Assembly (NCBI RefSeq): GCF_001046875.1
Contig: NZ_HF571038.1
Coordinates: forward strand, 137,766-201,765
Length of the DNA stretch: 64,000 nt
Source of the DNA: Nostocoides jenkinsii Ben 74
Lineage (GTDB): Bacteria; Actinomycetota; Actinomycetes; Actinomycetales; Dermatophilaceae
Direction of reading: 5' to 3'
The notes beneath the pieces were generated by a model. It had not been told where the DNA came from and did no database searches. It saw only the letters and a program-made list of their open reading frames with translations. This document shows positions 1-64,000 of this stretch, piece after piece; positions within the stretch are counted from its first letter, which is position 1, and each line of letters opens with the position of its first letter. The position numbers and the translations under genes were made by a program.

Positions 1-365
<365 letters not shown>

Positions 366-443
366 AGACAGCCCTCCTCAATTCACGAATTTGTTGATAA
401 CGCGACTACCGTCAGGAGTGCTCCCCGCGTCAGAAAGATCGTC

Positions 444-791
444 GTGCCCCAATACATCCTTGCCGTTTGGCACACGGACGACTATCCGTCCTTGCCCGAG
501 GACGAGCTGATGGCCGCCTTCGAGCGGGTGGACGACTTCAACGCGAAGCTGGAGGAGACCGGTGCCTGGGTGTTTGCGTGCGGCCTGCCGCACCCGAGCA
601 CCGCGCGAATGGTCTATGCGCGCGGCGACGATGTCACCGTCAAGGACGGACCGGCCAGTTCGAGCCACGAGTTCCTGGGCGGATTCTGGGTTGTCGAGGC
701 CGAGGACGACGAGGCCGCGGAGGCGTTGGCCATTGAAGGCGCCCAAGCCTGCGGCAACGCCGTCGAGATTCGGCGCTTGCAGGGGACCTGA
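444..791 (+). CDS. YciI/YCII-related domain protein
   Basis: This 115-residue protein has the YCII-related (SCO1/DGPF-like) fold pattern. It starts MPQYILAVWHTDD, has a central helix, a K-D-G-P-A segment in the place of the DGPF motif, and an E-A-x-x-A helix before a final beta strand. Proteins of this type are small ferredoxin-like dimers; some act beside ECF sigma factors, but their enzyme function is mostly unknown. GTG at 444 is chosen because AGAAAG lies 6 bases upstream and the protein then begins at the first beta strand. The next gene on the other strand converges on it. No sigma factor adjoins it, so its role stays open. Confidence 0.75.
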   Translation: MPQYILAVWHTDDYPSLPEDELMAAFERVDDFNAKLEETGAWVFACGLPHPSTARMVYARGDDVTVKDGPASSSHEFLGGFWVVEAEDDEAAEALAIEGAQACGNAVEIRRLQGT

Positions 792-811
792 GCGGCGCAG
801 TCGGCTAGGTG

Positions 812-823
812 CCCGTCCACGGG
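812..823. terminator. Small hairpin between convergent genes
   Basis: CCCGT-CC-ACGGG lies 20 bases after the YciI-like stop and just before the end of the opposite-strand remnant. The stem is only five pairs and has no U tract, so this is a weak candidate. Confidence 0.3.
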
Positions 824-830
824 ACGAGAA

Positions 831-1240
831 TCAGGCCTTGGTCAGCGTGAGCGGCTGCGCGAAAGAGTTATTGCACGGGTCCCACTCCCCGTTGGTGTCG
901 ACGGTCGCGTCGAAGGTCGTCGTATCGGGAGTCACCGACGTCGTGTTGGTGAAGGCGAACACCAGGTCCACGGAGCTGAAGCCGGGCATCGGGTCATAGC
1001 TGGTCACGACGATCTCGGTCGCCGACTGGGAGGTGACCGTCCATCCGGCCGGGAGCGACACCTCCGTGAGGGTGCCGGTGGCTGGCACGGGGATGGTGAC
1101 GGTGATGGGGCCGACGCGGCAGCGGCCATGGAGGACATGTCGGTAGGGGTCAACTCGGTGGGGGTCAACGCAGGCTCCTCAGGGCAGCACATCGTGGCTA
1201 CTGCTGAAATGGTGACGCTGCTGCCACCACGTCGGTACAA
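831..1240 (-). pseudogene. Remnant of a secreted or surface beta-sandwich protein, frameshifted
   Basis: Two frames join into one plausible protein end. The upstream frame gives VTISAVATMCCPEEPALTP followed by an Ala-rich helix; the downstream frame gives beta-strand sequence rich in T, V and S, ending QPLTLTKA. They meet at a CCCC run (minus strand, near 1097-1100), where one extra C would read S-A-P-I-T-V-T-I continuously. No convincing start codon or signal peptide is present upstream before the tRNA terminator. I read this as the 3' end of a larger extracellular protein that has lost its front and taken a frameshift. I do not recognise the family. Confidence 0.4.
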
Positions 1241-1246
1241 AGCGAA

Positions 1247-1272
1247 AGCCGCAGGTCTGTGGACCTACGGCT
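1247..1272 (-). terminator. Terminator of tRNA-Leu
   Basis: AGCCG-AGGTC pairs with GACCT-CGGCT around a TGTG loop, interrupted by one C/A mismatch. On the minus strand it starts 6 bases after the tRNA 3' end and is followed by TTCGCTTTG. Position and orientation fit an intrinsic terminator for the tRNA transcript. Confidence 0.65.
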
Positions 1273-1277
1273 TGTCG

Positions 1278-1361
1278 TGTCCGAGGGGGGACTTGAACCC
1301 CCATCCCCGTGAGGGGACTAGCACCTCAAGCTAGCGCGTCTGCCAATTCCGCCACCCGGAC
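1278..1361 (-). tRNA. leuU: tRNA-Leu(GAG)
   Basis: The minus strand folds as a class II tRNA of about 84 bases. The acceptor GTCCGGG pairs with CTCGGAC, with one G-T pair. The anticodon stem CTAGC/GCTAG encloses the loop TTGAGGT, so the anticodon is GAG, reading CUC leucine codons. A long variable arm (CCCCTCACGGGG type) and a TTCAAGT T-loop follow. CCA is not encoded. A hairpin terminator follows at once. The symbol is a guess by anticodon. Confidence 0.93.
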
Positions 1362-1598
1362 GAGGTGTGATGTCAACGCTTTTCCAGCGTGGCACCGAGG
1401 GGAGAGGCTAGCACGCCGAGGCGACGGGCCGAAATACGGGTCCGGGCGCTCGCTCAACTGCCGCTCGCGGTCGTCGTGTGGATTCCACGCAATACCCTTT
1501 CGCAAACCCCTGCTCCCCGCACGGTGATCGTGCGGCGGCATCCGGCTGGACCGGCCTGTCGTCCTGGGTCCCGGCAGGGTGTCGGGGAAGGAGTTGGT

Positions 1599-2525
1599 AT
1601 GCAGGTGCTCGAGCCGCGCGACGTCCCACTCGGGGGACCGCGCGCATTGATAGTACGCCGGACGCTGCCGCACCGGGACCGGTCCTTCATCGGAGCCTGG
1701 TGTTTCGTTGACCACTATGGTCCGACGGTCGTAGGGGAGGACGGGGCCGGCCGGATGGACGTGGCGCCCCATCCCCATACGGGATTGCAGACGGTCTCGT
1801 GGTTGTTCGAGGGCGAGATCGAGCATCGGGACAGCGGTTCGGTGCACGCCATGGTGCGCCCGCGGGAGGTGAACCTGATGACGGCCGGGCGCGGGGTCGC
1901 GCATTCGGAGGTGTCGACGGCCGGCACTTCGGTGTTGCACGGTGTGCAACTCTGGGTCGCGCTGCCCGAGAGCGCGCGGCATGTCGCCCGCGCCTTCCAG
2001 CACCACGCGGCGTCGGCGACGCTGCTGCCGGGAGGGGCGGGCACGGCATACGTCTTCCTGGGGTCGCTTCCGGACGTCGGCGACTCCCCGGTGACGACGT
2101 TCACGCCGTTGTTGGGGGCTCAGGTGGACCTGGTTCCAGGCGCGGACGTGATGTTGACCGTGGACCCGGACTTCGAGCACGGGGTGCTCCTGGACACCGG
2201 TGACGTGCGCGTGGACGAGACCGGGCTCACGACTGGTGCCCTCGCCTGTATGGACGTGGGCCGGACTTCGCTGCGACTGCGCAGCTCGGGCGGGGGTCGG
2301 GTGGTCCTGCTCGGCGGGACGCCGTTCGAGGAAGAGATCGTGATGTGGTGGAACTTCGTCGGCCGCTCGCATGCGGAGATCGTGCGGTTCCGCGACGAGT
2401 GGGAAGCCGGGAGCGAGAGGTTCGGATCCGTCGAAGGGTATGTCGGTGCCCGTCCCCGCATCCCCGCCCCGCCCCTCCCGCCGGTGCGCCTCCGGCCGCG
2501 TAGCCGCCGCGGGCACCGCGACTAG
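1599..2525 (+). CDS. Pirin family protein
   Basis: This 308-residue cupin-type protein is a pirin. The N-terminal cupin holds the metal-site pattern: PHPHTGLQTVSWLFEGE supplies His residues, and MTAGRGVAHSE supplies the last His and Glu. A second cupin-like half follows and ends with the typical pirin WWNFVGRSHAEI segment. Pirins bind iron; some have quercetinase activity and others touch transcription or pyruvate metabolism, so the substrate is unknown here. ATG at 1599 follows a purine-rich site (GGGGAAGGAG). The C-terminal tail is rich in Pro and Arg. It stands alone between tRNA-Leu and the HNH gene. Confidence 0.9.
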   Translation: MQVLEPRDVPLGGPRALIVRRTLPHRDRSFIGAWCFVDHYGPTVVGEDGAGRMDVAPHPHTGLQTVSWLFEGEIEHRDSGSVHAMVRPREVNLMTAGRGVAHSEVSTAGTSVLHGVQLWVALPESARHVARAFQHHAASATLLPGGAGTAYVFLGSLPDVGDSPVTTFTPLLGAQVDLVPGADVMLTVDPDFEHGVLLDTGDVRVDETGLTTGALACMDVGRTSLRLRSSGGGRVVLLGGTPFEEEIVMWWNFVGRSHAEIVRFRDEWEAGSERFGSVEGYVGARPRIPAPPLPPVRLRPRSRRGHRD

Positions 2526-2562
2526 GCAAGTCCGAGGTGGGGCAGATTCCTCCGCGGAAGCC

Positions 2563-2592
2563 TTGACAAGACGACTCGAACAGAGATACGAT
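2563..2592 (+). promoter_or_regulatory. Sigma-70-type promoter of the HNH gene
   Basis: TTGACA (2563-2568) and TACGAT (2587-2592) are separated by 18 bases. The -10 ends only 5 bases before the ATG at 2598, so transcription would start at or next to the start codon and give a leaderless mRNA. Confidence 0.7.
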
Positions 2593-2597
2593 TAGGC

Positions 2598-3986
2598 ATG
2601 GAAACGACACCGCAGATGCCCCCGGAGGCGGGTTCTGGTGTGCCGTGCCTGGCGGAGGTGCTGGTGCGGGTGCGGGAGTGCCGGGATGCACTTTCGAGCG
2701 TGCGAGAGGCCGTCGTTCTGGCCGGGCCGGGCGAGATGGAGGAGTTCCTCGCTCTGGTTGGCTCGTTGGTCTTGATGGGGGAGTCGGCCGAGGTCGCGGT
2801 CGTTGCCGAGGCGGTGGCCCAAGGTTTGCCGGGTGCCGGAGCGCTGCCATTGACGGCGACGGATTGGTTGGCGTCGTGTTCGCCGCGGCATACAGCCCGG
2901 TCGGCGTTGGGGGTCGTGAAGCTGGCGGAGGCGGTGTCGCCGGCGACGGTGACGCGCGCTGCGGGGCCGCTTGCCTCCGGGCAGGACGGGGAGGTGCTCG
3001 GGGAGGCGGTCTTGTCGGGGCGGGCCTCGGTGGCTGCCGCGAATGTCGCGCACTCGGAGATGCGGCGCCTGGTGCCTGACCTGCAGCCGGAGTGTGTTGG
3101 GGCGGTCTGGCAGGTGTACGCGGATTTTGCTTGCGGTGGGGACTTGGGGGAGATTCGTCGGGTTCGGCCACAGATGTATGCGTGGTTCGGTCGACCGGAT
3201 CGCCTGAACGATCGAGACGAGCGGGCCCGAGCACAGCGCGCGTTGTCGTCAGGCGCTGCGGATCCTGTGGATGGTTTGGTGGACTACCGGTTGCGGCTGG
3301 ACGCGGCCGCGGCGGCGGTCTTGGAGGCCGCGATTGATCCGCTGTGCAAGCCGGTGCCCGGACCGAACGGGGAGCCCGATGCACGCCCGGCGTCGATGCG
3401 GCGGGCGGATGCGTTGATGGACTTGGTGTCTCGCGGGGTGCGGGGGTCGGACTTGGTTCCGGCGCAGCCGGCGACGCAGGTGTCGTTGATCGTCAAGCTG
3501 TCCGATCTCGTCGCCGGCACCGGGTGTTCCCAGGCTGTCGGCGGGATTGACGCGGGCCGGTTCGTGTCCATTGCCGCTACTCGCGTGTTGTCATGTGACG
3601 CGGCCGTCGGCCCGATCGTGATTGATGACAGTGGCGACCCGATCCTGGTGGGCCGGTCGAAGCGGTTGTTCGCGCGGGCGCGGATTCGGGCCTTGCATGT
3701 GCGCGACGGTGGGTGCACGTTCCCGGGCTGCACGAAGCCGGCTGGCTGGTCGGATGCGCATCATCTGGTCCATTGGATCGATGGTGGTGAGACCGAGCTC
3801 GCGAATGCCGCCCTGCTGTGCAGTTATCACCACCACGTGGTTCATTCCAGACGCCTCGCCGGCAGGGTCACCCGGGGTGAGAGTCCCGGCGATCCCGGCC
3901 GCGTGCGAGTGGTGTGGGACCTAACCCCAGGCAGCTACGACCAGCCGCGTGGACGTGCCCTGCGACGGGATGGCCAAGCCGCGTAA
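2598..3986 (+). CDS. DUF222 / HNH endonuclease-signature protein (REP13E12-like)
   Basis: This protein has 462 residues. The first ~330 form a DUF222 helical region. The C-terminus carries an HNH motif: CTFPGCTKPAGWSDAHHLVH, then N-A-x-L-L-C-S-Y-H-H-H. The Cys and His residues should bind zinc and the catalytic metal. The family is common in actinobacteria, often in several copies per genome, and includes the mycobacterial 13E12 repeat proteins; the DNA target is unknown. The gene has its own strong promoter and no partner. Codons look richer in GTG, TTG and GGT than in neighbours, which may mean acquisition or low expression. Confidence 0.88.
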   Translation: METTPQMPPEAGSGVPCLAEVLVRVRECRDALSSVREAVVLAGPGEMEEFLALVGSLVLMGESAEVAVVAEAVAQGLPGAGALPLTATDWLASCSPRHTARSALGVVKLAEAVSPATVTRAAGPLASGQDGEVLGEAVLSGRASVAAANVAHSEMRRLVPDLQPECVGAVWQVYADFACGGDLGEIRRVRPQMYAWFGRPDRLNDRDERARAQRALSSGAADPVDGLVDYRLRLDAAAAAVLEAAIDPLCKPVPGPNGEPDARPASMRRADALMDLVSRGVRGSDLVPAQPATQVSLIVKLSDLVAGTGCSQAVGGIDAGRFVSIAATRVLSCDAAVGPIVIDDSGDPILVGRSKRLFARARIRALHVRDGGCTFPGCTKPAGWSDAHHLVHWIDGGETELANAALLCSYHHHVVHSRRLAGRVTRGESPGDPGRVRVVWDLTPGSYDQPRGRALRRDGQAA

Positions 3987-4024
3987 CCGACGTTCTCGGT
4001 CACCAGTTGCCGCGCGCCCGGGCG

Positions 4025-4104
4025 GAGCCCGGAGGGGCAGTCGAGGAGCGGAGTCGAGCGAGGAACGAGCGAGCGCAGCGACGAAACTCCTGCCCCGAGG
4101 GCTC
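4025..4104. repeat. Intergenic stem-loop of repetitive type
   Basis: GAGCCC-GGA-GGGGCAG (4025-4040) can pair with CTGCCCC-GA-GGGCTC (4090-4104). The 49-base middle is purine-rich, with GAGCGGAGTCGAGCGAGG and related GAGCGA words. Downstream, GCCCGGGTGTG occurs twice (near 4107 and 4134), each followed by a TTCCCAA copy. Such GAGCGA-rich intergenic blocks are often multicopy in actinobacteria; multicopy status here is not tested. Confidence 0.5.
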
Positions 4105-4205
4105 GGCCCGGGTGTGCGGCTTCCCAAGGCCCGGCCCGGGTGTGAGGGTCTTCCCAAAGCTACCGTCGGCGAGACGCAGTGCAGGCGCGTGATGCAATGG
4201 GCGGC

Positions 4206-6872
4206 ATGTCCCCGGCGTCCCTGAAGTCGATCGCCGACGCCGCGGACGCGGACGAGGTGCTGGAGCGCTTCGAGGCGTGGACGACCGACCAGGGGATCAG
4301 CCTCTACCCGGCCCAAGAGGAAGCGATCCTCACCCTGCTCGCCGGCGCCAATGTCATCATGGCCACCCCCACCGGCTCCGGGAAGTCGCTCGTCGCGGTC
4401 GCGGCCCATGCCAAGGCCCTCGCGGCGGGGGAGCGCAGTTGGTACACCGCGCCGATCAAGGCCCTCGTCAGCGAGAAGTTCTTCGCGCTCATCGACATCT
4501 TCGGCGCGGCCAACGTCGGGATGCTCACCGGCGACGCGGCCGTTAACCCCGATGCCCCGATCATCTGCGCCACCGCCGAAGTGCTCGCGAATCAGGCTCT
4601 GCGCGAACGCGATCGGGCCGAGATCGGCCTCGTTGTCATGGACGAGTTCCACTTCTATGCCGAGCCCGACCGCGGCTGGGCGTGGCAGGTGCCGCTCCTG
4701 CTACTGCCGCGCACCCAGTTCGTCCTGATGTCCGCGACCCTCGGCGACACCGCCTTCTTCGAGGAAGACCTGAACCGCCGCACCGGCCGCGACACCATCC
4801 CGGTCACCTCCGCCGAGCGGCCCGTCCCGCTGCATTACGACTGGGTCCTCACCCCCGTCCACGAGACGATCGAGAACCTTCTGCACGACCAGCGCGCCCC
4901 GATCTACATCGTGCACTTCACCCAGCAGGCCGCCATCGAGCGCGCCCAAGCACTGATGTCGATCAATGTCTCGTCAAGCGCCGACAAGGACCGCATCAAG
5001 ACCCTCATCGGCGGCTTCCGCTTCGGCAAGGGCTTCGGCGCGACGCTGAAACGCCTTGTCCTGCATGGGATCGGGGTGCATCACGCCGGCATGCTGCCGA
5101 AGTATCGCCGCCTGGTCGAAACCCTCGCCCAGGCGGGTCTCCTCAAAATCGTGTGCGGCACCGACACTCTCGGCGTCGGCATCAACGTGCCCATCCGCAC
5201 TGTCCTGCTGACCTCGCTCACGAAGTATGACGGCCGCCGCCAGCGCGTCCTGCGCGCCCGGGAGTTCCACCAGATCGCCGGCCGGGCCGGCCGGGCCGGT
5301 TTCGATGTCGAGGGCTTCGTCGTCGTCCAGGCCCCTGATCACGTCATCGACAACCACCGCGCCCTCCTCAAAGCCGGTGATGACCCCAAGAAACGCCGCA
5401 AGGTTGTCCGCAAGGGACCGCCTGAGGGACAGCTGAGCTACACCGAGGCCACCTTCGACCGCCTCGTGGCGGCGCCACCCGAACCCCTTCGGTCCCGTAT
5501 GCGCGTCAGCCACTCGATGATCCTCAACCTCCTCGCCGAGCTCGACGGCCAGGGCGAGGCGATGCGGGTCGTCCTAGAGGACAACCACGAAAGCGACTCT
5601 GGCCGAAGCACATTGGTCGTCCGCGCCGCCCAAATCCTCTCTTCCCTCACCAAAGCGGAGGTCATCGAGCCGGTCCCCGGCCAGCCCGGGTATGCCGTGT
5701 CCGTGCCGGTCCCCGATCCGGACTACGTCGAGGACGAACCCGCGGAGCAACGCATCGCCGAGGAGGCAATCCAGGCCCGAGCCGAAGAGGATGGCACGGA
5801 CGACGCCGCCGTCGAGGAAGTGACCAGCGCCGAACCGCTCGATGTCGTCGGGACGCTGGCGACGGCATACCGAGTCACCGACGACCTGCAGGACGGCTTC
5901 GCTCTCAACCAGCCACTCTCTGCCTTCGCCCTCGCGGTGCTCGACATCCTGGACGAGAGCGAGCCGGCATATGCCCTGGATGTCGTCAGCGTCATCGAGG
6001 CGACCTTGGAGGACCCGCGCCAAGTCCTCATGGCGCAGCAGTTCGCAGCCCGGGGCGAGGCCGTCGCCCAGATGAAGGCCGACGGGCTGGAGTATGAGGA
6101 GCGGCTCGAACTTCTCGACGACGTCACCTGGCCAAAACCCTTGGCGGACATGCTGATCGACGCCTTCGCGATCTATCGGCAGAGCCATCCGTGGGTCTAC
6201 GAGATGGGCCTGTCGCCGAAGTCGGTCGTCCGCGAGATGTACGAGAACGCGATGATCTTCGGCGAGTATGTCGGCCGCTATCAACTCGGTCGCGCCGAGG
6301 GCATCCTGCTCCGATACCTCTCCGACGCCTATCGTGCCCTGCGCCAGACCGTCCCGCTGGGCTACCGCGACGACGAACTCGACGATCTCATCGAGTGGCT
6401 CGGCGAGCTGATCCGCCAGACCGACTCCAGCCTGGTCGATGAGTGGGAGTCGCTGATCAACCCCGACGACAGCCCGCACGAGGTCCGCCCCGAGACGAGT
6501 CGAGCCCTGTCGGCGAACCCGCGCGCGCTGCGCGTCATGGTGCGCCGGGCGATCTTCCGTCGCGTGGAACTCCTTGCCCTGCAGCGGTATGCCGCGCTGG
6601 CCGCCCTCGACTCAACCCTCACCGAGTCGCAGTGGCAGACCGCCGGAGAGGATTACTTCGAGGAGTACGACCACCTCGGCACCGGCCCGGAGGCGAGGGG
6701 ACCGGCATACCTCCAGATCGCGGAGGCACCAGGGGCGTGGACGGTCACCCAGATCCTCGACGACCCCGACGGGGACCGGGACTGGCGCCTGACTGCCACC
6801 CTCGACTTGGCCGCCACCGACGAGGCCGGCGAGCCGGTTTTCACGGCGCTGGACCTCGCCCCCTGGGAATAG
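4206..6872 (+). CDS. Ski2-like DEAD/DEAH-box helicase with DUF3516 C-terminus
   Basis: About 890 residues. An SF2 helicase core occupies roughly the first 450: Walker A ATPTGSGKS near residue 55, DEFH box near 142, motif III SATLGD, and motif VI HQIAGRAGRAGFD. The rest matches the long C-terminal region called DUF3516, found with this core in actinobacteria. An RNA or DNA unwinding role is likely but the substrate is unknown. Starts at GTG 4179, ATG 4197 and ATG 4206 are all in frame and none has a ribosome site; I use 4206. A second Ski2-like helicase, HelY, lies at 45.5 kb. The gene is followed 21 bases later by ligC. Confidence 0.88.
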   Translation: MSPASLKSIADAADADEVLERFEAWTTDQGISLYPAQEEAILTLLAGANVIMATPTGSGKSLVAVAAHAKALAAGERSWYTAPIKALVSEKFFALIDIFGAANVGMLTGDAAVNPDAPIICATAEVLANQALRERDRAEIGLVVMDEFHFYAEPDRGWAWQVPLLLLPRTQFVLMSATLGDTAFFEEDLNRRTGRDTIPVTSAERPVPLHYDWVLTPVHETIENLLHDQRAPIYIVHFTQQAAIERAQALMSINVSSSADKDRIKTLIGGFRFGKGFGATLKRLVLHGIGVHHAGMLPKYRRLVETLAQAGLLKIVCGTDTLGVGINVPIRTVLLTSLTKYDGRRQRVLRAREFHQIAGRAGRAGFDVEGFVVVQAPDHVIDNHRALLKAGDDPKKRRKVVRKGPPEGQLSYTEATFDRLVAAPPEPLRSRMRVSHSMILNLLAELDGQGEAMRVVLEDNHESDSGRSTLVVRAAQILSSLTKAEVIEPVPGQPGYAVSVPVPDPDYVEDEPAEQRIAEEAIQARAEEDGTDDAAVEEVTSAEPLDVVGTLATAYRVTDDLQDGFALNQPLSAFALAVLDILDESEPAYALDVVSVIEATLEDPRQVLMAQQFAARGEAVAQMKADGLEYEERLELLDDVTWPKPLADMLIDAFAIYRQSHPWVYEMGLSPKSVVREMYENAMIFGEYVGRYQLGRAEGILLRYLSDAYRALRQTVPLGYRDDELDDLIEWLGELIRQTDSSLVDEWESLINPDDSPHEVRPETSRALSANPRALRVMVRRAIFRRVELLALQRYAALAALDSTLTESQWQTAGEDYFEEYDHLGTGPEARGPAYLQIAEAPGAWTVTQILDDPDGDRDWRLTATLDLAATDEAGEPVFTALDLAPWE

Positions 6873-6893
6873 CCGCCGCATAGGGTGGCCGGC

Positions 6894-7988
6894 ATGGATC
6901 TGCCCGTCATGCCGCCCATCCAGCCGATGCTCGCGAAGTCTGCGGCCGGCATCCCGGACCCGGCGAAGTTCGACGGCGGACTGTCCTTCGAGCCGAAGTG
7001 GGATGGCTTTCGGTGCCTGGTCTTCAAGGACGGCGACGAGGTCGAACTCGCCTCGCGCAACACCAAACCTCTCACGAGGTACTTCCCCGAAGTCGTTGCC
7101 GCCCTTAGGGATTGCCTTCCCGACAAGGTCGTCCTCGACGGCGAGATCTTCGTCGCGATGGGCGACCGGCTGGAGTTCGAGGTGCTCCAGGAACGCATCC
7201 ACCCGGCCGCCTCCCGGATCAAGCTACTGAGCGAGACCACCCCGGCGCAGTATGTCGCCTTCGACCTCCTCGCCCTCGGCGACGACGACTTCATGAGCGC
7301 GCCCTTCGCGGACCGACGAGCCCGACTCGTCGATGTCCTCACCTCCCCGAGCGACGTCGTCCACGTCACCCGCACCACCACGGACCCGACGCTGGCGCAG
7401 GAGTGGCTCGAGACCTTCGAAGGCGCCGGGCTCGACGGCGTCATCGCCAAGCCGCTCGGCGCGGCATACAGCCCGAATGGCCGCACGATGATCAAGATCA
7501 AGCAGGCCCGCACCGTCGATGTCGTCGTCGCCGGCTACCGCCTGCATAAGAACTCCACCCCGGAGACGCCGCTCCTCGGCTCCCTTCTCCTGGGGCTGTA
7601 TGACGCGGACGGTCACCTCGCGCACATCGGCGTGAGCGCGTCCTTCACCGCGGCCAAGCGCAAGGCGCTCATTGAGGAGTTGAAGCCGCTCGAAGAGGAC
7701 ATCGAGAACCACCCGTGGGGTGAATGGGCTCAATGGATGATCGCCAATCCCGACCGCGTGCCCGGGACCGGCAGCCGGTGGAGCGCCGGGAAGGACCTCA
7801 GCTTCACCCCCCTGCGCCCCGAACGTGTCCTCGAAGTGGGCTACGACCACATGGAGGGGCGACGTTTTCGGCATACGGCCCAGTTCAAGCGGTGGCGCCC
7901 GGATCGTGACCCGCAGAGTTGCACCTATGACCAACTGGAGGAGGTCGCGTGCTACGACCTCGCCCAGATCTTGAAGCCCACGCCCTGA
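6894..7988 (+). CDS. ligC: ATP-dependent DNA ligase LigC
   Basis: This 364-residue ligase closely follows M. tuberculosis LigC (Rv3731) in its opening (MDLPVMPPIQPMLAKS), in length and in the conserved end (FRHTAQFKRWRPDRDPQSC). Lys35 in EPKWDGF is the nucleotidyl acceptor of motif I. LDGEIF, AFDLLALGDDD, GLDGVIAKPL and MIKIKQ supply further nucleotidyl-transferase motifs; an OB domain follows. It seals breaks with ATP, probably in end joining or repair. TAGGGT at 6881-6886 ends 7 bases before ATG 6894, so I place the start there rather than at GTG 6885. Mycobacteria pair ligC with a LigD-type polymerase gene; here that gene is 20 kb away at 27.5 kb. Confidence 0.93.
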   Translation: MDLPVMPPIQPMLAKSAAGIPDPAKFDGGLSFEPKWDGFRCLVFKDGDEVELASRNTKPLTRYFPEVVAALRDCLPDKVVLDGEIFVAMGDRLEFEVLQERIHPAASRIKLLSETTPAQYVAFDLLALGDDDFMSAPFADRRARLVDVLTSPSDVVHVTRTTTDPTLAQEWLETFEGAGLDGVIAKPLGAAYSPNGRTMIKIKQARTVDVVVAGYRLHKNSTPETPLLGSLLLGLYDADGHLAHIGVSASFTAAKRKALIEELKPLEEDIENHPWGEWAQWMIANPDRVPGTGSRWSAGKDLSFTPLRPERVLEVGYDHMEGRRFRHTAQFKRWRPDRDPQSCTYDQLEEVACYDLAQILKPTP

Positions 7989-8081
7989 CGGCAACGTCAA
8001 GACTCGATTAGGCGCCGCCCCGCACTCCCGGCATAGGGTCGTGCCCACAAGGTCTCGAAAACAAAAGTCGAGGGGAAACAC

Positions 8082-8573
8082 ATGACTAACCGATTCCGTG
8101 CGCTCACCGTCATCGCCGCCGCCGGGCTGGCGCTGACCGGCTGCGGCGGCAGCAGCGACTCACCGTCGTCGTCAAGTGCCGCCGCAACCTCCAACTCGGC
8201 GCCGGCGCCGGCATCCAGCTCAACCTCGGCCGCCACATCGGCGTCGTCGTCGACGACCGAGAGCGGGGGCGGCTCCGCGATGGGCGATCCCGAGAAGTGC
8301 CTCGCCGCCGCCTCGGCCGGTCTCGACATGACCAGCGTTGGGCTGGACGCCCTGACCGGAGACTTCGACCAGGCGGCCTTCGACAAGGCATTCCCGGCCA
8401 GCACCCTCGAGAAGGTCCCAGACGAGCTGAAGGATGCCTACCAGGCGGCGATGGACGCGGCCAAGGCACTGGTCGGCAAGTCGGCCGAGGAGGCGATGAC
8501 CTTGTCCAACGCCTACACCGACAAGATGACGGACTACGCCAACCAACTCGGCAAGGTCTGCGCCGGGCAGTGA
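8082..8573 (+). CDS. Small secreted lipoprotein, Ser/Ala-rich
   Basis: This 163-residue protein starts with a signal peptide whose lipobox is LTGC at about residues 18-21. A low-complexity Ser/Ala/Pro linker runs to about residue 65. A globular part follows with two Cys residues (EKCLAAASAG and KVCAGQ at the end) that could form a disulfide. GAGGGGAAAC precedes the ATG at a good distance. It should be anchored to the outer face of the membrane. Its stop overlaps the GTG of the M20 peptidase by four bases, so the two are translationally coupled. I do not recognise the folded domain. Confidence 0.85.
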   Translation: MTNRFRALTVIAAAGLALTGCGGSSDSPSSSSAAATSNSAPAPASSSTSAATSASSSTTESGGGSAMGDPEKCLAAASAGLDMTSVGLDALTGDFDQAAFDKAFPASTLEKVPDELKDAYQAAMDAAKALVGKSAEEAMTLSNAYTDKMTDYANQLGKVCAGQ

Positions 8574-9886
8574 CGACCAAGCCCGACCTCGACGAGGTCG
8601 TCCGGATCTGTCAGGAACTCATTCGGATCGACTCCAGCAACTACGGCGACGGGCGCGGCCCGGGCGAGGCCGAGGCCGCCGCCTATGTCGTCGCCTCCCT
8701 GCGCGAGGTCGGGCTAGACCCCGTCACTCTGGAGGCGGCCCCGGGCCGCACAAGCGTGTTCGTGCGCATCCCGGGTGCCGACCGAACCCGGCCCGCCCTG
8801 TGCGTGCACGGTCACCTCGATGTCGTCCCCGCGAATGCGGACGACTGGAGTGTCGACCCCTTCTGCGGGGAGTCCCGCGACGGCCTCATCTGGGGGCGTG
8901 GCGCGGTCGACATGAAGGGCATGGACGCGATGATCCTCACCTGCGTGCGGGATCTCGCCCGGCGCGGTGTGCAACCGCCCCGCGATCTGGTGATCGGGTT
9001 CTTCGCCGACGAGGAAGCCGGCGGCGAATCGGGCTCGCATTGGGTGGTGGAGCACCATCCAGAAATCTTCGCGGGTGTGAGTGAGGCCATCAGCGAGGTC
9101 GGCGGCTACAGCGTGACGGTGGACGGAGCCGACGGGACGCCCAAACGGGCATACCTCCTGCAGACGGCCGAGAAGGGAATCTTGTGGCTGCGCCTCACCG
9201 CGCACGGCCGCGCCGGTCACGGCTCGGTCCCCAATGACGAGAACCCCGTCGTGCGGCTCGCTCAGGCCATCGCGCGGATCGACGCCCACGAGTGGCCCCA
9301 GGAATTCATCCCCTCGGTCCAAGAAATGCTCGACGGGCTCAGTCGCCTCACCGGCATTCCGTATGCCGCGGATCTCGAACCGCTACTCGCGCAGCTCGGT
9401 GGGGCGGCCGGCTTTGTCCGCGGGACCCTTCGCGACACGGCGAACTTCACGATGCTCGACGCCGGTTACAAGCACAACGTCATCCCTCAGGACGCGCACG
9501 CCTCGCTGGACTGCCGCTTCCTCCCCGGGCACGACGAAACGGTGTTGAAGACACTGCACGAACTGGCCGGAGAGCACGTCGACATCGAGATCCTCTCTCA
9601 GGACATCGCCCTAAACACCGACTTCACCGGGGACCTGGTGACGGCAATGGTCGCCGCGTTGCAAGCGGAGGATCCGGAGGCGGAGGTGTTGCCCTATTGC
9701 CTGTCCGGGGGAACGGACAACAAGGCGCTTTCGCTCTTGGGGATCACGGGCTACGGATTTGCCCCGTTGCGGCTCCCGCCGGACCTCGACTTCGCGCCGA
9801 TGTTCCACGGGGTGGACGAGCGGGTTCCGGAGGAGTCGTTGCGTTTCGGGGCCCGGGTGCTGGCCCGGCTCCTAGCTACCTGCTGA
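8570..9886 (+). CDS. M20 family metallopeptidase
   Basis: 438 residues, with the M20/ArgE/DapE two-zinc hydrolase pattern. HGHLDVVP gives the first His and Asp, RGAVDMKGMDA the bridging Asp, FFADEEAGGESG the catalytic Glu pair, and SGGTDNKAL and MFHGVDERVP the late ligands. A dimerisation domain (HGRAGHGSVPNDEN) sits in the middle. The order fits dipeptidases and N-acyl-amino-acid hydrolases of the M20A group. It should act in the cytoplasm on small peptides or acylated amino acids; the exact substrate cannot be told. GTG at 8570 overlaps the lipoprotein stop (GTGA), which fixes the start. Confidence 0.92.
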   Translation: MTTKPDLDEVVRICQELIRIDSSNYGDGRGPGEAEAAAYVVASLREVGLDPVTLEAAPGRTSVFVRIPGADRTRPALCVHGHLDVVPANADDWSVDPFCGESRDGLIWGRGAVDMKGMDAMILTCVRDLARRGVQPPRDLVIGFFADEEAGGESGSHWVVEHHPEIFAGVSEAISEVGGYSVTVDGADGTPKRAYLLQTAEKGILWLRLTAHGRAGHGSVPNDENPVVRLAQAIARIDAHEWPQEFIPSVQEMLDGLSRLTGIPYAADLEPLLAQLGGAAGFVRGTLRDTANFTMLDAGYKHNVIPQDAHASLDCRFLPGHDETVLKTLHELAGEHVDIEILSQDIALNTDFTGDLVTAMVAALQAEDPEAEVLPYCLSGGTDNKALSLLGITGYGFAPLRLPPDLDFAPMFHGVDERVPEESLRFGARVLARLLATC

Positions 9887-9917
9887 GCCGTCGGAGGCAG
9901 GCGCTACCGTAGTCCCC

Positions 9918-10367
9918 ATGGCCGACCCGCGCGCTGCTTTGTCCGTGCTAGTGACCGCATTCGAGCGGCATTTGGAGGCCAGCGCACAGCGCCGGGGAGA
10001 GGACGACCCGGCCGTCGTCGCGGCATACGACGATCTGGCTGACGCCTTCGAGGCCTATGACGACGCATTGCTCGATGCCTTCGGCGAGATGACCCCGCTG
10101 GAGGTCGTGGCTGAGCCGGACAGCTCCGGGCTGGACGACGAGGGCGATGACGATCAGCGCTACCTCGGCCTCGACGACGAGGAGTTCGACGAGATCGACG
10201 GCGATGATGATCTCGATGATGATGGCGACGACCTCGACGACGAGGATGACGAGGATGACGACGACCTCGACGACGATGACGACGACCTCGACGACGATGA
10301 CGACGACCTCGACGACGACGAGGATGACCTCGACGACGACGAGGACCCCGAGGCGCACCCAAGCTGA
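9918..10367 (+). CDS. Acidic Asp-rich protein
   Basis: 149 residues. The first ~65 form a helical region (MADPRAALSVLVTAFERHLE, then a D-D-L-A-D-A-F-E-A-Y helix). The remainder is almost wholly Asp, Glu and Leu, built on repeats of D-D-L-D-D-D. Similar short acidic proteins in actinobacteria are sometimes labelled primosomal protein without evidence; I do not assign a function. TACCGT at 9905-9910 ends 7 bases before ATG, which points to a leaderless mRNA. Its acidic tail could bind basic proteins or cations. Confidence 0.75.
   Translation: MADPRAALSVLVTAFERHLEASAQRRGEDDPAVVAAYDDLADAFEAYDDALLDAFGEMTPLEVVAEPDSSGLDDEGDDDQRYLGLDDEEFDEIDGDDDLDDDGDDLDDEDDEDDDDLDDDDDDLDDDDDDLDDDEDDLDDDEDPEAHPS
10210..10352 (+). 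repeat. Tandem GAT/GAC codon repeat
   Basis: Variants of GACGACCTCGACGACGATGA recur head to tail at about 24-base spacing through the 3' end of the acidic gene. All units keep the frame and encode D-D-L-D-D-D. The tract is prone to slippage, so its copy number may vary between strains. Confidence 0.8.
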
Positions 10368-10505
10368 ATAAGCCCTTCGGCAACGGGCTGTAGCATGCCC
10401 CTTCGACCCCGCCGGTGAGCGAGGTCAACTAGCCGGCAGCGTCGCCGCTCCCCTGGCACCATTCCCGGTGCCTCCCGCACACCCATCCGCCTGAACGAGG
10501 TTCCC

Positions 10506-11357
10506 ATGCTGACTTACTTCGATGCCATCGTCCTCGGCATCGTCGAAGGCTTGACCGAGTTCCTGCCAGTGTCGTCGACCGGCCACTTGACGATTGCGGA
10601 GAAGATGCTCGGGCTGAGGGTCGACGACAAGGCAGTCACGGCGTACACCGTCATCATTCAGTTCGGGGCGATCGTCGCGACGTTTCTGTTCTTCGCCAAG
10701 AAGATCGCCCGGCTTTTCATGGCCTGGGTCCGTGGCCTCACGAATGTTCAGGCTCGCGGCCATGACTACACCCTCGCGTGGGCGGTGATCGTCGGCTCCT
10801 TGCCGGTCGGTGTTGTCGGCTTCCTCGGCAAGGATTTGATCGCCGGCGGGCTGCGTAGCCTGTGGGTCGTAGCGGCGGCGCTGGTGCTGTGGAGCGGGGT
10901 CATGGTGTGGGCCGAGAAGCAGCACGACCGATCCGCCGCCGATGGTGTGCAGCGCGGCGAGGGTCAGGTCACCCTCCGGGACGGTCTGATCATCGGACTC
11001 GTGCAGTGTTTTTCCCTGATCCCGGGAGTCTCGCGGTCCGGAGCGACGATCTCTGCGGGTTTGCTGCGCGGCATCGATCGAGTCACGGCGACTGAACTCA
11101 GCTTTTTCATGGCAATCCCGGCGCTGACCGCCGGTGGGGTGTTCCAGGCCATCGAGGAACGACACGGTCTGGCCGAGTTGGGGGCCGGGCCGATGCTGGT
11201 GGGCATTGTCGTGGCCTTCGTGGTGGCCTATGCCTCAATCGCCTGGCTGCTGAAGTTCGTGGCCAACAACTCGCTGATGGCCTTTGTGAACTACCGCGTC
11301 GTGGTCGGCCTTGCCCTCGCCGCGGCGCTCGGAATGGGCTGGATCGCCGCGACCTGA
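10506..11357 (+). CDS. uppP: Undecaprenyl-diphosphatase UppP (BacA)
   Basis: 283 residues, about eight membrane helices. The two family signatures are present: EGLTEFLPVSSTGHL near the N-terminus, with the catalytic Glu and Ser region, and PGVSRSGAT in the second half. The enzyme dephosphorylates undecaprenyl diphosphate at the outer membrane face, returning the carrier for peptidoglycan synthesis; overexpression of the family gives bacitracin resistance. A 5' leader of about 100 bases follows a TAGCAT at 10391-10396, so this gene is not leaderless. It begins the uppP to mshC neighbourhood typical of actinobacteria and converges on corA. Confidence 0.95.
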   Translation: MLTYFDAIVLGIVEGLTEFLPVSSTGHLTIAEKMLGLRVDDKAVTAYTVIIQFGAIVATFLFFAKKIARLFMAWVRGLTNVQARGHDYTLAWAVIVGSLPVGVVGFLGKDLIAGGLRSLWVVAAALVLWSGVMVWAEKQHDRSAADGVQRGEGQVTLRDGLIIGLVQCFSLIPGVSRSGATISAGLLRGIDRVTATELSFFMAIPALTAGGVFQAIEERHGLAELGAGPMLVGIVVAFVVAYASIAWLLKFVANNSLMAFVNYRVVVGLALAAALGMGWIAAT

Positions 11358-11405
11358 TCGCCGACCCGATTCCCGACCCGGGCGCGGACCCCGGCGCTGC
11401 TCCGG

Positions 11406-12380
11406 CTAAAGCCAACCTGACTTGCGGAACAGCCGGTGCAGGACGAAGCAAACCAGCGCCATGATGCCAAGCGCCATCGGGTAGCCGAACTTCCAGCCCA
11501 GCTCAGGCATGTGCTCGAAGTTCATCCCATAGATTCCGGCGATCATCGTCGGCATCGCCGCGATTGCGACCCACGCTGAGATTTTGCGCATGTCCTCGTT
11601 CTGGCTCACGCCGACGCGGGCCAGGTGCGCGTGCAGGACGTCGGTGAGTAGTCGGTCGAAGGACTCGATGTGGTCGATGACCTGCGCCAGGTGGTCGGCG
11701 ACGTCGCGCAGCAGCAATCGCGCTTCACCCTCGCCTAGGGGGGAGCCGGGCGCCGCGAGTGCCGACAACGGCCGGGCGAGCGGCACCGCGGCGCGGCGGA
11801 ACTCCAACACCTCCCGTTTGAGCGCATAGATCGTCGCCGAGTGCACGCTGTTGTCTCCGGCGAAGACCCCGGCCTCGATCGCCTCCAGGTCGTTGGCGAG
11901 TTCCTGATCGATGCGCCGATATTCATCCACGACGGAGTCCACGACCGCGTGGAAGGCCGCCACCGGACCCAGCCTCAGGAGTTCGGGGTGCTCCTCCAGT
12001 TGGTGTCGCGTCGTGGCCAAGGGGGACAGATCCCCGCGGCGCACGGTGACGATGAACCGCTGCCCGAGAAAGACCATGAGTTCACCGGTCTCGATGTCGG
12101 AGGTCGCATCGACATACTTCAAGGTCTTCAGGACGACGAACAGCGTGTCGTCGTAGCGCTCGATTTTGGCGCGCTGACGGCCGCGGCGCACGTCCTCGAC
12201 CGCCAACGGGTGCAGGCCGAGTTCGGCGACCACAAGGTCGAACTCGGGCGCCTCCGGCTCTTTCAACCCGATCCAGAGGAAGCCGCCGTCGGTGCTGTTC
12301 TGCAGTTCTTCAAGTTCATCGCTCAGGTCGCCGCACGGTCGCCGGAAGCCATCGACGTACTTCGCTTGATCCACGATCAC
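11406..12380 (-). CDS. corA: CorA-type magnesium/cobalt transporter
   Basis: 324 residues. A cytoplasmic domain with long helices is followed by two membrane helices. The family signature GIYGMNFEHMPEL, with the GMN selectivity motif, sits at the end of the first helix, and the basic C-terminus RLFRKSGWL follows the second. It should form a pentameric Mg2+/Co2+ channel. The start is taken as GTG 12380 (M-I-V-D-Q-A), because the family's first strand begins there; upstream codons run into the divergent phosphatase gene. GACAAT lies 6 bases upstream and suggests a leaderless start. Only 24 bases separate this start from that of the divergent gene. Confidence 0.92.
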   Translation of the reverse strand: MIVDQAKYVDGFRRPCGDLSDELEELQNSTDGGFLWIGLKEPEAPEFDLVVAELGLHPLAVEDVRRGRQRAKIERYDDTLFVVLKTLKYVDATSDIETGELMVFLGQRFIVTVRRGDLSPLATTRHQLEEHPELLRLGPVAAFHAVVDSVVDEYRRIDQELANDLEAIEAGVFAGDNSVHSATIYALKREVLEFRRAAVPLARPLSALAAPGSPLGEGEARLLLRDVADHLAQVIDHIESFDRLLTDVLHAHLARVGVSQNEDMRKISAWVAIAAMPTMIAGIYGMNFEHMPELGWKFGYPMALGIMALVCFVLHRLFRKSGWL

Positions 12381-12404
12381 GAGGCCATTGTCATACTTGG
12401 AGCC
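12381..12404. promoter_or_regulatory. 24-base divergent promoter between corA and the phosphatase gene
   Basis: On the plus strand CATACT (12392-12397) ends 7 bases before GTG 12405. On the minus strand GACAAT (12392-12387) ends 6 bases before GTG 12380. The two putative -10 elements touch, and each -35 would fall inside the other gene. Only one polymerase could occupy the site at a time. Confidence 0.5.
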
Positions 12405-13211
12405 GTGCCGACGTTGTTGCTGATCCGTCACGGTCGGACGACCGCCAATGCGGCGGGAATCCTCGCCGGCTGGACCTCGGGCATCGGACTGGACGAGCGT
12501 GGCCGGGAGCAGGCCCGAGCCCTGGGGGAGCGCCTTCGCGAGCTTCCCGTATGCCGCGTGGTCGCCTCCCCCTTGCAACGCACCGTCGAGACGGCCGAGC
12601 CGATCGCGGCGGCGCACGGCATACGCGTCGAAACGGTCACCGACCTGGGGGAGGCGCGCTATGGCGCCTGGACGGGGCGAAAGCTGGCGGAGCTGGCCAA
12701 GGAGGAGCTGTGGCAGACGGTCCAGCGGGTCCCGTCTGCGGCCGTCTTCCCGCCCAGCGACGACTTCGCCCACGAGAGCCTGGCGGCGATGTCGGCGCGG
12801 GCGGTGGCCGCCGTCCGCACCCTCGATGCCGAGGTCCGAGCCGCGCACGGCCCGCGCGCCATCTGGGTCGCCGTGAGTCACGGGGACGTCATCAAGGCGA
12901 TCCTCGCCGATGCGCTCGGGACGCATCTCGATCAGTTTCAGCGCATCCACGTCGATCCGGCCGCCGTGAGCGTCATCCGTTATCCGGTGGGTCGGCCGAT
13001 GGTGCTCGGGATGAACGGCTCCGGCACGGATCTGGCCGGCCTGGTGCCTGCGCAGACCCCGGAGAGCACGGCGACGACTGAGAACACGGCGACCCCGGGC
13101 GACCCGGCGACCACAGACGACCCGGCGACCACGGACACCAGGGGGACCCCGGACACCAACGTGGCGGACGACGAGGGTGTCGTCGGCGGCGGCGCGGGAC
13201 GCGCGGGTTAG
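12405..13211 (+). CDS. Histidine phosphatase (phosphoglycerate-mutase-like)
   Basis: 268 residues. LLLIRHGRTTANAAG carries the RHG motif with the phosphorylated His; VASPLQRTVETAE and VSHGDVIKAIL supply the second Arg and His, and GEARYGAWTG the acid. It matches the MSMEG-type broad phosphatase group found beside DUF3090 and SCO1664-type genes in actinobacteria. The substrate is unknown. The last ~50 residues are a low-complexity tail built from repeated T-T-D-D-P-A-T words. The start at GTG 12405 follows the CATACT hexamer. The next gene begins 10 bases after the stop. Confidence 0.9.
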   Translation: MPTLLLIRHGRTTANAAGILAGWTSGIGLDERGREQARALGERLRELPVCRVVASPLQRTVETAEPIAAAHGIRVETVTDLGEARYGAWTGRKLAELAKEELWQTVQRVPSAAVFPPSDDFAHESLAAMSARAVAAVRTLDAEVRAAHGPRAIWVAVSHGDVIKAILADALGTHLDQFQRIHVDPAAVSVIRYPVGRPMVLGMNGSGTDLAGLVPAQTPESTATTENTATPGDPATTDDPATTDTRGTPDTNVADDEGVVGGGAGRAG

Positions 13212-13221
13212 GGTCGAGCCT

Positions 13222-13758
13222 ATGAGTGTCGCGAACTACGACCCGCCAGACCGGTTCGTCGCCGGCACGGTCGGGCCGCCCGGACAGCGCGCATTCTTCC
13301 TCCAGGCCGCCGGGCCCGGCGCGCGCACCACCTGTTCGCTGGAGAAGTTCCAAGTCGAGGCCCTCGCTGATCGCATCCGCGACCTGCTCGAAGCCACGGC
13401 CAATGTGCCCGCCACGCCCATGCCGGTCGACAACAACCCGCTGGCCACCCCCTTTGACGATGAGTTCCGCATCCGGAGCATGTCGCTGCAGTGGGATTCC
13501 AGCCGCGAGCTCGTCGTCATCGAGTGCCACGACCGCGACCCCGACGGGGATGAAGAGGAAGCCGAGCACGCCCGTCAGGCCGGCCTCCCCGCGACGATCC
13601 AGACTTTGCGCGTCGCCGTCTCGGCCACGGTCGCCCACGAATTCGCGCGCCGCTGCACCGCCTTGGTGTCCGCCGGCCGACCGCCATGCCCGTTCTGCGG
13701 GGGCCCGCTAGACCCGGAGGGTCACATCTGCCCGCGCGCTAACGGATACCGCCGCTGA
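13222..13758 (+). CDS. DUF3090 family protein
   Basis: 178 residues with the DUF3090 pattern: QRAFFLQAAGPGARTTCSLE near the start, a central beta region, then a zinc-ribbon end PPCPFCGGPLDPEGHICPRA whose three Cys and one His could bind zinc. The family is restricted to actinobacteria and sits between a histidine phosphatase and an SCO1664-type gene, as here. TAGGGT (13209-13214) ends 7 bases before the ATG, so its own leaderless transcript is likely even inside this gene string. Function unknown. Confidence 0.88.
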   Translation: MSVANYDPPDRFVAGTVGPPGQRAFFLQAAGPGARTTCSLEKFQVEALADRIRDLLEATANVPATPMPVDNNPLATPFDDEFRIRSMSLQWDSSRELVVIECHDRDPDGDEEEAEHARQAGLPATIQTLRVAVSATVAHEFARRCTALVSAGRPPCPFCGGPLDPEGHICPRANGYRR

Positions 13759-14540
13759 TCACCGAAGCCGAGGTCCGCGTCGGCGACCTCCACCTCATCG
13801 GCCGCATCACGGGTGCCTCCAACACCACGGTGCTCGCCCGATTGGGCGACCCCGACGCCGGGCCGTACGTCGTTTACAAACCGATCTCTGGTGAGCGGCC
13901 CCTGTGGGACTTCCCGGACGGGACGTTGGCGGGGAGGGAGCGCGCGGCATACGTCCTCAGTGGGGCGGGAGGATGGGATCTCGTGCCTCCCACCGTCCTG
14001 CGCGACGGTCCCCGTGGGCCAGGCATGGTCCAGGCGTGGGTCGGCGAGCCGGGCGAAGCCGAGTCCGTCGTCCACGTCTTGCGCGTGGGCTCGGACCCGA
14101 CCGGCCTCATCCCCGTGCTGCGCGCCGAAGACGAGGACGGTCGTCCCGCCTTGATCGCCCACGAGAGTGCCGCCGATGTGCGTTCCCTCGCCGTCCTCGA
14201 CGCAGTGATCAACAATGCCGATCGCAAGGGAGCGCACGCCTTCCGATACGACGGTCGGTTGTATGCCGTGGACCACGGCGTGACCTTTCATCGCGAGGAC
14301 AAGCTCCGGACGGTGCTGTGGGGGTGGGCGGGCGATGCCCTGCCGGACGAGGACGTCGCCCGCCTCGCCGCGCTGGCCGGGGAGCTGGATAGTTCCGCCG
14401 CACTATTGGGTGACCTCGCCGTCCTGCTCACCGACGCCGAAATCGCCGCTCTCCGGGGACGGATCGCCCATCTTTTGCGCACGAGACGACACCCGGAACC
14501 GCCGGACGGATGGCCGGCGATTCCCTGGCCTCCCCTCTGA
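13755..14540 (+). CDS. SCO1664 family protein (kinase-like fold), probable CTG start
   Basis: About 261 residues. The conserved core is plain: YKPISGERPLWDFPDGTLAG, then VDHGVTFHREDKLRTVLWGW. The family has a distant phosphatidylinositol-kinase-like fold and unknown substrate. The first ATG/GTG in frame is GTG 13830, but that would remove L-I-G-R-I-T-G-A-S-N-T-T-V, which I recognise as the conserved family opening. The frame is open back to a TAA at 13743, and the only candidate there is CTG 13755, which overlaps the DUF3090 stop as CTGA. That 4-base coupling supports a CTG start. It follows DUF3090 and precedes mshC. Confidence 0.82.
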   Translation: MITEAEVRVGDLHLIGRITGASNTTVLARLGDPDAGPYVVYKPISGERPLWDFPDGTLAGRERAAYVLSGAGGWDLVPPTVLRDGPRGPGMVQAWVGEPGEAESVVHVLRVGSDPTGLIPVLRAEDEDGRPALIAHESAADVRSLAVLDAVINNADRKGAHAFRYDGRLYAVDHGVTFHREDKLRTVLWGWAGDALPDEDVARLAALAGELDSSAALLGDLAVLLTDAEIAALRGRIAHLLRTRRHPEPPDGWPAIPWPPL

Positions 14541-14562
14541 CCCCTTGGCCTCCCCTCTGACC
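14526..14562. repeat. Duplicated 17-base word over a stop codon
   Basis: TGGCCTCCCCTCTGACC occurs at 14526 and again at 14546, a period of 20 bases. The first copy holds the last codons and stop of the SCO1664-type gene. The second is not translated in that frame. Confidence 0.8.
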
Positions 14563-14596
14563 AACCCGGCTGCAGCCGCGCGATTAGGCTGTGCGC

Positions 14597-15841
14597 GTGC
14601 ATACGTGGCCCGCTCTCGACCTGCCCGCGATCCCAGGTGAGGGCCACCCGCTCCGGCTCCACGACACCCCGTCGCAGTCGTTGGTCGCCATCACCGGAAC
14701 CGACGGCACCGCTCGGATGTATGTCTGTGGCATCACCCCGTATGACGCGACTCACCTCGGCCACGCGGCCACCTATGTGACCTTCGACATCATCGGTCGG
14801 GCATTGCGGGACAACGGAATTGACGTCCGGTATGTCGAGAACGTCACCGATGTGGACGAGCCGCTGCTGGAGCGGGCCGAGCGAGACGGGCTCGCCTGGC
14901 AGGACCTTGCCACCGCAGAGATCGCGCTCTTCCGCGAGGACATGACTGCTCTCGGTGTCCTGCCGCCCGATGAACTGGTCGGGGTGGTCGAGTCGATCGA
15001 TCTCATCGCCGCGGCGGTGCGCCGGCTCGTCGATGCCGGCGTGACGTATGAGGTGTCCGACGACACCGCGTCCGGCGCCGACATCTATCTCGACCTGGCC
15101 GCGGCCAGCGCCTTCGGGGAGGTCAGTGGCTGGTCGCGCGCCGAAATGGACGCCGTGATCCGGGAGCGGGGCGGCGATCCGGATCGCCCCGGCAAGCGCG
15201 ACCCGCTCGACCCGCTGCTGTGGCGCGCGGCCCGGGTGGACGAGCCGTCGTGGTCGCCGGAAGGGCTGACCCCGGGACGGCCCGGCTGGCACATCGAGTG
15301 CACCGCCATCGCCGACGCCAAACTGGGGCTGCCGATCGACATCCAAGGCGGCGGGAGCGACCTGGTCTTCCCGCACCATGAGATGAGCGCGGCGCAGGCG
15401 GAGGCGGTGTCGCAGGACTTCGCCCGCGCCTATGTCCACCAGGAGATGGTCGGCCTCGACGGCGCGAAGATGAGCAAGTCGAAGGGCAACCTCGTGCTGG
15501 TCTCGCGGCTGCGCGCCGAGGGGATCGACCCGATGGCGATTCGGCTCCTCTTGCTGGCGCACCGGTATGACGTGCCCTGGGACTTCACCCGCGCCGACCT
15601 GGATGCGGCGCAGGAGCGGTTGGCGCGCTGGCGCGCCGGGTTGTCGGTGAACGAGGCCCCGGCCGCCGAGGGCGTTGTGGAGGCGATCCGCGCGGCCGTA
15701 GCCGACAACCTCGACACTCCGCGCGCGCTGGCGGTGGTCGATGAGTGGGCGGCTGGCGCGGTGGCGGCGGAGTCCGGCGAGGCGCACGCCCCCGGGCTGG
15801 TCGCTCGGGCGCTGGACGCGCTGCTCGGCGTGCGCGTCTAG
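14597..15841 (+). CDS. mshC: Cysteine--1D-myo-inosityl 2-amino-2-deoxy-alpha-D-glucopyranoside ligase
   Basis: 414 residues. MshC couples cysteine to GlcN-inositol using ATP in mycothiol synthesis. The sequence has the class I synthetase fold of cysteinyl-tRNA synthetase: YVCGITPYDATHLGHA with a zinc-site Cys and the HIGH-like element, GWHIECTAIA with a second Cys, GGGSDLVFPHHE, and the KMSKS motif as KMSKSKGNLV. It lacks the tRNA-binding end, which separates MshC from CysS. GTG 14597 is chosen because TAGGCT (14585-14590) ends 6 bases before it. GTG 14591 is in frame but directly abuts the hexamer. Confidence 0.95.
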   Translation: MHTWPALDLPAIPGEGHPLRLHDTPSQSLVAITGTDGTARMYVCGITPYDATHLGHAATYVTFDIIGRALRDNGIDVRYVENVTDVDEPLLERAERDGLAWQDLATAEIALFREDMTALGVLPPDELVGVVESIDLIAAAVRRLVDAGVTYEVSDDTASGADIYLDLAAASAFGEVSGWSRAEMDAVIRERGGDPDRPGKRDPLDPLLWRAARVDEPSWSPEGLTPGRPGWHIECTAIADAKLGLPIDIQGGGSDLVFPHHEMSAAQAEAVSQDFARAYVHQEMVGLDGAKMSKSKGNLVLVSRLRAEGIDPMAIRLLLLAHRYDVPWDFTRADLDAAQERLARWRAGLSVNEAPAAEGVVEAIRAAVADNLDTPRALAVVDEWAAGAVAAESGEAHAPGLVARALDALLGVRV

Positions 15842-15902
15842 TCCCGACTACGCCGCCTCGGGTTCGGACTGCGCCGCCCCGCGTTTCTGAGTGCGGTGTG
15901 GG

Positions 15903-16748
15903 TCAGGACTCGTCGGGCTGCTGGCGCAGGTAGCGCTCGAACTCGCGGGCGATCGCGTCACCGCTCGCCTCGGGGAGGTCGGCGGTGTCCTGGGCCTCCT
16001 CCAGCGCCTCGACGTACTCGGCTACTTCGTCATCGGTTTTGGCGAGTTCGTTGACGCCGCGTTCCCACTCTGCCGCCTCATCGACCAAGTCCGCCGTGGG
16101 GAGCGGATGACCCAGCACCGTCGAAAGTCGTTGCAGCAGCGCCAATGTCGCCTTGGGGGAGGGCGCGTGCCCGGCGTAGTGCGGCACGGCTGCCCAGAGT
16201 GAAACCGTGGTCACCCCGGCCTGATGCGCCGCATCGGCGACCACGCCGACGATGCCGGTGGGCCCCTCATACGTCGAGCGTTCGAGGTCGAGGCGGTGCA
16301 ACGTGCGCTCGTCCTCCGACGTGGCCGTGACGGGGATGTTGCGGGTGTGCGCCACGTCCGCCATCAGCGCGCCGAGGACGTAGATGGCGCTGACGCCGGC
16401 GTCCTGGGCATATTGCATCAGCTCGACGGTGAACGCGCGCCACCGGAAACTCGGCTCGATGCCGCTGACCAGCAGCACATCGCGCCCGAGCTCCGGGGGG
16501 CGTGCCAGCAGGATGCGCGTCGTACGCCACTGGATGCGCCGCTGCCCGTCGTCGAGGATGGCGCGTGGACGGTTCACTTGGAAGTCGTAGTAGTCCTCGG
16601 GGTCCAAGGCGGCCACAGCCTCGGCGTCCCACATCACGGTCAGGTGCGCCACGGCGTCGCTGGCGGCTTCGCCGGCGTCATTCCAACCCTCGAAGGCCAC
16701 GATCATCAGCGGGTCCCTCAGTTCGGGGAGGTCGTCAAGCTCGATCAT
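15903..16748 (-). CDS. PAC2 family protein
   Basis: 281 residues. The opening MIELDDLPELRDPLMIVAFEG and the G-W-N-D-A-G motif are typical of the PAC2 family, whose eukaryotic members assist proteasome assembly. Bacterial members are widespread in actinobacteria next to mshC; some are called carboxylate-amine ligase-like without proof. The centre contains VLGALMADVAHTRNIPVTAT, also conserved. The end is an acidic helix. Whether the family has any link to the bacterial proteasome encoded here is unknown. ATG 16748 is preferred over GTG 16757. Confidence 0.88.
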   Translation of the reverse strand: MIELDDLPELRDPLMIVAFEGWNDAGEAASDAVAHLTVMWDAEAVAALDPEDYYDFQVNRPRAILDDGQRRIQWRTTRILLARPPELGRDVLLVSGIEPSFRWRAFTVELMQYAQDAGVSAIYVLGALMADVAHTRNIPVTATSEDERTLHRLDLERSTYEGPTGIVGVVADAAHQAGVTTVSLWAAVPHYAGHAPSPKATLALLQRLSTVLGHPLPTADLVDEAAEWERGVNELAKTDDEVAEYVEALEEAQDTADLPEASGDAIAREFERYLRQQPDES

Positions 16749-16865
16749 GTGGCGCACCGGCTTCCGCAGAACGTCATGGCGCCCACCCTACGACCGCTCC
16801 CGGCGTGGGCGGGAGGTTGCGCCTACACTCGCGGCTGTTCGTCCGCGCTCAGGGAGGGGGTTGGT

Positions 16866-17549
16866 ATGGCCGCGAAGGAAGCGGATCTGCCTGCCGCCGT
16901 GATGTGGGACATGGACGGGACCCTGGTTGACACCGAGCCCTACTGGATCGACGCGGAGTACGACCTCGTCGCCGCCCACGGCGGCCAGTGGAATGACGAC
17001 CTGGCGCACTCGGTCGTCGGCAATCCGTTGCTGGTGACTGCAGAATTCATGATCGCCAACTCACCGATCACGCTCACGCCGCACGAGATCGTCGACCATT
17101 TGTTGGCTGCAGTGGTGGAGCGGGTTCGCGAGCACGTCCCATGGCGACCCGGCGCGCTCGAACTCCTCGATGACCTGCAGCGCCACCAGGTGCCCTGTGC
17201 GCTGGTGACGATGTCGTGGACGTCATTGGCGAATGCCGTCCTCGACAACCTCGCGCCGGAGACCTTCGCGGTGGTCATCTGCGGCAATGACGTCGAGCAC
17301 GGCAAGCCCCATCCGGAGCCCTATCTCGCGGCGGCGGCAGCGCTTGACGTCGCCCCGGCGGACTGCATCGCCATCGAAGACTCCGGCACGGGGGTCCGCT
17401 CGGCCGTCGCCGCCGGTATGCCGACCATCGCCGTCCCGCACACCGTGGCCGTCCCGCAGATCACGGGCGCGAAACAGATCGACGGCCTGGTGGGCCTCGA
17501 CACGCGACGCCTCGGCGAGCTGGCCCGCTCGGTGGCCGTCTCGGCCTGA
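16866..17549 (+). CDS. HAD family hydrolase (phosphatase-like)
   Basis: 227 residues. Motif I MWDMDGTLVDTEP holds the Asp nucleophile and acid. Motif II is in VTMSWTSLANAV, motif III is the Lys in HGKPHPEPYL, and motif IV is IAIEDSGTGVRSA. A helical cap sits between motifs I and II, which is subfamily IA. Such enzymes hydrolyse small phosphates such as phosphoglycolate or sugar phosphates; the substrate is not fixed by sequence. GGAGGGGG precedes ATG 16866. The gene converges with the small secreted protein and metH. Confidence 0.9.
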   Translation: MAAKEADLPAAVMWDMDGTLVDTEPYWIDAEYDLVAAHGGQWNDDLAHSVVGNPLLVTAEFMIANSPITLTPHEIVDHLLAAVVERVREHVPWRPGALELLDDLQRHQVPCALVTMSWTSLANAVLDNLAPETFAVVICGNDVEHGKPHPEPYLAAAAALDVAPADCIAIEDSGTGVRSAVAAGMPTIAVPHTVAVPQITGAKQIDGLVGLDTRRLGELARSVAVSA

Positions 17550-17560
17550 CCCGCTGCGGG

Positions 17561-17788
17561 TCAGCGGACGAACTTGATCCGACCGTCGTCGGAGCCGAAC
17601 TTGATCTTGCCGCGCGCATCGGCGCCTTGACCGAACTTGATCTTGCCGCCGCTCACATCCTGAGTAGTCCCGAACTTGATCGGCTGCGGCTTGGCCGCGG
17701 CAACGGGTGCCGCCATGAGTCCTGCCGCGAAAAGCACTGCGGCAGCGCCAGATACGCGACGCACGGTGGTGGTGGAACGAAAGCTCAT
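17561..17788 (-). CDS. Small secreted protein with four IKF repeats
   Basis: 75 residues. A clear signal peptide (R-R at 10-11, hydrophobic core, cleavage likely after P-V-A-A-A near residue 32) is followed by a short mature part holding IKF at residues 37, 50, 62 and 71, three of them as IKFG. The spacers are short and polar (T-T-Q-D-V-S-G-G, Q-G-A-D-A-R-G, S-D-D-G-R). The mature peptide is about 43 residues. GAAGGGG stands before ATG 17788. It lies just downstream of the HAD gene on the opposite strand. I do not recognise the family and cannot assign a function. Confidence 0.75.
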   Translation of the reverse strand: MSFRSTTTVRRVSGAAAVLFAAGLMAAPVAAAKPQPIKFGTTQDVSGGKIKFGQGADARGKIKFGSDDGRIKFVR

Positions 17789-17890
17789 CGTGACCCCTTC
17801 GGTAGCTGTCCTGGCCCAGACGGATGTCGGCCGAGGCGCCGCGAGCGGCATACCGGATGTTACTACCCGCCCCAATGGCGCCGGCGCGGA

Positions 17891-21607
<3,717 letters not shown>

Positions 21608-21713
21608 GGGCGCCATTATGCGTCGTCTCAGCCTCTGAGCTCAGTTCGTGCCATGCCGCAGTGATCATCCGACCCAGCCCTTCTCCGAGATCCGGATCGA
21701 CAAAAGCAGCACT

Positions 21714-22202
21714 GTGGTGCGCTTGGAGAACTCACCTCGACGCAGCGCCCCTGCGGCCGGAGTGATCGTCCTCTTGACGGCATTGCTCGCTGCGTGCGGG
21801 GGATGGGCGCTCACCCGCCCGGCGTCGCCCGAACAGGTGCTTAGCGACTTCTTCGCCGCGGTCAACGCGGGTGACCGTGCCGCGGCGGCGACGTTCATCC
21901 AGCCGGGAGAGTTGAGCGCCGGCGAGTTCCTGGAGGCTCAATTCGCGCGCGCTCTTTTCTCGGGCTTGACGTATTCAGTCAGCGAGCCATTCGGCCCCGG
22001 TTATCCGCACGTAAGCGTCCGCGGTGAAGCGCACGGGACGGAGTTCACCGAGGAGTTCCGACTGGCCAGGTTCCGCGACGATCCCGAGTCAACGATTGTC
22101 CTGGGGACCCGTCCGCTTCCGCCGCCGCAAGGTGCCGCCCCTCCGGCCCGGGGCCTCGGCGGAGGTATCCACGATCTCCGGCCACGGGTGACCGTGGGAT
22201 AG
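21714..22202 (+). CDS. Small lipoprotein, NTF2-like candidate
   Basis: About 162 residues. A signal peptide ends in a lipobox within LLTALLAACGG. The mature part begins A-S-P-E-Q-V-L-S-D-F-F-A-A-V-N-A-G-D-R, a pattern often seen in SnoaL/NTF2-like lipoproteins and penicillin-binding N-domains. The last ~35 residues are Pro/Gly-rich. Two adjacent GTG codons (21714, 21717) are possible starts. It runs into the M50 protease gene, separated by 10 bases, with the leaderless signal of that gene formed by the last bases of this one. Function unknown. Confidence 0.65.
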   Translation: MVRLENSPRRSAPAAGVIVLLTALLAACGGWALTRPASPEQVLSDFFAAVNAGDRAAAATFIQPGELSAGEFLEAQFARALFSGLTYSVSEPFGPGYPHVSVRGEAHGTEFTEEFRLARFRDDPESTIVLGTRPLPPPQGAAPPARGLGGGIHDLRPRVTVG

Positions 22203-22212
22203 GTTGCGAGCC

Positions 22213-23319
22213 ATGTCGACCGACGCGGACCGTCCGGCCGGGATCCGAATCGCCCGAATCGGCGGGGTCCCGGTCTACATCGGCCCGAGTTGGTTGATCC
22301 TGGCCGTCATCATCATGGTCCTGATCGGGCCGCAGGTCGCCGAGAGCCGGGAGGATCTCAGCCCGGCTGCCGCGTATGGGGTGGGCGCGGCATACGCCCT
22401 GTTGTTGTTGGTCGCGGTTCTGGTGCACGAGGCGGCCCACGCCGCGACGGCTCGGGCGTTTGGCTATCCGGTGCATCGCGTCGTGGCGGACCTGTGGGGC
22501 GGGCATACGGCGCTGGATGTGTCGCGGGCCCGGCCGGGTGCCAGCGCGATAATTGCGTTGGCGGGTCCGGCGTCCAATCTCGTGATCTGGGGCGTCGCGC
22601 GCAGCGTCGCCAGCGGGATGGAGTCGGGGATTCCCGCGGGTCTGGTCGACGCGATGGCCTACCTCAACGGTGTCCTCGCCCTGTTCAACCTCCTTCCTGG
22701 GCTTCCCCTCGACGGCGGCCAGGTCGTCGAGGCTCTCGTATGGCGCATCACCGGTTCGCGTGCGCGCGGCCGGACCGTCGCGGGTTACTGCGGCTTGGCG
22801 ATTGCCGCGGTGGTGCTGTGGTGGGTCATTGGCCGCCCGCTGCTGGCGGGTCACCGGCCCGGGTTCGGGACCATGTGGGGGCTGCTGATCGCGTACTTCC
22901 TGTGGCAAGGCGCCCGGCAGGCCGTGGGTTGGGGGAAGGCGACTCGGCAGATTGAAGGGGTGCGGATCGTCGACGTCCTGACTCCGGTCGTTGCCGTTGA
23001 CTCCCGCTTGACCGTCGCCGAGATCCCGACGGGGCTGCCGCCGGTTGTCGTGGACGCGAGCGGCCGGCCCGTCGCCCTGGTGGATGCCGCGGCGTTGACG
23101 GCGGCGCAGGAGGAGGGCGCGCACCATACGCCGGTAGAGGCCGTGAGCGTGGCCCAGCCAGAGGGGTGGGTTCTCGAGACCGACCCCAACGGGCCGTTGC
23201 AGGGCGCACTCGGGGCGTTCGCGGGGTTGCCGAGCGGGATCGTCGCGGTCACGCAGGGCGGCCGGCTGTTGGGCGTGCTGACGGCCTCCCGGGTCAACCA
23301 GGCGTTCGGTGAGCCATAG
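22213..23319 (+). CDS. Site-2 protease family (M50) membrane metalloprotease
   Basis: 368 residues. The zinc motif is VLVHEAAHAATA in the second membrane helix, and the second ligand motif is NLLPGLPLDGGQV. About six membrane helices are followed by a C-terminal half that resembles paired CBS domains. This architecture (M50B with CBS) matches mycobacterial Rip3-type proteins, which cut regulatory proteins inside the membrane. TAGGTT (22200-22205) ends 7 bases before ATG 22213, so I use that start. The gene lies before trmI and arc, as in many actinobacteria, but no substrate is encoded nearby. Confidence 0.9.
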   Translation: MSTDADRPAGIRIARIGGVPVYIGPSWLILAVIIMVLIGPQVAESREDLSPAAAYGVGAAYALLLLVAVLVHEAAHAATARAFGYPVHRVVADLWGGHTALDVSRARPGASAIIALAGPASNLVIWGVARSVASGMESGIPAGLVDAMAYLNGVLALFNLLPGLPLDGGQVVEALVWRITGSRARGRTVAGYCGLAIAAVVLWWVIGRPLLAGHRPGFGTMWGLLIAYFLWQGARQAVGWGKATRQIEGVRIVDVLTPVVAVDSRLTVAEIPTGLPPVVVDASGRPVALVDAAALTAAQEEGAHHTPVEAVSVAQPEGWVLETDPNGPLQGALGAFAGLPSGIVAVTQGGRLLGVLTASRVNQAFGEP

Positions 23320-23361
23320 CCGGCGCATCGCTGTCGGCGGGCACGATTAGTCTTCGATCTC

Positions 23362-24363
23362 ATGACGGCGATCGATGCGGGCCTGCGGCGCGGGCCATTC
23401 CGGCCGGGTGAGCGCGTGCAACTGACCGACCCCAAGGGCCGGATGCACACGATCACCTTGGCCGAGGGCAAGCAATTCCACACGCACCGAGGCTTCCTGC
23501 AGCACGACGACCTCATCGGGGCCCCCGACGGATCGACCATCACCAACACGGCGGGCACGCAATATCTGGCGATCCGGCCGTTGCTCTCGGACTACGTCAT
23601 GTCGATGCCGCGAGGGGCCGCTGTCATCTATCCCAAGGACGCGGGCCAGATCGTGCAGATGGCCGACATCTTCCCTGGGGCCGTGGTGGTCGAGGCCGGC
23701 GTGGGGTCGGGTGCCTTGTCGATGTCGCTGCTGCGCGCGATCGGGGAGGAGGGGCGGCTGCATTCGTTCGAGCGGCGGGCCGACTTCGCTGAGATCGCGA
23801 AGGGCAACGCGCGCGTGTTCTTCGGCATGGATCACCCGGCATGGACGGTGACCGTGGGCGATCTCGTCGAGTCGATGCCGAGCGCGGTCGAGCCCGCCTC
23901 GGTGGATCGGGTCGTGCTGGACATGCTCGCGCCCTGGGAGTGTCTGGACGTGGTCGCCGACGCGCTGCTGCCCGGCGGAGTGCTGATTTGTTATGTCGCC
24001 ACCGCCACGCAGCTGTCCCGGGTGGCCGAGGGGATGCGGGAGCATGGCGGCTACACCGAGCCGCAGGCGTGGGAGTCGATCGTCCGTGGCTGGCACCTCG
24101 AGGGGCTGGCGGTGCGGCCGCAGCACCGGATGCACGGGCATACGGGCTTCCTGATCAGCGCGCGGCGATTGGCGCCTGGGTTTGCGCCGCCGCTGCGGAA
24201 GCGCCGGCCCGGGGGCTATACCAACGATCCGGACGAGATCGAAAGCGTGACCGATGCGGACTTCGGCCAGCACGAGCCGAGCGCCAAGCGGGTTCGGCGC
24301 GCCGCGCGCGTTGCCCTTGCCGTGAGCGGCCTGCAACCCGATCGTTGTCGGATCGCCGACTGA
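23362..24363 (+). CDS. trmI: tRNA (adenine-58-N1)-methyltransferase TrmI
   Basis: 333 residues. The N-terminal beta domain contains the substrate region HRGFLQHDDLIG; the methyltransferase domain has motif I VVEAGVGSGALSMSL, motif II as LHSFERRADFAEIAK, and RVVLDMLAPWEC as motif IV. It adds a methyl to A58 in the T-loop of tRNA, which stabilises the tRNA fold. It is homologous to Rv2118c. TAGTCT (23348-23353) ends 8 bases before the ATG. Its position just before the proteasome ATPase gene is conserved in actinobacteria. Confidence 0.95.
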   Translation: MTAIDAGLRRGPFRPGERVQLTDPKGRMHTITLAEGKQFHTHRGFLQHDDLIGAPDGSTITNTAGTQYLAIRPLLSDYVMSMPRGAAVIYPKDAGQIVQMADIFPGAVVVEAGVGSGALSMSLLRAIGEEGRLHSFERRADFAEIAKGNARVFFGMDHPAWTVTVGDLVESMPSAVEPASVDRVVLDMLAPWECLDVVADALLPGGVLICYVATATQLSRVAEGMREHGGYTEPQAWESIVRGWHLEGLAVRPQHRMHGHTGFLISARRLAPGFAPPLRKRRPGGYTNDPDEIESVTDADFGQHEPSAKRVRRAARVALAVSGLQPDRCRIAD

Positions 24364-24393
24364 AATCGCCGGGGGGTTGTCGGTGCGGCGCGT

Positions 24394-24399
24394 TAGGGT
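24394..24399 (+). promoter_or_regulatory. -10 element of arc
   Basis: TAGGGT lies 30 bases after the trmI stop and 56 bases before arc. This predicts a leader of about 50 bases with a GAAGG ribosome site near 24443, unlike the leaderless neighbours. No good -35 is visible. Confidence 0.45.
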
Positions 24400-24455
24400 C
24401 GAGTTGACGGACGCAGCGGGAAGCGCGGCGCCCCGACTGGTGAAGGTGGTCGTCC

Positions 24456-26087
24456 ATGGCCGATGAGCTGAGCGTCGAGGAGCGACGCCTGCGCTCGCAA
24501 CTTGCCACGATGTCGGCGCAGAACGACCGACTCGTGCGCACCCTTAAGGACGCACGCGAGCAGTTGGTGACCCTCAAGGCCGAGGTGGATCGCCTCGCGG
24601 GGCCCCCCGCGGCATACGGCATCGTGTTGGAGAACCACGGCAATGGGACCGCCGACATCCTCACCGGCGGGCGCAAGATGCATGTCGCGGTCAGCCCGGC
24701 GGTTGCGCCGGAGACGCTGGAGGTCGGGCGCGATGTGCGACTCAACGAGGCCCTCAATGTGGTGGAGGCGGGCCGGTTCGAGCGCGTCGGCGAGGTGGTG
24801 CTCGTCAAGGAGTTGATCGAGCCCGACCGCGTCTTGGTGGTCGCCCACGCCGATGAGGAGCGCGTATGCCGCCTGGCCGGCTCGATCCCGCCCGGCTCGG
24901 TTCGCGTCGGGGATGCCCTGCTGCTGGAGGCGCGCTCGGGGTTTGTGTTCGAGCGCATTGAGAAGGCCGAGGTCGCCGACCTCGTCCTGGAAGAGGTGCC
25001 GGACATCTCCTACGAGGACATCGGTGGCCTGCGCGGGCAGATCGAGGCGATCCGCGACTCGGTCGAGCTGCCCTACCTGCACCCGGACCTGTTCACCGAG
25101 CATCAGTTGAAGCCGCCGAAGGGTGTGCTGCTCTATGGGCCGCCCGGCTGTGGCAAGACGATGATCGCCAAGGCGGTTGCCGCGTCGCTGGCGCGCAAGG
25201 TCGCCGAGAAGGAAGGCAAGGAGCTCACCAAGAGCTACTTCCTCAATATCAAGGGCCCCGAGTTGCTCAATAAGTACGTCGGGGAGACGGAGCGGCACAT
25301 TCGGCTGATCTTCCACCGGGCTCGGGAGAAGTCCAGCGAAGGCACCCCGGTGGTGGTCTTCTTCGATGAGATGGACTCGCTGTTCCGCACCCGTGGCTCT
25401 GGCGTGTCGAGCGACGTCGAGACGACGATCGTGCCGCAGTTGCTGGCCGAGATCGACGGGGTCGAGGGCCTCGAGAATGTCATCGTCATCGGCGCGACCA
25501 ATCGCGAGGACATGATTGACCCGGCCATCCTGCGGCCCGGTCGGCTCGATGTGAAGATCAAGATCGAGCGGCCCGACGCGGAGTCGGCGCGTGACATCTT
25601 CCGCAAGTACCTAACCGCCGACCTGCCCCTGCACGCCGACGACCTCGCCGAGAACGGCGGGTCGCCGGAAGCGACCGTGGAGGCCATGATCGAGGCGGCC
25701 GTGACGCGGATGTATTCCGAGCAGGAGGAAAACCGGTTCCTGGAAGTCACCTACGCCGGCGGTGACAAGGAGATCCTCTACTTCAAGGACTTCAACTCCG
25801 GGGCGATGATTCAGAACGTCGTGGACCGGGCTAAGAAGACAGCGATCAAGGACTTCCTGGTCACCGGGCAGCGCGGCATCCGGGTCGATCATGTGCTGGC
25901 GAGTTGCGTAGATGAGTTCAAGGAGAACGAAGACCTCCCCAACACGACCAACCCGGACGACTGGGCGCGCATCTCGGGCAAGAAGGGCGAGCGGATCATC
26001 TACGTCCGCACCCTCGTCTCGACCAAGTCGGGCACCGAGCCGGGCCGCACGATCGACACGGTGAGCAACACGGGCCAATACCTCTAG
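24456..26087 (+). CDS. arc: Proteasome-associated AAA ATPase Arc (Mpa)
   Basis: 543 residues. An N-terminal coiled coil (E-E-R-R-L-R-S-Q-L and on to about residue 50) recognises Pup. Two OB folds follow, then one AAA domain: Walker [14 protein letters not shown] near 230, Walker B VFFDEMDS, second region of homology with [19 protein letters not shown]. The C-terminus is G-Q-Y-L, the penultimate-Tyr motif that docks into the 20S core. The hexamer unfolds pupylated proteins and feeds them into PrcBA. Its usual neighbour dop is 6 kb downstream rather than adjacent. Confidence 0.97.
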
Positions 26088-26145
26088 GGTCACCGCCACT
26101 GGCGGCTATGGCAACCTTGGGGGGCGCCGAGGCGTCTGGCCCGGC

Positions 26146-27126
26146 ATGAGCGCTCCTCGTAGCCGTGTTTTGGCGTCCGCAGTTGCCTTGTCTTTCGGCC
26201 TGCTCGGGGTCGGGGTTGTTGGGGGTGGGGTTGGGGTCGCCCAGGCGAGGCCAGCTCCCGCGATGTCGACTCCGGAGGCGGCACGCGGCATACCCGGGGA
26301 AGAGGTCCTGATCGCTCTCGGGGGTGACCTGTATGCCGCGCGGCCCGACGGGACGGCGCGCCGTCACCTGGCTGAGCGGGTCACCGGCGCCGACTGGTCG
26401 CCCGACGGACGACGGATCGCTTACACGACGTACGCGTCGGGAGTCTCGACGATCTACACGATGACGGCCGCAGGCACGCAGAAAAAGCGTGTCACGGCGG
26501 GGACGCGGTTCGATGAGCACCCAACGTGGTCACCCGATGGGACCCGCTTGGCCTATCAGTCGTGCGCGGTTGACTTCAGCTCGTGCTCAGTGGCGATCGT
26601 CAGGGCGGCCATTCGGCAAGCCCAAGGTGCTCCTGGCTGGGCGCGTGAACCCCACCCGCGGGGCCTGCGCCGGGGCGTCGAGCGACGCCGATCTCGGCCC
26701 GAAATGGCATCCGCACCTCAACCGGCTCGCCCTTCAGCATGCGTGCCGCTATGACGACGCGCCCTCCAAGGTGCTTCCGCTCGTGGTGAGCGCCGGCACG
26801 GGGCAGTCCGTCACCGCTGTGGCGGGCCGGTTGGCGTTCCCGGACTGGTCGCCCGATGGGGGCGGCTGGTGTGGCAGGACGCGCGCGATGTCGAGGGCGC
26901 CGCGGCGATCATTCGCACCGATCCGCAGGGTGGCCATCGCAAGCAGATCACGCCACTCGATGGACCCGGTGACTTCCCGAACGGCGCCGACTTGCCGGTG
27001 TTTTCGCCGGATGGGCGCTGGGTGTTGTACGACAAGCGCTACGCCGATATGTGGATCACGGACATCAACGGAACCTCTACGCGGCTGGTGCTGCGAGGCG
27101 CCCGGCCCTTGGACTGGAATAGCTAG
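26146..27126 (+). pseudogene. Secreted TolB-like (PD40) beta-propeller protein with two frameshifts
   Basis: A signal peptide (28-36 residues, ending A-Q-A-R-P-A) is followed by propeller blades with the W-S-P-D-G signature (D-W-S-P-D-G-R-R, T-W-S-P-D-G-T-R, F-S-P-D-G-R-W). The frame is lost near 26610, where the neighbouring frame continues as F-G-K-P-K-V-L-L-A-G-R-V. It is regained near 26865 in a GGGGG run, where V-W-Q-D-A-R-D-V-E-G resumes. The second event looks like two extra G residues. No single frame covers the protein, so it is broken or the assembly has indels here. PD40 proteins usually sit in the envelope and bind peptides or polysaccharides. Confidence 0.75.
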
Positions 27127-27326
27127 CGCTGGCGGGCCACCAGCATGGCCTTCTTGGGCACATTGGCCTCGACGCTGAACAGCCGCTTCTCACCCTTGGC
27201 GGGCTCGGCGTAGCCCATCTTGCCCAGGCGCATGAGCACGACCGGGCACTTCTTGCACCGGAGCTTCTTGCGGCAGCACTTCTTGCGCACCTTGATGGTG
27301 GTCGGCTTGCCGGCCTTCTTGCCCAT
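27123..27326 (-). CDS. Small basic Cys-rich protein behind a DtxR/IdeR-type operator
   Basis: 67 residues, very rich in Lys and Arg. Cys residues at 17, 18, 24 and 27 form CC-x5-C-x2-C, a likely metal site; the following C-P-V-V-L-M-R-L-G-K-M-G-Y-A-E looks like one half of a small helical or winged-helix domain. Similar short proteins occur in actinobacteria, from memory, without known role. The ATG at 27326 is 11 bases from a perfect dyad that matches the iron box, so the gene is probably repressed when iron is plentiful. It overlaps the end of the propeller pseudogene by four bases on the other strand. Function unknown: metal handling or RNA binding are both possible. Confidence 0.8.
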   Translation of the reverse strand: MGKKAGKPTTIKVRKKCCRKKLRCKKCPVVLMRLGKMGYAEPAKGEKRLFSVEANVPKKAMLVARQR

Positions 27327-27337
27327 GCCTCGGGAGC

Positions 27338-27359
27338 TTAACTTAGGCTCACCTAAGTT
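27338..27359. promoter_or_regulatory. DtxR/IdeR-type iron box
   Basis: AACTTAGG-CTCA-CCTAAGTT (27340-27359) is a perfect 8-base inverted repeat. Over 27338-27356 it matches 16 of 19 positions of the DtxR/IdeR consensus TTAGGTTAGSCTAACCTAA. It lies directly before the small Cys-rich gene and overlaps the TAAGTT that could be its -10, which fits iron-dependent repression. Confidence 0.8.
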
Positions 27360-27406
27360 CAAGCACCGTTCCGCTATGAGGACTGTCACCCCCGGTCTTT
27401 GGCTGA

Positions 27407-27470
27407 GCGGACGCAATAGCTGGCGGCGGACGCAGTAGCTATTGCGTCCGGCGCAGGGTATTGCGTCCGC
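27407..27470. repeat. Mirrored repeat element, 19-base period
   Basis: GGACGCAATAGCT (27409) and GGACGCAGTAGCT (27428) are direct copies 19 bases apart. They are followed by the inverted copies AGCTATTGCGTCC (27437) and TATTGCGTCCGC (ending 27470). The whole is symmetric about 27438/27439. It could fold into one long hairpin. It lies between the iron box and the end of the LigD-type polymerase gene. Confidence 0.75.
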
Positions 27471-27491
27471 CGTGGCGTTGGGCTCGCGCGT

Positions 27492-27522
27492 GGGGCGTTG
27501 GGCGTTGGGCGTTGGGCGTGGG
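27492..27522 (+). repeat. GGGCGTT tandem repeat, G-quadruplex motif
   Basis: Five G tracts of at least three G are separated by CGTT, CGTT, CGTT and CGT. This satisfies the usual G3+N1-7 quadruplex rule on the plus strand. The tract ends two bases before the last base of the LigD-type polymerase gene, so it is C-rich in that transcript. Confidence 0.8.
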
Positions 27523-27523
27523 C

Positions 27524-28489
27524 TCAGTCCTCGGGAGGGGTCTCGGTCCCAGCGCGCTCGTCCCGCTCGGCCCAATCCAGCAACGGCGCGATGTCGTATG
27601 CCGCGTCGTCGATCCCGGCATGCAGGTCACCGAGGCGGGCGAAGCGCTCCGGCATGGTGGCGATCGTGAAGTCGTCGGGTTCGACGTTCGGGATCTCATC
27701 CCAAGTGATGGGCGCCGAGACGGTCCCCTTGGCGTTGCCGCGCACCGAGTATGCCGCGGCGATCGTGTGGTCGCGGGCGTTCTGGTTGTAGTCGACGAAG
27801 ACCGCGGCGGGGTCGCGATCTTTGCGCCACCAGGTCGTTGTCACATCGTCCGGGAGGCGCCGCTCGACCTCCCGGGCGAACGCCAGCGCGGCTCGACGCA
27901 CATCGCCGAAGCTGTGGTCGGGGGCGATCCGCACATAGATATGCAACCCACGTCCGCCCGAGGTCTTCGGGAAGCCGACGGCACCGAGTTCGGCGAGGAG
28001 GTCGCGGCATACGGTTGCGGCGGTGCGGACCCGGGAGAAGGGGGCCTCCGGCATCGGGTCGAGGTCGATTCGCCACTCATCCGGCTTCTCGGTGTCGGCC
28101 CGCCGGCTGTTCCAGGGGTGGAACTCGACGGTGGACATCTGGACCGCCCAGAGCACATCGGCGGCCTTGGTGACACAAAGTTCGTCTGCGTGCAGGCCGT
28201 AGCGGGGGAAGTGCAGCCGCACCGTCTCCACCCAAGCAGGGGCGCCGCGGGGGAGTCGCTTCTGGTGAACTTTGGGCCCGGCCACGCCATCAGGGAAGCG
28301 GTGCAGCATGCACGGCCGGTCCCGCAGTGCGTTGACGATGCCCGGCGCCACGGACAAGTAGTAGTTGGCCAGGTCGAGCTTCGTCTCGCCGCGCTCGGAA
28401 AAATAGACCCGGTCCGGGCTGGACAACTTCACGTCGAAGCCCTCGACGTCGAGCACTACCGGTTCGCCGAACTCACCCTTCTTGGCCAC
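27524..28489 (-). CDS. LigD-type DNA polymerase/primase (PrimPol) domain protein
   Basis: 321 residues, a stand-alone polymerase domain of the LigD family. RIDLDPMPEAPF carries the metal-binding Asp pair, SGGRGLHIYV the conserved Ser-Gly-Gly-Arg and His, and SSPDRVYFSERGETKLD the opening motif. Length and layout follow M. tuberculosis Rv3730c, which sits next to ligC there. Such enzymes fill gaps and add bases or ribonucleotides during end joining. GTG 28489 follows TACGGT by 6 bases, a leaderless pattern. No Ku gene is visible in the window, so its partner is unknown. Confidence 0.92.
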   Translation of the reverse strand: MAKKGEFGEPVVLDVEGFDVKLSSPDRVYFSERGETKLDLANYYLSVAPGIVNALRDRPCMLHRFPDGVAGPKVHQKRLPRGAPAWVETVRLHFPRYGLHADELCVTKAADVLWAVQMSTVEFHPWNSRRADTEKPDEWRIDLDPMPEAPFSRVRTAATVCRDLLAELGAVGFPKTSGGRGLHIYVRIAPDHSFGDVRRAALAFAREVERRLPDDVTTTWWRKDRDPAAVFVDYNQNARDHTIAAAYSVRGNAKGTVSAPITWDEIPNVEPDDFTIATMPERFARLGDLHAGIDDAAYDIAPLLDWAERDERAGTETPPED

Positions 28490-28527
28490 GGCCCCACCGT
28501 AGGCGACCGACGACGTTGCTGGTCAGG

Positions 28528-29538
28528 TCATCCGGCCATCCCCCACACTTCGGGGGCCGAGCGACCGTCAAGCCACGAACCCATCCCCGCGGCCCCGGGG
28601 GTGATGTCGTATGCCGCGAGCTCCCGCCCCAGCCGGCTGGCATCGATCGCGCTGGTCCAGGTCCAGCGCACGACGTCTGCTTGCTTCCGGAGTCGGTCCT
28701 CGCGCCGCTTCTCCTCCCACAGGGTGCGCTCGATATCGGTCTGCGAGGTGAGGCCCCCGAGCCGATACTTCACCCTGCCGTCGAACTCGCCCACCAGCGG
28801 GCGCTTCCCGCGTCGCCGCCACAAGAAGTCCACGTAGCCGATCAGGCCGTCAGCGTCGTTGAAGGGCACCTGCAGCTCGGGCTTGGGGAGGTTCAGGCGG
28901 AACATTCGCAGTCGGGAGACTGATTCACCAGGCGAGTGCGCCAGGCCGTTGGCCAACTTCGCGGTCAGCAGCGCAGGGCGCCTGCCAGGTTGGCCTGCGG
29001 CTAGTCCGGCCGCTTCGGCGGTGAGGGCGTCCGGATCGCAAAGTTGGTGCCGAAGCACGTGATCGGCGGCCACAAGTGCGTTCTCCAGAGAGTCGAATCG
29101 CGCAAGATCGATCACGGTCCGGGCCGGCGGCGTGCAGCGGATGTCGTGAATGAGCCAACAGGTCGGACAGGCCCCAGAGCGTCGGCTGGCTGGACCAGAG
29201 CCGCCGCGCTGTCGCCGCATGTCCGTCTGGCTTGGGTCAGCGAGGAGTCTGACCGCGTTTGGCCAAGGACCGATGCGAGGCAGCGTCTGCAGCGCCGCTG
29301 CGGAGGGGCCGCAAAAGACGGGTTCGACGGCAGATGTGATGGCCCGGTTGGCCGCGTGGACGAGCGCCGCATGGCGTTGCAGCGGCGTGAGGCTGTCGAA
29401 GTCCACTTGGCGGATCCAGAAGCCACGGCGCACACCGACCCATCCGGCGCGAGCTGGCTCGATCCCCATACGGCGAAGGTCCGAGCCCCGCACGAGTTGG
29501 CTCGGGTCGAAGGCAGCAGGCGGGGGCGGTCCAAACAT
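28528..29538 (-). CDS. AbiEi-like antitoxin/regulator with nuclease-like C-terminal domain
   Basis: 336 residues. The N-terminal third has an AbiEi-type winged-helix pattern: LVRGSDLRRMGIEPARAGWV, then an R-R-G-F-W turn. The middle contains P-A-R-T-V-I-D-L-A-R-F-D, typical of these proteins. The C-terminal part (D-F-L-W-R-R-R-G-K-R-P-L-V-G-E-F-D-G-R-V-K-Y) resembles the DUF559/Vsr endonuclease fold. AbiEi proteins repress their own operon through inverted repeats and neutralise the nucleotidyltransferase AbiEii; no such toxin gene adjoins this one. ATG 29538 is used. An eight-part mirrored repeat lies 112 bases upstream and could be its operator. Confidence 0.75.
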   Translation of the reverse strand: MFGPPPPAAFDPSQLVRGSDLRRMGIEPARAGWVGVRRGFWIRQVDFDSLTPLQRHAALVHAANRAITSAVEPVFCGPSAAALQTLPRIGPWPNAVRLLADPSQTDMRRQRGGSGPASRRSGACPTCWLIHDIRCTPPARTVIDLARFDSLENALVAADHVLRHQLCDPDALTAEAAGLAAGQPGRRPALLTAKLANGLAHSPGESVSRLRMFRLNLPKPELQVPFNDADGLIGYVDFLWRRRGKRPLVGEFDGRVKYRLGGLTSQTDIERTLWEEKRREDRLRKQADVVRWTWTSAIDASRLGRELAAYDITPGAAGMGSWLDGRSAPEVWGMAG

Positions 29539-29649
29539 GCGTTGAGAGTGTCCCGGCGGCCGTGGGTCCGGCAATCTTCGCGGTGCCGGCCTGTGGACGA
29601 CGCCTCGACCTGGGGTGCGCAGCCTGGGGATAACTCGAAGCCGAAGGTG

Positions 29650-29789
29650 GTGAGGCTTTCTCGCCCCCGTGAGGCTTTCTTAGCGACCAGTGAGGGGTTC
29701 GTGACGGCGTGAGGGGCTATAACGCCTCACGCGGGCACGAAAGCCTCACCACCTGCGACAAAAGCCTCACGCGGTCGCAAAGGCCTCAC
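29650..29789. repeat. Eight-part mirror-symmetric GTGAGG array
   Basis: Four forward half-sites start at 29650, 29669, 29690 and 29709 (GTGAGGCTTTC twice, then GTGAGGGGTTC and GTGAGGGGC). Four inverted half-sites end at 29730, 29749, 29770 and 29789 (GCCTCAC, GAAAGCCTCAC and variants). Every forward start plus its partner end sums to 59439, so the symmetry is exact with steps of 19, 21 and 19. The spacers between half-sites are not well paired. The array lies between the prs stop and the AbiEi-like start. Confidence 0.9.
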
Positions 29790-29813
29790 CACCCGTATGC
29801 CCGTGCGGCGGGC

Positions 29814-30791
29814 TCAGGCGAAGAGGCTCGGCTGGGGCGGGGCGTGCGTGGGGTCAACCCCGTCGAAGAGGGTCGAGATCGACGTGCCGGAGTGGATCCG
29901 CGAGATGGCCTCGGCAAACAGCTTCGCGACCGAGCGCACGTGCAGCTGCGGCCAGTCGCTCGGCGGCGCCACAGTGTCGGTGGTGACGACCTGGCTGATC
30001 ATCGGGTGCGTCGACAGTCGCTCGACTGCGGCCCCGCGGAATAGCCCGTGCGTGCACGCCACGGCCGCCTCGGTGCACCCGAAGTCCTTGAGCCGATCGA
30101 GCAACTCCACGATCGAGCCGCCGGTGGCGATCTCGTCGTCGAGCACGATCGCCCGCTTGCCGGCCACATCGCCCACGATCGCGTCGATCACCACCACGTC
30201 GTCGGATTTGCGCTGCTTGGACCCGGCCGCCACCGGCAGACCCAGCAACCGCGCGAACTGTGTCGCGGTCTTGGCGTTGCCCAAGTCCGGCGAGACGACG
30301 ACGTGATCGCTCAGATCCCAGCCGCGGAAGTGCTCTGCCAGGATCCCGATCGCCGTCAGATGGTCCACCGGCATCGAGAAGAATCCGTGCACCTGCGGCG
30401 CGTGCAGCGTCATCGTCAGGATGCGGTCGACCCCGGAGGCCGCCAACAGATCGGCCACTAGCTTGCCGCCGACCGAGATGCGGGGCGCGTCCTTCTTGTC
30501 CGAACGGGCATACGCGAAGTGGGGGATCACCGCCGTCACCTGCGCCGCGCTGGCGCCCTTGGCCGCGTCGATCATCATCAGGAGTTCCATCAGGGATTCC
30601 TGCGTCGGCGGAGCGACCGGCTGGATGATGTAGACATCGCGCTGCCGGCAGTTGGCCAGCAACTGCGACTGCAGACAGTCGTTGCTGAACCGCGTGGTGT
30701 GGCTGGGGGAGAGCGGCACCGCGAGTTCCTCGCAGATGCGCTGAGCCAAGCTGGGGTGATTGCTGCCGGAGAAGACGACGATCTCCCGCAT
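29814..30791 (-). CDS. prs: Ribose-phosphate pyrophosphokinase (PRPP synthetase)
   Basis: 325 residues. It makes PRPP from ribose 5-phosphate and ATP for purine, pyrimidine, His and Trp synthesis. VVFSGSNHPSLAQRICEEL, the conserved Y-A-R-S-D-K-K-D-A-P-R catalytic flexible loop region, LTMTLHAPQVHGFFSMPVDH and the PRPP-binding VLDDEIATGGSIVE are all visible. The PRPP loop differs from the more common D-D-M-I-D-T-G-G-T. ATG 30791 has AGGGAG upstream, and TAGGCT at 30837-30832 gives a leader of about 35 bases. It is set apart from other nucleotide genes. Confidence 0.9.
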   Translation of the reverse strand: MREIVVFSGSNHPSLAQRICEELAVPLSPSHTTRFSNDCLQSQLLANCRQRDVYIIQPVAPPTQESLMELLMMIDAAKGASAAQVTAVIPHFAYARSDKKDAPRISVGGKLVADLLAASGVDRILTMTLHAPQVHGFFSMPVDHLTAIGILAEHFRGWDLSDHVVVSPDLGNAKTATQFARLLGLPVAAGSKQRKSDDVVVIDAIVGDVAGKRAIVLDDEIATGGSIVELLDRLKDFGCTEAAVACTHGLFRGAAVERLSTHPMISQVVTTDTVAPPSDWPQLHVRSVAKLFAEAISRIHSGTSISTLFDGVDPTHAPPQPSLFA

Positions 30792-30831
30792 ACGGGCGCT
30801 CCCTTGCGGTCGGTTGCTCGCTGCCGACACC

Positions 30832-30837
30832 AGCCTA
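30832..30837 (-). promoter_or_regulatory. -10 element of prs
   Basis: TAGGCT on the minus strand, 41 bases before the prs ATG. It gives a short leader that contains the AGGGAG ribosome site, in contrast to the leaderless genes around it. Confidence 0.5.
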
Positions 30838-30887
30838 ATGCGCCCGCACCCCGGCATCCGCCCGGGCGTCCCGCACCCCGGAACCCT

Positions 30888-30939
30888 ACTATCTGCGGTG
30901 CCGCATTTCTTGTGCAACCGCACTATCTGCGGATATAAT
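30888..30939 (+). promoter_or_regulatory. Promoter with duplicated operator-like word
   Basis: TTGTGC (30910-30915) and a consensus TATAAT (30934-30939) are 18 bases apart. ACTATCTGCGG occurs at 30888 and 30922, once upstream of the -35 and once just before the -10. The first copy extends into the dyad TGCGG-TG-CCGCA. The -10 ends 6 bases before the ATG. The layout suits a repressor that bridges two direct sites. Confidence 0.6.
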
Positions 30940-30945
30940 GGTCGT

Positions 30946-31329
30946 ATGCCGATCCCGGACTCCGATGCGTATGCCGCCATCCGCGCCTCCCTCGACGCCG
31001 CCGAGAGCGCCGAGGCGAGCGCGGCGTTGCCCGAGCTTCGTGCCGCCGCGGACCTCCTCACCGGCCTCATCGACGATGCCCTCGCGACCAGCGTCCTGCA
31101 GGAGGGGGCGTCGCTGCGCGCCGCGGGTGCCGCGGCCGGCCTCACCGAGAACGCCGTTGGTCCGCGGCTAGCCCGGACGGATGCCCTTGCGGCATACGCC
31201 AATGAGGCCGGCCGGGTGACCGCGGAGGGCGTGCGGCGGGCGGTCTACGACGCCGAGCGCGGGCTCGCGCCGGCGACCGCTCCCCCCACGCAGCAACCCC
31301 TGCGCTTCAAGCCCCGCCGTCGCACCTGA
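30946..31329 (+). CDS. Small helix-turn-helix protein
   Basis: 127 residues. An N-terminal acidic helical region is followed by a likely HTH: S-L-R-A-A-G-A-A-A-G-L-T-E-N-A-V-G-P-R-L. After it come A-A-Y-A-N-E-A-G-R-V-T-A-E-G-V-R-R-A, then a basic Pro/Arg tail. The promoter is close to consensus, with a duplicated word that may be the binding site of this protein. TATAAT ends 6 bases before ATG 30946, so translation is likely leaderless. The VWA gene follows after 43 bases. I do not recognise a named family. Confidence 0.75.
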   Translation: MPIPDSDAYAAIRASLDAAESAEASAALPELRAAADLLTGLIDDALATSVLQEGASLRAAGAAAGLTENAVGPRLARTDALAAYANEAGRVTAEGVRRAVYDAERGLAPATAPPTQQPLRFKPRRRT

Positions 31330-31372
31330 CACCAGCCACCCCAACCCGATCCGAACCCCGAAGGACAACGAC

Positions 31373-32014
31373 ATGACCGACCCGAACCGCACGCACATCT
31401 ATTTCCTGCTCGACCGCTCCGGCTCGATGGAGTCGATCAAGGCCGACACCGTCGGCGGGTTCGCGGCGTTCATCGCCGAGCAGCGCCAGACCGCAGGGGA
31501 CTGCCGCGTCACGTTGGCCCAGTTCGACAACGGCTACGAGGTCGTCTATCGGGACCGGTCGGTGGCCGACGTTCCGACACTCGATCTGCAGCCGCGCGGA
31601 ATGACGGCCTTGCTGGACGCCACCGGGAGGCTGATCACTGACGCCGGGGCCGCACTGAGCGCCCTGCCCGAGAGGCAGCGTCCCGGCACCGTCGTGGTGG
31701 CGATCATGACCGACGGTCAGGAGAACGCCAGCCGCGAGTGGACCCACGCGGCGGTGAAGGCCCTGATCGAGCAGCAGGAGCAGACTTACAACTGGCAGTT
31801 CCTTTATATGGGGGCCGATCAGGACGCCATCGAGGTGGGGGCGTCCATCGGCATCGCGACGCACAATGCCTTGACCTACAGCCGCGCCAACGCGGTTGAG
31901 GCCTTGTCGGCGGCGGGCTCGATGGTCGGTGACCTGCGGCGCGCACGCAAGGCTGCACCGGCTGCGGCCTTGCGTGGTTACACCGATCAGGAGCGCACCG
32001 CGGCGGGCAGTTAG
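31373..32014 (+). CDS. VWA domain protein
   Basis: 213 residues forming one von Willebrand A domain. FLLDRSGSMESIK is the MIDAS metal motif (DxSxS); G-M-T-A-L-L-D-A-T-G gives the Thr, and IMTDGQENASREW the final Asp. No signal peptide or membrane helix is visible, so it acts in the cytoplasm. Homologues are often single genes that bind a partner through Mg2+. It is probably co-transcribed with the small HTH gene upstream. AAGGAC precedes the ATG. No partner ATPase of the MoxR type is near. Confidence 0.85.
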   Translation: MTDPNRTHIYFLLDRSGSMESIKADTVGGFAAFIAEQRQTAGDCRVTLAQFDNGYEVVYRDRSVADVPTLDLQPRGMTALLDATGRLITDAGAALSALPERQRPGTVVVAIMTDGQENASREWTHAAVKALIEQQEQTYNWQFLYMGADQDAIEVGASIGIATHNALTYSRANAVEALSAAGSMVGDLRRARKAAPAAALRGYTDQERTAAGS

Positions 32015-32061
32015 CGAGGCACAAAGGGGGGCTGTCGGACGCCCCCCGTAGGGTGAGGCGC

Positions 32062-33594
32062 ATGGGCGTTCACCGGGTGATGGGCATCGAGACCGAGTAC
32101 GGCATCTCCCTGCCCGGCGCCCCGCACGCCAATCCGATGGTGCTGTCCGGGCAGGTCGTCACGGCGTATGCCGCGGCCCACGGCATCCGCGCTGCCCGCG
32201 GCTCGTGGGACTACGCCGACGAGGCGCCGCTTCGGGACGCGCGCGGCTTCGAGATGGGCCGCGGCGTCGCTCACCCCTCCCAACTCACGGACGAGTGGGG
32301 CGACGGCGACGATCCGACCCTCGCCAATGTCGTCCTCACCAATGGCGCGAGGTTGTATGTCGATCACGCCCACCCTGAGTACAGCTCACCCGAGGTGACC
32401 ACGCCCCGCGGCGCTGTCACCTGGGACCGGGCGGGGGAGCTCGTCATGCGCGAAGCCGTCGCGCGGTTGGCCGCCTCCCCACCAGGGGTCAACCTCTACA
32501 AGAACAACGCTGACGGGAAGGGCGCCTCCTATGGCACGCATGAGAACTACCTCATGCGTCGAAGCACGGCCTTTGCCGACATCGTCCGGCATCTGACCCC
32601 GTTCTTCGTCGCGCGCCAGGTCATGTGCGGCTCGGGGCGGGTCGGGCTCGGCACCGACAGTCAGCGACCCGGCTACCAGATCGCCCAGCGCAGCGACTTC
32701 TTCGAGGTCGAGGTCGGTCTGGAGACCACGCTCAAACGGCCGATCATCAACACCCGGGACGAGCCGCACGCGACCGCCGATCGCTATCGCCGCCTGCACG
32801 TGATCATCGGCGACGCCAACCACTGCGACGTCGCCAACTTGCTCAAACTCGGCACGACCTCGCTGGTCCTCGACCTCATCGAGGCGGGCGCCGTCACCGA
32901 CGATCTGACCGTGCGCCACCCGGTCGCCACCTTGCAGGAGATCTCGCACGACCCAAGCTGCACCACACTGCTCGAACTCGCCGACGGGCGCAAACTCACC
33001 GCGGTCCAGCTGTTGTGGCGCTACTTCGAGATGAGCCAGGCGCGACTGGAGGCGACCGGGGAGGGGGGCGAGCAGCATACGGCCGAAGTGATGACGTGGT
33101 GGCAGGACGTCCTCACCAAGCTTGAGCGCGACCCGATGACGGCCGCTCGCGAGGTCGACTGGGTCGCCAAACTCCAGGTCCTACAGGCCTATCGGGACCG
33201 AGAGATGCTGGAGTGGACCTCGCCAAAGCTGAAGGCGATCGACATCCAGTGGTCCGACGTCCGCCCCGACAAGGGGTTGTTCAACAAGCTCCGAGCCGCC
33301 GGACGGTTCACCGAGTTGATCCCCGAGGGCGACGTGCTCCGGGCGGTCACCGCACCGCCGGAGGACACCCGCGCCTACTTCCGGGGCCGCTGCCTGGCGC
33401 GCTTTCCCGAATCAGTCGTCGCCGCCTCGTGGGACTCGATCATCGTCGAGATTCCCGGCCGTCGGGCGCTGCACCGGGTGCCGATGATGGAGCCGCTGCG
33501 GGGCACTCGCGCCGCCGTTGGGGACCTCCTCGACGAGGTGCCCGACGTGGCCGCCCTGATCGCCGCCCTTGCCGCCGCGGGCGACCCGGCGTGA
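32062..33594 (+). CDS. dop: Pup deamidase/depupylase Dop
   Basis: 510 residues, glutamine-synthetase-like fold. [11 protein letters not shown] is the nucleotide-site opening; [16 protein letters not shown] and [20 protein letters not shown] continue the family order. Dop deamidates the C-terminal Gln of Pup and removes Pup from substrates. Pup here ends in Gln, so deamidation is required. The longer N-terminal region (about residues 35-80), absent from PafA, supports Dop over PafA. TAGGGT (32049-32054) ends 7 bases before ATG 32062, so I use that start. It heads the dop-pup-prcB-prcA-pafA cluster. Confidence 0.96.
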
Positions 33595-33596
33595 CA

Positions 33597-33602
33597 TAGG
33601 GT
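33597..33602 (+). promoter_or_regulatory. -10 element of pup-prcBA
   Basis: TAGGGT starts 3 bases after the dop stop. It predicts transcription of pup with a leader of about 45 bases and a GGAG site before the ATG, so the protease genes need not depend on dop transcription. Confidence 0.5.
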
Positions 33603-33652
33603 CGGGCAGACAGACCCCAAGCACTAGTGCGCTCGAGCAGACGGAGACAGTC

Positions 33653-33853
33653 ATGGCCGGTCAGGAGCAGGTGCGTCCCACGCGGCGCGGCGGCGGGGAC
33701 GACGAGGGCCCCGACACCGACGCGGGCCAGGTGAGCGCCCGCAAGGAAAGCCTCGACTCCGATGTCGACAGCGTGCTCGATGAGATCGACGGCGTCCTGG
33801 AGTCCAATGCCGAGGAGTTCGTGCGCAGTTTCGTCCAGAAGGGCGGGCAGTGA
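33653..33853 (+). CDS. pup: Prokaryotic ubiquitin-like protein Pup
   Basis: 66 residues, largely disordered and acidic. The C-terminal half has the conserved helix that binds Arc ([18 protein letters not shown]), then [15 protein letters not shown]. The terminal Gln must be converted to Glu by Dop before PafA can ligate Pup to lysines. Its stop overlaps the GTG of prcB, so both are translated together. Confidence 0.97.
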
Positions 33854-34671
33854 CGGCGAGCGAGCCCGGTCGGCTCGGCCCTGCCTACACCGCGCCGGGG
33901 TCGTCCTCATTCAGTGAGTTTCTCGGCGCGCACGCCCCGGACCTGCTGCCGTCCCGACGAAGCCTGCCGCCGCATCCCGTTGATGCCCCGCACGGCACCA
34001 CCATCGTCACGCTTACCTATGCCGACGGCTTGGTGATGGCCGGTGACCGCCGCGCGACCATGGGCAATCTGATCGCTAACCGCGACATGGAGAAGGTGTT
34101 CGCGGCCGACGAGTTCTCGGTCCTGGGGATTGCCGGGACGGCGGGCCTGGCCATCGAGTTGGTCAAGCTGTTCCAGGTCGAGTTGGAGCACTACGAGAAG
34201 ATCGAGGGCACGCTGATGTCCTTGGAGGGCAAGGCCAATCGCCTAGCCACGATGATCCGGGGCAACCTGGGTATGGCCATGCAGGGCCTGAGCGTGGTGC
34301 CCGTGTTCGGCGGTTTCGACCTCGACACCGCGATCGGTCGGATCTTCTCCTACGACGTGACCGGCGGCTGCTACGAGGAGCACGACCATCACTGCATCGG
34401 CTCCGGATCGCTGTTCGCCCGCGGATCGCTGAAGAAGCTGTGGCGGCCGGGTCTGGACGCCGGCGCCGCGACCGCCGTCGCCATCGAGGCTCTGTATGAC
34501 GCGGCCGACGACGATTCCGCCACCGGCGGTCCCGACATCACCCGGCGCATTTGGCCGACCGTCGCCGTCGTTGACAGCGAGGGCGTGCGCTTCACCGACG
34601 ACGACGCCATCGCCGGGATCGTCGAGGGCGTGTTGGCGGGCCGCCGCGGCAACCCGGGAGGTGCGCGATGA
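33850..34671 (+). CDS. prcB: Proteasome beta subunit
   Basis: 273 residues. A propeptide of 49 residues ends D-A-P-H-G and is cut before Thr50 (T-T-I-V-T-L), which becomes the N-terminal nucleophile. [11 protein letters not shown] supplies the Asp and Arg near the site, and K-V-F-A-A-D-E-F the Lys region. Heptameric PrcB rings form the proteolytic chamber. Start and stop overlap pup and prcA by four bases each, giving a tightly coupled trio. Confidence 0.97.
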
Positions 34672-35531
34672 GCCAGATGCCGTTCTATGTCTCGCCCGAG
34701 CAGTTGATGAAGGACCGAGCCGACTTCGCGCGTAAGGGCATCGCCCGCGGCCGCTCGGTCGTGGTGCTCGGCTACGACCACGGCATCGCCTTCGTCGCCG
34801 AGAACCCCTCCCGCGCGCTGCACAAGGTTTCCGAGATCTATGACCGCATCGGGTTCGCCGCGGTCGGCAAATACAACGAGTTCGAGAACCTCCGCGTCGC
34901 CGGAATTCGCTACGCCGATCTGCGCGGCTACTCCTACGATCGCAGCGATGTCACGGCCCGTGGTCTGGCCAACGCCTACGCCCAGACACTCGGCACGGTC
35001 TTCACGCAGGAGTCGAAGCCCTACGAGGTGGAGATCGTCGTTGCCGAGGTGGGCAGCGCCGAGCAGCAGGACCAGATCTATCGCTTGACCTACGACGGAT
35101 CGGTCACCGACGTCTATGGCTTCGTCGCCATGGGTGGGGGAGCCGACGGCATCGAGGCCGGACTCAAAGAGCGCTGGACCCCGGGTATGCCGCTCGCGGA
35201 CGCCCTTGCCCTCGCCGTCGATCTCCTCGCCGTCGACCCGGCCGGGGGCGAGCGTCGTGCGCTCGGCCCAACCTCCCTGGAGGTGGCCGTGCTCGACCGC
35301 AATCGGCCGCGCCGGAAGTTTCGCCGGATCGCCGGCGACCTCCTCGCGGCCTTGCTGAGCCCCGGCGATCCCACCCGGGACGCACTGCAAGAGGAGACCC
35401 ACGGCGGTCGTCGCGATGCCGGGGACGGCGCGACTCATCCGGAGGCCACGGGGGAGAGCCCACGGCATACGGCCACCAATCCCCAGACGCAGCGCCATCC
35501 GGAGGAGACGCGCGGCGGCGACGGCGACTGA
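34668..35531 (+). CDS. prcA: Proteasome alpha subunit
   Basis: 287 residues. The N-terminus ([22 protein letters not shown]) is the gate and H0 helix of bacterial alpha subunits, followed by [12 protein letters not shown] and Y-N-E-F-E-N-L-R. Alpha rings cap the beta rings and dock the Arc C-terminus. About the last 50 residues form a hydrophilic tail rich in His, Thr and Gly, longer than many homologues. ATGA couples it to prcB, and pafA follows after 20 bases. Confidence 0.97.
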
Positions 35532-35551
35532 ACGCACGCAGGAGGACGACG

Positions 35552-36937
35552 GTGGAACGACGGATCTATGGGATCGAGACCGAGTTCGGGATCACCTGCG
35601 TCTCGGGCGGGCAGCGGACGCTGACGCCGGATGAGGTCGCCCGCTACCTGTTTCGGCGGGTGGTCTCCTGGGGTCGATCCTCGAATGTGTTCTTGACCAA
35701 CGGATCTCGCCTGTATCTCGACGTGGGTTCCCACCCCGAGTACGCCACCGCCGAGTGCGACGACCTCGTCTCCCTGGTGGCCCACGACAAAGCGGGGGAG
35801 CGGATTCTGCACGACCTCGTCGGGGACGCCCAGGAGCGGCTGGCCGAGGATTCCATCGCCGGTGAGATCTATGTCTTCAAGAACAACACCGACTCGGCCG
35901 GCAACTCCTACGGCTGCCACGAGAACTACCTGATCGGCCGGGGCGGGGAGTTCCAGGACTTCTCGCAGGTGCTCATCCCGTTCCTGGTGACGCGTCAACT
36001 CATCTGCGGCGCGGGCAAGGTCATTTCCACGACCAAGGGGGCGCGCTATTGCCTGAGCCAGCGTGCCGATCACATCTGGGAAGGCGTGTCGTCCGCGACC
36101 ACACGCAGTCGCCCGATCATCAACACCCGCGACGAACCCCACGCCGACGCCGAGCACTATCGCCGCCTGCACGTCATCGTCGGCGACTCCAACATGAGCG
36201 AGACGACGACCCTGCTGAAGGTCGGGTCGTGCGCGCTGGTCCTGCGGATGATCGAGGAAGGCGCCCCCCTGCGGGATATGACCCTCGACAACGCCATCCG
36301 GGCGATCCGCGATGTGAGTCAGGACCTGAGCGGACGGCGGAAGGTCAGGCTCGCCTCCGGCAAGGAGATGTCGGGCCTCGATATTCAGCGAGAGTTCTTC
36401 GAGCGGGCCCGCGACTTCGCCGACACGGTCGGTATCCACGATCCCGTCACCATGCGGGTTTTGGATCTGTGGGAGCGCGCGCTGCTGGCCGTGGAGGCCA
36501 ATGACCCGAGCGGGATCGATTGTGAGATCGACTGGGCGATCAAGCACAAACTCATTCATTCGTATGCCGCGCGCCACGACCTCTCCCTCGACCACCCCCG
36601 CGTGGCGCAACTCGATCTCGCCTACCACGACATCAGCCCGGACCGGGGGGTCTTCGCGCTGCTGCAGCGCAAGGGCCTGGCCGAGCGGGTCGTCAGCGAT
36701 GCCGAGATCGAGACGGCCAAGGACTCCCCGCCGCAGACGACGCGGGCCAAGCTCCGCGGCGATTTCATTGCGGCGGCCAAGGAGCATCGCCGCGACTACA
36801 CGGTTGACTGGGTGCATTTGAAGCTGAACGACCAGGCTCAGCGCACGGTGTTGTGCAAGGACCCCTTCCTGGCCGTGGACGCCCGGGTGGACCGGCTGAT
36901 CGAGGGGATTCTGGCCTCTCGCCCGCCCCAGCCGTGA
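35552..36937 (+). CDS. pafA: Pup--protein ligase PafA
   Basis: 461 residues, glutamine-synthetase-like. [14 protein letters not shown] opens the ATP site, [11 protein letters not shown] carries the catalytic acid region, HENYLIGR and [20 protein letters not shown] follow. PafA joins the C-terminal Glu of Pup to substrate lysines. GTG 35552 is preceded by AGGAGG at the right distance. It lacks the extra N-terminal loop present in Dop. It closes the proteasome cluster; a hairpin terminator follows, then FKBP genes and pafBC, an order common in actinobacteria. Confidence 0.97.
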
Positions 36938-36950
36938 GGCTCGCCCGCCC

Positions 36951-36975
36951 GCCTCTCGCCGTGACCGCGAGGGGC
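36951..36975 (+). terminator. Hairpin after pafA
   Basis: GCCTCTCGC (36951-36959) pairs with GCGAGGGGC (36967-36975) around a 7-base loop, with one mismatch. It begins 14 bases after the pafA stop. There is no U run beyond CTCTTG, so termination strength is uncertain. Confidence 0.5.
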
Positions 36976-37136
36976 TCTTGCCATGATCGGGAGGGATCCT
37001 TGGGGGGCGGCGGCTCCGGGAGCTGGGCTGCGGCAAACGAGCTGGGACCGGGGGACGGGCGTTGGGAACTTCGCCTCAGTTTGGCGGGTTATCGTGGACA
37101 GGCTGTTCGTGTCCTCGACCCAAAAGGTTCCCTCTC

Positions 37137-38102
37137 TTGTCTGCTCGTCTGCGTTTCGCTGCCCCGGCGATGGCCGCCGTCCTCGCCCTGACTCTCACCG
37201 CGTGTGGTAACTCCTCCGGCGAGAAGTCGTCCGGTTCGTCCTCGAGCGCGTCGGCAGGCTCGGGTTCGCTCGCCTCGATCAAGCTGACCGGCGACGCTAA
37301 GACCGCCCCCACCATCGAGTTGGCCACCAAGCCCTTCTCGGTCGGCGCGTTCGAGACGCGCGTCGTGAAGGAAGGCACCGGCGACGCCGCGACGGAGAAG
37401 GATGTTGTCCAGGTCCAGTACAACCTGATCAATGGCACGACCGGGGCCAAGATCGACTCCAACTGGGGCACCCCGTCCGGCTTCGACCTGTCCGACACCC
37501 AGTTGATCGCCGGCCTGCGCAAGTCGCTGCTCGGCGCGAAGAAGGGCGCGACCATGCTGTCGGCCCTGCCGCCCGCCGAGGCGTTCGGCACCGCCGGCAA
37601 CACGCAGCTCAACATCAAGGCCACCGACACGCTGGTGATGGCCTACGAGATCGTCGACAAGTTCACCCCGCTGGCGCAGGCCGAGGGCACCGAGGAGAAG
37701 CTCGACCCGGACCTGCCGAAGGTCACCTGGAAGGCCGGCGAGGCCGCCTCCTTCGAGATGCCGAAGTCCGACCCGCCGAAGAAGCTCGTCATCCAGCCGC
37801 TCATCACGGGCACCGGCCCGAAGGTGAAGGCGGGTCAGACCGCGGTCGTGACCTACACCGGGGCGCTGTGGCGCAATGGCAAGGTCTTCGACTCCAGCTT
37901 CGCCCACAGCGGCAAGTTCTCCTTCGCTGTCGGGGGCAAGCAGGTCATCTCCGGCTGGGACAAGGGCGTCGTCAATCAGCCGGTCGGCTCGCGCCTCCTG
38001 CTGGTCGTGCCCCCGGATGAGGGCTACGGCGAGGAAGGCAGCGGCGAGATCAAGGGCACCGACACCCTCGTTTTCGTCGTGGACATTCTCTCCGCCTACT
38101 GA
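37137..38102 (+). CDS. Lipoprotein with two FKBP-type peptidyl-prolyl isomerase domains
   Basis: About 321 residues. A signal peptide with lipobox L-T-A-C is followed by a Ser/Gly linker. Two FKBP-like domains follow: a divergent one (V-V-K-E-G-T-G-D-A-A ending V-M-A-Y-E-I-V-D-K) and a canonical one (V-T-Y-T-G-A-L-W-R-N-G-K-V-F-D-S-S, V-I-S-G-W-D-K-G-V, V-P-P-D-E-G-Y-G). It should assist folding outside the membrane. TTG 37137 is the best start, giving M-S-A-R-L-R-F ahead of the hydrophobic core. AAAAGG lies near, and TATCGT at 37090 could be the -10. Confidence 0.88.
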   Translation: MSARLRFAAPAMAAVLALTLTACGNSSGEKSSGSSSSASAGSGSLASIKLTGDAKTAPTIELATKPFSVGAFETRVVKEGTGDAATEKDVVQVQYNLINGTTGAKIDSNWGTPSGFDLSDTQLIAGLRKSLLGAKKGATMLSALPPAEAFGTAGNTQLNIKATDTLVMAYEIVDKFTPLAQAEGTEEKLDPDLPKVTWKAGEAASFEMPKSDPPKKLVIQPLITGTGPKVKAGQTAVVTYTGALWRNGKVFDSSFAHSGKFSFAVGGKQVISGWDKGVVNQPVGSRLLLVVPPDEGYGEEGSGEIKGTDTLVFVVDILSAY

Positions 38103-38169
38103 GTCACCACTGCTGATCCCGCATTCCCGCTGATCCAGCAAACCCGCTCCGAGACAAAGGATTTGCCGT

Positions 38170-38556
38170 ATGCCGTTCGATCCCGCCACCCAGCGTCCCG
38201 AGATCGACTTCCCCGAGGGCACCCCGCCCACCGAACTGGTCATCGAGGACATCACCGAGGGCGATGGGGCCGAGGCGACCGCTGGGTCGTTCGTGCGCAC
38301 GCACTATCTCGGTGTGGCCTTCTCCACCGGTGAGGAGTTCGACGCGTCGTGGAACCGTGGGGCGCCGCTGGACTTCCGCCTCGGCGTCGGCCAGGTCATC
38401 CCCGGTTGGGACGAGGGCATCGCCGGCATGAAGGTCGGCGGGCGCCGCAAGCTCACCATCCCCCCGCACCTGGCGTATGGCGATCGCGGCGCCGGCGCGG
38501 TCATCAAGCCGGGCGAGACCCTGATCTTTGTGGTGGACCTGGTCGACGTTCGCTGA
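38170..38556 (+). CDS. FKBP-type peptidyl-prolyl cis-trans isomerase
   Basis: 128 residues, a single cytoplasmic FKBP domain. Y-L-G-V-A-F-S-T-G-E-E-F-D-A-S-W, G-V-G-Q-V-I-P-G-W-D-E-G-I and I-P-P-H-L-A-Y-G-D-R-G-A-G carry the active-site aromatic and Asp residues. It catalyses proline isomerisation. An FKBP pair between pafA and pafB is common in actinobacteria. AAAGGA precedes ATG 38170. A perfect 38-base palindrome begins 18 bases after the stop. Confidence 0.93.
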   Translation: MPFDPATQRPEIDFPEGTPPTELVIEDITEGDGAEATAGSFVRTHYLGVAFSTGEEFDASWNRGAPLDFRLGVGQVIPGWDEGIAGMKVGGRRKLTIPPHLAYGDRGAGAVIKPGETLIFVVDLVDVR

Positions 38557-38573
38557 GGCCCGTCACCCGGCTT

Positions 38574-38651
38574 CCGAACTTGAGCACGCCTTAGGCACTT
38601 GAGCACGCCATGGATGGCGTGCTCAAGTGCCTAAGGCGTGCTCAAGTTCGG
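38574..38651. repeat. Perfect 38-base palindrome with nested word repeats
   Basis: Arms 38574-38611 and 38614-38651 are exact reverse complements around GG. Each arm holds ACTTGAGCACGCC twice, 19 bases apart (38578 and 38597, mirrored at 38628 and 38647). A transcript would fold into one long hairpin. The element lies between the FKBP stop and the -10 of the stress-protein gene. It may terminate transcription, but no T run follows. Confidence 0.95.
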
Positions 38652-38679
38652 TTGAGGGGTGGCCAATAGACTGGCAGGT

Positions 38680-39603
38680 ATGACAACGCCGTCGAACGCC
38701 GAAGTCCAATCGCTGGTCGACGAGGTCCCGGCTGGTGCGATAGTCGTCGGAGTCGCCGGGCGCGCCGAAGACGACAACACGCTGCGGTGGGCCGCCGACC
38801 GGGCCCGCGCCACCGGGGCTCCGGTTCACCTCCTCTCGACGCTTGACTTCGACGCGCCGCTGATCGGCCCCACGGACTTCGTCCCGGTCGAGGACCTGCA
38901 GAGGGCGCTCAGCGTCGACGTGAATCGAATCCTCCGGGAGGCAGCGGCTACTGTTGCCGAGCGTGAGCCGGGTATCGCGGTCACGCAGCAGTCCGCCACA
39001 GGCTCGGCGGCGCGGGCCCTGCTCGCGGCGAGCGCGCGTGCCCGGGAAGTCGTCCTCGGCTCGGCGCGCGTGGGCCGGCTTGAGCGCATCCTGCTCGGCT
39101 CGACGTCTACCGGTGTCGTCGGTCTCGCCTCGTGCCCGGTTGTCGTCGTGGGCGGCTCGCTCCCCGACCAGGGTGATGTCGTTGTCGGCTTTGATGGAAG
39201 TGCACCCGCCCAGGCCGCGCTGTCGTATGCCGCGGAGCTGGCCGAGACTGTGGGCGCCGGTGTCCGGACGGTCACCGTCTGGAACCTTGAAGTGGTCGAT
39301 GGCGTGGTCGCCACCACCCCTGGCTCCCCGCAGTACGACCAGGTTCTGCGGCGCTACCAAGAGCGCGTGGATGAGGCTCTGGCTCCGGTGCGCGAGCGGC
39401 ATACCGGCGTCTCGTTCAGCACGACGATTCGCCAAGGCGGCGCTGCCCGAGTGGTGGCCGAGGAGGCGGCCTCGGCTCGGATTCTGGTCATCGGTTCACG
39501 CGGGCGCGGCGGCGTGGTCGGCATGCTCTTCGGCTCGGTGAGCCGCAAGCTGCTCAACTCGGTGACTGTGCCGGTCGCGGTGCTCAATCGCGCCCAGGAC
39601 TGA
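38680..39603 (+). CDS. Universal stress protein, two UspA domains
   Basis: 307 residues with tandem UspA folds. The first domain has the ATP-loop pattern G-S-A-R-V-G-R-L-E-R-I-L-L-G-S-T-S and S-C-P-V-V-V-V; the second has G-S-R-G-R-G-G-V-V-G-M-L-F-G-S-V-S and T-V-P-V-A-V-L. These fit G-2X-G-9X-G-S/T nucleotide-binding Usp proteins, which help survival in stasis or low oxygen. TAGACT (38667-38672) ends 7 bases before the ATG, so its mRNA is probably leaderless. It is an extra gene in an otherwise conserved pafA-FKBP-pafBC order. Confidence 0.93.
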   Translation: MTTPSNAEVQSLVDEVPAGAIVVGVAGRAEDDNTLRWAADRARATGAPVHLLSTLDFDAPLIGPTDFVPVEDLQRALSVDVNRILREAAATVAEREPGIAVTQQSATGSAARALLAASARAREVVLGSARVGRLERILLGSTSTGVVGLASCPVVVVGGSLPDQGDVVVGFDGSAPAQAALSYAAELAETVGAGVRTVTVWNLEVVDGVVATTPGSPQYDQVLRRYQERVDEALAPVRERHTGVSFSTTIRQGGAARVVAEEAASARILVIGSRGRGGVVGMLFGSVSRKLLNSVTVPVAVLNRAQD

Positions 39604-39654
39604 CAACCGCTGCTCGCAGAACTTGCCCGGGACGGATGGGCGCGCACCGGAGGG

Positions 39655-40809
39655 TCAGGTGAGCGTCCGGGCCACGGCGCGGCCCGCTGCGGCCTGGGCG
39701 AGGAAGTAGGCCTCGTCGGCGTCGAGTCGCCGGCCCATCGTCGAAAGCGTCACCGGTGACGCCTCCAACGCGGCCCGCAGCCCCTCGACCGATTCCACCT
39801 GCAGCGTCAGGTCGCCGCGTGCGCCGGCCACCAGCTCCGCCGCCTGCGCGCGCACCAACGACCCAAACTCGCCCGGCAACTCCGGCACCACGACGGTTGT
39901 GCGGCCCAACGCGATCCGGCCGTACGCCGTCACACTGTGGTGGGAAATCCCATAGTGCCGCGGCCGGGGGTCGGCGTCGCTGACGCGCAGCGCGGCATAC
40001 GCGTGACCGCCGAGCACGGAGACCGCGTTCAGTGCCTCGCCACAGGCAATCCCGGAGTAGCCGAACGGGGTGCCCGTCCCCACATTCCCCGGCCCCTGGA
40101 TGACCACGGCGACATCGACGCCCAGCACGTGCCGCGCGGCGAGCAGACCGGAATGCAGCGTCACCGCCTCGTGGTCGCCCCCGAACGCCTGCCCGACGGT
40201 GACTGTCGACGTGAGCCACCCGGCTTCCCGCAGGCGAGCGACGTTCTGAGAGAAGGCCATTGGCAACGCCCCGCCGTCCGTCATGACGTAGGCGACCCGA
40301 GCGCCCGGAGCCCGATCCCGCAGGCCACACAGGATCGGCGCGAGCGCCGAGTGCAGGTCCGCGACGACGACCGGCAGACCCTGAAGATCACCCTCGGCGG
40401 CCGCCCCGGACGCGAGCGCCTCATGATGCGGGCTCTCCTGCTCATCGACCGCCAGCGTCATCTGCTGCATCGGGGTGTAGCGCGCCTTGACGATATGCCC
40501 CGGCCCGGGCGCAGGGTCCGCCGGAAGCCGGTCGGGCGCCACGACGATGAAGGCATACCCGCCCGTCCCCAGGCCCCGCGCCAGCGCCGAGACATTGAGT
40601 ATGACCGTGTCCCCCGCCTCCAGTTCCCCCACCAGGCTTCGGTAGCCCAGGGCCCGCACCTCCTCGGGCACGGGTACCTGCTCGGCCACGGGTCCCGAGG
40701 GGACCACCTCCGCGACGGCCCCGTCCCCCGGGGGCAGGCGCACGGCATACTCGATCGCATCTCCCCACGACCCGCGGCGGCGGGTGACCGTTCCGACTCG
40801 CCAGTGCAC
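39655..40809 (-). CDS. DUF3866 family protein
   Basis: 384 residues. The pattern W-R-V-G-T-V at the start, L-N-V-S-A-L-A-R-G-L-G-T-G-G-Y-A-F in the first quarter, and T-V-T-V-G-Q-A-F-G-G-D-H-E-A-V plus Q-G-P-G-N-V-G-T-G-T later is the DUF3866 signature. The family is actinobacterial, usually next to pafB, and of unknown function. GTG 40809 is preferred: TATGCT (40822-40817) ends 7 bases before it, and the family begins at W-R-x-G. The upstream ATG 40821 would overlap that hexamer. It diverges from pafB with 40 bases between starts. Confidence 0.88.
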   Translation of the reverse strand: MHWRVGTVTRRRGSWGDAIEYAVRLPPGDGAVAEVVPSGPVAEQVPVPEEVRALGYRSLVGELEAGDTVILNVSALARGLGTGGYAFIVVAPDRLPADPAPGPGHIVKARYTPMQQMTLAVDEQESPHHEALASGAAAEGDLQGLPVVVADLHSALAPILCGLRDRAPGARVAYVMTDGGALPMAFSQNVARLREAGWLTSTVTVGQAFGGDHEAVTLHSGLLAARHVLGVDVAVVIQGPGNVGTGTPFGYSGIACGEALNAVSVLGGHAYAALRVSDADPRPRHYGISHHSVTAYGRIALGRTTVVVPELPGEFGSLVRAQAAELVAGARGDLTLQVESVEGLRAALEASPVTLSTMGRRLDADEAYFLAQAAAGRAVARTLT

Positions 40810-40816
40810 GGGCCGC

Positions 40817-40841
40817 AGCATAGGCCGCCATCGGGTAGCGT
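40817..40841. promoter_or_regulatory. Divergent -10 elements of the DUF3866 gene and pafB
   Basis: TATGCT on the minus strand (40822-40817) serves GTG 40809 with a 7-base gap. TAGCGT on the plus strand (40836-40841) serves ATG 40850 with an 8-base gap. The -10 elements are 13 bases apart, so the two promoters share nearly all their upstream DNA. Confidence 0.6.
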
Positions 40842-40849
40842 CGCCCACG

Positions 40850-41884
40850 ATGGCTCCCCCCAACACGCCGGCCGCCAAAACCGAGCGGCTGATGAACCTC
40901 GTCATGACGCTGCTCGCTACGCGGCGTCCGTTGCCGAAGGCCCGCATCCGGGAGATCGTCGAGCAATATCGCACGGCGCCGTCGACCGAGGCGTTCGACC
41001 GGATGTTCGAGCGCGACAAGGACGACCTGCGCGAGCTAGGGATCCCCCTGGTCACCGAGGAAATCACCGCGCTTTTCGACGACGAGCCCGGCTATCGGAT
41101 CCATCAGCGGGACTACGCCTTGCCCGACCTCGCGCTCGCTCCGGATGAACTCGCGGTCCTCGGCCTTGCCGCGCGCACCTGGTCGCACGCGGCCCTCGCC
41201 GGCCCGGCCGCGCAGGCGTTGCGCAAGCTCAAAGCCGTTGCGGGGGATGCCGATTCGCAGGCCTTGGTCGGCATCGAGCCGCGCCTGACGACCAGCGAGC
41301 CCGGCTTTGCGCCGCTCTTGGAGGCCTACCTCGACCGGGCGCCGGTGACCTTCGCCTACCGCCGCTCCGCCACCGACGAGGCGCGGGTGCGCCACGTCCA
41401 GCCGTGGGGGATGCTGTCGCGCAGCGGCCGCTGGTATGTCACCGGCCAGGACACCGACCGCGGTGAGCCTCGGGTCTTTCGGCTCTCCCGGATCGAGGGT
41501 CAGGTGCGCCGCACCGGCAAGCCAGGCAGCTACCAGCCGCCGACCGACCACGACCCCCGGGCCATGCTCGCCGCGGACATCCCGCGCGACCCCGCCGGTA
41601 CGGCCCGCGTCCTGGTCCGCACCGGGCACGCTCACGAGTTGCGTCGCCAGGCGACCGGCGTCACCGAGGCGGCCAACGGCTGGCAACTCCTCGACCTGCC
41701 GTATGCCGATCGCGAACGTCTCGCCGGGGACCTCGCCTCCCTGGGGACGTCCGTGCGCGTGGTCGCCCCAGCGGAGGTCGTGGACGCCACGCGTGCCGTG
41801 CTCACCGCGGCCGCCGCGGCCCATCCGACACGCGGGGGACAGTCGGGTGGCGGCGGAGAGCCGGGCAACGGGGGAGTGTCATGA
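40850..41884 (+). CDS. pafB: WYL-domain regulator PafB
   Basis: 344 residues. An N-terminal winged helix (K-T-E-R-L-M-N-L-V-M-T-L-L then F-E-R-D-K-D-D-L-R-E-L-G-I-P-L) precedes a WYL domain (P-W-G-M-L-S-R-S-G-R-W-Y-V-T-G) and WCX extension. PafB and PafC form a heterodimer that activates the RecA-independent DNA damage response in mycobacteria. Despite the name they are not needed for pupylation. ATGA couples it to pafC. The Gly-rich C-terminal tail is not conserved. Confidence 0.95.
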   Translation: MAPPNTPAAKTERLMNLVMTLLATRRPLPKARIREIVEQYRTAPSTEAFDRMFERDKDDLRELGIPLVTEEITALFDDEPGYRIHQRDYALPDLALAPDELAVLGLAARTWSHAALAGPAAQALRKLKAVAGDADSQALVGIEPRLTTSEPGFAPLLEAYLDRAPVTFAYRRSATDEARVRHVQPWGMLSRSGRWYVTGQDTDRGEPRVFRLSRIEGQVRRTGKPGSYQPPTDHDPRAMLAADIPRDPAGTARVLVRTGHAHELRRQATGVTEAANGWQLLDLPYADRERLAGDLASLGTSVRVVAPAEVVDATRAVLTAAAAAHPTRGGQSGGGGEPGNGGVS

Positions 41885-42903
41885 CCGAACCGCACAGCAC
41901 CGAGGCCGCCGGCGCCCGGGTCGCACGCCTGCTCAGCATGGTTCCGTGGCTGGTCAACCGCCAAGGCGTCGACATCCGCCGCGCGGCCGCCGAACTCGAC
42001 GTCACCGAGAGCCAGCTGCGCGACGACCTCGCCCTGCTGTTCATGTGCGGCTACGGCTCGATGACCGACGAGCTCATCGACGTGTCCACCGAGGGCGACC
42101 AGATCCACATCAGCAATGCCGACACGATCGCCCGACCACTGCGCCTGACCAGAGCCGAAGCCTTGACCCTCATCGTCGCGCTGCGCGCGCTGTCCCACGC
42201 CGAGGGCGTCACCGACTTCGACGTCGTCGAGCGCACCATGGCGAAGTTGGAGGATGCCATCGGCGCCGGGCCGGATCAGCCCGGCGACCTCGGCGCCGAC
42301 ACCGCCCGCATTGCCGCGAGCCTCGACGACGGCTCCACCGAGGAGACGCGCGCGCTGCTCAAGGACGCGCTCGCCCGGCACCACCGCGTCGCCCTGCGCT
42401 ATCTCGTGCCGGCCCGCGATGAGTCCACCGAGCGGGACGTCGATCCGATGCGGCTGGCGGTCATGGACGGCCGCTGGTATCTCGAGGCCTGGTGCCACCG
42501 CGCCGAGGACACTCGGATGTTTCGCCTCGACCGGATTCAGGATGCCCGCATTCTCGACGTCGACGGCACCCCGCCTGCCCAGGCGACGGCGCGCGACTTG
42601 TCGGCCGGGACGTTCGTGCCGCGGCCGGACGATCTGCTCGTGACCCTGGCCCTCGAACCCGGCTGGGAGTGGGTTGCCGAGTACTACCCGACCGAAAGCC
42701 GCACCGTCGACCCGAGCGGCGTCACCATCACCCTGCGAGCCGCCGACCCCGCCTGGGTCGTGCGACTCGCCCTACGCGCCGGAGGCGGCGTGCGGGTCGT
42801 GCACCCCACTGAACTCGCCGCGGAGGTGGGCCGGGCCGCCGGGGCCGCGCTCGCGGCATACGACCAGGGCGGGGACGCCAACGTGGCGGGGGAGTCCCGG
42901 TGA
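41881..42903 (+). CDS. pafC: WYL-domain regulator PafC
   Basis: 340 residues. It has the same winged-helix plus WYL layout as PafB: L-L-S-M-V-P-W-L-V-N-R-Q-G, L-D-V-T-E-S-Q-L-R-D-D-L, then L-A-V-M-D-G-R-W-Y-L-E-A-W-C in the WYL domain and a C-terminal WCX domain. It probably works as a complex with PafB, sensing single-stranded DNA as known in mycobacteria. It overlaps pafB and the next small gene by four bases each. Confidence 0.95.
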   Translation: MTEPHSTEAAGARVARLLSMVPWLVNRQGVDIRRAAAELDVTESQLRDDLALLFMCGYGSMTDELIDVSTEGDQIHISNADTIARPLRLTRAEALTLIVALRALSHAEGVTDFDVVERTMAKLEDAIGAGPDQPGDLGADTARIAASLDDGSTEETRALLKDALARHHRVALRYLVPARDESTERDVDPMRLAVMDGRWYLEAWCHRAEDTRMFRLDRIQDARILDVDGTPPAQATARDLSAGTFVPRPDDLLVTLALEPGWEWVAEYYPTESRTVDPSGVTITLRAADPAWVVRLALRAGGGVRVVHPTELAAEVGRAAGAALAAYDQGGDANVAGESR

Positions 42904-43292
42904 CGTGGTGGGCTTGGACCCTGGTCTTCCTCGCCATCCTCGGTGGGGGAGCGTGGTTCGTATGGACGCGTGTCCGCGCCACGCTGTCCTCGTTCCGCGG
43001 GCTGACGGCCCAGATCCGCACGACCGAGGCCCTCGTGGCGGAGGTCAGCGCTCGCGCGGAGGCGGGTTCAGCGCCGGCTACCCCTCACCTCGCAATCTTC
43101 ACCGCGCCGCACCTCGCCCTCGCCGAGCAACGCGCCGTGCGCGAGCGGGTCAAGCGCGAGCGACACGCCCGGCGCGAGCCGAAACTCGCCCCGTGGGCGC
43201 GACGCGCGCTGGGGGTTGATGGACCGCTGAGGGTCGGCGAAAGTCAGCCGCCAAGCACACCAGTCGCACAGGGAACGCCCAGACACAGGTGA
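42900..43292 (+). CDS. Small membrane-anchored hypothetical protein between pafC and tatA
   Basis: 130 residues. One membrane helix (W-W-A-W-T-L-V-F-L-A-I-L-G-G-G-A-W-F-V-W) is followed by a helical, later very basic cytoplasmic region (R-V-K-R-E-R-H-A-R-R-E). GTG 42900 overlaps the pafC stop as GTGA, so translation is coupled. Genes of this kind occur at the same place in related actinobacteria as far as I recall. No function known. The layout, helix plus charged tail, is loosely similar to TatA/TatB but has no TatA hinge. Confidence 0.7.
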   Translation: MTWWAWTLVFLAILGGGAWFVWTRVRATLSSFRGLTAQIRTTEALVAEVSARAEAGSAPATPHLAIFTAPHLALAEQRAVRERVKRERHARREPKLAPWARRALGVDGPLRVGESQPPSTPVAQGTPRHR

Positions 43293-43355
43293 GACGTTGT
43301 GTCAACGGCCCCGGTCGAATCGACCCGATCGGTCGGGACCCGTCGCGCGCGTCGG

Positions 43356-43361
43356 TAGACT
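43356..43361 (+). promoter_or_regulatory. -10 element of tatA
   Basis: TAGACT lies 33 bases before the tatA ATG, giving a leader of about 27 bases that contains AAAGG. It separates tat transcription from the pafBC operon. Confidence 0.5.
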
Positions 43362-43394
43362 CGTGCTGTTAACCACTGCTGTGAAAGGCACGTC

Positions 43395-43640
43395 ATGCCA
43401 ATTGGCCCAAGTGAGGTCGTGATCATCGCGCTCGTGGTGATCCTGCTGTTCGGCTGGAAGCGGTTGCCCGACGCCGCTCGGTCTCTCGGCCGGTCCGCAC
43501 GTGTGTTCAAGTCCGAAGTGAACGAGATGAAGGCCGAGGACGAGGCTCGCAAGCGGGCCGCCGGTGAGTCATCCGGCACGAGCGCCATGCGCGAGGACAA
43601 CAGCCCGCGGACGGACAACCAGTCCGGCCCCGCTGCCTGA
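43395..43640 (+). CDS. tatA: Twin-arginine translocase subunit TatA
   Basis: 81 residues. A short membrane helix ([18 protein letters not shown]), the hinge [10 protein letters not shown], an amphipathic helix with F-K-S-E-V-N-E-M, and a charged tail are all typical. TatA oligomers form the pore for folded proteins with RR signal peptides. TatC follows 19 bases later. No TatB is present in the window. Confidence 0.95.
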
Positions 43641-43659
43641 CCTCGCACCGTTGACCGCG

Positions 43660-44484
43660 ATGGCCAAGCGGACAAAGGTCAAGCGCAAAGACAATCCCGA
43701 GGGACGGATGTCCCTGGTCGACCATCTCCTGGAGTTCCGGGATCGACTGATCAAGTGCGCCCTGGCGCTGGTGGCCATGTCGATCGTTGGCTGGATCAAG
43801 TACGACTGGGTTTACGCCCAGTTGACGTCTCCGATCCGGGCAGTCGCCGAGAAGCGCAACCTGCAAGACGTCATCGTCAACCTCAACTATGCCGGGGCCA
43901 CGGCGGCATTCAGCCAGCGCGTCAATTTGTCCATTTGGGTTGGCGTGATCCTGGCCAGCCCGGTGATCATCTACCAGGCGTGGGCCTACATTCTCCCGGC
44001 CCTGACGCGGCGCGAGAAGCGGCTGTCGATGGCCTTTGTCGGCGCGACGATCCCGTTGTTCTTGATCGGGTGCGCCTTCGGCTACTGGATCCTGCCCCGG
44101 GCATGGGAGATCTTGTACGGCTTCACCCCCGCCGGCGCCCTGAACATCACCGAAGCCGCGCTGTACTTCCGCACAGTCACCCGGTTCATCCTCATCTTCG
44201 GCGTCACATGGGTCATGCCGGTGTTCCTCGTCGGGCTGATCGCCATCGGCATCATTCCCGGCCGATCGCTGATCCGTCAGTGGCGCCCCGCCATCGTGGC
44301 CATCTGTGTGCTCTCCGCGATCATCACGCCCACACCGGACCCCGTGACGATGTTCTTCATGGCCGGCCCGTTGATCTTCCTCTACTTCGGAGCGGCGCTA
44401 TTCGGCATCTGGATCGACAAGCGTCGAGCCGCCGCGGCGCCGGAGTGGACCAACGTCGCCGACGAGGAAGCCTCACCCCTCTGA
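43660..44484 (+). CDS. tatC: Twin-arginine translocase subunit TatC
   Basis: 274 residues with six membrane helices. The signal-peptide site is in M-S-L-V-D-H-L-L-E-F-R-D-R-L, with the conserved Glu. Family motifs Y-Q-A-W-A-Y-I-L-P-A-L, F-G-Y-W-I-L-P-R and S-A-I-I-T-P-T-P-D follow. TatC is the receptor of the Tat pathway. ATG 43660 is used; TTG 43651 is in frame. It is transcribed with tatA. Confidence 0.96.
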   Translation: MAKRTKVKRKDNPEGRMSLVDHLLEFRDRLIKCALALVAMSIVGWIKYDWVYAQLTSPIRAVAEKRNLQDVIVNLNYAGATAAFSQRVNLSIWVGVILASPVIIYQAWAYILPALTRREKRLSMAFVGATIPLFLIGCAFGYWILPRAWEILYGFTPAGALNITEAALYFRTVTRFILIFGVTWVMPVFLVGLIAIGIIPGRSLIRQWRPAIVAICVLSAIITPTPDPVTMFFMAGPLIFLYFGAALFGIWIDKRRAAAAPEWTNVADEEASPL

Positions 44485-44524
44485 CCTGCCGCTCGTGCCC
44501 GCCTCCGGGCATTAGGTTGGGGCC

Positions 44525-45466
44525 ATGAGCGCGTTTCCGACCCGCCGGATCGGTCTCGTGGCCAATCCCAGTGCCGGCAAGGGGCGGGCCGCGGCAGCTG
44601 CCCCACAATTGACGGGAATGCTCCGAGCGCGCGGTCACGAGATCCTCGACCTCTCGGCCGACAGCGCCGGCGCGGCGTTGGCCAAGGCGCGCGCCGCCGT
44701 CGCTGCCGGGTCGATCGATGCCCTGGCCGTCCTCGGCGGCGACGGAATGGCGCATCTCGGGGTTAATGCGTGCGCCGGCACCGAGATCCCCCTCGCGATC
44801 GTCCCCGCCGGGACCGGCAACGACATTGCAGACAGTCTTGGCCTGGCGCGCGGGAATCTCCTGCAGGCCGCCGCCGCCCTCGACGCGCTGCAGGTTCGGC
44901 GCATCGACGCCGGCCGCATCGTCGGCGGTGTTGACGGGGATGCGCTCGGGGCTGGGCTCGGGACCTCGGCGGCCCGGTCCTGGTTCGGCGGCTCCGTCTA
45001 TGCCGGGTTCGACGCCGTCGTCAACGCCCGAGCCAATCAGTGGCGCTGGCCCCCCGGCCAGATGCGCTACAACCTCGCGATCCTGCGCGAGCTCCCGGTC
45101 TTCCAGGCGATTCCCTATGTCATCGAGACCGACGAGCAGCACATCGAGACCGAAGCCATGCTGGTCGTTGTCGCCAACGTCCGCTCCTACGGCGGCGGTA
45201 TGCGGGTCGCACCCGACGCCCTCCCCGATGACGGTTTGCTGGACGTCCTGATCCTGCATCGGTTGCCGCGCCACGAGTTCATCCGGGTGTTCCCGACGGT
45301 CTTCTCCGGCGGCCACGTCGGGCACCCCGCTGTCGAACTGCTCCAGGCGCGCCGAGTGAGTCTGGAGGCACACGGCATACCCGTCTTCGCCGATGGGGAG
45401 CCCTTCACCCGCCTCCCGGTGACGGTTGAGGTGGTCCCCGGCGCGGTGACCATGGTGGTTGCATGA
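44525..45466 (+). CDS. Diacylglycerol kinase family lipid kinase (YegS-like)
   Basis: 313 residues. V-A-N-P-S-A-G-K-G-R and V-L-G-G-D-G-M-A-H-L-G give the DAGK nucleotide motifs; I-V-P-A-G-T-G-N-D-I-A follows. A C-terminal beta-sandwich has F-A-D-G-E-P-F-T. It phosphorylates diacylglycerol or a similar lipid at the membrane. TAGGTT (44513-44518) ends 6 bases before the ATG, so its mRNA is likely leaderless. ATGA couples it to helY. The place between tatC and helY is conserved in actinobacteria. Confidence 0.92.
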   Translation: MSAFPTRRIGLVANPSAGKGRAAAAAPQLTGMLRARGHEILDLSADSAGAALAKARAAVAAGSIDALAVLGGDGMAHLGVNACAGTEIPLAIVPAGTGNDIADSLGLARGNLLQAAAALDALQVRRIDAGRIVGGVDGDALGAGLGTSAARSWFGGSVYAGFDAVVNARANQWRWPPGQMRYNLAILRELPVFQAIPYVIETDEQHIETEAMLVVVANVRSYGGGMRVAPDALPDDGLLDVLILHRLPRHEFIRVFPTVFSGGHVGHPAVELLQARRVSLEAHGIPVFADGEPFTRLPVTVEVVPGAVTMVVA

Positions 45467-48198
45467 GTGAGCTGTCCCGGTTCGTCGCCTCCCTCGACTT
45501 CCCGCTCGACGACTTCCAGGAGCAGGCGTGCCGGGCGGTCGAGGCGGGCAAGGGCGTGCTGGTCGCCGCTCCCACCGGGGCCGGCAAGACCGTGGTGGGG
45601 GAGTTCGCCGTCCACCTCGCCCTCGCGCGTGGCCAGAAAGCGTTCTACACGACGCCCATCAAGGCCCTGTCCAACCAGAAGTATGCCGATCTGGTGCGCC
45701 GTCACGGCGCCGCCAATGTCGGTCTCTTGACCGGCGACCGCTCCGTCAACGGCGAAGCTCCGGTTGTGGTGATGACCACCGAGGTTCTGCGCAACATGGT
45801 CTATGCCGGTTCCGCCACCCTGGGCGGGCTCGCCTTCGTGGTGATGGACGAGGTGCACTACCTGGCCGACCGGTTCCGGGGCGCGGTGTGGGAGGAGGTC
45901 ATCATCCACCTCCCGCCGTCGGTCCAGATCGTGTCGCTCTCCGCGACGGTCAGCAACGCCGAGGAGTTCGGTGAGTGGCTGGGCGAGGTCCGCGGCAACC
46001 ACGAGGTCGTCGTGTCTGAGCACCGGCCGGTGCCGCTGTGGCAGCACATGATGGTCGGCAAGCGGATGTTCGACCTCTTCGCCGACTCCACCGCGGGGCC
46101 GCGGACCGACGGTGGGCTGCCGCGCCTCAATCCCTATCTCACCGACGCGATTCGGCAGGCCGAGCAGCGGTCGTATGCCGCGGACAGCGCCCGCCGAGGC
46201 GCGCGCGGACGCGGGGGTGACCAGGATCGGCGACGACGTCCGAACGCCCCTCCCGCCGGGGCGGCGATCAGCCATGCGACCCGGACCGAGGTCGTGCAGG
46301 CCCTCGACCACGATGGACTGCTGCCGGCGATTACCTTCATCTTCAGTCGCGTCGGGTGCGCGGGGGCGGTGCAGCAACTGCTGAGTAGCGGCGTCCGACT
46401 AATTGATGACGCCGCGGGGGAGCGGAACCGTCGACTGGTGGAGGAACGCACGGCGGGTCTGGCCGATGAAGACCTCGGCGTCCTGGGCTACTGGGACTTC
46501 GTCGAAGGCCTGGCGAGGGGATTCGCGGCCCATCATGCGGGGATGCTCCCGACCTTCCGAGAGATCGTGGAGGAGTTGTTCACTGCGGGGGCGATCCGGG
46601 CGGTCTTCGCGACGGAGACCTTAGCCCTGGGCATCAATATGCCGGCCCGCACCGTGGTTCTGGAGAAGCTGGTCAAGTTTAACGGTGAGGCTCACGTTGA
46701 TCTTTCCGCGGCGGAATACACCCAGCTCACGGGGCGTGCCGGCAGGCGGGGCATCGACATCGAGGGCCACGCCTTGGTCCTGTGGCGCCGGGGGTTGGAC
46801 CCAGTGCACGTGGCCGGCCTGGCGTCGACTCGTACCTTCCCGTTGAGGTCGAGCTTCCGCCCGTCCTACAACATGGCGGTTAATCTGGTGGCTCAGGTCG
46901 GCCGGGCCCGAGCCGCAGCAATCCTGCAGACGTCCTTCGCGCAGTTCCAGGCGGATCGCTCCGTCGTCGGCCTGGTCCGCGCCCGCCAGGACCACACCGA
47001 GGCGATGGCAGGCTATGCGGAGGCGATGAGCTGCCATCTCGGGGATTTCCGGGAGTATGCCGCGCTGCGCCATGAGTTGGGCCGGTTGGAGAAGGACGGG
47101 GCCAAGGCTCGATCGGCCGCGCGCAAGGCCGAGGCTCTGGTCTCGCTGGAGTCTTTGCGGATCGGGGACATCATTCGCATCCCCACCGGGCGACGCGCGG
47201 GCTTTGCGGTGGTCCTGACCCCCGCACGGCACTTCCGCGGCGCGACCACGTTGCCGATCGTGCTGACCGAGGACAAGCACGTCCATACGATGAGTGCCGG
47301 CGATGTCTCCGGTCCGGTGAGCGCGCTGGCCACGATGCCGGTGCCCAAGCAGTTCAACGCGAAGTCTCCCAAGGCGCGACGCGACCTCGCCACCACGTTG
47401 CGGATCAAGGCGCCGACGCGACCCCGATCGGCCGAGGGTGAGCGGGAGGCGGTAGCTGCCATTGATCCCCGGATCGCCGACCTCAAGCGTCGAATGAAGG
47501 CCCACCCGTGCCATGCCTGCCCCGAGCGCGAGGAACATGCTCGGTGGTCGGATCGGTGGTGGCGCCTGAACCGTGAGCGCGCCGCGGTCACGCGGCAGGT
47601 CGAGGGCCGCACCAACACGGTGGCGCGCACGTTCGAGAGAATCTGCGGCTTGCTCACCGATATCGGCTACTTGAAGCCCGACGGGCAGACCCTGACCGAG
47701 GACGGGGAACGCCTGCGTCGCCTCTATTCCGATCGCGATCTGCTCATCGCCGAGTGCCTACGGGCCGGCGTGTGGAGCCGCCTTGACCAGGCCGAACTCG
47801 CGGCCGTCGTCTCGATGCTCGTCCACGAGCCGCGCTTCGAGGAGCCGGCCGACGGGATCCGACAGCCGACGTCCGATGTCGCCGAGGCGGGGACGCAGAT
47901 GCTGCGAATCTGGTCGGAGTTGGAGGACCGCGAGCGCGCCGTCGGCCTGCCCCTGACGGCACCGCCCGATGCCGGGCTGGCGTGGGCGATACACCGCTGG
48001 GCGTCCGGGCAACGGCTGGACGCGGTGTTGCGCGGGGGCGACCTGGCGGCCGGCGACTTCGTGCGGCGGTGCAAGCAAGTGGTTGACCTGCTCGATCAGA
48101 TCGCCGACGCCGCGCCCGAGCCGCATCTGCGCACGTCGGCCCGCCGCGCCGTCGATGCGGTCCTGCGCGGCGTGGTCGCCTCCGACCGCCTCGACTGA
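45463..48198 (+). CDS. helY: Ski2-like RNA helicase HelY
   Basis: 911 residues. Walker A A-P-T-G-A-G-K-T at residues 36-43, DEVH box at 129-132, S-A-T-V-S-N motif III, and Q-L-T-G-R-A-G-R-R-G-I-D motif VI. A long arch-like insert and a C-terminal helical domain match Mtr4/Ski2-type helicases. The actinobacterial member is HelY, presumed to unwind RNA for degradation, though direct evidence is thin. A disordered, Arg-rich insert sits near residue 245. Start overlaps the lipid kinase gene (ATGA). Confidence 0.94.
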   Translation: MSELSRFVASLDFPLDDFQEQACRAVEAGKGVLVAAPTGAGKTVVGEFAVHLALARGQKAFYTTPIKALSNQKYADLVRRHGAANVGLLTGDRSVNGEAPVVVMTTEVLRNMVYAGSATLGGLAFVVMDEVHYLADRFRGAVWEEVIIHLPPSVQIVSLSATVSNAEEFGEWLGEVRGNHEVVVSEHRPVPLWQHMMVGKRMFDLFADSTAGPRTDGGLPRLNPYLTDAIRQAEQRSYAADSARRGARGRGGDQDRRRRPNAPPAGAAISHATRTEVVQALDHDGLLPAITFIFSRVGCAGAVQQLLSSGVRLIDDAAGERNRRLVEERTAGLADEDLGVLGYWDFVEGLARGFAAHHAGMLPTFREIVEELFTAGAIRAVFATETLALGINMPARTVVLEKLVKFNGEAHVDLSAAEYTQLTGRAGRRGIDIEGHALVLWRRGLDPVHVAGLASTRTFPLRSSFRPSYNMAVNLVAQVGRARAAAILQTSFAQFQADRSVVGLVRARQDHTEAMAGYAEAMSCHLGDFREYAALRHELGRLEKDGAKARSAARKAEALVSLESLRIGDIIRIPTGRRAGFAVVLTPARHFRGATTLPIVLTEDKHVHTMSAGDVSGPVSALATMPVPKQFNAKSPKARRDLATTLRIKAPTRPRSAEGEREAVAAIDPRIADLKRRMKAHPCHACPEREEHARWSDRWWRLNRERAAVTRQVEGRTNTVARTFERICGLLTDIGYLKPDGQTLTEDGERLRRLYSDRDLLIAECLRAGVWSRLDQAELAAVVSMLVHEPRFEEPADGIRQPTSDVAEAGTQMLRIWSELEDRERAVGLPLTAPPDAGLAWAIHRWASGQRLDAVLRGGDLAAGDFVRRCKQVVDLLDQIADAAPEPHLRTSARRAVDAVLRGVVASDRLD

Positions 48199-48216
48199 CG
48201 TCCGGGTCCGGTCGTC

Positions 48217-49155
48217 TCAGTCGCCGCCGAGGCCCAAGGCGTCGATGACCCGGTTCATCGGGCTCGCCAAGCCATAGTCGGAGGCCAGCCGCGAGACCTC
48301 CCGCAGGTCGGCGATGCTCGCCGGGAGGATCGGGTCGACCTCGGGCACGGGGGCGTCGGGGGCGACGGTCACCACGAGGGGGCCGACGTCGAGATAGGCG
48401 CTCCCCGCCTCCAGATTTCGGCGCTGGGCGCCCTTGATCGCCGGGTCACCACCATCGACCGCCGCCCGCAGCCCTACCAACGAGCCGTATGCCGCGATCA
48501 GCTTCGCCGCGGTCTTCTCCCCGATCCCGGCGACCCCGGGGAGGCCGTCACTCGGGTCGCCGCGCAGGACGGCGAGGTCGGCATACTGCGGGCCGGAGCC
48601 AACGGCATACCGCTCCCGAAGATAGTCCTGGTCCACCACGTCGGGGGAGCGGACCCCGCCGCGGGCGGTGTAGAGGACGCGCACCCCGGCCGCATCGTCG
48701 ACGAGCTGGAAGAGGTCGCGGTCGCCCGTCACGACGTCGATGGGCATGGTGCCGCGGTAGCGCGCGACCAGGGTGCCGATGGCGTCGTCGGCCTCGTAGC
48801 CGTCGGCACCGAGCCGGCAGATGCCCAACGCGGCAAGGGCGGCTTCGATGATCGGCACCTGCACGGCTAGGTCGTCCGGCACCTCCTCCTCGACAACGGT
48901 CGAGCCACCGGCGACCCGATGGGTCTTGTAGCTCGGGATCGCGTCCACGCGAAACTGCGGCCGCCAGTCGTTGTCCCAGCACGCGACGAGGTGAGTCGGG
49001 CGGTGGTCACGCACCAAGGTCGCGATGAAATCGAGGAAGCCGCGGATCGCATTGACCGGCGGCGTCGTGAGGTCATCGCGCTCGTCCGGCACCCCGAAGA
49101 AGGCGCGGAAGTAGAGCGACGCCGAGTCGAGCAGCATCAGGCGGGGGCTGGTCAT
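48217..49155 (-). CDS. 5'-3' exonuclease (FEN/PolA N-terminal type)
   Basis: 312 residues. M-L-L-D-S-A-S-L-Y-F-R-A-F-F, C-W-D-N-D-W-R, L-G-A-D-G-Y-E-A-D-D-A-I-G and V-T-G-D-R-D-L-F-Q-L carry the acidic metal ligands. The helix-hairpin-helix G-V-A-G-I-G-E-K-T-A-A-K-L binds DNA. It is like the stand-alone Rv2090 exonuclease, and should trim flaps in repair or RNA-primer removal. TAGCAT (49168-49163) ends 7 bases before ATG 49155. It diverges from the Lrp gene and converges with helY. Confidence 0.93.
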   Translation of the reverse strand: MTSPRLMLLDSASLYFRAFFGVPDERDDLTTPPVNAIRGFLDFIATLVRDHRPTHLVACWDNDWRPQFRVDAIPSYKTHRVAGGSTVVEEEVPDDLAVQVPIIEAALAALGICRLGADGYEADDAIGTLVARYRGTMPIDVVTGDRDLFQLVDDAAGVRVLYTARGGVRSPDVVDQDYLRERYAVGSGPQYADLAVLRGDPSDGLPGVAGIGEKTAAKLIAAYGSLVGLRAAVDGGDPAIKGAQRRNLEAGSAYLDVGPLVVTVAPDAPVPEVDPILPASIADLREVSRLASDYGLASPMNRVIDALGLGGD

Positions 49156-49285
49156 GTGCCCGATGCTAGGCCGTCCCGGCTGCGGCCGGTCCGATTGCCT
49201 GCTCTGGGCCGGACAACTGCGGTCGCGACAGCGCCGAGCCGCATTTCCTGCGCGTCGACGCGGAGTTGCCCATAAGGTGTCCTGC

Positions 49286-49708
49286 GTGGAAGAGGTTGAC
49301 CGGGCGCTCGTCGATCTGCTGCGTCGCGATGGTCGCATGAGCTATACCGACCTCGGCAAGGCGGTCGGCCTGTCCACGTCCGCGGTGCATCAGCGGGTCC
49401 GCCGACTTGGAGAACGCGGGGTCATCCGCGGCTACTCGGCTCAGGTCGCCCACGAAGCCCTGGGTATGCCGCTCACGGCCTTCGTCGCGATCACCCCGTT
49501 CGACCAGTCCGCGCCGGACGACATTCCCGATCGCCTTCGGGGCATCGGCGAGATCGAGGCCTGCTATTCCGTTGCCGGAGAGGCGAACTATCTGTTGAAG
49601 GCGCGCGTCGCCGCCCCAGGTGATCTGGAGGCCCTCCTCGGCCGGATCCGCGCTGCCGCTGGCGTGTCCACCCACACGACGATCGTGTTGTCCACGCCCT
49701 GGGAGTAG
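49286..49708 (+). CDS. Lrp/AsnC family regulator
   Basis: 140 residues. Winged helix with D-L-L-R-R-D-G-R-M-S-Y-T-D-L and the recognition helix S-T-S-A-V-H-Q-R-V-R-R-L; the C-terminal half is a RAM ligand domain ending T-T-I-V-L-S-T-P-W-E. Such dimers respond to amino acids. GTG 49286 follows TAAGGT (49273-49278) by 7 bases. The target is unknown; an amino-acid transport gene does not adjoin. It converges with ybaK, leaving 4 bases between the stops. Confidence 0.93.
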   Translation: MEEVDRALVDLLRRDGRMSYTDLGKAVGLSTSAVHQRVRRLGERGVIRGYSAQVAHEALGMPLTAFVAITPFDQSAPDDIPDRLRGIGEIEACYSVAGEANYLLKARVAAPGDLEALLGRIRAAAGVSTHTTIVLSTPWE

Positions 49709-49712
49709 TGTC

Positions 49713-50204
49713 TCAGCGAGCGATCGCGGCATACGCACCGCGGGTGAGCAGGAGCAGGTCGGCGGGACTTAGGCCGACGTCGAGGCCGCGCCGACCACCG
49801 GAGACATAGATCGTCGGTCGCTCGGCCGCGCTCTCGTCGAGCACGGTGGGCAGGAGTCGCTTCGGCCCGATCGGGGAGATGCCGCCGACCACATAGCCCG
49901 TGAGGCGTTGCGCGGTGGCGGGATCGCACATACTCGCGCGCTTGGCGCCGCAGGCAGCCGCGATGGCCTTGAGGTCGAGGTGCCTGTTCACGGGCACGAT
50001 GCCGACGCCCACCTTTTCGCGGCCCCCATCGAGGTCTACGAGCAACGTCTTGAAAACCAGGTCCGGGTCCAGCCCGAGCGCCGCCGCGGCTTCGAGTCCG
50101 TATGCGGGAGCGGCCGGGTCGTGTTCATAAGCGTGCACGGAAAACGAAACCCCGGCCTTGGTCAGAGCGACCGTGGCCGGGGTTCCGGAGGAGGGTTTAG
50201 CCAT
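49713..50204 (-). CDS. ybaK: Cys-tRNA(Pro)/Cys-tRNA(Cys) deacylase YbaK
   Basis: 163 residues. The K-T-L-L-V-D-L-D-G lysine motif, the C-G-A-K-R-A-S-M segment and V-V-G-G-I-S-P-I-G match YbaK/EbsC proteins, which clear Cys wrongly loaded on tRNA-Pro. The start is 5 bases after the bioY stop, so the two genes form an operon. Its own ribosome site would lie in the bioY end. Confidence 0.93.
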   Translation of the reverse strand: MAKPSSGTPATVALTKAGVSFSVHAYEHDPAAPAYGLEAAAALGLDPDLVFKTLLVDLDGGREKVGVGIVPVNRHLDLKAIAAACGAKRASMCDPATAQRLTGYVVGGISPIGPKRLLPTVLDESAAERPTIYVSGGRRGLDVGLSPADLLLLTRGAYAAIAR

Positions 50205-50209
50205 CCGGC

Positions 50210-50791
50210 TCAGTTGTCGCGGACGCGGCGCACCAGCGCCCAGGCGGTGGGCAGGAGGCCCGCCGCGAGCACGATCTTGACGGCATCGCCGAGGAGGAAG
50301 GGGGTGGCGCCCTTGTCGATGGCGGTGGCGAGGTCCATGCCGGTGTTGGCCGCGAGGTAGGGGACCCCGATGGCGTAGATGACGAGGTTGCCCAGGATCA
50401 TCAGGCCGATCGTCTTCAGGACGGTCCGGTCACCGCCGCGGGCGGCGAGCGCGCCGACGAGGGTCGCGGCCACGACGAAGCCGATCAAGTAGCCGAAGCT
50501 CGGGAAGCCCCACCCGCTGCTGTGGCCGGCGAACCAGGGCACCCCGGCCATACCGGCCGCGACATAGATGCCGATGGAGGCGAGGCCGCGGGCAGTGCCG
50601 AGGGCGGCCCCGGTGAGCAAGACCGCGAACGTTCCCAATGTCAGCGGGACCGGGGTGAACGGCAAGGTGATGGCCCACTGCGCGAGCAGGCCGACGAAGC
50701 CGGCGCCCCCGAGGACGAGCGCGGCGTCGCGCGCCAGGCCTCCCGGGATGACATCGGCAAGGACGCGGGGACGTTCGACGATGGCGGTCAC
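50210..50791 (-). CDS. bioY: Biotin transporter BioY
   Basis: 193 residues, six membrane helices. Q-W-A-I-T-L-P-F-T-P-V-P-L-T-L-G-T-F and G-F-P-S-F-G-Y-L-I-G-F are BioY signatures. BioY is the substrate-binding part of an ECF transporter; no bioM or bioN gene is next to it, so it would use a shared module or work alone. GTG 50791 follows TAGGCT (50804-50799) by 7 bases. No clear BirA-type dyad is seen. Confidence 0.93.
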   Translation of the reverse strand: MTAIVERPRVLADVIPGGLARDAALVLGGAGFVGLLAQWAITLPFTPVPLTLGTFAVLLTGAALGTARGLASIGIYVAAGMAGVPWFAGHSSGWGFPSFGYLIGFVVAATLVGALAARGGDRTVLKTIGLMILGNLVIYAIGVPYLAANTGMDLATAIDKGATPFLLGDAVKIVLAAGLLPTAWALVRRVRDN

Positions 50792-50946
50792 GAGACTGAG
50801 CCTAGTGCCACGCCGGGTCTGCGGCTTGCCAGAGTATGGTGCGCCCATCGTGACCGCCGGACGTTAAGGTCGGCGAGGGTGTGGCGTGATAACGCGCCCC
50901 GACTGGACATTTCTCGGTATGACCCCACGAACACCGGGAGGGCCGC

Positions 50947-51483
50947 ATGGATGAGGCGGCCTTCGACACGCTCTTTCGCGACAACGCTCCTCGCGTGTAT
51001 GCCTACGCCCGACGGCATATCGCCGCCGACCAGTGTGAGGACGTGGTCTCCGAGACCTTCTTGCAGGCGTGACGACGCCGCGCCGATGTGCCGGCCGACC
51101 CGCTGCCCTGGCTCTTGGTGACCGCGCGCCATACGATCGCCAATCGCACCCGCGGCCAGCGACGGGCCGACCGGCTCTGGCAGGAGGCGGTCGCGGCATA
51201 TTGGCATATGCCAACTGCGGCGGCCCCCGATGAGCTTGTCGCCGAACGTGATTCGCTGATCGAAGCGCTCGCCACCTGCAGCCCTGCGGAACGTGAGGCG
51301 CTACTGCTCATCTCGTGGGACGGGCTGTCGTATGACGCGGCCGCCGACGTCCTCGGGTGCACCCCGCGCGCCCTGACCGTTCGGGTCAGCCGTGGCCGAG
51401 CCCGCCTAACCGCATACCTGCAGGCCGATGGGGATCGGCCCGCCACTGCCCCCACCCTCACGCTCGCCCAGGAGACCTCATGA
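50947..51483 (+). pseudogene. ECF sigma factor with in-frame UGA
   Basis: Read through one stop, this gives a 178-residue ECF sigma factor. Region 2 has A-Y-A-R-R-H-I-A-A-D-Q-C-E-D-V-V-S-E-T-F-L; region 4 has C-S-P-A-E-R-E-A-L-L-L-I-S-W-D-G-L-S-Y. The stop TGA at 51070-51072 falls after T-F-L-Q-A, where related proteins have Trp before R-R, so TGG to TGA is the likely change. GGGAGGG precedes ATG 50947. The coding frame is otherwise intact to its stop, which overlaps the partner gene as ATGA. Confidence 0.82.
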
Positions 51484-52477
51484 CAACCCACCGCCCCACG
51501 ATGTCCGATCCCGTCGATGTGTTGGCCGGCGCCCGGCCGACGGCTGCCGACTTGGACGCGCAGTTCTCGCCCGAACGCGCTGTAGCGCTCCTCGACCGGT
51601 GCGCACTGCCGCGTCCGAACCCATCGCGCTCACGAGCGCCCGTCCCGCCGCGCCGCGCAGGGGGCGGCGCTGGCTGGCCGTTGCGGCAGTGGCCGCCGCC
51701 GCCTCCGCAGCGCTCGCCGTCGGGCCGTCGTTGATTTCGCCGCAATCGGCCTCGGCCACCGCCCTCTCGCATCTGGCGACCACGGCCGCGAGCCAGGATG
51801 ACGGACCGATCCCGGCGGGCAAGTACGTCCACCTGAGCATCACCGAGACCCAGTCCGGCGCGGCGGTCGTCGGCGATCCCCCCCAACCCGGCGCTCAGGC
51901 GCCGACAGCCCAGCCCGCTTCCGGGACCTTCACGCGCGAGGTGTGGATTCGTGCGGACGGGATGACCTGGTTCAAGGACATGGTCGACGGACGCACGTTC
52001 ACGTGGACCGCGAACCAGGGCACCGCGCTGTTTTCCCCGTCGACCGTTGCGTCCCTCCCCACTACGGCCGACGACCTGGAGGCGTGGCTGCGCGCCAACT
52101 CCAGCGGGTCGAACAGCCCGAACGAAGCGGTCTTCGCGGCCGTCGGCGACCTGCTGCGCACCGGCCATGTGCCCCCGACGGTGGCCCGGGCCGCGATCAC
52201 CGTGCTCGGCCGCCTGCCCGAAGTGCGCACCGAGACCGCTCAGACCCCCTCCGGCGCTGCGGGCGTGAAGGTGATCTTCGACGACCAGCAGGTGCGTACC
52301 GGCCACCATTACCTGCTCTTCGACCCGAACTCTGCCGACCTCGTCGAGGAGGGTGTGAGCGACGGCGGGACGTCGAGCTACCGGTCCACCACCAGCTATC
52401 ACCCGCTGGCCGACGCGGTCCCAACCTCGGTCACGCAGAGCGCCATCGACCCGTCCCAGCAGGTAAAACCCACTTAG
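51480..52477 (+). pseudogene. CU044_5270-like membrane partner of the sigma factor, frameshifted
   Basis: The first ~40 codons (M-T-T-H-R-P-T-M-S-D-P-V-D-V-L then A-V-A-L-L-D-R) run in one frame, then the frame moves near 51599 to one that continues R-T-A-A-S-E-P-I-A-L. A single base is missing after GACCG. The second part has a membrane helix (W-L-A-V-A-A-V-A-A-A-A-S-A-A-L-A-V) and a ~230-residue outer domain with Y-V-H-L-S-I-T-E-T and W-I-R-A-D-G-M-T-W. This is the pattern of membrane proteins that follow ECF sigma genes. Both members of the pair are thus disrupted. Confidence 0.75.
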
Positions 52478-52481
52478 GACA

Positions 52482-52527
52482 CCCCACGAAGTTCTCCGCT
52501 CGTCCCTCGCTCCGATACTTCGCGGGG
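52482..52527 (+). terminator. Hairpin after the sigma factor pair
   Basis: CCCCACGAAGT (52482-52492) pairs with ACTTCGCGGGG (52517-52527), 10 of 11 positions, with a 24-base loop. It starts 5 bases after the stop of the partner gene. It probably ended that operon. Confidence 0.6.
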
Positions 52528-52623
52528 ACCCCGTCCACGACTTGCGCAACAGGGCCTAGGGCTGAGTCGTTGTCGCGCACACTCACCGTGGGTGGTGTGC
52601 GCGGCGGCTCATCGTCCGACACG

Positions 52624-53100
52624 ATGACCGACGCCCGGTTCGGCCCGGGCTGCGCGAGCGTCCCGGCCGATGGCAAGGGGTCGTTCGCCGGCTTGGCCAA
52701 GGAGCCGGTCGCCACCGCCGCCAGCAACAACCCGCTGCTGAGCACCCTCGTCGCCGCTGTGAAGAAGGCCGGCCTCGTCGACACCCTCAACAACAGCAAG
52801 AACATCACCGTGTTCGCCCCGTCGAACTCCGCTTTCGACAAGATCCCGAAGGCCGACCTCGACAAGGTGCTGGCCGACAAGACGACGCTGACCCACCTGC
52901 TCACCCACCACGTGGTGCCGAGCCGGTTGGCACCCGCCGCGCTGGCCGGCACCCACCCGACCCTCAACTCCGACTCGGTGAAGGTAAGCGGCACGACGCC
53001 CGACTTCGACGTGGCCGGCGCGAAGGTGCTCTGCGGCAATGTGCAGACCGCCAACGCCACTGTCTACATCGTCGACACCGTGCTGATGCCGATGAAGTGA
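52624..53100 (+). CDS. Fasciclin (FAS1) domain protein, N-terminus apparently lost
   Basis: 158 residues from ATG 52624. F-G-P-G-C-A-S-V-P opens the known actinobacterial form; N-N-P-L-L-S-T-L-V-A-A-V-K-K-A-G and T-V-F-A-P-S-N-S-A-F form the first FAS1 box, and N-A-T-V-Y-I-V-D-T-V-L-M-P the last. Related proteins are secreted lipoproteins with a signal peptide and Ser-rich linker. None is found upstream: the 146 bases before it hold a hairpin and no signal peptide in any frame. The gene may be a remnant unable to export, or start at another codon such as TTG 52569. Confidence 0.75.
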   Translation: MTDARFGPGCASVPADGKGSFAGLAKEPVATAASNNPLLSTLVAAVKKAGLVDTLNNSKNITVFAPSNSAFDKIPKADLDKVLADKTTLTHLLTHHVVPSRLAPAALAGTHPTLNSDSVKVSGTTPDFDVAGAKVLCGNVQTANATVYIVDTVLMPMK

Positions 53101-53106
53101 CAAACC

Positions 53107-53170
53107 ACCTCCGCGAGAGTGTGCAGATTCGCGAGCCTGGCTCCCGAGTCGTGCAGACTCTCGCGGAGGT
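53107..53170. terminator. 14-base-pair perfect hairpin after the fasciclin gene
   Basis: ACCTCCGCGAGAGT (53107-53120) and ACTCTCGCGGAGGT (53157-53170) are exact complements with a 36-base loop. GTGCAGA occurs twice in direct order inside (53121, 53151). It starts 7 bases after the stop. Confidence 0.75.
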
Positions 53171-53335
53171 TCGCTTGACCGTGTAGGCGTGCGCAGGCTG
53201 TTACGGGCTCGCGTTGTCCCCCACCACAGTGGAGGACAACGCGACGATCTGGCCGGTGGCCTATACGAGTCGTCCGGCGATTTCGGCGGCGCAGGCGGAG
53301 CTAACCCTCAGCCAGCGCACCCGGAAGGTGGAGGG

Positions 53336-53659
53336 TCAGTCGACCCGCATCTCGCCAAGCTCGCTCCAGTCGTCCTGGTCGACGGACTGGCTGACGACCT
53401 TCGGCGTCGCGGAGAGGTAGGGCGGCAGCTCGGCCTGGGCGGCCTTGAAGTGGTCGCTGTTGACGTGCGCGCCACCGGCATCGCCGTCGCGGAACGCCTC
53501 GACGAGGACGTATTCGTTGCTGTCGTCCAGGCTGCGCGACCATTCAAACCACAGGCAGCCCTCCTCGGCGCGCGTGGCCTCGGTGAAGGCACGGGAGATC
53601 TCGGGCCAGGCGTCGGCGTGCTCGGGACGGACGGGGAACTTGGCGGTGATGAAGATCAA
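53336..53659 (-). CDS. Antibiotic biosynthesis monooxygenase (ABM) domain protein
   Basis: 107 residues. I-T-A-K-F-P-V-R-P-E-H-A-D-A-W, E-E-G-C-L-W-F-E-W-S-R-S and E-Y-V-L-V-E-A-F-R-D form the ferredoxin-like ABM/YgiN fold, and S-D-H-F-K-A-A the typical helix. Members oxidise quinols or degrade heme-like compounds; the substrate is not evident. TTG 53659 has GAGGAG 8 bases upstream. It is the last of three genes (adh, small ORF, ABM) read in the same direction. Confidence 0.85.
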   Translation of the reverse strand: MIFITAKFPVRPEHADAWPEISRAFTEATRAEEGCLWFEWSRSLDDSNEYVLVEAFRDGDAGGAHVNSDHFKAAQAELPPYLSATPKVVSQSVDQDDWSELGEMRVD

Positions 53660-53670
53660 GGTGTGTCTCC

Positions 53671-53811
53671 TCAGGTTGCGGGGATGGCGTCTGGCGTCGT
53701 GGCGGTCTGCGCGCAGGCGTAGATCGAGGACTTGATGAGCCCGCCGACCTTCTGCGAGACGATACCGAACACCGCCCCGACGACGATCGATAGCAGCGGG
53801 CCGGGCGACAT
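53671..53811 (-). CDS. 46-residue membrane-active or membrane-bound peptide
   Basis: ATG 53811 has AAGGAG upstream and lies 15 bases after the adh stop. The product has one hydrophobic or amphipathic stretch (P-L-L-S-I-V-V-G-A-V-F-G-I-V-S) followed by K-V-G-G-L-I-K and a polar end. Its stop is 11 bases before the ABM start, so spacing fits an operon of three. It is too short for a family call. Function unknown. Confidence 0.6.
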   Translation of the reverse strand: MSPGPLLSIVVGAVFGIVSQKVGGLIKSSIYACAQTATTPDAIPAT

Positions 53812-53825
53812 GCTCGTGCTCCTTG

Positions 53826-54860
53826 TCAGGGGATGAGGATCGCGCGACCGCGCACGCGGCCGGCGTCGAGATCCGAGATCGCGGACTGGAAGTCGTCCAG
53901 GGCGTACTTCTGCGTGTGCAGGGTGACCAAGCCCCGAGCGGCGAGGGCCATGAGGTCACACAGATCGTTGTACGACCCGACGAGGTTGCCAATCACGTTC
54001 TTCTCAGCCGAGATCAGGTCGATCGTGGGGACGTTGACGTTCTCGCCGTAGCCCACGACGTGGTAGTCGCCGGCCGCACGTGTCATCGCGATGCCATGGC
54101 TGGTCGAGCCGCCTTCGCCGACGAAGTCGAGCACCACCTCCGCCCCCGAGCCGCGGGTGATCTCGAGGACCTCCTCGACCTGGTTGCCCGCGGCCACCAC
54201 CCCGTGGTCGGCGCCGAGGTCCAGAGCGAGCTTGAGCGCCTCCGGGTTTCGGTCGACCACCACCAGCTTCGCGGGCGACAGCGCCTTCATGATCTGAATG
54301 CCGATGTGGCCGAGGCCTCCGGCGCCGATGACGACGCAGGTGTCCCGGGGCGTCAGCCGCTTCGCCGCCTTCGCCGCTGCGTGGTATGCCGTCAGCCCGG
54401 CGTCGGCCAGGGCGGCGACATCGGCCGGCTCGAGCTCGTCGTCGATGAGCACGACGCTGCGCGCCGACGTGCGGAGGTACTCGGCGTACCCTCCGTTCGT
54501 GTCGACGCCGGGGAACTGGCTGTTCTCGCAGTGGACGTCGTCTCCGGTGCGGCAGGCGCGGCACAAGCCGCAGGTGATGTGCGGGTGCACGATCACCTTG
54601 TCGCCCGCGCGGACGTTCGTGACCGCGGAGCCGACGGCGTGCACCCAGCCGGCGTTCTCGTGGCCGATCGTGTAAGGCAGCGCGACGCCGGTCTTGTCCG
54701 CCCACTGCCCTTCGAGGATGTGAAGGTCAGTGCGGCACACGCCGGCGCCGCCGATCCGCACGATGACGTCGAACGGTCCCGAGACCTCGGGGACGTCGAC
54801 CTCGCGCATCTCGGGGTTCTGGTGGTAGCCGACGACCTGGACGGCTCGCATCGTGCTCAT
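53826..54860 (-). CDS. Zinc-dependent NAD(P) alcohol dehydrogenase
   Basis: 344 residues, medium-chain dehydrogenase. Catalytic zinc: Cys in G-V-C-R-T-D-L-H and His-Glu in G-H-E-N-A-G-W. Structural zinc: C-G-L-C-R-A-C and V-H-C. Cofactor site: G-A-G-G-L-G-H-I-G, then V-V-V-D-R-N with Asp, which points to NAD. It oxidises alcohols or reduces aldehydes. ATG 54860 overlaps the stop of a lost upstream gene (TGA 54859-54857) and has AAAGGA before it. The open frame also runs upstream without a stop into the reductase fragment. Confidence 0.93.
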   Translation of the reverse strand: MSTMRAVQVVGYHQNPEMREVDVPEVSGPFDVIVRIGGAGVCRTDLHILEGQWADKTGVALPYTIGHENAGWVHAVGSAVTNVRAGDKVIVHPHITCGLCRACRTGDDVHCENSQFPGVDTNGGYAEYLRTSARSVVLIDDELEPADVAALADAGLTAYHAAAKAAKRLTPRDTCVVIGAGGLGHIGIQIMKALSPAKLVVVDRNPEALKLALDLGADHGVVAAGNQVEEVLEITRGSGAEVVLDFVGEGGSTSHGIAMTRAAGDYHVVGYGENVNVPTIDLISAEKNVIGNLVGSYNDLCDLMALAARGLVTLHTQKYALDDFQSAISDLDAGRVRGRAILIP

Positions 54861-55016
54861 GACAGGGGGTCCTTTCGCAGGGAGGTGAGGGGGATGAAGG
54901 TGGGATCGTAGGCCTGGTCGGCACGCTCCGCGCCGTCCGGGCGGTGGACCTGATCGTCCTCGGACCCGGGGTAGCGGGTCCGAAGCAGGCCGCGGCAGAA
55001 GTGCGCGTTGCCGTCG
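54857..55016 (-). pseudogene. 3' end of an unidentified gene fused to the reductase remnant
   Basis: Fifty-odd codons read F-D-G-N-A-H-F-C-R-G-L-L-R-T-R-Y-P-G-S-E and end D-P-T-F-I-P-L-T-S-L-R-K-D-P-L-S before a TGA that overlaps the adh ATG. Codon use and the stop/start overlap suggest that it is the true end of a gene that stood before adh. It has no start: it is joined out of frame to the reductase near 55016. I could not place the family. Confidence 0.65.
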
Positions 55017-55880
55017 AATCGCCATCTGCGCCAGCGTCTGGCCGCGCTTCTTGGCAATCCGGTTCAACGCCGCGATGTGCTTGATCGCCGTTTCGGTGAG
55101 CAGTCCCTCGCTCAGCGACTTGTCTTGCGCTGCACGCGAATCGCCGGGGATGCCCTTGAGGTATTTGCTCGTCAGCATGCCCTGAGCCAGCGGGCTGAAG
55201 GCGATGCAGCCGACCCCCGTGTCGCCGAGAACGTCCAGCAGGTCTTCCTCGACCCACCGGTTCAGCATCGAGTAGGACGGCTGATGAATCAGCAGCGGAG
55301 TGCCGAGGTCCTGAAGGATGCGCACCGCCTCGGCCGTCTTCGCTCCGCTGTATGACGAGACCCCGGCATACAGCGCCCGGCCCGATCGGACGATTTGGTC
55401 CAGCGCACCCATCGTCTCCTCGAGCGGGGTGTCGGGGTCGAAGCGGTGGCTGGAGAAGATGTCGACATAGTCCAGGCCCATCCGCTTCAGCGACTGGTCG
55501 CACGAGGAGATGAGGTACTTGCGGGAGCCGCCGCCCTGCCCATACGGCCCGGGCCACATGTCGTAGCCGACCTTGGAGGAGATGATCAGGTCGTCGCGAT
55601 AGGGCTTGAAGTCCTGCGCGAAGTGCATCCCAAAGTTGCGCTCGGCACTGCCATAGGGCGGGCCGTAATTGTTCGCGAGATCGAAGTGCGTGACGCCGAG
55701 ATCGAAAGCGCGCCCCAGGGTCGCGCGCTGCCGTTCCATCGGCACGTCATCGCCGAAGTTGTGCCACAGACCCAAACTGATCGCCGGCTAGAGCAAACCG
55801 GACCGGCCGACCCGGCGGTACGGCATACCCGTGTCATAACGCCCTGAGTCGGCGAGATAGTCGATGCCCTGCAAGGACAT
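55017..55880 (-). pseudogene. Aldo/keto reductase (YghZ-like), nonsense and 3' deletion
   Basis: From ATG 55880 (AGGAG upstream) the frame reads M-P-Y-R-R-V-G-R-S-G-L-L and then a TAG, followed without shift by P-A-I-S-L-G-L-W-H-N-F-G-D-D. Typical reductases read through here with Lys or Leu. The rest has the catalytic D-L-A-N-N-Y-G-P-P-Y-G-S-A-E, S-S-K-V-G-Y-D-M-W and Q-S-L-K-R-M-G-L-D-Y-V-D-I-F. It stops short after T-L-A-Q-M-A-I at about residue 260-285, where the C-terminal third is missing. It matches L-glyceraldehyde 3-phosphate reductase in order. Two independent lesions make it nonfunctional. Confidence 0.85.
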
Positions 55881-55912
55881 GGTGCTCCTGTCGTGAGGAA
55901 GTCTGGAAGTGC

Positions 55913-57631
55913 TCAGATGGCTTCGACCGGTGGATAGACCGGCTGCCACATGCGGTTATAGATCTGCTGGATCGGGTCGGTCAGCGGCTCACGGGCCAGG
56001 CCCTCGCGCTCGGCCTGCTTGGCAACAGCGACGGCGACCGTGGCCGACACCATCCGCAGATCGCTCATGGTCGGCAGCAGCGGAGCGCCTTGGCGATAGG
56101 CGTTGACCATGCTGGCCAACGCCTCGGCCGCCGCCGCGATCATGCCCTCGGTGACGCGCTCGGCACGGCAGGTGGCCACGCCGAGGCCAAGGCCAGGGAA
56201 GATCAGCGCGTTATTGGCTTGGGCGATCTGATAGCGGATGCCGTCATAGTCCACCGGCCCGAACGGGCTACCGGTGGCGACCAACGCCCGGCCATCGGTC
56301 CACGTCAGCAGGTCCGCCGGCGTCGCCTCGGCGCGGCTCGTCGGATTGGAGAGCGGGAAGATGATCGGCCTCGCGCAATACGAGGCCATCTCCTCGACGA
56401 TATGCCGGCTGAACGCCCCGCCCCGCGTCGATGTGCCGATGAGGATCGTCGGCTTGGCGTTGCGGATGACGTCTTCGAGGGTGATGTGGTTCGGGTCGGC
56501 GACGGCCCAGTGCTCGACCTCGGCGCGGCGGCGGGCATACGGCCGCTGGAAGGGCAGCAATTCCGGCTGATCATCGACATACAACCCATTGATGCCGATC
56601 GCATAGAACCGGGAGTAGGCCTCTTCCTCGGTCTCCGAGGCCCCCGTGCGCAGCATCGCGTCGCGGACGAGGTTGGCGATGCCGACGCCCGCGCTCCCGG
56701 CGCCGAAGACGCACACCTTGTGGTCGTCGAGGACGAGTCCGGTCACGTCGACGGCCGCGAGAATTGCCGCCAGCACGACGGCGGCCGTGCCCTGGATGTC
56801 GTCATTGAAGGTGCAGATCTCGTCGCGATACTTCGTCAACATCCGGTGCGCATTGGTGGTCCCGAAGTCCTCCCAGTGCAACATTGCATTGGGGAACATC
56901 TCCCTGACCGTATGCACGAACAGGTCCAGGAACTCGTCGTACTTCTCCCCGCGCACGCGGGCGTGCCGCTCCCCGAGGTACATCTCGCTGGACAGCAGCC
57001 CGAGATTGTCGGTGCCGACATCCAGGACGACGGGTATGGCGCGGCGCGGGTGAATCCCGGCCGCCGCCGTGTAGACGGACAACTTCCCGACGGCGATCTG
57101 AATCCCGCCGATGCCCTGGTCGCCGATGCCGAGAATGCCTTCGCTGTCGGTGACCACGACGAGGTCCACCTCGTCGGGTCCGAGACCGAAGTTGCGGAAG
57201 GCGTCCGCCATCGACTCCGGGTGATCGATCGAGAGGAAAACCCCTCTCGGGCGGGAGAATTCGTGACTGAAGCGCTCGATCGCCTCCCCGATGGTCGGGG
57301 TGTAGACGATCGGCAGCATCTCCTCAAGATTGCTCGTGAGCAGCCGATAGAAGAGGACTTCGTTGCGGTCGCGGACACCGGAGAGGTGGAGGTACTTCCC
57401 CAAACGGGTGCTTGTCCGGGTGTACTGCTCGTAAACCCGGCGAACCTGGTTCTCGAGGTTCGTCACCTGTGAGGGGACCAGCCCGATCAGGCCGAGCGCC
57501 TTGCGCTCTTCGATCGTGAAGGCGGTGCCGCGGTTGGTGGTCGGATTGCTCATCACCGCACGGCCGCGGGCCTTGATCCGAAGCGGCCCGAAGCGGGTGG
57601 AGGTGTCCTGCTCGTAGTCCTGACTCGGCAT
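55913..57631 (-). CDS. maeA: NAD-dependent malic enzyme
   Basis: 572 residues. L-P-I-V-Y-T-P-T-I-G-E-A, the catalytic Tyr region, H-W-E-D-F-G-T-T-N-A-H and C-T-F-N-D-D-I-Q-G-T-A metal ligands, F-G-A-G-S-A-G-V-G-I-A dinucleotide site, and S-N-P-T-S-R-A-E-A-T late in the chain. It decarboxylates malate to pyruvate. The family size and L-T-D-P-I-Q-Q-I-Y-N-R-M end fit the long SfcA type. ATG 57631 lies behind G-rich sequence (GGGTTGGGGG). It diverges from the phosphoketolase gene with 126 bases between starts. Confidence 0.95.
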   Translation of the reverse strand: MPSQDYEQDTSTRFGPLRIKARGRAVMSNPTTNRGTAFTIEERKALGLIGLVPSQVTNLENQVRRVYEQYTRTSTRLGKYLHLSGVRDRNEVLFYRLLTSNLEEMLPIVYTPTIGEAIERFSHEFSRPRGVFLSIDHPESMADAFRNFGLGPDEVDLVVVTDSEGILGIGDQGIGGIQIAVGKLSVYTAAAGIHPRRAIPVVLDVGTDNLGLLSSEMYLGERHARVRGEKYDEFLDLFVHTVREMFPNAMLHWEDFGTTNAHRMLTKYRDEICTFNDDIQGTAAVVLAAILAAVDVTGLVLDDHKVCVFGAGSAGVGIANLVRDAMLRTGASETEEEAYSRFYAIGINGLYVDDQPELLPFQRPYARRRAEVEHWAVADPNHITLEDVIRNAKPTILIGTSTRGGAFSRHIVEEMASYCARPIIFPLSNPTSRAEATPADLLTWTDGRALVATGSPFGPVDYDGIRYQIAQANNALIFPGLGLGVATCRAERVTEGMIAAAAEALASMVNAYRQGAPLLPTMSDLRMVSATVAVAVAKQAEREGLAREPLTDPIQQIYNRMWQPVYPPVEAI

Positions 57632-57757
57632 ACCCCCAACCCTCTCGCACACAACGTGATCCAGACAACAGCGGCACCTGCCCGGCGTCACCGAATGTTC
57701 ACTTCGGCACGTTCGCCAGTACTTCCGTCTTGACCGGCGAAGGCGTTGGATGGAGGT

Positions 57758-60178
57758 ATGCCCGAAACATCCTTCGGAACGTACGACGACGACAGCCTGG
57801 CGCTCGACCTCAGGTGGTGGGCCGCCGCCAATTACCTGACGGTCGCGCAGATCTACTTGCAGGACAACGTCCTCGTGCGCGAACCGCTCGCCGCCGAGCA
57901 CATCAAGCCGCGGTTGCTGGGGCACTGGGGGACCAGCCCGGGCCTCTCGATGATCTATGCCGTCCTCAACCGGATCATCCGCGAGAGCGACACGGATTGG
58001 CTCTACGTCACCGGTCCCGGCCACGGCGGGCCCAGCCTTGTCGCCGCGAGTTGGCTGGAGGGCACGTATTCGGAGATCTATCCGCGTGTCGGTGATGACG
58101 CGGCGGGGATCCGCCGACTTTGTCGGCAGTTCTCCTCGCCCGGTGGCGTCCCGAGCCACGTGAGCGTGCAGACTCCCGGCTCGATCCACGAGGGCGGCGA
58201 ACTCGGCTACGCCCTGATCCATGCGGGCGGCGCGGCGATGGATCACCCCGATCTCTTCGTGGCTGGCGTCGTCGGCGACGGCGAGTCCGAGACCGGCCCG
58301 TTGTCCGCGTCCTGGCGGCTGCCCTACTTTTTGAACCCGCGTCGCGACGGTGCCGTGGTTCCCATCGTGCACTTGAACGGTTACAAGATCGCGGGACCGA
58401 CCGTCCTCGGGCGCACCAGCGACGACGACGTCGCGGCCTATCTCCGCTCACAAGGGTGGGACCCGGTCTTCGTCGAGGGCGACGACCCGAAGCAGGTCTT
58501 CACCGAGTTGTATGCCGCCCTGGCCAAGGCGCAAACGGACGTCCTGGCCATGCGGGCGGTTGCCCGAAGCGCCGAAGCGCTCGACGGGGCAAGCCCATCC
58601 CAGCGCTACACCTGGCCGGCCATCGTGCTGCGGACGCCAAAGGGGTGGACGGGTCCGCACGAGGTCGACGGGGTGCAGGTCGAAGGCACCAATCTCAGCC
58701 ACCAAGTGCCGCTGTCCGGTGTCGTTGACAACCCCGACCACCTGCGGATCCTCGAGAGCTGGTTGGAGTCCTACCGCCCGGACGACCTCTTCGACGAGAG
58801 CGGACGCCTCGTGCCCGACCTAGCCGCCCTGAGTCCGGTCGGGGACAAGCGAATGTCGGCCACGGCATACGCCAATGGCGGGCGACTTCGGCGGGACCTG
58901 CCCATCCCGGCCGAACTGAGCACCTATGAAATCGGCCTCGGCGACGGCCGCGGCACCGTGTCGTTCGAGAACACCAAATCCACCGGCTCGCTGATGCGCG
59001 ATGTGTATGCCGCGGACCGCCGCCCGGACGGCGGCGGCACCTTCCGGCTGTTCTGCCCGGATGAGACGGCGTCCAACCGCCTCCAGGACGTCTTCGAGGT
59101 GACCGACCGATGCTTCATGGGGCCCGCGGCCGAAACCGACCAGAAGCTCGGACCGGACGGCCGCGTCATGGAAGTCCTGAGCGAGCACCTATGCCAAGGC
59201 TGGTTGGAGGGCTACCTGCTGAGCGGGCGACACGGCCTGTTTGCCACCTATGAGGCCTTCGCAATGGTGTCGGCATCGATGGCCATTCAGCACGTCAAGT
59301 GGTTGCAGCACGCGCAAACACTGCGCTGGCGTGACTCGGTCAGTTCGCTCAACATCCTGTTGACCTCGACCTGTTGGCGCAACGATCACAACGGCTTCAG
59401 CCACCAGGGTCCCGGCCTGATCGACTGCCTGATCCCGCTCGCCCCCGATGTGGTTCGGGTGTGGCTGCCCCCGGACGCCAACACGGCCCTCTCGATTGCC
59501 GACCACTGCTTGAAGAGCAAGGACCACGTGAACCTCATCGTGGTGGACAAGCAGAAGCACCTTCAGTACCTCACCCTGGCCGAGGCCGACGACCATTGCG
59601 CCGCCGGTGCCGGGGCCTGGGACTGGGCATCCAATCTGGACGACTCCGGCGTCCCGGACATCGTCATGGCCTCCGCCGGCGATGTGCCCACGCAAGAGGC
59701 ATTGGCCGCGGCCGAACTGCTGCGCCACTTCACCCCGGACCTGCGCGTCAAGTTCGTCAATGTCGTGGATTTGATGGCGTTGCTTCCGGAGAACGATCAC
59801 CCGCACGGCTTCACCGACACCCAGTTCGATGACCTGTTCACCAAGGACAAGCACGTCGTCTTCGCCTTCCACGGCTACCCGCGAGCGGTCCACCAACTCG
59901 TCCACGGCCGCTCCGATCCCGGTCGCTTCCACGTGCGCGGGTTCAACGAGCAGGGCACCACGACCACGCCATTCGACATGGTGGTGCTCAACAGGATGAG
60001 CCGCTATGACCTCGCCAAGGAGGCGCTGCGGCGGAGCGCGCGACGCACGGCGGGCTGGACCGAGTTGGTGCAGTATTGCGATCGGCGCCTCGCCGAGCAC
60101 GAGATCTACATCCGCGAGCATCTCGCCGACATGCCCGACGTCGCCGCCTGGACGTGGGGGTCCGGCGTCGTCGACTAG
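57758..60178 (+). CDS. xfp: Xylulose-5-phosphate/fructose-6-phosphate phosphoketolase
   Basis: 806 residues. G-P-G-H-G-G-P, V-V-G-D-G-E-S-E-T-G-P with the thiamine diphosphate Mg2+ site, and S-T-C-W-R-N-D-H-N-G-F-S-H-Q follow the family order. It cleaves ketose phosphates to acetyl phosphate and an aldose phosphate. ATG 57758 has GGAGG at 6 bases. An acetate kinase or phosphotransacetylase gene does not adjoin, so the acetyl phosphate route is unlinked here. With maeA it suggests overflow or two-carbon metabolism. Confidence 0.96.
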   Translation: MPETSFGTYDDDSLALDLRWWAAANYLTVAQIYLQDNVLVREPLAAEHIKPRLLGHWGTSPGLSMIYAVLNRIIRESDTDWLYVTGPGHGGPSLVAASWLEGTYSEIYPRVGDDAAGIRRLCRQFSSPGGVPSHVSVQTPGSIHEGGELGYALIHAGGAAMDHPDLFVAGVVGDGESETGPLSASWRLPYFLNPRRDGAVVPIVHLNGYKIAGPTVLGRTSDDDVAAYLRSQGWDPVFVEGDDPKQVFTELYAALAKAQTDVLAMRAVARSAEALDGASPSQRYTWPAIVLRTPKGWTGPHEVDGVQVEGTNLSHQVPLSGVVDNPDHLRILESWLESYRPDDLFDESGRLVPDLAALSPVGDKRMSATAYANGGRLRRDLPIPAELSTYEIGLGDGRGTVSFENTKSTGSLMRDVYAADRRPDGGGTFRLFCPDETASNRLQDVFEVTDRCFMGPAAETDQKLGPDGRVMEVLSEHLCQGWLEGYLLSGRHGLFATYEAFAMVSASMAIQHVKWLQHAQTLRWRDSVSSLNILLTSTCWRNDHNGFSHQGPGLIDCLIPLAPDVVRVWLPPDANTALSIADHCLKSKDHVNLIVVDKQKHLQYLTLAEADDHCAAGAGAWDWASNLDDSGVPDIVMASAGDVPTQEALAAAELLRHFTPDLRVKFVNVVDLMALLPENDHPHGFTDTQFDDLFTKDKHVVFAFHGYPRAVHQLVHGRSDPGRFHVRGFNEQGTTTTPFDMVVLNRMSRYDLAKEALRRSARRTAGWTELVQYCDRRLAEHEIYIREHLADMPDVAAWTWGSGVVD

Positions 60179-60223
60179 CCCCGGCTGGAGCATCCCTCAA
60201 GGCCGAGCACGTACCGTTAGCCC

Positions 60224-61849
60224 GTGCGTCTCGACCCCACCGCCGGCCCGATCCTGCCGGCTCGCCTGCTACTGGCCTTGGCGGGCGGCGGCGCGATCGC
60301 GCTGGCCTTCCCCGGGACCAACTGGTGGTATTCGGCGTGGCTCGGCTGCGCGCTCGTGGCTGCCGCCGGGTGGTGCGCGCGGTGGCGCACGGGCTTGCTC
60401 ACCGGCCTGGTCGGCGGCCTCGCCTACTTCATCCCGAGTTTGTCCTGGTCCGGGGTCTACGTCGGCAAGGTTCCGTGGTTCGCCCTCGCCACCTTGGAAG
60501 CGCTGTATGTGGCCGTGATGGTCGCCGTCGTCGGTCCCCTCCAACGGCGATTGGTCGCTGCCAGGTGGGGGTGGGCGGCATACGGCATCGTCCCGCTCGG
60601 GTGGGTCGTGGGGGAGTGGGCCCGCTCGACGACACCCTTCGGCGGGTTCCCGTGGGTCCGCCTCGCCTTCTCCCAGGCCGATTCCCCTCTGCGCACCCTC
60701 GCCTCCCTCGGCGGCGCTCCCCTCGTGACCGCGGGCGTCGCCACCGTCGGTGTCTTGCTGTATGCCGCGGCCGTCGCCCTCCGCCGTCGGCCCGGCGCGG
60801 CGGTGCTGGGAATCGTCGCAACGCTCGCCGCGGCATACCTTGTCGGGGGGCTGAAGGTGGGCCTCGGGGGAGACGCCGCGCCGCGGATGGCGGAGATCGC
60901 ATTGGTCCAGGGGAATGTCCCCAAACCGGGGCTCGACTTCAATGCCGAGCGGCGCGCAGTCCTCGACAACCATGTGCGCGAGACGCAAAAGTTGGCGACC
61001 TATCTGTCCCGGGCCGACCTGATCGTCTGGCCGGAGAACTCCTCGGATATCGACCCCCTCCGCAACCTCGACGCGGCCGCCGCCATCAACCGGGCCCGGG
61101 CCGCGATCCCCGCGACTTTCCTGATCGGGGCGATTCTGGAGGAGCCGGCCCCGTTCGTCTCCAATGCGTCCCTGCTCTACCGGCCCGGTGAAGTCGACCC
61201 GGAGCGCTACATCAAGCAGCACCCCGTGCCGTTCGCCGAATACGTTCCGGCGAAGAGCTTCTTTCGGCACTTCAACAGCAATGTCGATCTCGTGCGGGAC
61301 GGGATGGCCAAGGGCACCCAAACCGGCTACTTCGAGCTGAGCACCGACTACTCTTCGCCGGGCCAGCCCTACACCTTCGCGGCCCTGCCGACGATCTGTT
61401 TTGAGGTGGCGTATGACGGGCTGGTCCGCACCTCGGTGACCCACCGGCCGGACGTGCCGAGCGTGCTCATCGTCCAGACGAATAATGCGACGTTTGGCTA
61501 TACCGCCGAGTCCGAGCAGCAATTCGCCATCTCCCGGCTGCGCGCGATCGAGCACAACCGCAGCGTCGTGCACGTCTCCACCGTGGGGGTGAGTGGCTTC
61601 ATCAACGCCGATGGAACGTACGCCAACAAGTCGTCGTTGTTCACGGCATACACCGCCTCCTCGAATGTCGAATTGCGCAGCGGCATCACCGTCGCCGATC
61701 GCATCGGTCGGGCGCCGGAATATGTCTCCCTGGGCGGGCTGTTGCTCGCCTGGGCGGGAGGCGCCTGGGCGGGGAGGCGGCGTTCGCGCCGGGATAATGA
61801 TGAGCACCCCACCCCGACCTCGAAGAGCAAGGAAACCGCCAGTGCCTGA
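60224..61849 (+). CDS. lnt: Apolipoprotein N-acyltransferase Lnt
   Basis: 541 residues. N-terminal multi-pass membrane region followed by a nitrilase domain with the triad: Glu in V-W-P-E-N-S-S, Lys in Y-I-K-Q-H-P-V-P-F, and Cys in L-P-T-I-C-F-E-V-A-Y-D. It acylates the N-terminus of lipoproteins on the outer membrane face; several lipoproteins are encoded here. TACCGT (60212-60217) ends 6 bases before GTG 60224. Its stop overlaps dpm1 by 8 bases. In M. tuberculosis the two functions are fused as Ppm1; here they are separate. Confidence 0.95.
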   Translation: MRLDPTAGPILPARLLLALAGGGAIALAFPGTNWWYSAWLGCALVAAAGWCARWRTGLLTGLVGGLAYFIPSLSWSGVYVGKVPWFALATLEALYVAVMVAVVGPLQRRLVAARWGWAAYGIVPLGWVVGEWARSTTPFGGFPWVRLAFSQADSPLRTLASLGGAPLVTAGVATVGVLLYAAAVALRRRPGAAVLGIVATLAAAYLVGGLKVGLGGDAAPRMAEIALVQGNVPKPGLDFNAERRAVLDNHVRETQKLATYLSRADLIVWPENSSDIDPLRNLDAAAAINRARAAIPATFLIGAILEEPAPFVSNASLLYRPGEVDPERYIKQHPVPFAEYVPAKSFFRHFNSNVDLVRDGMAKGTQTGYFELSTDYSSPGQPYTFAALPTICFEVAYDGLVRTSVTHRPDVPSVLIVQTNNATFGYTAESEQQFAISRLRAIEHNRSVVHVSTVGVSGFINADGTYANKSSLFTAYTASSNVELRSGITVADRIGRAPEYVSLGGLLLAWAGGAWAGRRRSRRDNDEHPTPTSKSKETASA

Positions 61850-62642
61850 CGCTGTGTCCCCTAGTGCCGCGGGCAACCGTGGCCCGATCCAGCGAATCCT
61901 GGTGTGCATCCCGACCTACAACGAGGCCGACAATCTCGCGCGCATGGTTGCCGGCGTGCGCGCCAGTGCCCCCGCGGTCGACGTGCTGGTCCTGGACGAT
62001 AACTCGCCCGACGGTACCGGGGACATCGCCGAGGAATTGGCGTCGGCCGACCCGCAGGTCCACGTCCTGCATCGCACCGCGAAGGAGGGCCTGGGCCGGG
62101 CCTACCTGGCTGGCTTCGAGTGGGGCCTGGCTCGCGGGTATGACGCCCTGGTCGAGATGGACGCGGACGGCTCCCACCGGGCGGTGGATCTGCCGAAGCT
62201 GCTGGATGCCATCGGGCACGCCGATGTGGTCATCGGGTCCCGCTATGTGCGCGGCGGTGCCATCGTCAATTGGCCCCTCCAACGCAAGATGTTGTCCATG
62301 GGGGGCAATATCTACACCCGCCTCGTGCTCGGTATGCCCGTGAACGACGCCACCGCGGGGTTCCGGGTCTATCGTTCGAGCGCCTTGCGTCAGCTCGACC
62401 TCGACTCGGTGGAATCGCACGGCTATTGCTTCCAGGTGGACTTGACGCGGCGGGCGATCGCGGCCGGACTCGTCGTGCGCGAGGTTCCGATCACCTTCGT
62501 CGAGCGCGAACTGGGCGATTCGAAGATGAATGGCGACGTGGCGAGTGAGTCGCTGAAACGGATCACTCGCTGGGGAGTGGCGCATCGGGCAACTCAGGCC
62601 CGGCGGCTTACCCGGATGGAGGAGCGATGGCACAACCTGTGA
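61842..62642 (+). CDS. Polyprenol monophosphomannose synthase (Dpm1-like)
   Basis: 266 residues, GT2 family. I-L-V-C-I-P-T-Y-N-E-A-D-N-L, V-L-D-D-N-S-P-D-G-T-G-D, V-E-M-D-A-D-G-S-H with the DxD metal site, and G-S-R-Y-V-R-G-G. No membrane helix at the end. It transfers mannose from GDP-mannose to polyprenyl phosphate for lipoglycans and protein mannosylation. GTG 61842 overlaps the lnt stop, and its end overlaps fxsA by 16 bases, so the three genes are coupled. Confidence 0.93.
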   Translation: MPDAVSPSAAGNRGPIQRILVCIPTYNEADNLARMVAGVRASAPAVDVLVLDDNSPDGTGDIAEELASADPQVHVLHRTAKEGLGRAYLAGFEWGLARGYDALVEMDADGSHRAVDLPKLLDAIGHADVVIGSRYVRGGAIVNWPLQRKMLSMGGNIYTRLVLGMPVNDATAGFRVYRSSALRQLDLDSVESHGYCFQVDLTRRAIAAGLVVREVPITFVERELGDSKMNGDVASESLKRITRWGVAHRATQARRLTRMEERWHNL

Positions 62643-63103
62643 CCCCGTCCGGCGCGGCAAGCCGCCGCACCCGGTGGCGGCGGTGGCTCTTCGTGGCCTT
62701 GCTGATCGTCCCGATTGTGGAGATCGCCACCATCATCGGGGTCGGCAAGGTGATCGGCGGCTGGCCGACGGTCCTGCTCCTCCTGCTCGAATCCGCGCTG
62801 GGCGCCTGGCTGGTGCGCCGTGAAGGCGCGCGCACGTGGCGGGCGTTGAGCACCGCCCTGCAGACGGGCCGGATGCCATCGCGCGAGTTGGCCGATGCCG
62901 CGCTCGTGCTGATCGGGGGCACGCTGCTGGTGACGCCAGGTTTTGTGACCGACATCGTGGGGTTCTTCTTCATCCTGCCCGTGACGCGACCCCTGACCCG
63001 GGGTTTCCTGGAACGCGCAGTAGCGGCCAGGTTCCTGGCCACGCCGATGCGTCCCGGTCCCGGTGGCGGCAGCACGGTCGAGGGCTCCGTCATCGATCGC
63101 TGA
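62627..63103 (+). CDS. fxsA: FxsA family membrane protein
   Basis: 158 residues. L-I-V-P-I-V-E-I-A-T-I-I-G-V-G-K-V-I-G-G-W-P-T and G-G-T-L-L-V-T-P-G-F-V-T-D-I-V-G are the FxsA signature. Three to four membrane helices. E. coli FxsA affects phage exclusion; the role in actinobacteria is unknown, but the place between dpm1 and rbpA is conserved. ATG 62627 has GGAGG just upstream. Confidence 0.9.
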   Translation: MAQPVTPSGAASRRTRWRRWLFVALLIVPIVEIATIIGVGKVIGGWPTVLLLLLESALGAWLVRREGARTWRALSTALQTGRMPSRELADAALVLIGGTLLVTPGFVTDIVGFFFILPVTRPLTRGFLERAVAARFLATPMRPGPGGGSTVEGSVIDR

Positions 63104-63144
63104 ACCCCAATTGGGCCGATTACGCGGGCGTCCCCTAAAGCTGC

Positions 63145-63308
63145 TAGACTGTAGGGTCGCCGTTTTGGGCGGTGCCGGACCATGGCACCGGGGGAAACTG
63201 GAGCCGGCGGCTACGCAACCGGATGCGTTGTTCCAGCGTCGGAACAACATGCCCCAAGGTCGGATTTCACCGTCCCGCCGCGGAACAACCCACCCGTCCT
63301 GATGCGTT
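63145..63308 (+). promoter_or_regulatory. rbpA leader with candidate promoters and a GGAACAAC dyad
   Basis: The 270 bases between fxsA and rbpA hold TAGACT (63145-63150) and TAGGGT (63152-63157), a small hairpin GGTGCC...GGCACC (63171-63189), and a perfect dyad GTTGTTCC-AGCGTC-GGAACAAC (63227-63248). GGAAC at 63282 with GTT at 63306 (19-base spacer) resembles the SigR/SigH (oxidative or thiol stress) promoter GGAAT-GTT. That gives a stress promoter about 60 bases before the gene. GATGCGTTG also occurs twice. Confidence 0.5.
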
Positions 63309-63373
63309 GACAATTCACGCGATCCAGTCACCCCTGGGCGCTCGCTCAAACTCACTCAAGGGAGAACCCCGTC

Positions 63374-63730
63374 ATGGCCGATCGCACCCTTCGCGGCAGC
63401 CGCATGGTTTCGTTCAGCATGGAGACGTCCGAGAACGTCGTCCCCAGCGAGCGCCAGATCGTCGTTTATGTGTGCCCCCAGGAGCACCGCATCGAGTTGC
63501 CCTTCTCCATCGAGGCGGAGATCCCCGCCACATGGGAGTGCCGCTGCGGCGAGGAGGCACTGCTTCTCGACGGCTCCGCGCCCGAGCGCAAGCCTGTCAA
63601 GCCCGCCCGCACGCACTGGGACATGCTCCTGGAGCGCCGCTCCATCCCCGAGCTTGAGGAGCTCTTGGAGGAGCGCCTGGAGATCCTGCGCGCCTCCCGG
63701 GGCGAGAAGCAGACCAAGCGCAGCGCCTGA
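63374..63730 (+). CDS. rbpA: RNA polymerase-binding protein RbpA
   Basis: 118 residues. R-G-S-R-M-V-S-F-S-M-E at the start is the core-binding tail; C-P-Q-E-H and C-R-C-G form the zinc-like site; R-T-H-W-D-M-L-L-E-R-R-S and E-L-E-E-L-L-E-E-R-L form the sigma-interaction helix. RbpA stabilises open complexes of actinobacterial RNA polymerase with the main sigma factor. AGGGAG precedes ATG 63374. It is a hallmark gene of actinobacteria. Confidence 0.97.
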   Translation: MADRTLRGSRMVSFSMETSENVVPSERQIVVYVCPQEHRIELPFSIEAEIPATWECRCGEEALLLDGSAPERKPVKPARTHWDMLLERRSIPELEELLEERLEILRASRGEKQTKRSA

Positions 63731-63785
63731 GCGCGGCCCGGTCGGGCGGCATACGCCCTGGTTGTGACTCGGGGAGCGTCCACCC

Positions 63786-63833
63786 AGACCAGCGCGGGCT
63801 CAGACCAGCGCGGGCTCAGACCAGCGCGGGCTG
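63786..63833. repeat. 16-base tandem repeat, three copies
   Basis: AGACCAGCGCGGGCTC is repeated three times at 63786, 63802 and 63818 (the last copy ends CTG). The last copy overlaps the stop of the MFS gene on the minus strand, so two extra copies lie just beyond it. Confidence 0.85.
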
Positions 63834-64000
63834 CTCGTTGCCGGCTTGGCGAATGCCCTCACGGAAGTCCACCCGTGACAGCAGGGCGCCGCCGAGGACG
63901 AAGAAGATGATCAGGGCGATGATCGCCAATCGATAGGTATGGGTGAGTTGGTATACGACGCCGAAGAGCAGCGTCCCGAACCAACTCGTCCCGCGCTCCA
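63816..64000 (-). CDS. MFS transporter (UMF1-like), C-terminal part
   Basis: About 60 residues at the end of a membrane protein, continuing beyond the window. F-G-T-L-L-F-G-V-V-Y-Q-L-T-H-T-Y-R and I-I-A-L-I-I-F-F-V-L-G-G-A-L-L form two helices, followed by S-R-V-D-F-R-E-G-I-R-Q-A-G-N-E-Q. The pattern matches the end of UMF1-type MFS exporters. The TGA stop is at 63816-63818. Substrate unknown. Confidence 0.6.
   Translation of the reverse strand, partial: ERGTSWFGTLLFGVVYQLTHTYRLAIIALIIFFVLGGALLSRVDFREGIRQAGNEQPALV

Follow-up and report, generated by a model that had tools for sequence, protein, structure and literature searches.

Between prs and an AbiEi-like gene of Nostocoides jenkinsii Ben 74, the hexamer GTGAGG is repeated several times, and is then repeated as often in the opposite orientation. 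What is such a structure for? It might be an operator, placed in front of the gene whose product binds it. It might act as RNA. Or it might be one copy of something that is spread over the chromosome. The question is addressed here computationally, starting from a stretch of 64,000 nucleotides that is called the window; coordinates given without a locus name refer to it.

The array and its setting

On the forward strand, GTGAGG starts at 29650, 29669, 29690 and 29709, and CCTCAC at 29725, 29744, 29765 and 29784, with an inner gap of 10 nt between the facing half-sites. An earlier, sequence-only reading had described eight half-sites in exact mirror symmetry, and every position was reproduced exactly (Table 1). 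The array is real, and lies beyond chance. The window holds six pairs of the form GTGAGG-N10-16-GTGAGG, where shuffles predict 0.08. A scan for mirror chains of any hexamer found this array alone in the 64 kb, and found no such chain in block-shuffled controls.

Table 1. Features of the window around the mirror-symmetric array.
Feature	Coordinates	Strand	Remarks
LigD primase-polymerase (Prim-Pol) gene	27524-28489		Stand-alone; next gene downstream of the AbiEi-like gene
AbiEi-like solo gene	28528-29538	-	336 aa from ATG 29538; TTG 29574 also possible
Leader between array and gene	29539-29649	-	Two inverted CTGTGGATAAC-like motif copies
Mirror-symmetric array	29650-29789	.	4 GTGAGG + 4 CCTCAC half-sites; steps 19/21/19 per side; centre 29719.5
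Palindromic core, GTGAGGGGCTATAACGCCTCAC	29709-29730	.	22 bp, TATA-centred; family consensus GTGAGG-CGYTATARCG-CCTCAC
prs, ribose-phosphate pyrophosphokinase	29814-30791	-	Pfam PF13793, PF14572; stop codon 24 nt from the array

The array lies 112 bp ahead of the ATG of the AbiEi-like gene, and only on the 5' side of that gene. On the forward strand, the two motif copies of the leader read CCTGTGGACGAC (near 29589) and CCTGGGGATAAC (near 29624). As CTGTGGA, the motif is found upstream of 46 of 79 related genes, between array and gene, and downstream of none of them. The motif of the window (29589-29638) is oriented opposite to that in the relatives. Read on the other strand, the CTGTGGATAAC-like motif is similar to a DnaA box, TTATCCACA.

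A family of arrays in one genome

Pattern searches of the 3.81-Mb genome (G000) found the same architecture at 12 places, the window array and 11 others. Those 11 rule out the array as an operator unique to the AbiEi-like gene. The core is present in all 12 places, in one of them cut off by an assembly gap. Every one of the 22 readable arms steps outward from it by 19 first, and 19 of the 22 then step by 21. Complete arms carry three to six half-sites, and the two arms of an array are often unequal. Complete arrays span about 120-220 bp, in units of 19-21 bp.

These arrays are intergenic, with a stop codon no more than 50 nt away in 10 of the 12 places. Their neighbors include prs, rpoC, rho, ligA, miaB, tatB and mrp. 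They are often found between convergent genes; one sits between divergent genes (a miaB-type gene and LamB/YcsF). In three genes, a GTGAGG half-site itself supplies the TGA stop codon (L025 4216-4221, L029 4203-4208 and L031 3953-3958).

The 12 places probably correspond to about 11 real loci, since an assembly gap seems to have divided one of them. Two of the places stop at gaps at the core, one after tatB (L032 near 4150; G000:C1 3631 kb) and the other after mrp (L030 near 4045; G000:C1 3304 kb). In Tsukamurella, tatB and mrp flank a single convergent interval. Thus, the two probably belong to a single tatB-mrp array that mis-scaffolding has broken at the palindrome.

The same genome contains, at L033 4007-4043 (G000:C1 25106-25142), a neighboring pair of palindromes that differ in type from the arrays, GTGAGGTTGCCTCAC and GTGAGGTTACCTCAC, with 22 bp between them.

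What is conserved within the arrays

The sequence-only reading had also held that the half-sites are conserved while the spacers differ. This is true for all copies of the array. Half-site columns hold about 2 bits, and spacer columns mostly less than 1 bit, apart from a conserved CTTT run directly after the half-site. From this it had been argued that selection acts on the sites rather than on a hairpin, and the pairing of the facing spacers agrees. Only the innermost ones are more complementary within arrays than between them (0.76 versus 0.60); the second pair gives 0.50 versus 0.55, and the third 0.54 versus 0.49. Because the half-sites are conserved, the spacers are not, and only the innermost spacers pair, a pure hairpin is unlikely; the outer spacers are where the plain hairpin reading fails.

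The arrays do, of course, have strong predicted RNA folding (z of -5 to -21). This is to be expected where half-sites face each other and the core is palindromic. Inside the window array, two terminator-like matches were found (0.2 expected). Both are weak, with 6-7 pairs, and no long T-run is present. Among known RNA families, the only candidate was a chance match to mir-2331 (E 0.65).

The neighboring protein

The AbiEi-like gene is predicted to encode a winged-helix N-terminus joined to a PD-(D/E)XK nuclease of the DUF559 type. The candidate catalytic residues are E205, D237, E251, D253 and K257 (alignment A1). Across 79 related proteins the aligned positions are near-invariant (E, D, E and D in 79/79, K in 78/79), in the PD-(D/E)XK arrangement. 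The window protein itself matches neither AbiEi_4 nor DUF559 in Pfam. Among its relatives, one scores above the AbiEi_4 cut-off (28.4 versus 25) and another just below it (23.7), and one passes the cut-off for DUF559. The AlphaFold2 model is of high confidence, with a pLDDT of 88.4 and a pTM of 0.86. Its Foldseek matches are weak, all with E of at least 0.13; they include R2 endonuclease, McrC, TnsA, XisH and I-Bth0305I, and several of the top ones are nucleases of the PD-(D/E)XK class. No Y1 transposase domain was matched in the window protein or in nine relatives.

The protein family is common. Among 120 genomes of the taxonomic family, 113 have it (E <= 1e-25), in one to ten copies. No relative of the window protein was found in the phage collection. 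Neither Pfam nor NCBIfam gives the genes an informative name; in public annotation, one appears as an AbiEi-family antitoxin-domain protein and others as hypothetical. No AbiEii (DUF1814) toxin gene follows the window gene, where the LigD Prim-Pol gene stands instead.

Related genes carry their own repeats

In the set of 79 related genes, direct repeats of an exact 8-mer at a lag of 19 occur in 20 upstream flanks, in 25 downstream flanks and within none of the genes; control tiles have them in 6/182 and 2/153. Direct repeats in these flanks peak at 19 bp. A 12-mer common to both flanks is found for 63 of the 79 genes; flanks paired wrongly share one in 8 of 79 cases, and those of control genes in 5 of 67 (Fisher p about 1e-19, for loci that are not fully independent, some being from the same genera or genomes). 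The shared copies are mostly direct or palindromic.

These repeats also recur elsewhere in their genomes, at least 22 times in G026, 16 in G126 and 13 in G028, and the solo copies that were examined lie mostly after stop codons. Two further gene-sized intervals between repeats in G126 were considered as AbiEi-like copies; they contain other genes. Conversely, three loci that had been chosen for their repeats, rather than for the gene, proved to have an AbiEi-like gene nearby (L182, L174 and L115).

Judged by shared 12-mers, the sequence of the repeat tracks the identity of the protein. Across genera, repeat 12-mers are common to 8 of 176 pairs whose proteins are at least 50% identical, to 2 of 915 at 40-50% and to none of 1829 below that, with pairs that are not fully independent, since certain genera or genomes contribute more than one locus. 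A check made after the pattern had been formulated came from another order. A plasmid record of Tsukamurella tyrosinosolvens (NZ_LR134451.1) has an AbiEi-domain gene (WP_074851054.1) between tatB and mrp, bracketed by two near-identical arrays of CGCTGCCG half-sites with a 19-bp step.

A second array family

Other genera have further mirror arrays, with different half-sites. Richest in arrays is G133, a genome of the taxonomic-family sample, where at least 22 exact copies of a core, CTCACCGTCGACGGTGAG, unrelated to the GTGAGG core, are followed outward by GGTGAG at an exact 19-bp register. The half-site polarity is opposite to that in G000. Counting exact or one-mismatch copies, GGTGAG fades from the first unit to the seventh: 44/44, 40/44, 40/42, 26/41, 14/41, 7/41 and 2/41. 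Here, even the innermost spacers are unpaired (0.39 within versus 0.41 between arrays). The genome has a single match to the AbiEi-like family (E 1.8e-26), and none of the arrays examined has such a gene beside it, though no genome is richer in arrays.

Some of these mirror arrays stand as tandem doubles or triples within one intergenic region (L149, L150, L151, L160 and L161). Several contigs of this genome terminate in or near an array.

Presence and absence among relatives

The sequence-only reading had looked to close relatives for conservation, and here the outcome is divided. Three congeners lack the GTGAGG array; what related genes elsewhere carry is repeats of their own. The core is missing from the congeners and the other relatives tested, bar one isolated one-mismatch site, and the rest of the taxonomic-family sample has no dense GTGAGG arrays. 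In the GTDB r220 collection, the core appears only in three unrelated contigs, probably by chance. Many GTGAGG repeats of relatives are ordinary minisatellites or coding sequence. The period-19 repeat that follows prs in G002 is likewise a minisatellite, single and short, beside a scaffold gap.

Individual sites can be compared. At the window locus, congeners G001 and G003 have prs and then the ligD-type gene, and neither array nor AbiEi-like gene. At the site downstream of rho, this array is present in G000; G002 has 46 bp there, with no array, while G001 and G003 have another palindrome and other repeats, respectively. The element at this 3' end differs between L291 (G001) and L294 (G003), each palindromic or repeated, as would be seen if elements landed at gene ends again and again. 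The flanks of the ligA array are more than 1 kb apart in G001 and do not map to one place in either G002 or G003. Elsewhere, G082 has a stretch of about 165 bp with a repeat copy that is missing in its sibling G081, between flanks that are 93% identical. Such cases mean gain or loss, and could be losses.

What may read the arrays

The reading preferred here, at a probability of roughly 60%, is that the neighboring AbiEi-like/DUF559 nuclease has a dispersed repeat family of its own, which it reads and of which the array is one copy, in an arrangement like that of REPs and RAYTs. The winged helix would recognize the half-site, with one protomer for each 19 bp or so. Assembly would start at the palindromic core and extend outward on both arms. 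A 19-bp period shared by unrelated sequences, the outward fading of half-sites and their covariation with the protein all fit an AbiEi-like protein that binds cooperatively, with nucleation at the core. The nuclease domain might then nick or cut at or near the core. Over time, repair or replication would have copied arrays, and sometimes the unit of array and gene, into other intergenic sites, with copying that favors places just after gene ends, where arrays survive. That the nuclease residues are intact and the arrays dispersed suggests that this spreading is driven by cuts at the core, a role like that ascribed to RAYTs in the case of REPs (PMC3733652). Each nuclease lineage would have its own half-site. 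The arrays may, in addition, end or insulate transcription. What the sequences themselves show is the architecture and conservation of the arrays, their dispersion, repeats around related genes that covary with the protein, and presence or absence at orthologous sites; binding, cutting, copying and effects on transcription are inferred from these.

The sequence-only reading had pointed to AbiEi proteins, which bind inverted repeats in front of their genes. As to the binder, this has fared well; the frequency of repeats shared by both flanks, and the way the repeat follows protein identity, make the AbiEi-like protein the likely reader, and it is probably what binds the array. As to the operator, it is insufficient. 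To suppose that the protein binds the array solely to control its own gene, the other copies being incidental, has some attraction: the array lies close ahead of the ATG, the conserved CTGTGGA motif is found upstream only, and AbiEi and Rv2827c do bind inverted repeats in their own promoters (PMC7319586). It is nevertheless an unlikely account. The other arrays of this genome adjoin housekeeping genes rather than an AbiEi-like gene, the repeats of related genes are as frequent downstream as upstream, and the AbiEii toxin partner is lacking. The array is probably more than an operator, and autoregulation is at most part of its role.

Two further alternatives concern what the arrays are kept for. 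They might be transcribed 3'-end structures, bidirectional terminators or stabilizers of mRNA, maintained for their folding, the link with the nuclease being historical. They follow stop codons, in many cases lie where convergent genes meet, and are predicted to fold strongly, all of which would suit this. Spacers past the innermost do not pair, however, arms in G000 often differ in half-site number or steps, terminator-like matches are only weak, and folding does not require a 19-bp period, let alone one common to unrelated families; a role of this kind is improbable. Or the arrays might be the sites of some other DNA-binding protein, a chromosome organizer or a transcription roadblock, where nuclease genes merely land. 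A strict 19-bp register that fades outward would suit cooperative assembly by any protein, and the G133 arrays examined stand without an AbiEi-like gene. Such a protein would not, however, lead one to expect that the repeat covaries with the AbiEi-like sequence, or that this gene family is so frequently bracketed, and its involvement is doubtful to a like degree.

A broader proposition, tentative and at somewhat less than even odds, is that Actinomycetes have a separate class of genome-resident elements, convergent with REP/RAYT but unrelated to it. In these, mirror arrays of 19-bp period would be kept up and spread by their own winged-helix PD-(D/E)XK nuclease, whose specificity would shift between lineages. 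Poorly named nuclease genes, if linked to dispersed lineage-specific repeats, gain a role that can be tested, and the link would explain a class of actinomycete intergenic repeats, as well as some assembly breaks. The many natural pairs of protein and repeat would, in turn, let the site choice of winged helices be decoded.

Comparison with known systems

Mycobacteriophage stoperators are single sites in phage genomes, not chromosomal mirror arrays. They share with the arrays the use of asymmetric sites spread over a genome. There, one repressor stops transcription at many sites (PMC9283540).

The AbiE type IV toxin-antitoxin systems, including Rv2827c of M. tuberculosis, also have inverted repeats ahead of the gene and, to judge from AbiEi_4 matches in some relatives, probably a related N-terminal winged helix. 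Here, however, no DUF1814 toxin partner is present, the C-terminus is a predicted nuclease rather than an antitoxin domain, and the repeats are dispersed and stand on both sides of the relatives' genes. DUF559/Vsr-like and REase_MTES_1575 nucleases have the same catalytic E/D/E-D-G/K pattern; unlike the proteins here, they have no repeat partner described in the open-access literature that was searched. That literature, in which few subscription journals were covered, gives no account of DUF559 or AbiEi with dispersed palindromes.

The closest likeness is to REP/REPIN elements and their RAYT (TnpA-REP) proteins. There too, palindromic intergenic repeats are species-specific, dispersed and near gene 3' ends, and a dedicated gene is flanked by them, as are 63 of the 79 relatives here and, on its 5' side, the window gene. 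REPs can also supply stop codons (PMC3733652), as GTGAGG does with its TGA. REPs are, however, palindromes of 20-40 bp tagged GTAG or CGTC, whereas the arrays are mirror half-sites of 19-bp period with no GTAG tag. The RAYT is an HUH (Y1) tyrosine transposase, while the protein linked to the arrays is a predicted winged helix with a PD-(D/E)XK nuclease. Because the protein is not such a transposase, the arrays work like a REP/RAYT system but are not a member of it. If the reading is true, a nuclease can take the place of a transposase as the partner of REP-like repeats.
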